NCBI GenBank assembly: GCA_024230695.1
Contig: JAAERC010000658.1
Span: forward strand, 1 to 18,690
Source: Candidatus Zixiibacteriota bacterium
GTDB lineage: Bacteria; Zixibacteria; MSB-5A5; GN15; PGXB01
Reading direction: 5' to 3'
Length of the DNA: 18,690 nucleotides
The notes beneath the pieces are model-generated. The model had not been told where the DNA came from. It saw only the letters and a list, made by a program, of their open reading frames with translations, and searched no databases. Shown in pieces: positions 1-18,690 of the stretch. The translations under genes were made by a program, and so were the position numbers. Position 1 is the first letter of the stretch, and the number at the start of each line of letters is the position of its first letter.

Positions 1-216
1 CTTCAAAAAGGAGGTTTGGGAGCCGAATTCAATTGGATGAATAGATATTTCTTACGTGGCGGATATAAATTTAACTACGAAGAAGAAGGATTGGCACTAG
101 GCGGAGGTATTAGCACTCCCCTGTCAGAAACCTCTGATCTGTCGTTAGATTATGCCTGGGTTGACTTTGGAAGATTGACATCAGTTCATAGATTCTCCGC
201 AAGCATCCATTTCTAA
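1..216 (+). CDS. C-terminal end of a PorV/PorQ-like outer-membrane beta-barrel protein (partial)
   Basis: Only the last 71 codons are present. The frame is open to the left edge and ends at TAA 214-216, so the true start lies outside the window. The residues alternate polar and hydrophobic as in transmembrane beta-strands. Strand-like segments contain YFLRGGYKFNY, LALGGGIST, SLDYAWVDFGRL and VHRFSASIHF. The closing run DFGRL...HRFS...F with a terminal Phe is the usual ending of PorV/PorQ-family barrels of the FCB group, where a final aromatic residue is a signal for outer-membrane insertion. Family placement comes from this C-terminal pattern alone. Another barrel family is possible, but an outer-membrane barrel is fairly secure. 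The gene ends in a strong terminator about 16 bases downstream. Confidence 0.6.
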   Translation, partial: LQKGGLGAEFNWMNRYFLRGGYKFNYEEEGLALGGGISTPLSETSDLSLDYAWVDFGRLTSVHRFSASIHF

Positions 217-231
217 TAGATTTTTTATTTG

Positions 232-262
232 AAAAGCCCCTGTTTTACAGGGGCTTTTTTTT
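232..262 (+). terminator. Rho-independent terminator after the barrel gene
   Basis: GCCCCTG (236-242) pairs perfectly with CAGGGGC (248-254) around the loop TTTTA. Flanking AAAA/TTTT extends the stem to 11 pairs, and the T tract runs to 262. It lies just after the stop at 216 and isolates the next gene. Confidence 0.9.
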
Positions 263-331
263 GGATATCATAGATTTTTTCCAAATTAATTTGTATACTT
301 ATTATATATTCAACTTATGGAGGTTTGTGTA

Positions 332-1921
332 ATGAGTAAAAAATATCAAATTAGGTTTATTTTAAATATTGTATTGATCTTAATTCTCTTCACCCCTGTT
401 TTTTCATTCGCCAAATCGAACATTCAGGTAGTACATGAAATGCTTGCCGAATACTTTGATTTGATTCGATCAGGCAATTATGAATCAGCCCTTGGAATGT
501 GGGATCCTTTGGCTGTGAAAAAAGCCAATCGCCTTGGCATTGATTATAATGATATTCCGCTAAAAATTGACTGTAACTCACCGGTCCTATATAATTACGA
601 AAAATTGAAAAATAGACTTGATCTTGGCATTAAATCTAAATCTACTCTTGATACTGGGTTTATAAGAATCCAGTTTAAACCCGAAACCATAAATGAATCA
701 AATAGTTATCTTTACTATGCAAAACAAACTGGCAACTACTTTTGGTTTATTTTCCCCCAGGATTATTATTCTATCGACTGGCCAATATATGAATCAAAAT
801 ATTTTAGATTTATTGTAAATCCTTTAAGAGACAATTCATATAATAAAATCGCATCTACCTCACTTGATCTTTTTGTCGAGGAAATTGCGGCGAAAATATC
901 AATTTCACCGGAGGAATTAGAAGTCCTTGCCAGAGAAAAAATAGATTACTATTTATGTCAAACCGAGCAAGAAGTGTTCAGAATTTCTGGGCATCAAACC
1001 GACGGTTTCTATGACCCTGCCTCCGATGCCATCATCAGCTCAAATTTCCCGGAATTTCATCTTGTTGCCCGATTGTTAGTAAATTATAAGCTAAATCAGC
1101 TTCCGCTTTTTACATTGCCGGTTATAAAGGAAGGGCTGGCTATATCTCTGGGCGGCAGATGGTACAGGTCACCGGGAGTGATTCTCGATTTTGGCGAATA
1201 TATCCTTAATTATGATCTTACAGAAATTGATTCTGTGTTAACAGCAATCGGAAATGAAAATATCAATATGTCCGATATTACATTTCCAATTGAAGCTTGT
1301 ATGATTGACTATATCATAAATTCCCTCGGAACAGAAAAATTTTTCCAATTGTATAACACTCTTTCCGGAGATGTTCATTTTGTTAATAATTTGTCAATAA
1401 ACGATGTAAAAAACATTATCGGTGAAGCATTTGAACAACCCTGGAATGAATTTAAAAAACAGTTCGATACTTATACTGCTTCAGAAAAATCTCACAAAGG
1501 TCTAATTTCCCCCGGCCAGATAAAAACCGATAATGAAATTTTCAATGATGGCGGATTTGTAGTATCCTCATCCGAACAATGGCTTAAGATAAATTATACC
1601 GCCAAAAATGACCAAAATAATGAAGCAAATCTGGTATTTTCAAGACCAGCATCTCTTAATGAAAAGACTTCGGAATTATTCAAAGAGCAATACAAAGAGA
1701 ATCAGGAATATAAAGGTTACCGTTTCGGAATTAGAATAGATAAAAATGAAATCGGTTTATACGACTATGCGATTAATCAATTAAAGGCAAAATATATATA
1801 TAACTTCTCGCCTGACCCAGCCTATTACGATAGTACCAATGGTGTGATATCGGCCTATTTTGATATAAATCTATTAGAGGGTATCTTGCCGGGTGATTCA
1901 GATTACGAGTTAATAAAATAA
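332..1921 (+). CDS. Secreted protein with a degenerate gluzincin (peptidase MA-like) region
   Basis: This is a 529-residue exported protein of unknown function. The start chosen is ATG 332, because a GGAGG site at 319-323 lies 8 bases before it. An in-frame ATG at 317 overlaps that site and is unlikely. Residues 1-28 form a signal peptide: a basic start, a hydrophobic run IVLILILFTPVFSF, then AKS. In the middle, His243 with HLVAR is followed 24 residues later by Glu267 in IKEGLAISLGG. This is the layout of HExxH...E(G)LA metallopeptidases, but the Glu and second His of HExxH are missing, so the protein is probably catalytically dead. That relationship is inference from spacing. The last 130 residues look beta-rich. 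The gene converges with the downstream membrane gene, with only one base between the two stop codons. Confidence 0.75.
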   Translation: MSKKYQIRFILNIVLILILFTPVFSFAKSNIQVVHEMLAEYFDLIRSGNYESALGMWDPLAVKKANRLGIDYNDIPLKIDCNSPVLYNYEKLKNRLDLGIKSKSTLDTGFIRIQFKPETINESNSYLYYAKQTGNYFWFIFPQDYYSIDWPIYESKYFRFIVNPLRDNSYNKIASTSLDLFVEEIAAKISISPEELEVLAREKIDYYLCQTEQEVFRISGHQTDGFYDPASDAIISSNFPEFHLVARLLVNYKLNQLPLFTLPVIKEGLAISLGGRWYRSPGVILDFGEYILNYDLTEIDSVLTAIGNENINMSDITFPIEACMIDYIINSLGTEKFFQLYNTLSGDVHFVNNLSINDVKNIIGEAFEQPWNEFKKQFDTYTASEKSHKGLISPGQIKTDNEIFNDGGFVVSSSEQWLKINYTAKNDQNNEANLVFSRPASLNEKTSELFKEQYKENQEYKGYRFGIRIDKNEIGLYDYAINQLKAKYIYNFSPDPAYYDSTNGVISAYFDINLLEGILPGDSDYELIK

Positions 1922-1922
1922 A

Positions 1923-4007
1923 TCAATTAGACGGCTTCTTATCACGCTGAAGAAGAAAGATCTCATTTTGTCTTTTTCTAACGGATGAAACCTCAGGAAG
2001 CCGGTCGTTTATTTCAATAAATTTAGAATACATTTCCATCGCACGGTCATACTGTTGTTGTCCATCAGCAATAAAAGCTTGATACAAATATGAATATGGT
2101 ACCATTGAATCAATTGCCATAACCGCTTTGGAAAGACTATCTGCTTTATCAGTTATTCCTGACCGATAATAATATGCCGTTAGGTCAATCAGGATAGTTG
2201 TGTTATCCGGAGCAAATGAAAAGGCATCATTCAGGATATCCAAACATTTTCGCTCAAGCTTACGCTCATGATAATATTGAGCAAGATAATGATATGGTTC
2301 GGCAACATGCGGAGCCAATATTAAGGCCGTATCAAGTTCAGCCTTAACGTCCCCGAATCTCTTATAATAATTTAGAATATTGGCTCGTTGAAGGCGGTAG
2401 ATAAAATTATAAGGGTAACGTTGAACCAACTGATTGGCATAGTCAAAGGCTTCATTTACACGGCCACGCGCAAATAAATCACCAACTATTTGAGATTGCA
2501 GGGCACCAGGATCTTTATCACTTACAATTTGATCATAATAATTTGATTTATCCATATCTCCGGCACTAAAAAAGTGATCACGTAAAGCTATTAAACCGGT
2601 TTTATTTTTTGATTCATTGTATTTCAAATACTTATTAATGCTTTCCTCTGTTTTCAAAGGCGATAGGTGCACAATCAAACCGGGAAGCATCAACACCAGG
2701 GCAACCGGACATAATCCCATCACTATCGATTGCGACAGGCCAACCTGCTTTCTGAGCCTAATGACAGCATAACTACCTAAACAAACAAAACCAAACAACA
2801 GAAAACCATACTGAGGAATATCACGGATCATCCCGCTTTTAGGATCAATAATAAATAAATAAACTGTTTGGGCCAAAACCAGAAGTGATAATATTATAAA
2901 TAGACTCTCTTTTTTAAGATTCTTAAATCCAAAAATAATAGCATAAATGAAAACCAAAAATAGCGGAACAAAAAGAAAAACCAAATTATATATATCAAGC
3001 AGATGAACCCGACTGAATAACCAATAGTAGGCCTCAGGAGATTTCCCTCTCAAAAGCAAAACTAAGTTCTCAAGGCCCATATTATTACCAGAATTGATAT
3101 ACAATATAATAACCGCAAATATTATTGAAAATAGCCCGGAGAGAAGCCCAAATAAACTACCTGCTTTTACCCTCTTTACCAACAATTTAATGCTGACAAA
3201 TAACAATGGCGGCATAAAAGTAATAAACTGGAAATTGATGACTATTCCCAAAAGCGTTATGCCCCATAAATAGGTCAGATATTTTTTATTAGACGTTTGT
3301 ATAGTTTTGACGATTAAATAAACGGCTATTCCAGCGAATGGAAGCAAAATAGAATAATTATCAACCATCCCGAAAAACATCATGGTTATTCCTGAAAGCA
3401 TCATCAAAAAGAGTGATGTTATTTTATCATGATAGTTTTCATAAAGCAGATCAGATATCTTTATTGAAAAAAACAAAAATATCCCGCCAGAAAGAATTGA
3501 CAATAATTGATAGGCCCAAATAGAAGCCGCCATTTTTGCCATTCCCATCGTTACTAAGGCTTGATAAAACAAATATGGAATATAGACACTTCCAAATTCG
3601 TGCCACAAAATCAATGGCTTACTTTTTTGGGCAAGATTACCAATTCTGATGTAACCTTCACCATACAGATGCGCCTCAAATCTAAAATAGTAAAACAGGA
3701 ACATACTCAAAATAACAACCAACCACCGGCCCCATATTTTTTTATCTCCCCAGAGAAAATCGGCCAGAAAATCAGATAAAATATGTTTTTTGATTCCCGC
3801 CAAAAGCAGGATTATTGAAACAATTGAAATAATTATCCAGAAAATATAAAGATTTTCCGAAAGATAAGTTACCTGATCGATACCCCAGTTTATTTCGGTA
3901 AAAGTGTATCCCAAATAAAGAATCAGATAAGAACACAATACCAATAAAAGAATAACGATATTCTGAGGAGTAAATAGTTTTTCGGTATTTTCTGATGGGC
4001 TATTCAT
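1923..4007 (-). CDS. Polytopic membrane protein (GT-C-like) with C-terminal TPR domain
   Basis: This 694-residue protein has about a dozen hydrophobic segments in residues 15-450, including NIVILLLVLCSYLILYLGY near residue 16. A soluble C-terminal part of about 200 residues follows (from roughly 495), with helical TPR-like repeats such as YPYNFIYRLQRANILNYYKR and AEPYHYLAQYYHERKL. The first large loop (residues 108-140) holds FRFEAHLYGEGYIRIGNLAQ, acidic residues placed as in GT-C glycosyltransferases. A role in transferring sugars from lipid carriers on the outer face of the inner membrane is therefore possible but unproven. The start ATG overlaps the recR stop by 8 bases, which suggests translational coupling. 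An AGGAG lies about 16 bases upstream, rather far. The stop is TGA. It is probably the last gene of the dnaX-recR operon, and no terminator is visible after it. Confidence 0.75.
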   Translation of the reverse strand: MNSPSENTEKLFTPQNIVILLLVLCSYLILYLGYTFTEINWGIDQVTYLSENLYIFWIIISIVSIILLLAGIKKHILSDFLADFLWGDKKIWGRWLVVILSMFLFYYFRFEAHLYGEGYIRIGNLAQKSKPLILWHEFGSVYIPYLFYQALVTMGMAKMAASIWAYQLLSILSGGIFLFFSIKISDLLYENYHDKITSLFLMMLSGITMMFFGMVDNYSILLPFAGIAVYLIVKTIQTSNKKYLTYLWGITLLGIVINFQFITFMPPLLFVSIKLLVKRVKAGSLFGLLSGLFSIIFAVIILYINSGNNMGLENLVLLLRGKSPEAYYWLFSRVHLLDIYNLVFLFVPLFLVFIYAIIFGFKNLKKESLFIILSLLVLAQTVYLFIIDPKSGMIRDIPQYGFLLFGFVCLGSYAVIRLRKQVGLSQSIVMGLCPVALVLMLPGLIVHLSPLKTEESINKYLKYNESKNKTGLIALRDHFFSAGDMDKSNYYDQIVSDKDPGALQSQIVGDLFARGRVNEAFDYANQLVQRYPYNFIYRLQRANILNYYKRFGDVKAELDTALILAPHVAEPYHYLAQYYHERKLERKCLDILNDAFSFAPDNTTILIDLTAYYYRSGITDKADSLSKAVMAIDSMVPYSYLYQAFIADGQQQYDRAMEMYSKFIEINDRLPEVSSVRKRQNEIFLLQRDKKPSN

Positions 4008-4614
4008 CGGAATCGATTTTAATCTCCTGACGACCTTCCAATGCTCGCGATAATGTTACCCCATCGGCATATTCAAGATCACCACCAACCGGTAATCCTC
4101 GAGCAATACGAGTAGTTTTGATACCCAACGGGCTAATAAGTTTTGCCAAATAAAGAGCCGTAGCTTCACCCTCAACATTGGCGTTAGTGGCAATAACGAT
4201 CTCTTTGACACCATTTTTTATTCTATCTAATAATTGAGCGATTTTTAAATCATCGGGCCCGATACCATCAAGCGGTGAAATCCGACCTCCCAAAATATGA
4301 TACCTGCCCCGAAACCCTTCGGCTTTTTCAAGTGCCACTAAATCCGAAGCCTCTTCGATAACACAGATAATATCTTTGGGGCGATTATCATCCCGGCAAA
4401 TAAAACAAGGGTCATCTTCAGAAATATTAAAACAGATCGAACAAAAACCTACTTTTTCCTTAACGTCAACAATTGTTCCGGCCAGTTCATTGGCCTCTTC
4501 TTTTGACATCTTCAGAATATGAAAAGCGAGCCTTCCGGCCGACTTGCGACCGATACCGGGCAGACGGGATAAACAATTAATTAACCGTTCAACAGATTCG
4601 GATGATTTAAACAT
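4000..4614 (-). CDS. recR: Recombination mediator protein RecR
   Basis: RecR works with RecO (and RecF) to load RecA onto gaps covered by single-strand binding protein during recombinational repair. It forms a ring that clamps DNA. The 204-residue length is typical. Residues 8-30 carry the helix-hairpin-helix region (LSRLPGIGRKSAGRLA). The zinc finger uses Cys58, Cys61, Cys70 and Cys73 (CSIC...CFIC). The Toprim domain follows from about residue 81 (IICVIEEASD), with the conserved LGGRISPLDGIGP and NVEGEATALYLA segments. It sits 25 bases after the YbaB/EbfC gene, in the widely conserved dnaX-ybaB-recR order, and its end overlaps the start of the next gene. Its Shine-Dalgarno site is weak. Identification is secure. 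Confidence 0.97.
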   Translation of the reverse strand: MFKSSESVERLINCLSRLPGIGRKSAGRLAFHILKMSKEEANELAGTIVDVKEKVGFCSICFNISEDDPCFICRDDNRPKDIICVIEEASDLVALEKAEGFRGRYHILGGRISPLDGIGPDDLKIAQLLDRIKNGVKEIVIATNANVEGEATALYLAKLISPLGIKTTRIARGLPVGGDLEYADGVTLSRALEGRQEIKIDSDE

Positions 4615-4639
4615 ATGATCTCGATCAAATCCTTATTGT

Positions 4640-4966
4640 CTAAAAGGGCAGGTTCATTCCTGGAATATTCATTCCACCGGTCAAACCGGACATCTGCTCA
4701 TTCTGAAGGTCCTGTGCTTTTTGTCTGGCCTGATTGACAGCCGCCACGATTAAATCTTGTAACATCTCTATATCTTCAGGATCGACAACTTCGGGATCTA
4801 TATTAATTGACAACAAATCCTGTTTGCCACTCACAACCACTTTGACCATACCGCCGCCAGCAGTACCTTCAACTTCGGTTTCCTCAAGCTTTGCCTGTAG
4901 CTCTTCCATTTTGGCCTGCATCTTCTGAATCTGTTTCATCATGCCGCCAAGATCACCTTTACCCAT
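4640..4966 (-). CDS. ybaB: YbaB/EbfC family nucleoid-associated DNA-binding protein
   Basis: This small (108-residue) dimeric nucleoid-associated protein binds DNA. Its genetic link to recR is widespread although its exact role is unsettled. The N-terminal helix is rich in Met, Lys and Gln (MMKQIQKMQAKMEELQAKL). It is followed by the family beta-sheet core with VEGTAGGGMVKVVVSGKQ and by INIDPEVVDPEDIEMLQDLI. A C-terminal helix and a Gly/Met-rich tail (GLTGGMNIPGMNLPF) complete the family pattern. AGGAG lies 8 bases before the ATG. It is 17 bases after dnaX and 25 before recR, so all three are probably one transcript. Confidence 0.95.
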   Translation of the reverse strand: MGKGDLGGMMKQIQKMQAKMEELQAKLEETEVEGTAGGGMVKVVVSGKQDLLSINIDPEVVDPEDIEMLQDLIVAAVNQARQKAQDLQNEQMSGLTGGMNIPGMNLPF

Positions 4967-4983
4967 GATATATCTCCTTTTTA

Positions 4984-6717
4984 TTATTTATCGTTGTTTT
5001 CGGCATCTTTTATACCAATAATCTCGCCATCTATCTGATCAACAAGATTTTTTAGATTTTTATCTTCTTTTAATAATTTATCCATATCAACATCGCCGGT
5101 TCTTTGGACAGTCTTAGAGGTCGTTTTTGGATTATCGCTTGGATCGATCACAAATTTGATCTTAAGATTGGCCTTATAATATTCCCGAAGTTCGGTAATA
5201 ATTATGGCCAGATAATCTTTTTTCTCAACAACCTGTTTCGAGGTTCCGCCGCCATTATAAAATACGGCCGTGATCGTATTATCCTTGACCTCTCTGATCT
5301 CAACCATCGACAGATGCGCCGCCAGCATCCTGTTTTTCGTTTTAAAATAATCGGTGAATTTAGACCAACTGGTTTGTATCATCGGAAGATTAACCACCCG
5401 GCCAGATTCAGATGGTACAAACGGTTTCGGCTCCGGTTGTGGCTGAAGTGCCGCTTTTACCGGAGCGAATGTATGAGGCGATGCCTCTTGCGGCGGTGTC
5501 GCCTGTGACGATGTCACTTTTTTGCCAAACAGATCAGAACCCGATGCCGGCAAAGCCGGATTCTCCTGCGAAAGACCTTCAGAGGAAGCACCAGACAGAT
5601 GCGCCAAAATATCTTCGAACATTACAGTCGATTCCATGCTGGCTAATTTAAGCGATGTTGTCTCAAGCAACAACCTGGGATCGATTCCGCTTTTCATTTC
5701 AAAGGTCAAATCGGTCACGATTTTTATCATTCTTAATAAATCACCGGTCTGGAAAAAATCTCTCTGTTTCTCGAAATTCTCAAACTCCGATTCTGACAGT
5801 TCGACCAGTTTTTCAGGTTGTTTGGCATTTTGTAAAATAAGTAAATTACGAAAATGTCCCACCAGCCCGGAACAGAACTCAGGAATCTCAACCCCTGAAT
5901 CTATTAATCTATTGACCATTTCAAGCGTTTCGGCACTATCTTTAGCCGCAACCGCCCTGACATATTCAAAATAAAACTGGCTGTCTATCAAACCAAGTGC
6001 GTCGTTTACCTCAACGGCGGTAATATTATCATCGGCAAAAGCAAATAACTGATCTAAAAGTGACAATGAATCGCGCACCGAACCATCAGCTTTGCGGGCC
6101 AGAAGAAAAAGCGCTTCATCATCAACTTTGATTTTTTCAGATTTGGCTATTTTATTAATATGATCTTTTAATTGAGATACACTAACCCGATGAAAATCGT
6201 ACCGCTGGGTTCGCGAGCGAATAGTCTCCGGCACTTTATGCGGTTCGGTTGTCGCCAGCATAAAGACCACATGATCGGGAGGTTCCTCAAGTGTTTTCAG
6301 TAAAGCATCAAAAGCCGAACCTGACAGGCGATGCACCTCATCTATAATATAAATCCTCTTTTGCCCCGAGGTCGGCAGATACCGGACATTTTCCCGAAGG
6401 GTCCGCATATCATCAACACCGGTATTTGAGGCGGCATCGATTTCGAGAACATCAAGCGATGAGCCGGAAATTATCTCTTTACAGGTAGTGCATTTGTCGC
6501 ATGGTATCCCCGGTTCACCCTCGGCGCAGTTTATCGCTTTGGCCAGAATCCGGGCGGTTGTGGTTTTACCGGTCCCGCGGGGGCCGGTAAATAGATAACC
6601 CGATGACAACCGGTCTGATTTTATCGCATTGGTCAATGTCCGAGTGATATGTTCCTGCGCGATAACATCAGTAAGCTGTTGCGGTCGATATTTTCTCGCT
6701 AATACCTGATACGACAT
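4984..6717 (-). CDS. dnaX: DNA polymerase III subunit gamma/tau
   Basis: This is the clamp-loader ATPase of the replicative polymerase (577 residues). The AAA+ module has Walker A GPRGTGKTT (45-53), a four-Cys zinc module (Cys64, Cys73, Cys76, Cys79), Walker B IYIIDEVH (122-129) and the arginine-finger segment SRTQRYDF (168-175), where most relatives have SRCQR. Domain III follows, then a Pro/Gln-rich linker (about 380-440) and a tau-like C-terminal domain (about 445-545). The C-terminal part is full length, so this reading frame gives tau. No convincing slippage site for a gamma form was seen. The start is the ATG giving MSYQVLARKYRP, the standard family N-terminus, although its Shine-Dalgarno site is weak. 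It lies 30 bases after the SRP RNA and leads into the YbaB/EbfC gene and recR. Confidence 0.97.
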   Translation of the reverse strand: MSYQVLARKYRPQQLTDVIAQEHITRTLTNAIKSDRLSSGYLFTGPRGTGKTTTARILAKAINCAEGEPGIPCDKCTTCKEIISGSSLDVLEIDAASNTGVDDMRTLRENVRYLPTSGQKRIYIIDEVHRLSGSAFDALLKTLEEPPDHVVFMLATTEPHKVPETIRSRTQRYDFHRVSVSQLKDHINKIAKSEKIKVDDEALFLLARKADGSVRDSLSLLDQLFAFADDNITAVEVNDALGLIDSQFYFEYVRAVAAKDSAETLEMVNRLIDSGVEIPEFCSGLVGHFRNLLILQNAKQPEKLVELSESEFENFEKQRDFFQTGDLLRMIKIVTDLTFEMKSGIDPRLLLETTSLKLASMESTVMFEDILAHLSGASSEGLSQENPALPASGSDLFGKKVTSSQATPPQEASPHTFAPVKAALQPQPEPKPFVPSESGRVVNLPMIQTSWSKFTDYFKTKNRMLAAHLSMVEIREVKDNTITAVFYNGGGTSKQVVEKKDYLAIIITELREYYKANLKIKFVIDPSDNPKTTSKTVQRTGDVDMDKLLKEDKNLKNLVDQIDGEIIGIKDAENNDK

Positions 6718-6747
6718 TTTTTATAATCTTATTTTTTTCAATTTAAC

Positions 6748-7015
<268 letters not shown>

Positions 7016-7029
7016 TATTCTATTTTTTA

Positions 7030-7102
7030 TGGAGCAGAGCGGTCTCGAACCGCCGACCCCCACGTTGCGAACGTGGTGCTCTCCCAACTGAGCTACTGCC
7101 CC
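7030..7102 (-). tRNA. tRNA-Ala (anticodon CGC)
   Basis: A complete 73-base cloverleaf reads on the reverse strand. Acceptor GGGGCAG pairs with CTGCTCC, including the G3-U70 wobble that is the alanine identity element. The D arm is GCTCAGTTGGGAGAGC. The anticodon stem CCACG/CGTGG holds the loop TTCGCAA (anticodon CGC, reading GCG). The T arm contains GGTTCGAGACC. The discriminator is A, and CCA is not encoded. Confidence 0.97.
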
Positions 7103-7109
7103 ATCGCGT

Positions 7110-7122
7110 TAACAAATTGTTA
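7110..7122. repeat. 13-base perfect palindrome upstream of tRNA-Ala
   Basis: TAACAA-A-TTGTTA is perfectly symmetrical and lies 7 bases upstream of the tRNA 5' end on the reverse strand. It could be an operator or part of the promoter region. No clear -35/-10 pair could be assigned here. Confidence 0.4.
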
Positions 7123-7131
7123 TCCAATAAG

Positions 7132-7176
7132 CTTTATCGAGATAAAACTTATCAAGATAAACCTTATCGAAATAAA
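7132..7176. repeat. Three tandem 15-base units, each with a TTATC-NN-GATAA near-palindrome
   Basis: The units at 7132-7146, 7147-7161 and 7162-7176 differ at a few positions. Their cores are TTATCGAGATAA, TTATCAAGATAA and TTATCGAAATAA. They lie 30-75 bases upstream of the tRNA-Ala/SRP RNA/dnaX block, where a promoter would be expected, so clustered binding sites for a regulator are possible. The function is inferred. Confidence 0.55.
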
Positions 7177-7287
7177 CCATCGCAATCACCTAATAAACAC
7201 AATTATCATACAAAATCAAGCGCTTTTGGGCTCTCACTTTTTGAGGCACCGCCTTTTTTTTAATTATTTCGGATTTTGGGCTATTTT

Positions 7288-7372
7288 GGTGCCCCATCCC
7301 GCTTTTGGCGGGACTGTGGGTCAATCTCATATTGGCAATAAATTAGAAACCCACCATAAATGTCGGGGCACC
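7288..7372 (+). repeat. Structured palindromic element bounded by GGTGCCCC/GGGGCACC
   Basis: Outer arms GGTGCCCC (7288-7295) and GGGGCACC (7365-7372) are perfect complements. Inside are two hairpins: TCCCGC (7297-7302) with GCGGGA (7308-7313), and GTGGGT (7316-7321) with ACCCAC (7349-7354). The result is a three-way-junction fold. Related elements occur at 15520-15545 and 15835-15893. No gene was found in the rest of 7177-7442. Confidence 0.6.
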
Positions 7373-7442
7373 TGGTGTAATAGACAAAAAATTACTTCTC
7401 AAACCGGATCAGTACTCCCGGGCAATCAGAAATACAAACTAC

Positions 7443-8132
7443 CTATTCTTTTACAGGCTTCTGAAGGGTTCTATATTTATCAACAAGATATTCTACGAAA
7501 AGCGACGTTGGGTGTAATCTCTGCTTGTGATCTACATGCACCTTCATCTTGTTTTGCAAAACATCATCGAGAAGTTGCTTGTCAAAGAAAAATAGGGTGT
7601 ATTGCAGGTGGTCAGGTTTTGTGACTGTACCCATGGAACATAATGATACTAGATAATCGCTTTCGGCTTCGCCCTGGCCGCACAATCCTCCCTCCCAAAA
7701 GATGTCGCCGTCTTGAGAAGTCGTTTTCCATATAGGTCTCCACCCAAGTGGTATGTCCTCCCCAAAAAGTGATTTGGCCAGGCATTCACCGATCTTATCA
7801 TCCCCGGCTCCTGATTTAGGTACCGGCATTTCTTCGGTTGAAAGTGATAAAGAAATGAGGGAATCCGAGTAAAACATCATAAACGAAAACATGCCAATGT
7901 CACAGTGGATTTGTTTCCTCAATTTGTCTACTACGTAGATTTTATATTTAGAAGCCTCATTCTGACCAAGAAAATTCGTTAGGTTGTAATGAAGACCTTC
8001 AATATCGATAGGACTTAAATGATGGTCTTTCTGAATTTTCGCTATCGGAGTTTTCCAACTATACTCGTATGGTCTCCCCATAACGGAAGCACATACGAGC
8101 GTAACTATCAAAACAAGGGATGCCGTCTTCAT
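7443..8132 (-). CDS. Secreted protein of unknown function
   Basis: This is a 229-residue protein that I do not recognise. The start chosen is the second of two adjacent ATG codons, because GGAAGGAG lies about 6 bases before it and only 3 before the first. The N-terminus has a signal peptide: MKTASLVLIVTLVCASVMG, with probable cleavage after VMG, so it is exported to the periplasm or beyond. The mature part is mixed alpha/beta with three scattered Cys residues (IHCDIG, LCGQGE, SLCSMG) and one more in GECLAK, so disulfides are possible. It has no lipobox and no known catalytic motif. It stands alone between repeat-bearing spacers on the same strand as its neighbours, and no promoter was recognised. 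Confidence 0.7.
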   Translation of the reverse strand: MKTASLVLIVTLVCASVMGRPYEYSWKTPIAKIQKDHHLSPIDIEGLHYNLTNFLGQNEASKYKIYVVDKLRKQIHCDIGMFSFMMFYSDSLISLSLSTEEMPVPKSGAGDDKIGECLAKSLFGEDIPLGWRPIWKTTSQDGDIFWEGGLCGQGEAESDYLVSLCSMGTVTKPDHLQYTLFFFDKQLLDDVLQNKMKVHVDHKQRLHPTSLFVEYLVDKYRTLQKPVKE

Positions 8133-8163
8133 CATAATCTCCTTCCTTTCGATTTCTGTGGGC

Positions 8164-8183
8164 GGCAGATGTCCACATCTGCC
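8164..8183. repeat. Perfect 9-bp inverted repeat, GTCC-centred hairpin family
   Basis: GGCAGATGT-CC-ACATCTGCC is perfectly symmetrical. It closely resembles the elements at 10764-10786 and 14655-14689. It lies just upstream of the secreted-protein gene ending at 7443. Apart from this element, 8136-8373 shows nothing else that I can name. Confidence 0.55.
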
Positions 8184-8373
8184 CCATCTTCCTTAATCTA
8201 TTTTACACAAAATACCAACTATATCTCACTATGTCTATATAAATAGAGGATATGGATTTTCGCACATAGAGAATAATGGCAGGATTGCTATGATCCCGCC
8301 CTATAATTTCTTTCTTACGATTACTTATAATTATAAATATTAATATAAAATATATAATCGGAAATCACATTAC

Positions 8374-8565
8374 TCACATCAGAAACGAAATCAACATTCT
8401 CCCATGAAGCAGAATATTTATAAACATACTCGGGAAAACAAAAAGTATAATAAAATTCTCTATCATCTCAGGGATCGGCACCGAGAAAACTGTGTATTGA
8501 ATTATCCAAATTGGAATTGACAGAAGTAATGATTTAAGAAGTGTGCCCAATATCAGTTTTTTCAT
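8374..8565 (-). CDS. Small membrane protein, unknown
   Basis: This 63-residue protein starts at the ATG giving MKKLILGTLL, preceded by TTGGGG about 6 bases upstream. The extra codons further upstream would need a non-standard ATT start and are rejected. It is very hydrophobic, with two probable transmembrane helices: LLKSLLLSIPIWIIQYTVF and FIILFVFPSMFINILLHG, joined by a short acidic turn PIPEMIEN. It ends in TGA. It follows the 70-residue membrane gene by 42 bases and the TrmB-family regulator beyond it, so the three probably form one operon. No known family is recognised. Confidence 0.55.
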   Translation of the reverse strand: MKKLILGTLLKSLLLSIPIWIIQYTVFSVPIPEMIENFIILFVFPSMFINILLHGRMLISFLM

Positions 8566-8607
8566 ACAAAACCCCAATGATTCATAAATAAATTCCCGCC
8601 TTAATTA

Positions 8608-8820
8608 TTAATCTTTCTTCTTAATATGCTTTGCCATATATGCGGCCAAAGGCCCCCAAATAAGTATCAAGTGAAAGGATGCCCCCATAATTAAGGCATT
8701 AGAGATTTCATCATAACATTCCGTGCCTGATAGTTTTAAGGAGCATCCCAAAATAACCGCTCCCCAAATAATGGCACTTCCAAGTATGCAGGATCCCAAA
8801 ATTATACTTATCTTTTTCAT
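8608..8820 (-). CDS. Small two-helix membrane protein, unknown
   Basis: This is a 70-residue protein with a good AAGGAG site before its ATG. It has two hydrophobic segments: ISIILGSCILGSAIIWGAVIL (residues 4-24) and NALIMGASFHLILIWGPLAAYM. A short loop KLSGTECYDEIS lies between them, and a basic tail KHIKKKD suggests a cytoplasmic C-terminus. Cys12 and Cys26 lie in or near the first helix. It is 51 bases after the TrmB-family regulator gene and 42 before another tiny membrane gene on the same strand. Joint regulation with the regulator is likely, but the role is unknown. Confidence 0.65.
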   Translation of the reverse strand: MKKISIILGSCILGSAIIWGAVILGCSLKLSGTECYDEISNALIMGASFHLILIWGPLAAYMAKHIKKKD

Positions 8821-8871
8821 AGTCTCTCCTTTTATATATTTGCACTAACACATATGGCAGATAGGTCAAAG

Positions 8872-9741
8872 TTATTTACGACCCTCTTTATTTAATGATT
8901 TATTGGGTTGGTACCGTTGGATAAGAGTCTTCAAGCCTGATGGCCGGAAGGTTAATAATGAGATGTTTTCTAATTTCCCTTTGGTTTCAGCTGACAAGTC
9001 AGTTTGCCCCGATTCGATACTCGAGTAAACAATTTCAGCCGCAATATTGTTATGATGCAGGCAAGATAAGAATGTACTGCTGCTCCAAACCGCCTCATGC
9101 ACACTTTTCATATCTTTTGCCAGTAACCCGAGCAGATGCTCCTCGGCATCGACAACAATGTCGATTTGTTGACCAGGCCAAATCTCCAACGCTGAATCTT
9201 GCCCAATTAGTTTTTGAGTTATCACTCCCGGTAACTGTTCCTCATTATAAACTCTACAAACCACACAAACACCCCTGTCTGCAGTCTCTTTAAGGCAATC
9301 GGCAAGCAAGCCAAAAGGCCCGGGAAACAGATCACAAAGAACAATGCCTTTGGCCCTTTTCAGTATAGCTTTGCTCTGTTGGATAACTCGATCCACCGAT
9401 TTAAGATGATAAATCCCATCATCCTGTTGGTGACTTGAGAGAAATTGCAGCGCCCGGTCAGCATCACGACTGTTCTGCTGAAAGCGCTGTTCGAGATTAT
9501 CGAGCAGTTCAGCCGGAGGCACGGCACGGCAAAGCCTTTTTTCACCCACCTCAACAACAATCGCTCCTTTGTCCTCGAGAGCCGCTATTGCTTTGTATGT
9601 ATTGGGCGGCTGTTTGCCGATAGCATGGCTGATTCGATAACCGGTAGCTGGAGAATTTTTTACAAGAAAACCATATACGAGAGCCTCGATCTCGGTGAAT
9701 CCCAGAGCCTGCAAAGGCTTTATATAATCTTTAATTATCAT
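8872..9741 (-). CDS. TrmB-family transcriptional regulator
   Basis: This 289-residue regulator has an N-terminal winged helix-turn-helix (about residues 8-70: LQALGFTEIEALVYGFLVKN, then GYRISHAIGKQPPNTYKAIA and LEDKGAIVVEVGEKRLCRA), the pattern of the TrmB/sugar-specific family. A coiled segment follows (LLDNLEQRFQQN). The C-terminal region (about 100-240) contains AKGIVLCDLFPG and VDAEEHLLGLL, like the PLD-like effector module often attached to this HTH. The start chosen is ATG 9741. An in-frame TTG 21 bases upstream lies inside the promoter and operator and is rejected. With the -10 box only 6 bases before the ATG, the message is probably leaderless. The gene is first in an operon with two tiny membrane proteins. 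The family is best known in archaea, and the ligand is unknown. Confidence 0.85.
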   Translation of the reverse strand: MIIKDYIKPLQALGFTEIEALVYGFLVKNSPATGYRISHAIGKQPPNTYKAIAALEDKGAIVVEVGEKRLCRAVPPAELLDNLEQRFQQNSRDADRALQFLSSHQQDDGIYHLKSVDRVIQQSKAILKRAKGIVLCDLFPGPFGLLADCLKETADRGVCVVCRVYNEEQLPGVITQKLIGQDSALEIWPGQQIDIVVDAEEHLLGLLAKDMKSVHEAVWSSSTFLSCLHHNNIAAEIVYSSIESGQTDLSAETKGKLENISLLTFRPSGLKTLIQRYQPNKSLNKEGRK

Positions 9742-9763
9742 ATTGGTAGTATATGCTACCAAT
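9742..9763. promoter_or_regulatory. Palindromic operator overlapping the TrmB-family gene promoter
   Basis: Arms ATTGGTAG (9742-9749) and CTACCAAT (9756-9763) are perfect complements around a 6-base centre. The site covers the -10 box and abuts the start codon, a position suited to autorepression. The binding protein is inferred to be the adjacent regulator. Confidence 0.7.
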
Positions 9764-9776
9764 ACTAAATTGTCAA
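9748..9776 (-). promoter_or_regulatory. Sigma70-like promoter of the TrmB-family gene (leaderless)
   Basis: On the reverse strand, TTGACA (9776-9771), a 17-base spacer and TATACT (9753-9748) form a near-consensus promoter. The expected transcription start falls on the A of ATG 9741, so there is no leader or Shine-Dalgarno site. Confidence 0.85.
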
Positions 9777-9889
9777 CTCATTTTTGGCATATTCATCATT
9801 AAAGATCCAGCGGATCAAACAAGAATATTTATTTCACATCACATCCTAATTTTTATTTTTTTGTTGAATCTTGGGGACAAAATGTAATA

Positions 9890-9917
9890 CTTCCTAAAAT
9901 AATAGAAATTTAGGAAG
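9890..9917 (+). promoter_or_regulatory. 9-bp inverted repeat just before the lipoprotein ribosome binding site
   Basis: CTTCCTAAA (9890-9898) pairs perfectly with TTTAGGAAG (9909-9917) around a 10-base A-rich loop. AAGGAG follows 3 bases later. It could be an mRNA hairpin or a protein-binding site in the leader. The function is unknown. Confidence 0.5.
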
Positions 9918-9932
9918 GCAAAGGAGTTTGAG

Positions 9933-10739
9933 ATGAAAACAAAAATTATACTATTTGGATTAATGGCTATTCTGGGGCTATTCAGCTTATTAATAACCGG
10001 CTGTTTCGACGACGAAAAAGAAAAAACCGCTTTGCCGGACGACACCGCCGACCAAACGCTTATGGATACGACCATAACCGACAAAGAGCCGCCAGCAGAT
10101 AAGCCAAAAGAGGAAAAGAAAAAAGAAGTAACCGAAAAACCCAAACCAAAACCGGAGCCGGTACAGGAAACGAAACCGGTTATAATTAAAACGACTATCC
10201 TCCCTGAAAACACACCTATGGAAGTCACTTTCCTCACCCAAGTCTCAACCACCGAAAATCAAATCGGTGACAAATTCCGCGTGATGGTCAAAGGTCCCGC
10301 CGATAAAGGACAGACTCTCGATCTGCCAGCCGGTGTGATTCTTGAGGGAATAATTGCCGACCTCAACGATGGCACAGCCAAAAAAGAAAAAGCCTCGATA
10401 AAACTTAAATTCACCGATTTTATTCTACCGGGTGAAAAAGCTATTCCAATCGAGGGGTATATTACCACCGATGACAGCACCGGTGTTGTTATTGCCGGAG
10501 GTCAGGCCGGGACAATTGCCAAAGATGCCGGACTCGGCGCGATTGCCGGAGGATTACTTGGTGCTATAACCGGCAAAAAAGAGAAAAAGACAGGAACCGC
10601 TGTCAAAGGCGCCGCCGCCGGAGCAGTTGTCGGCGGAATCGCCGGAGCACTGCTTCATAAGGACAGAGTCGTCTTTAAAGAAAAGGCCGATATAAATATC
10701 ACTATCCTCTCCCCGGTCATCCAGACAACAGTGAAGTAA
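9933..10739 (+). CDS. Lipoprotein with charged linker, beta domain and glycine zipper
   Basis: This is a 268-residue lipoprotein. AAAGGAG lies 6 bases before the ATG. The signal sequence ends in the lipobox LITGC (Cys24), so it is lipid-anchored. Residues 25-88 are a linker rich in Lys, Glu, Pro and Asp (KPKEEKKKEVTEKPKPKPEP). A beta domain of about 100 residues follows, with TPMEVTFLTQVSTTENQIGD, LPAGVILEGIIAD and IPIEGYIT, resembling the all-beta domain often found in proteins carrying glycine zippers. Residues 187-245 hold two glycine-zipper runs (GLGAIAGGLLGAITG and GAAAGAVVGGIAGALL), which may insert in or pack against a membrane. It stands alone and ends in its own terminator. A cell-envelope role is likely, and the exact function is unknown. 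Confidence 0.8.
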   Translation: MKTKIILFGLMAILGLFSLLITGCFDDEKEKTALPDDTADQTLMDTTITDKEPPADKPKEEKKKEVTEKPKPKPEPVQETKPVIIKTTILPENTPMEVTFLTQVSTTENQIGDKFRVMVKGPADKGQTLDLPAGVILEGIIADLNDGTAKKEKASIKLKFTDFILPGEKAIPIEGYITTDDSTGVVIAGGQAGTIAKDAGLGAIAGGLLGAITGKKEKKTGTAVKGAAAGAVVGGIAGALLHKDRVVFKEKADINITILSPVIQTTVK

Positions 10740-10763
10740 AATATATATTTATTATTATTGATT

Positions 10764-10795
10764 GGTGGGAGTCCACAACTCCCGCCTATTTTTTT
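10764..10795 (+). terminator. Rho-independent terminator (GTCC-centred hairpin family)
   Basis: GGTGGGAGT (10764-10772) pairs with ACTCCCGCC (10778-10786), one wobble, around the loop CCACA. A T tract follows to 10795. It lies 25 bases after the lipoprotein stop. The loop sequence links it to the dispersed hairpins at 8164 and 14655. Confidence 0.85.
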
Positions 10796-10840
10796 AATTG
10801 GCAGGCATCCTCAACACCGACCCAACAAAACGGTAAAAAA

Positions 10841-11683
10841 TCATGGACGTGCAAGTGTATCAATCAATTTATCACAACCGCCATTTTTTATAAATTCGGC
10901 ATGGTCACCGACGTTCTCAAATTTCCGCCCAACAATTTTGGCGCACTCAAACTCATAATTTGTGTGTTTTAAAAATCTATCAACTATCTCTACAGCTTTG
11001 GGGTCTTTAAAATCAACTTTGCTGCCTTGTTCGCTGGCGTTTTTCATTCCATTGATCCATATTGCGGCTCCTAATGCCCCGCACGCGCCTCCGCATAAGC
11101 CGATTCCTCCCGCAAATCCCGAAGTCATAACAGCATGTAAATCGGAAACGCCCATTTTGCGTGCCAACACTGCCGCACAACTTACCGGTGCTGATGGTGC
11201 TTCAACATATTTTTCAGATAGTACAGAATTTATCTCATTAAATGCTACCGGGGCATATTTTGAGGCCTTGCGGAAACATCCGATAGTCCCGCCTTTGATA
11301 AGAAAAAAGACAAACATCTGCATTGCTGTTGAGGACTTATCTATTTCAGTAATTTCAAAACAATTAATATTTTTATTTAAGTCATGGAACGATTTCACTA
11401 ATCTTTGTGCCGCGATAATTGTTCTGGTTTCAGCTTCTGGACCAGAACCAAAAAGTCGATAAACCTCTGCTCCGGCGGCAAGAACTGCCCCCCAAATCAT
11501 GCCACACTGATAACCATTTTGCATTATTCCGCCCGCCAAAGGCGAAGAGGAGTGTTCCTCTTCTTTTAAATGCTGATCATATGCTTTGTTGAGAACTCCC
11601 AACAACGTTTCTGATCATGTTCCGACTTTCAGAAAAGTACGAGTTGTTTTCATTGTTGGTATTTTATTTTTATCTTTTGACAT
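10841..11683 (-). CDS. Duplicated C_GCAxxG_C_C redox protein with in-frame UGA (candidate selenoprotein)
   Basis: The start is ATG 11683, with AGGAG 5 bases before it. The frame gives 280 codons, interrupted only by TGA at 11617-11615 (codon 23, in VGT-[UGA]-SETLLGVL), and ends in another TGA. The protein is two copies of the C_GCAxxG_C_C redox family. Domain 2 keeps Cys169 (PVSCAAVL), Cys197/Cys201 (GLCGGACGALG), Cys247 and Cys270. Domain 1 keeps Cys60 (GYQCGMIWGA), Cys108 and Cys136, and its first Cys would be codon 23, the UGA. Selenocysteine there fits a redox role and a SECIS-like hairpin follows. A nonsense mutation or base-call error in a Cys codon is the alternative. Translation from codons after the UGA lacks a ribosome site. 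No Sec machinery lies in the window. Family assignment is fairly sure and Sec insertion is unproven. Confidence 0.75.
11586..11605 (-). promoter_or_regulatory. SECIS-like hairpin downstream of the in-frame UGA
   Basis: On the reverse strand TTGTTG (11605-11600) pairs perfectly with CAACAA (11591-11586) around the loop GGAGTTCT. The loop opens with GG and begins 16 bases after the UGA. This is near the layout of bacterial SECIS elements, which sit just after the UGA and need a G at the start of the apical loop. Function is inferred. Confidence 0.5.
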
Positions 11684-11727
11684 AACATCTCCTATAATAG
11701 AATATACTTAATTGCTTAAAATTCATT

Positions 11728-11756
11728 TATAAAATAGCTTACGACAATTTATTCAA
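11728..11756 (-). promoter_or_regulatory. Possible promoter of the redox-protein gene
   Basis: On the reverse strand TTGAAT (11756-11751), a 17-base spacer and TTTATA (11733-11728) give a plausible sigma70-like promoter with a leader of about 40 bases before ATG 11683. Confidence 0.4.
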
Positions 11757-11865
11757 TAAGTTTTCAAAACCCTACAATAAATAGACACACTTTTCTTTTC
11801 GGCTGACTTGAAATAATAAGATTGAAGTTAATTCATCTTTATTCATTCATTTTTTTAGTTTTATC

Positions 11866-11894
11866 TTGACATCGAGATACTCGGCGCGTATAGT
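11866..11894 (+). promoter_or_regulatory. Strong sigma70-like promoter of the structured RNA
   Basis: TTGACA (11866-11871), a 17-base spacer and TATAGT (11889-11894) are near consensus. The spacer holds a small palindrome CGAG-ATA-CTCG (11873-11883). The expected start is near 11901. Confidence 0.85.
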
Positions 11895-12008
11895 AGAGTT
11901 TTAGAGACAACTAAATCGTTAAGACAAAAAAACGGGCCCAAAAGCGTCTATTTGAATGTACCTAAGGCTCGTTGGAAATAAAATATGTACCGGAAGGATA
12001 AAGTCAAA

Positions 12009-12074
12009 ATGAGACCGCAGGCACCGAAAATACCCAATGCAGTCTTCATAGGGAGAACATCCTATGAGATATAG
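12009..12074 (+). CDS. Possible 21-codon leader peptide within the structured RNA
   Basis: ATG 12009 to TAG 12074 encodes MRPQAPKIPNAVFIGRTSYE plus a final Ile. GGAAGGA lies about 10 bases upstream (11992-11998). Translation would run through both main hairpins before the terminator, as in attenuation. It has only one Asn codon, so there is no classic regulatory codon run. It may be a chance frame. Confidence 0.2.
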   Translation: MRPQAPKIPNAVFIGRTSYEI

Positions 12075-12111
12075 CTGTTGCTATACTCCACCCGTTGGTA
12101 AGACAATTCGT

Positions 12112-12144
12112 CGCCACCCAATTTATTTGGGTGGCGTTTTTTTT
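12112..12144 (+). terminator. Strong Rho-independent terminator of the structured RNA
   Basis: CGCCACCCAA (12112-12121) pairs perfectly with TTGGGTGGCG (12127-12136) around a 5-base loop, followed by eight T. A second CCACCC at 12088-12093 could compete for the GGGTGG arm. Confidence 0.93.
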
Positions 12145-12196
12145 GATTATTTTTTGGTCAATCAAACTCAAACAAACCTTTTTGGAGGATTCTAAA

Positions 12197-13192
12197 ATGC
12201 GTCATTTTTCTGTAGCCGCCGGAGAATTTAACGATGTTACGATCATGCGCTCCAAACTACTACGGGCCGCCCGCAAATGGTTCGACAACAACTCATTTAT
12301 GGAGATCAGTGTCCCGCATATTACCGGCGCCACCGGTTCATGCGAATGGTTTCCCAATGCGATGCCGGTCACGATGTACAATGAACAAGGAAGTCAAGCC
12401 GATATGTTCCTGCGTCAAACCGGACAACTTTATCTCGAGGCATTCACCGTGCCGCATAACCGGGTCTTTACAATCGGACCATCATTTCGCCAGGAACGAA
12501 AAGTAACCAATCGGCATCTTTGCGAATTTACACTTATTGAATTCGAGGGCCGCGATTTTGAACTGGACGGCTTGATGGACAACATCGAGGAACTGATAAA
12601 AGTGATGTATGGCGAAGCTCACGACATCTATACTAACCAACAATTGGAGATGTATGTCAGCCAGCCTTTTGCCAGGGTCAGTTATGGCGATGCTATCGAA
12701 ATGCTGACTAATAACGGTTATGAAATCAGTTTTGGCGATGATCTCGGAGATGTCGAGGAACAGGCGATTTGCAGGTTTAATAACCAGATGCCGACCTTTG
12801 TGACCCATTATCCGTCGAATCCAAAACCAAAAGAAGGCGGAGTGATAAAATTCTTCTCGATGAAACGCGAAAACGGCCACACCTTCTGCTGTGATTTATT
12901 ACTACCGATGGTTGGTGAATCGGTTGGAGGCGCTGTCAGAGAGGGTTCGGCCGATCTATGCAAAAAGCAGTTTGAGGAATCATATATGTTTGATCATCTT
13001 GTCGATGCCGGAGTTAATCCTGAGCAGTTTAAATGGTATTTTGAGGTTCTTGATAAGGGCCATGGTCAGTCAAGCGGATGCGGAATCGGGTTTGACCGCG
13101 TGGTACAGTCAATAATCGCGACCGAACAGAATAATACAAGCATCAAAGGCGCGGTGGAACTGCCCCGCTCCCCGGATTATCTGGTACCGTAG
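12197..13192 (+). CDS. AsnRS-like class II synthetase core, probable archaeal-type asparagine synthetase
   Basis: This 331-residue protein starts at ATG 12197, with GGAGG (12183-12187) 9 bases upstream. A longer in-frame start would run through the terminator and is rejected. It is a class II aminoacyl-tRNA synthetase catalytic core closest to AsnRS/AspRS. It shows the substrate-binding run LRQTGQLYLEAF (72-83), motif 2 FRQERKVTNRHLCEF (97-111), the VGESVGGAVREG segment and motif 3 GCGIGFDRVV (294-303). The N-terminal OB-fold anticodon domain of AsnRS is missing. Stand-alone AsnRS-like cores of this type are known in archaea as asparagine synthetases, making Asn from Asp with ATP and ammonia. 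An amino-acid-modifying or tRNA-independent paralog is an alternative. It stands alone behind the structured RNA. Confidence 0.8.
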   Translation: MRHFSVAAGEFNDVTIMRSKLLRAARKWFDNNSFMEISVPHITGATGSCEWFPNAMPVTMYNEQGSQADMFLRQTGQLYLEAFTVPHNRVFTIGPSFRQERKVTNRHLCEFTLIEFEGRDFELDGLMDNIEELIKVMYGEAHDIYTNQQLEMYVSQPFARVSYGDAIEMLTNNGYEISFGDDLGDVEEQAICRFNNQMPTFVTHYPSNPKPKEGGVIKFFSMKRENGHTFCCDLLLPMVGESVGGAVREGSADLCKKQFEESYMFDHLVDAGVNPEQFKWYFEVLDKGHGQSSGCGIGFDRVVQSIIATEQNNTSIKGAVELPRSPDYLVP

Positions 13193-13216
13193 TCTTGTAA
13201 CAAATATTGAGTAATC

Positions 13217-13286
13217 TTGTAGGTCAAGGCCCTCTGGGGCTTGACGAAATTAATAATGTCAACCCTCGGAAAGCGTTGACCTACAA
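13217..13286. repeat. Composite inverted repeat, TTGTAGGTCAA/TTGACCTACAA
   Basis: Perfect 11-base arms (TTGTAGGTCAA at 13217-13227, TTGACCTACAA near 13276-13286) enclose two smaller hairpins. One is GTCAAG-G-CCC with GGG-G-CTTGAC, the other GTCAAC with GTTGAC. It resembles a small dispersed non-coding element. There is no T tract, so it is not an obvious terminator. It fills most of 13193-13382. Confidence 0.6.
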
Positions 13287-13382
13287 TCTAAACTGGAAAT
13301 TTAGTTTTAAACAGAATTCTTACCCACTCGTTTATAAAACAGAGAGAAGAACGCAAAAATCCAAATCAGAAGGGAACGGATT

Positions 13383-14636
13383 ATGAGAACACAGGCTATC
13401 TTTCTAATTACAATTCTAATTTTCCTGATTGGAGCAACCGCCATGGCTCAGGATGAATCAACTTTCAAACAGACCCAGTTGACCGAAAAGATTTATCAGC
13501 TATCGACCGATCAAGGTGCCTACACCACCAATACACTTGTATTTGTCGGCAACGACGGATTATTACTTGTTGATACCGATATGGGGATAAACGCCGAGGA
13601 GTTCAAAAAAATTATCGACTCATTCGATAAAGGTATCCCGAAGTATATTATCAATACTCATCGTCATGTCGAACATATCGGCGGCAATGCGATCTTTGGC
13701 GATACTCCGGTAAAAATCGCACATTATCTGCTTCCGGAAAAACTGACCGAGGGATCATATATATTTAATGAATTCCCAAAAACGACCTATCCAAATATTA
13801 CTGTTGTTGATTCCTTGAATTTGTATTTTAACGACGAAAAAATAAGAATCGTTAATATGGGCGGTAGTCATGATGACAATGAAATATTCGTTCATTTTGT
13901 CGATTCAAAAGTGGTGCATCTTTCATCAGTGATAAATGGCAAAAATTTCCCATCAATTGATTCTGACGGTGACCTGTTTAAATTTCCCGAACTGATAAAA
14001 AAGGCACAAAATCTTTTACCCGAAGATGTTACAATCGTCTCGGGACATAATGAAAACAAAAAATGGTCGGACCTTCAGGATTGTTACGATATGCATATTC
14101 AAACGGTAAAAATCGTCAAAGACGGACTTGACTCTGGCAAAGATGTTGAAACGCTGAAAAAAGAAAAGGTATTATCAGAGTGGGAAGAGTTTAATCAAAG
14201 TTATGTAAACTTTAACGGGTGGATCGACTATATTGCGACCGCCTTGGAAGAACAAAAAGAACAACCGGATGAAAAGAAAAGTATCTTCAAACCACTGTAT
14301 CATGCATTAAAAGATGGTGGAATTGACAATTTCCTAAAGACTTACAATACCATGAAGGAATCCGATGAGTATCAGCTTGGCGGAGTTTATTTACTTATCA
14401 TCGGCGACAAGCTGAAAGACAAGGGTAAAATTGACGAAGCAATTGCAGTGCTTAAGCTTACTCTCGACGAATTCCCCAAAGACGATTATGGTTATTATAC
14501 CTGTTATATTTTGGCCAATATCTATAAAGACAAAAACGAGAAAAAGCAGGCGATCAAGTATTGCAAAAAGGCAATAAGACTAAATGCCGATTTTCAAGCG
14601 GGAAAAACTCTGCTTGATGAACTAAAGAAATTGTAA
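13383..14636 (+). CDS. Exported metallo-beta-lactamase-fold protein with C-terminal TPRs and altered metal site
   Basis: This is a 417-residue secreted protein. The signal peptide (residues 1-22, FLITILIFLIGATAMAQ) has cleavage likely after AMA. The metallo-beta-lactamase fold covers about 30-230, with TNTLVFVGNDGLLLVDTDMG and NTHRHVEHIGGN (91-102). The usual HxHxDH is HxHxEH here (His93, His95, Glu97, His98). His163 (GGSHDD) and His222 (VSGHNEN) are kept, but the bridging Asp, usually in a GD pair, is replaced by Ser181-Ser182 (VVHLSS). Two ligands of the second metal are therefore changed, and activity may be altered or lost. Residues of about 310-417 form helical TPR-like repeats (GKIDEAIAVLKLTLDEFPKD, KKQAIKYCKKAIRLNADF). 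The ribosome site is GAAGGGA. A GTCC-type hairpin follows the stop. Confidence 0.85.
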   Translation: MRTQAIFLITILIFLIGATAMAQDESTFKQTQLTEKIYQLSTDQGAYTTNTLVFVGNDGLLLVDTDMGINAEEFKKIIDSFDKGIPKYIINTHRHVEHIGGNAIFGDTPVKIAHYLLPEKLTEGSYIFNEFPKTTYPNITVVDSLNLYFNDEKIRIVNMGGSHDDNEIFVHFVDSKVVHLSSVINGKNFPSIDSDGDLFKFPELIKKAQNLLPEDVTIVSGHNENKKWSDLQDCYDMHIQTVKIVKDGLDSGKDVETLKKEKVLSEWEEFNQSYVNFNGWIDYIATALEEQKEQPDEKKSIFKPLYHALKDGGIDNFLKTYNTMKESDEYQLGGVYLLIIGDKLKDKGKIDEAIAVLKLTLDEFPKDDYGYYTCYILANIYKDKNEKKQAIKYCKKAIRLNADFQAGKTLLDELKKL

Positions 14637-14654
14637 TCATACCGGTATATTTAT

Positions 14655-14689
14655 GAATAGGGCAGGTGTCCCCGACACCTGCCTTATTC
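14655..14689. terminator. Bidirectional terminator-like hairpin between convergent genes
   Basis: Arms 14655-14670 (GAATAGGGCAGGTGTC) and 14674-14689 pair at 15 of 16 positions plus one G-U, with loop CCC. It lies between two convergent stop codons, 19 bases after one and 5 before the other. It belongs to the same hairpin family as 8164 and 10764. Confidence 0.7.
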
Positions 14690-14693
14690 ATTC

Positions 14694-15314
14694 TCAATTT
14701 GATAATTCATTGCCTTCGAGGGAATTAAGTTCTACCTTGGTGCCAGCACTAATTTTGATAACTGTTAGCAGTGAATTAACCTGAGGAAGAATTGAAAGCG
14801 GGAAATAGGCTACAAGTCGTTCATTAATAATATCGCCAAAAATTACTCCTAGTGCATTTAAATCAGTACCATCTCCTGAATAGTGCATGAAAACGCGAAG
14901 ATAAGGAATATCGCCCTCAAAACATAATGAAGTATTGTTTGAGGGGTCATATCCAGTTCGAAGATAAGCTGGCCGTGCGTCAAGATATAAAGGTTGCACT
15001 TCAATTTCTACTTTTGCAAGACTACTTTCTGATTTATTTTTGGGAAAAACAGTTAAATCAGTAATACCAGAATCAAGTAACGATGAATCTTCAACTGGGT
15101 GGTCGAGCCCTTTTATTTTGGCGTTATTTGAAATAGTATCAGATGAATCAGGAAATATTGGCTGTTGTGTCTTGACTTTTAAGGCGCCTGAATCATAATA
15201 GTAATTATATAAATTTTCTAGTTCCGGACTACATTTTGAAATTTTTTCACACAAACCATGCCCGACAAGTAACAAAAAAGTTAAAATGCATAACAATATA
15301 TAATTTTTTATCAT
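14694..15314 (-). CDS. Secreted protein of unknown function
   Basis: This 206-residue protein is not recognised. The start chosen is the ATG giving MIKNYILLCILTF. A GGAGGTGG lies upstream, the GGTGG part about 11 bases away. A further in-frame ATG seven codons earlier is part of that ribosome site and has none of its own. Residues 1-22 are a signal peptide (YILLCILTFLLLVGHGLC). Its end lacks a proper lipobox. A low-complexity Ser/Asp/Pro-rich stretch follows (about 45-95: PDSSDTISNN, DSSLLDSG). The C-terminal half is beta-rich (VEIEVQPLYLDARPAYLRTG, IPYLRVFMHYSGDG). It is convergent with the MBL-fold gene and shares the hairpin between them. A repeat-rich spacer lies upstream. Confidence 0.65.
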   Translation of the reverse strand: MIKNYILLCILTFLLLVGHGLCEKISKCSPELENLYNYYYDSGALKVKTQQPIFPDSSDTISNNAKIKGLDHPVEDSSLLDSGITDLTVFPKNKSESSLAKVEIEVQPLYLDARPAYLRTGYDPSNNTSLCFEGDIPYLRVFMHYSGDGTDLNALGVIFGDIINERLVAYFPLSILPQVNSLLTVIKISAGTKVELNSLEGNELSN

Positions 15315-15522
15315 ATTGGTATATTCCACCTCCATTATTTATTGAATACTTTCCCTCAAGATAGCAATAATATGTCTGTATGTCCATTAAAATAAAAATG
15401 ACAGCTACGCCATTTGCCACTGAATACAGTAAGATTTAGGAAAAGCCTATTATGTATCTTTGTAACCAACCCAATGGGTGGGGATTTTCCCTTATTCATA
15501 CCTTTATCTTCCATCCACCTAA

Positions 15523-15545
15523 CCCACAGCAAGCTGTGGGGCACC
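15523..15545 (-). repeat. Hairpin with GGTGCCCCA...GTGGG, partial copy of the 7288 element family
   Basis: CCCACAGC (15523-15530) and GCTGTGGG (15533-15540) are perfect arms around AA. Read on the reverse strand the element begins GGTGCCCCA and ends GTGGG, as at 7288-7320, but the closing GGGGCACC arm is missing. Confidence 0.5.
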
Positions 15546-15573
15546 CCTTTACCAAACCCACTTTATTTTCCCG

Positions 15574-15616
15574 TATTATCTTAATGTCATTCCCATATTA
15601 TCTTAATGTCATTCCC
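15574..15616. repeat. 21-base direct repeat, two copies
   Basis: Copies at 15574-15594 and 15596-15616 are identical: TATTATCTTAATGTCATTCC plus a final C. They are separated by one base. The second copy runs into the ATTCCC palindrome at 15611. Confidence 0.85.
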
Positions 15617-15630
15617 GCGCAGGCGGGAAT
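15611..15630. repeat. ATTCCC-N8-GGGAAT palindrome (dRS3-like)
   Basis: ATTCCCGC-GCAG-GCGGGAAT is a perfect 8-bp palindrome around GCAG. It fits the ATTCCC-N8-GGGAAT form of the dispersed dRS3 repeat known in Neisseria. Similar sequences occur in other bacteria. It is probably a mobile or scattered repeat here. No gene is seen in the spacer 15315-15997. Confidence 0.7.
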
Positions 15631-15834
15631 CCATCTTCGTTTTCTATTATTTTACTAATCCCTCATAATCTTATCACCTCCATGCATTTACAGCGAAAAT
15701 GGGTTCGTTTTGTTAAAACGACCTTTTTGGCCGACAAATGAGTAGTAAAATTGTAATTTTTGGTCTCAATATTCTTAACGTCATAATATAGATGTACAGA
15801 ATAAATCAAGTGCAGGTCGATGTGATAAATGTAT

Positions 15835-15893
15835 GGTGCCCTGTACCTATATGTTTGGGAATCTCAAATCCCACGTTTAAAGACATGGGCACC
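15835..15893 (-). repeat. Palindromic element bounded by GGTGCCC/GGGCACC
   Basis: Outer arms GGTGCCC (15835-15841) and GGGCACC (15887-15893) are perfect. The inner pair TGGGA (15856-15860) and TCCCA (15869-15873) forms a hairpin. On the reverse strand it opens GGTGCCCA and carries GTGGG, like the element at 7288. Confidence 0.55.
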
Positions 15894-15932
15894 GAGCTCA
15901 ATCTGATTCCCAAGTGAATAGAATATTCCTGC

Positions 15933-15961
15933 TTGACACACTTATTAATGATAAATATATT
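15933..15961 (+). promoter_or_regulatory. Sigma70-like promoter of the lipoprotein gene
   Basis: TTGACA (15933-15938), a 17-base spacer and TATATT (15956-15961) are near consensus. The expected start is near 15968, giving a 30-base leader with AAGGAAG before ATG 15998. Confidence 0.88.
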
Positions 15962-15997
15962 ATCATATCATTTTATCTATTATAAGGAAGTATGGGA

Positions 15998-17056
15998 ATG
16001 AAATATTATCTACCTTTATTACTATTTCTACTACTATTAGTCAGCTGTTCAACATCAACGTCAATTGTTAGGGTTAAAGATGAATCAATTGGTAATCCTC
16101 ATTATAAAAACATTTTAATTTCTGCCCCCTATGATGACCTTGAGATAAAATCCGATGTTGAGAATGTATTTGCTGATGAAGTTAAAAATCCAAGCGTTAA
16201 AACATATAGGGCTATTGATATTTTGCCACCGCTTCGGGAATACTCAATGGATGAAATAAGACAAAGATTGAATGAAAAGGATATTGATCTAATTCTTGTC
16301 ATAGCTGTTACCGATTTTTGGGAAACTCATTCAAAGTTGCCAGATCAATCAGTAACAAAAACCAAGTCCGGTTCAACGGTAAATGCCTATGGTAGTTATT
16401 TATCAATTGACACTAAGGGAACATCAACAACAACTCACTATCCGGGATTAAAGCTTTCTCAATCCAATGTAAAACTGGATACTCGACTTTTTGAAATTGG
16501 CCCTAAAGATAGTCTCTACATGATTTGGCGGGCCAATTCAACAACCAGTGGAAATTATTTCACTCCTAAATCAAAAGTTATGAGGGATGCAGCGACAAAA
16601 ATAGGAGTAAGTCTGACTGCCGATGGAATTCTTGAATTTGATCCCAATTTAAAAAAACGCAAACGAATTTTCAATATTCCCCAGGATGTTTTTATTTTGG
16701 GTGGAGTGAATAACGATATACTATTAGGTTATTTATCATATAAAGACTCAGACCCCGAATCAGTATTTAATAAAAAGGGCATATATTACTTTTCACCTGA
16801 GAATGATTTATGGAATATATTAGATATACATGCTTCAAACAGCTCAAATTGCAGTGTATGTAATATAGATGCTACTAATCCGCCCAAAATTACAAATATG
16901 GCAGGTGTGGAGCTGGGACGCATCACTCTTAATCCTCAGTATAAAATAAATAATAGAAAATATAAATGGATGAGATCAAACGAGTACAAATGGCAAGTTA
17001 ATAAACTTAATGATTGGCTTAAGAAGAAGATTTGCAAAGATAAGACTAAGAAATAA
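15998..17056 (+). CDS. Lipoprotein of unknown function
   Basis: This 352-residue lipoprotein starts at ATG 15998, with AAGGAAG 7 bases upstream. An in-frame ATG at 15992 is only 2 bases from that site. The signal sequence ends in the lipobox LLVSC (Cys17). Residues 20-205 form an alpha/beta domain with YKNILISAPYDDLEIKSDVE, MDEIRQRLNEKDIDLILVIA and LKLDTRLFEIG-like strands. This is the layout of small envelope lipoproteins that assemble or bind partners, but no named family is certain. The C-terminal 140 residues contain DVFILGGVNNDILLGYLSY, DPESVFN and GVELGRITLNP. They resemble repeats of the SDSIWN/NPYG kind found in exported bacterial proteins, which is a weak likeness. It has its own promoter and stands alone, converging with rluD. 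Confidence 0.75.
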   Translation: MKYYLPLLLFLLLLVSCSTSTSIVRVKDESIGNPHYKNILISAPYDDLEIKSDVENVFADEVKNPSVKTYRAIDILPPLREYSMDEIRQRLNEKDIDLILVIAVTDFWETHSKLPDQSVTKTKSGSTVNAYGSYLSIDTKGTSTTTHYPGLKLSQSNVKLDTRLFEIGPKDSLYMIWRANSTTSGNYFTPKSKVMRDAATKIGVSLTADGILEFDPNLKKRKRIFNIPQDVFILGGVNNDILLGYLSYKDSDPESVFNKKGIYYFSPENDLWNILDIHASNSSNCSVCNIDATNPPKITNMAGVELGRITLNPQYKINNRKYKWMRSNEYKWQVNKLNDWLKKKICKDKTKK

Positions 17057-17104
17057 TTTCCTGTAGCCTTACAGATCAAGAGCCCTGTGCTCCTGACTAT
17101 ATAT

Positions 17105-18097
17105 TTATTCCGCTTTCACAAACTCAAGTAACTCTTTGAAATCATTTGGTAAGTCGGATTCGACTTGTACTACTTCCCCGCTTTTCGGATGTGTAAACTC
17201 CAGCGATTTGGCATGAAGCGCCTGGCGCGGCATCATATCAAGCGCCTTAACCGCAAAAGCTTTATCGATTGAAAATATCCCCCGGTGCCATTTTACTCGT
17301 CCGCCATAATCAGGGTCACCAAAAACCGGATGTCCCAGATGCGAAAAATGCACTCTTATCTGATGTGTCCTGCCGGTCTGAAGATTCACTTCGAGATAAT
17401 CATACAATCGATACCGTTCAAGCAGTTTGTATTTCGTTTGGGCCGTCCGTGATTTCAAATTGGTCACCGCCATTTTTTTGCGGTCCTTGAGAGACCGTCC
17501 AATCGGCAAATCGATCTCCCCGGTTTCATCTTTGACATGTCCGCAAATAAGTGCATGGTAAGTACGTTTGACCGACCGTTCTTGCAGTTCTTTTTGCAGA
17601 TACAACTGCGTCTTATCATCTTTGGCGACAAGGATCAATCCGCTGGTGTTTTTATCAAGCCGATGAACTATCCCGGCTCGGTCGGTCCCGCCCGCTCGTG
17701 ATAGATTTTTAGTATAAAACATTAAGGCGTTAACCAGTGTCCCCGAATGATGCCCGACCGCCGGATGAGTCACCATCCCGGCCGGTTTATTAACAACGAT
17801 TATAAAATCGTCCTCAAAAATTATTTCGAGCGGGATATCCTCAGGAATGATCTTAGATTCTACCGGCGGTGGAACCTGTATCACAAGCTTCTCCCCGCCC
17901 TTTAATACCTGTTTCCGTTTCGCCTTTATTCCATCGACTGTAACAAGACCATCATCGAGAATTTTCTGCGCCTTATTGCGGGTCAGATCGATCTCTTTGG
18001 AATTTCCAATATATTTATCTATCCGCCCACCCTTAGCCTCAGGCGGAATCAAAAATTCAATAGTATTATAATTATTTTTATTTTCAGGATTATTCAT
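17105..18097 (-). CDS. rluD: RluD-family 23S rRNA pseudouridine synthase
   Basis: This 330-residue enzyme turns specific uridines of 23S rRNA into pseudouridine. In the RluD group these are in helix 69. The N-terminal S4 RNA-binding domain is at about 24-77 (GGRIDKYIGN, NKAQKILDDGLVTVDG). The catalytic domain has VVNKPAGMVTHP (101-112), the motif HRLDKNTSGL (145-154) with catalytic Asp148, and LQTGRTHQIRVHFSHLGHP further on. GAGG lies 7 bases before the ATG. It starts 24 bases after the pdxJ stop, so the two are probably co-transcribed. The enzyme type is certain. RluD rather than RluA or RluC is judged from the S4 domain and overall length. Confidence 0.9.
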   Translation of the reverse strand: MNNPENKNNYNTIEFLIPPEAKGGRIDKYIGNSKEIDLTRNKAQKILDDGLVTVDGIKAKRKQVLKGGEKLVIQVPPPVESKIIPEDIPLEIIFEDDFIIVVNKPAGMVTHPAVGHHSGTLVNALMFYTKNLSRAGGTDRAGIVHRLDKNTSGLILVAKDDKTQLYLQKELQERSVKRTYHALICGHVKDETGEIDLPIGRSLKDRKKMAVTNLKSRTAQTKYKLLERYRLYDYLEVNLQTGRTHQIRVHFSHLGHPVFGDPDYGGRVKWHRGIFSIDKAFAVKALDMMPRQALHAKSLEFTHPKSGEVVQVESDLPNDFKELLEFVKAE

Positions 18098-18121
18098 GGT
18101 ACATCCTCAAGACCACAGAGA

Positions 18122-18690
18122 TCATCTGTTCCCCGGAACGGCATGAACGATCCCGGCCATCTCGCCGACAGCGCGGTCAAGTCCGACCATCACCGCTCTT
18201 GATATAACCGCATGACCAACCGTGAACTCCTCAAAAACATCCAGATCGCAAAGCGGTCTAATATTCCGGTAGTTCAACCCGTTTCCGCAATGCGGTGACA
18301 TCCCAAGTTTGGAGACCAATTGCGCCATCTGCTCCAATCGATCCAATTCCGTGTCAATATCACCTTTTGATATGGCCTTCGCATAATCGGAACCATCAAG
18401 TTCAACAACATTGGCCCGTCCGCGAGCCGCCGCTTTGATAGAATCAACCTCCGGACTGACAAAATACCCAACACCGATTCCAGCCCCGCTGAATTCTTCT
18501 GCTGTCGATGCAAAAAGATCGGCTTTTTCCTCAACCGATGTCCCGGACAAAAATGGCATCAAAGTCACCATATGCGGTTTAACTTCTAACACCCGCTCAA
18601 TAAGCTCACTATCCGGAGCGATCTGCACGGTTAATTTTGATTTAACTGTTTCTTTGAGAATATAAAAATCACGATCACGAATATGCTGAC
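18122..18690 (-). CDS. pdxJ: Pyridoxine 5'-phosphate synthase PdxJ (partial, N-terminus beyond the window)
   Basis: PdxJ closes the ring of vitamin B6, joining 1-deoxyxylulose 5-phosphate with 3-amino-2-oxopropyl phosphate. The last 188 codons are present and the frame is open to the right edge, beginning QHIRDRDFYILKETVKSKLT, which matches the family region after the first active-site loops. Conserved segments include IAPDSELIERVLEVKPHMVT, GVGYFVSPEVD, ANVVELDGSDYA, GLNYRNIRPL and VGHAVISRAVMVGLDRAV. One oddity: the family motif [AC]GHGL reads CGNGL here, so the active-site His is Asn. The stop is TGA, and rluD starts 24 bases further on. Confidence 0.93.
   Translation of the reverse strand, partial: QHIRDRDFYILKETVKSKLTVQIAPDSELIERVLEVKPHMVTLMPFLSGTSVEEKADLFASTAEEFSGAGIGVGYFVSPEVDSIKAAARGRANVVELDGSDYAKAISKGDIDTELDRLEQMAQLVSKLGMSPHCGNGLNYRNIRPLCDLDVFEEFTVGHAVISRAVMVGLDRAVGEMAGIVHAVPGNR

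Follow-up and report, generated by a model that had tools for sequence, protein, structure and literature searches.

An in-frame UGA, probably read as selenocysteine, in a two-domain C-GCAxxG-C-C family gene of a Candidatus Zixiibacteriota bacterium

The 18,690-nucleotide stretch of Candidatus Zixiibacteriota DNA analysed here (the window) holds a gene that most probably, at about 95%, encodes a selenoprotein, the UGA at codon 23 being read as selenocysteine (Sec) via SelB and a bSECIS hairpin to give a two-domain product of 280 residues. What seems to be a gene broken by a stop codon is almost certainly intact. According to the proposed mechanism, SelB, recruited by the hairpin that starts at the UGA, would supply Sec-tRNA to the ribosome at codon 23, and the product would comprise two C-GCAxxG-C-C domains, the N-terminal one carrying Sec in place of its first conserved Cys. 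We infer both the insertion of Sec at residue 23 and the presence of the Sec machinery in the window's own genome. The features are collected in Table 1.

Table 1. Features of the selenoprotein gene and of its surroundings in the window
Feature	Positions	Strand	Basis or remark
Two-domain C-GCAxxG-C-C (PF09719) gene, probable selenoprotein	10841..11683	minus	280 codons and TGA stop
In-frame TGA, codon 23, probably read as selenocysteine	11615..11617	minus	Cys or TGA in 75/75 readable relatives
Shine-Dalgarno AGGAG	11689..11693	minus	5 bases ahead of ATG
N-terminal domain (Sec23, C60, C108, C136)	11210..11683	minus	alignment and models
C-terminal domain (C169, C201, C247, C270)	10868..11209	minus	alignment
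bSECIS-type element: lower stem containing UGA, internal loop, upper stem	11574..11617	minus	58-nt fold
Upper stem of 8 bp with AGUU apical loop (loop 11594-11597)	11586..11605	minus	17 nt after UGA
Signal recognition particle RNA gene, large bacterial type	6749-7014	minus	upstream of dnaX
tRNA-Ala(CGC) gene	7029-7103	minus	upstream of dnaX
TrmB-type transcriptional regulator	8872-9762	minus	TTG start
Asparaginyl-tRNA synthetase-like ORF	12095-13192		182.5 bits, cut-off 414
Metallo-beta-lactamase-fold protein	13383-14636		repeat-like C-terminal part

Reading frame and codon 23 among relatives

Inspection of the frame places the ATG start codon at 11683-11681 on the minus strand, and the TGA at codon 23 is the sole interruption of the 280-codon frame 11683-10841, with 257 codons staying open downstream of it. 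The start, the AGGAG 5 bases before it, the length of the frame and the lone TGA had all been reported by the first-pass annotation, made from the letters alone, and are confirmed here. Its remark that TGA is also an ordinary stop in this DNA holds as well, given that 4 of the 15 window ORFs checked, the selenoprotein gene counted in, terminate with TGA. For codons 24-153, dN/dS is approximately 0.14-0.18 against four relatives; ahead of the TGA it amounts to roughly 0.2-0.5 against three relatives, on 22 codons only and not computable for L002. The database record for the window protein (P0002) begins at codon 28, after the UGA.

A protein search returned 3002 homologues, the best 120 of which were listed. 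With the window's own record excluded, 97 of these 119 carry Cys at codon 23, while the other 22 start beyond it, as a gene caller would at a UGA. Using a 57-row alignment (the window and 56 of the 120 listed proteins) as query, a scan of the genome collection found 89 relatives, from which 80 loci were kept. Codon 23 is readable in 75 of them and reads TGA in 45, TGC in 16 and TGT in 14; TAA, TAG or another sense codon occurs at none of the 75. The five unreadable loci are either cut by a contig end (L024, L054, L073 and L076) or lack a recognisable N-terminus (L057). Both nearest relatives, L001 and L089, stem from separate MAGs and carry TGA at the homologous codon; L085 also has TGA, and L086 and L087 have TGT. 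The N-terminal peptide is recognisably conserved among the TGA relatives.

The first-pass annotation had put the gene forward as a candidate selenoprotein and had suggested aligning homologues in search of Cys or UGA at codon 23. All 75 readable loci display one or the other, which, along with the Sec genes of the nearest relative described below, supports the candidate. The opposite pattern that it had named, varied truncations in place of Cys or Sec, is absent at codon 23 of these loci. One TGA locus, L022, has a further in-frame stop (TAA at codon 33), its frame shifts past the conserved hairpin, and it looks like a damaged copy or an assembly error.

A maximum-likelihood tree was built from 74 rows (the window and 73 loci, L022 and L061 being dropped as too short). 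On it, at least 10 switches between Sec and Cys are counted (9-11 in bootstraps, 23.1 in shuffles), and well-supported branches alone force 3 changes. L001 is the window's partner on the tree (support 91/90), though no starred set contains the window. The Sec and Cys forms are intermingled, and an exchangeable redox position accounts for this better than mutation or sequencing error does.

Hairpin and selenocysteine machinery

Counted from the UGA, 58 nt of the window have a folding energy of -15.8 kcal/mol (z -4.0), which none of 200 shuffles equalled, and 36 nt one of -8.0 kcal/mol (z -1.19), which 20 of 200 shuffles equalled or bettered; by itself, the energy of the 36-nt hairpin is not exceptional. 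The bacterial bSECIS model, as stated in a figure legend, specifies a loop of 3-9 with a G among its first two positions, a stem of 4-16, a spacing of 16-37 and an MFE of -7.5 or below (PMC13188914). The window hairpin, with its AGUU loop, 8 bp, 17 nt and 36-nt fold of -8.0 kcal/mol, lies inside these limits, and the bare upper stem reaches -7.2 against the published -7.5. Neither this hairpin nor the known selenoprotein status of the family was mentioned in the first-pass annotation.

The folding of the region separates the two types of locus: the mean z is -1.72 for the 45 TGA loci and -0.06 for the 30 Cys loci (Mann-Whitney p 3e-7). This group p-value, like the others below, overstates independence because the rows are related. 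A rule-based scan, allowing a perfect hairpin under loop and spacing rules with a cut-off of -5 kcal/mol of our own choice, matched 30 of 45 TGA loci and 3 of 30 Cys loci; elsewhere within the TGA genes, 233 of 1885 places matched. Conservation was followed in an RNA alignment (A2) of 28 rows, made up of the window plus those 27 TGA loci, out of 45, that were picked for carrying the AGUU hairpin motif. Across these motif-selected rows neither the AGUU loop nor the G-C pair that closes it varies. In the upper stem 85.2% of the cells are paired, compared with 46.1% for the Cys loci (29 of 30, L077 excluded), whereas the lower stem, with 80.2% for Sec and 77.6% for the Cys relatives, does not discriminate. 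In 6 of the 28 rows C-G stands in place of U17-A28, a change that alters codon 28 (mostly Leu to Ser) as well as codon 32 (Asn to Asp). In the covariation analysis of A2, three measures, namely the cells paired, the cells changed on both sides and the score, surpass every one of 500 shuffles; 'pairs changed on both sides' is matched in 18 of these shuffles and 'further pair types' in 485. The AGUU motif is absent from 18 of the 45 TGA loci. A second bSECIS-like class, bulged and ending in a GUU loop, is common to the 14 of these that were aligned, mostly Chloroflexota (L004, L020, L028, L031, L040-L043, L049, L056, L058, L062, L064 and L065); the alignment excluded L044, L052, L060 and L080.

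Considering the machinery, DnaX was compared across 20 genomes tried, and the closest to the window is G001 (83% identical, the next 55%), a Candidatus Zixiibacteriota MAG that is the source of L001 and has the same codon-23 TGA. The first-pass annotation had called for a search for the selenocysteine genes; in this nearest relative SelA, SelB, tRNA-Sec and SelD are all encoded, SelD with an in-frame TGA of its own. Within the family of G001 the gene occurs in 4 of 15 genomes, as TGA in G001 and G055 and as TGT in G059 and G063, and a TGA-bearing SelD is found in all four. A wider survey covered the genomes of 50 of the 80 loci (27 TGA and 23 Cys). SelB is over the cut-off in 26 of 27 TGA genomes versus 16 of 23 Cys genomes (p 0.017, related rows) and SelA in 26 of 27 versus 17 of 23 (p 0.039, related rows); tRNA-Sec, with 24 of 27 versus 17 of 23 (p 0.27), is no significant discriminator. 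For L023, a TGA locus, tRNA-Sec was found and SelA and SelB were not over the cut-off, likely reflecting a gap in the MAG.

Alternative explanations for the in-frame UGA

A nonsense mutation turning a Cys gene into a pseudogene in the window organism would require a single base change from TGC or TGT to a codon that serves as stop elsewhere in the window. Such an event is difficult to reconcile with a TGA that recurs at codon 23 in 45 of 75 readable relatives of many phyla, never as TAA or TAG, with the at least 10 Sec/Cys changes on the tree, and with the 257 open codons past the TGA and the dN/dS over codons 24-153. Conservation of the TGA in relatives already largely refutes a mutation, and we regard it as very unlikely. 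The window being a single metagenome contig, a sequencing or assembly error at codon 23 may also be considered, but separate MAGs, L001 and L089 included, have TGA at the homologous codon, and an error would bring no fitting bSECIS hairpin; we deem it exceedingly improbable.

Translation could otherwise begin downstream, at TTG codon 27 or 28, resulting in a protein of 253-254 amino acids that lacks residue 23. The start of P0002 and those of the 22 of 119 homologues (best 120 of 3002) that begin past codon 23 agree with this, whereas the 97 others, as well as all 30 Cys loci, read through codon 23. Moreover, the Shine-Dalgarno sequence lies ahead of the upstream ATG, the N-terminal peptide is recognisably conserved among the TGA relatives, and the internal TTG codons sit within the hairpin stem, so that we consider a downstream start just as unlikely as the mutation. 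No support was found, codon 23 alone being considered, for a genome-wide reassignment of UGA, for example to Trp or Gly: 4 of 15 window ORFs stop at TGA, relatives show Cys rather than Trp or Gly at codon 23, and Sec genes are present in G001, leaving reassignment a negligible probability. Decoding of the UGA as Sec is the reading we favour.

Family membership, fold and surroundings

Regarding Sec23 in its protein context, PF09719 and TIGR01909 each match the window protein in two stretches, which identifies it as a double-domain member. The scores are 78.3 bits (cut-off 27) for PF09719 and 59.3 (cut-off 47.4) for TIGR01909, both obtained with C entered at codon 23. The likeness to the C-GCAxxG-C-C family consists of the matches of both halves and the conserved Cys pattern: C60, C108, C136, C169, C201, C247 and C270 are invariant in alignment A1 and position 23 is invariant as Cys/Sec in alignment A5, while in A6, the subset for the C-terminal domain, C112 (C270 of the window protein) is conserved to at least 90%, without being invariant. 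The first-pass annotation had aligned the two internal copies such that codon 23 falls on Cys169. The family profiles support this pairing, as the TIGR01909 match starts at residue 22 and the PF09719 match to 171-278 starts at profile position 9; the direct half-versus-half profile alignment, however, which sets C60 on C201 and C108 on C247, is weak (probability 20%, E 0.001) and stops short of codon 23.

The NCBIfam name of the TIGR01909 family, '(seleno)protein', allows for Sec, and PF09719 appears, in passages of one review, among the selenoprotein families, with WP_012158890.1 (PMC9312934). Passages of another list PF09719 selenoproteins in two forms, form 1 (MGD8741185.1) and form 2 (WP_012158890.1), with one Sec each (PMC13188914). 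The window gene is a further member of a family already including selenoproteins, and its novelty is limited. While the TIGR01909/PF09719 model covers about 120 positions, the window protein is a fused pair of domains of 280 residues with Sec in the first domain only; the comparison with forms 1 and 2 was made with table passages that omit the Sec position (PMC13188914), and literature passages on the family yielded no description of a two-domain form. Residues 22-119 also weakly match (24.7 bits, cut-off 325 bits) the HUGP/GUXX-star fusion selenoprotein (NF045501), for which two Sec residues are listed (PMC13188914). Among viral contigs, 18 stretches matched a pattern and 0 encoded a relative; the plasmid collection gave no match to the window protein, PHROGs contained no family for it, and sequence searches of the PDB with alignments A1, A5 and A6 returned weak chance-like matches only.

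With the whole predicted model, Foldseek matched split-Soret cytochrome c (PDB 1h21) at 13% identity and E 5.1. This cytochrome has an iron centre. It is not among the 50 matches listed for the domain model and, unlike it, the 280-residue translation has no CXXCH haem-binding site (by eye). Weak fold matches to the predicted model were also obtained for L-serine dehydratase (4rqo) and the L-cysteine desulfidase CyuA (9fsl and 9fyi). Kinship to these Fe-S lyases by profile was tried with a 16-sequence CyuA alignment and rejected (hhalign probabilities 6.4, 8.2 and 1.6%), and PF03313 (SDH_alpha / CyuA) does not appear in the Pfam search at E values up to 1. Together, the split-Soret fold match and the weak Fe-S lyase matches suggest that an iron-sulphur site may lie near the selenocysteine. 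More speculatively, the N-terminal domain could harbour a metal or Fe-S site. C60, C108 and C136 may serve as its ligands, and Sec23 could be the redox-active residue beside it or the fourth ligand.

Among the 75 loci and the window, zinc-type/quinone oxidoreductases form a neighbour cluster at 18 loci and methyltransferases one at 14; these genes lie up to about 6.5 kb away and are not adjacent in every case. The oxidoreductase gene lies directly upstream in L014, L043, L044, L048 and L059, and the methyltransferase gene directly downstream in L014, L018 and L048. The window has neither of these clusters and no recurring neighbour (its clusters span at most 2 loci), thus no function was drawn from the neighbourhood. 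Concerning the other features in Table 1, the TrmB-type regulator shares the strand of the selenoprotein gene, the matches of the metallo-beta-lactamase-fold protein are far below resistance-family cut-offs, and ORF 12095-13192, which lacks the first approximately 120 profile positions (the anticodon-binding part), is perhaps an asparagine-synthetase-like paralogue.

Aggregated, these findings describe a well-supported selenoprotein that was truncated by automatic gene calling, its own database record starting past the UGA. With 45 Sec versions, 30 Cys versions and repeated switches between the two, the relatives constitute a clean natural experiment on what selenium contributes at one site. 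A tentative and rather unlikely extension is that Sec23 sits at an Fe-S or other metal site of a helical domain resembling split-Soret cytochrome or Fe-S lyases, as a ligand of a labile iron or as a redox partner, the family then being a selenium-tuned Fe-S protein across many phyla of uncultured anaerobes in which Cys and Sec were exchanged repeatedly. If true, the Fe-S idea would bear on the use of selenium at metal centres.
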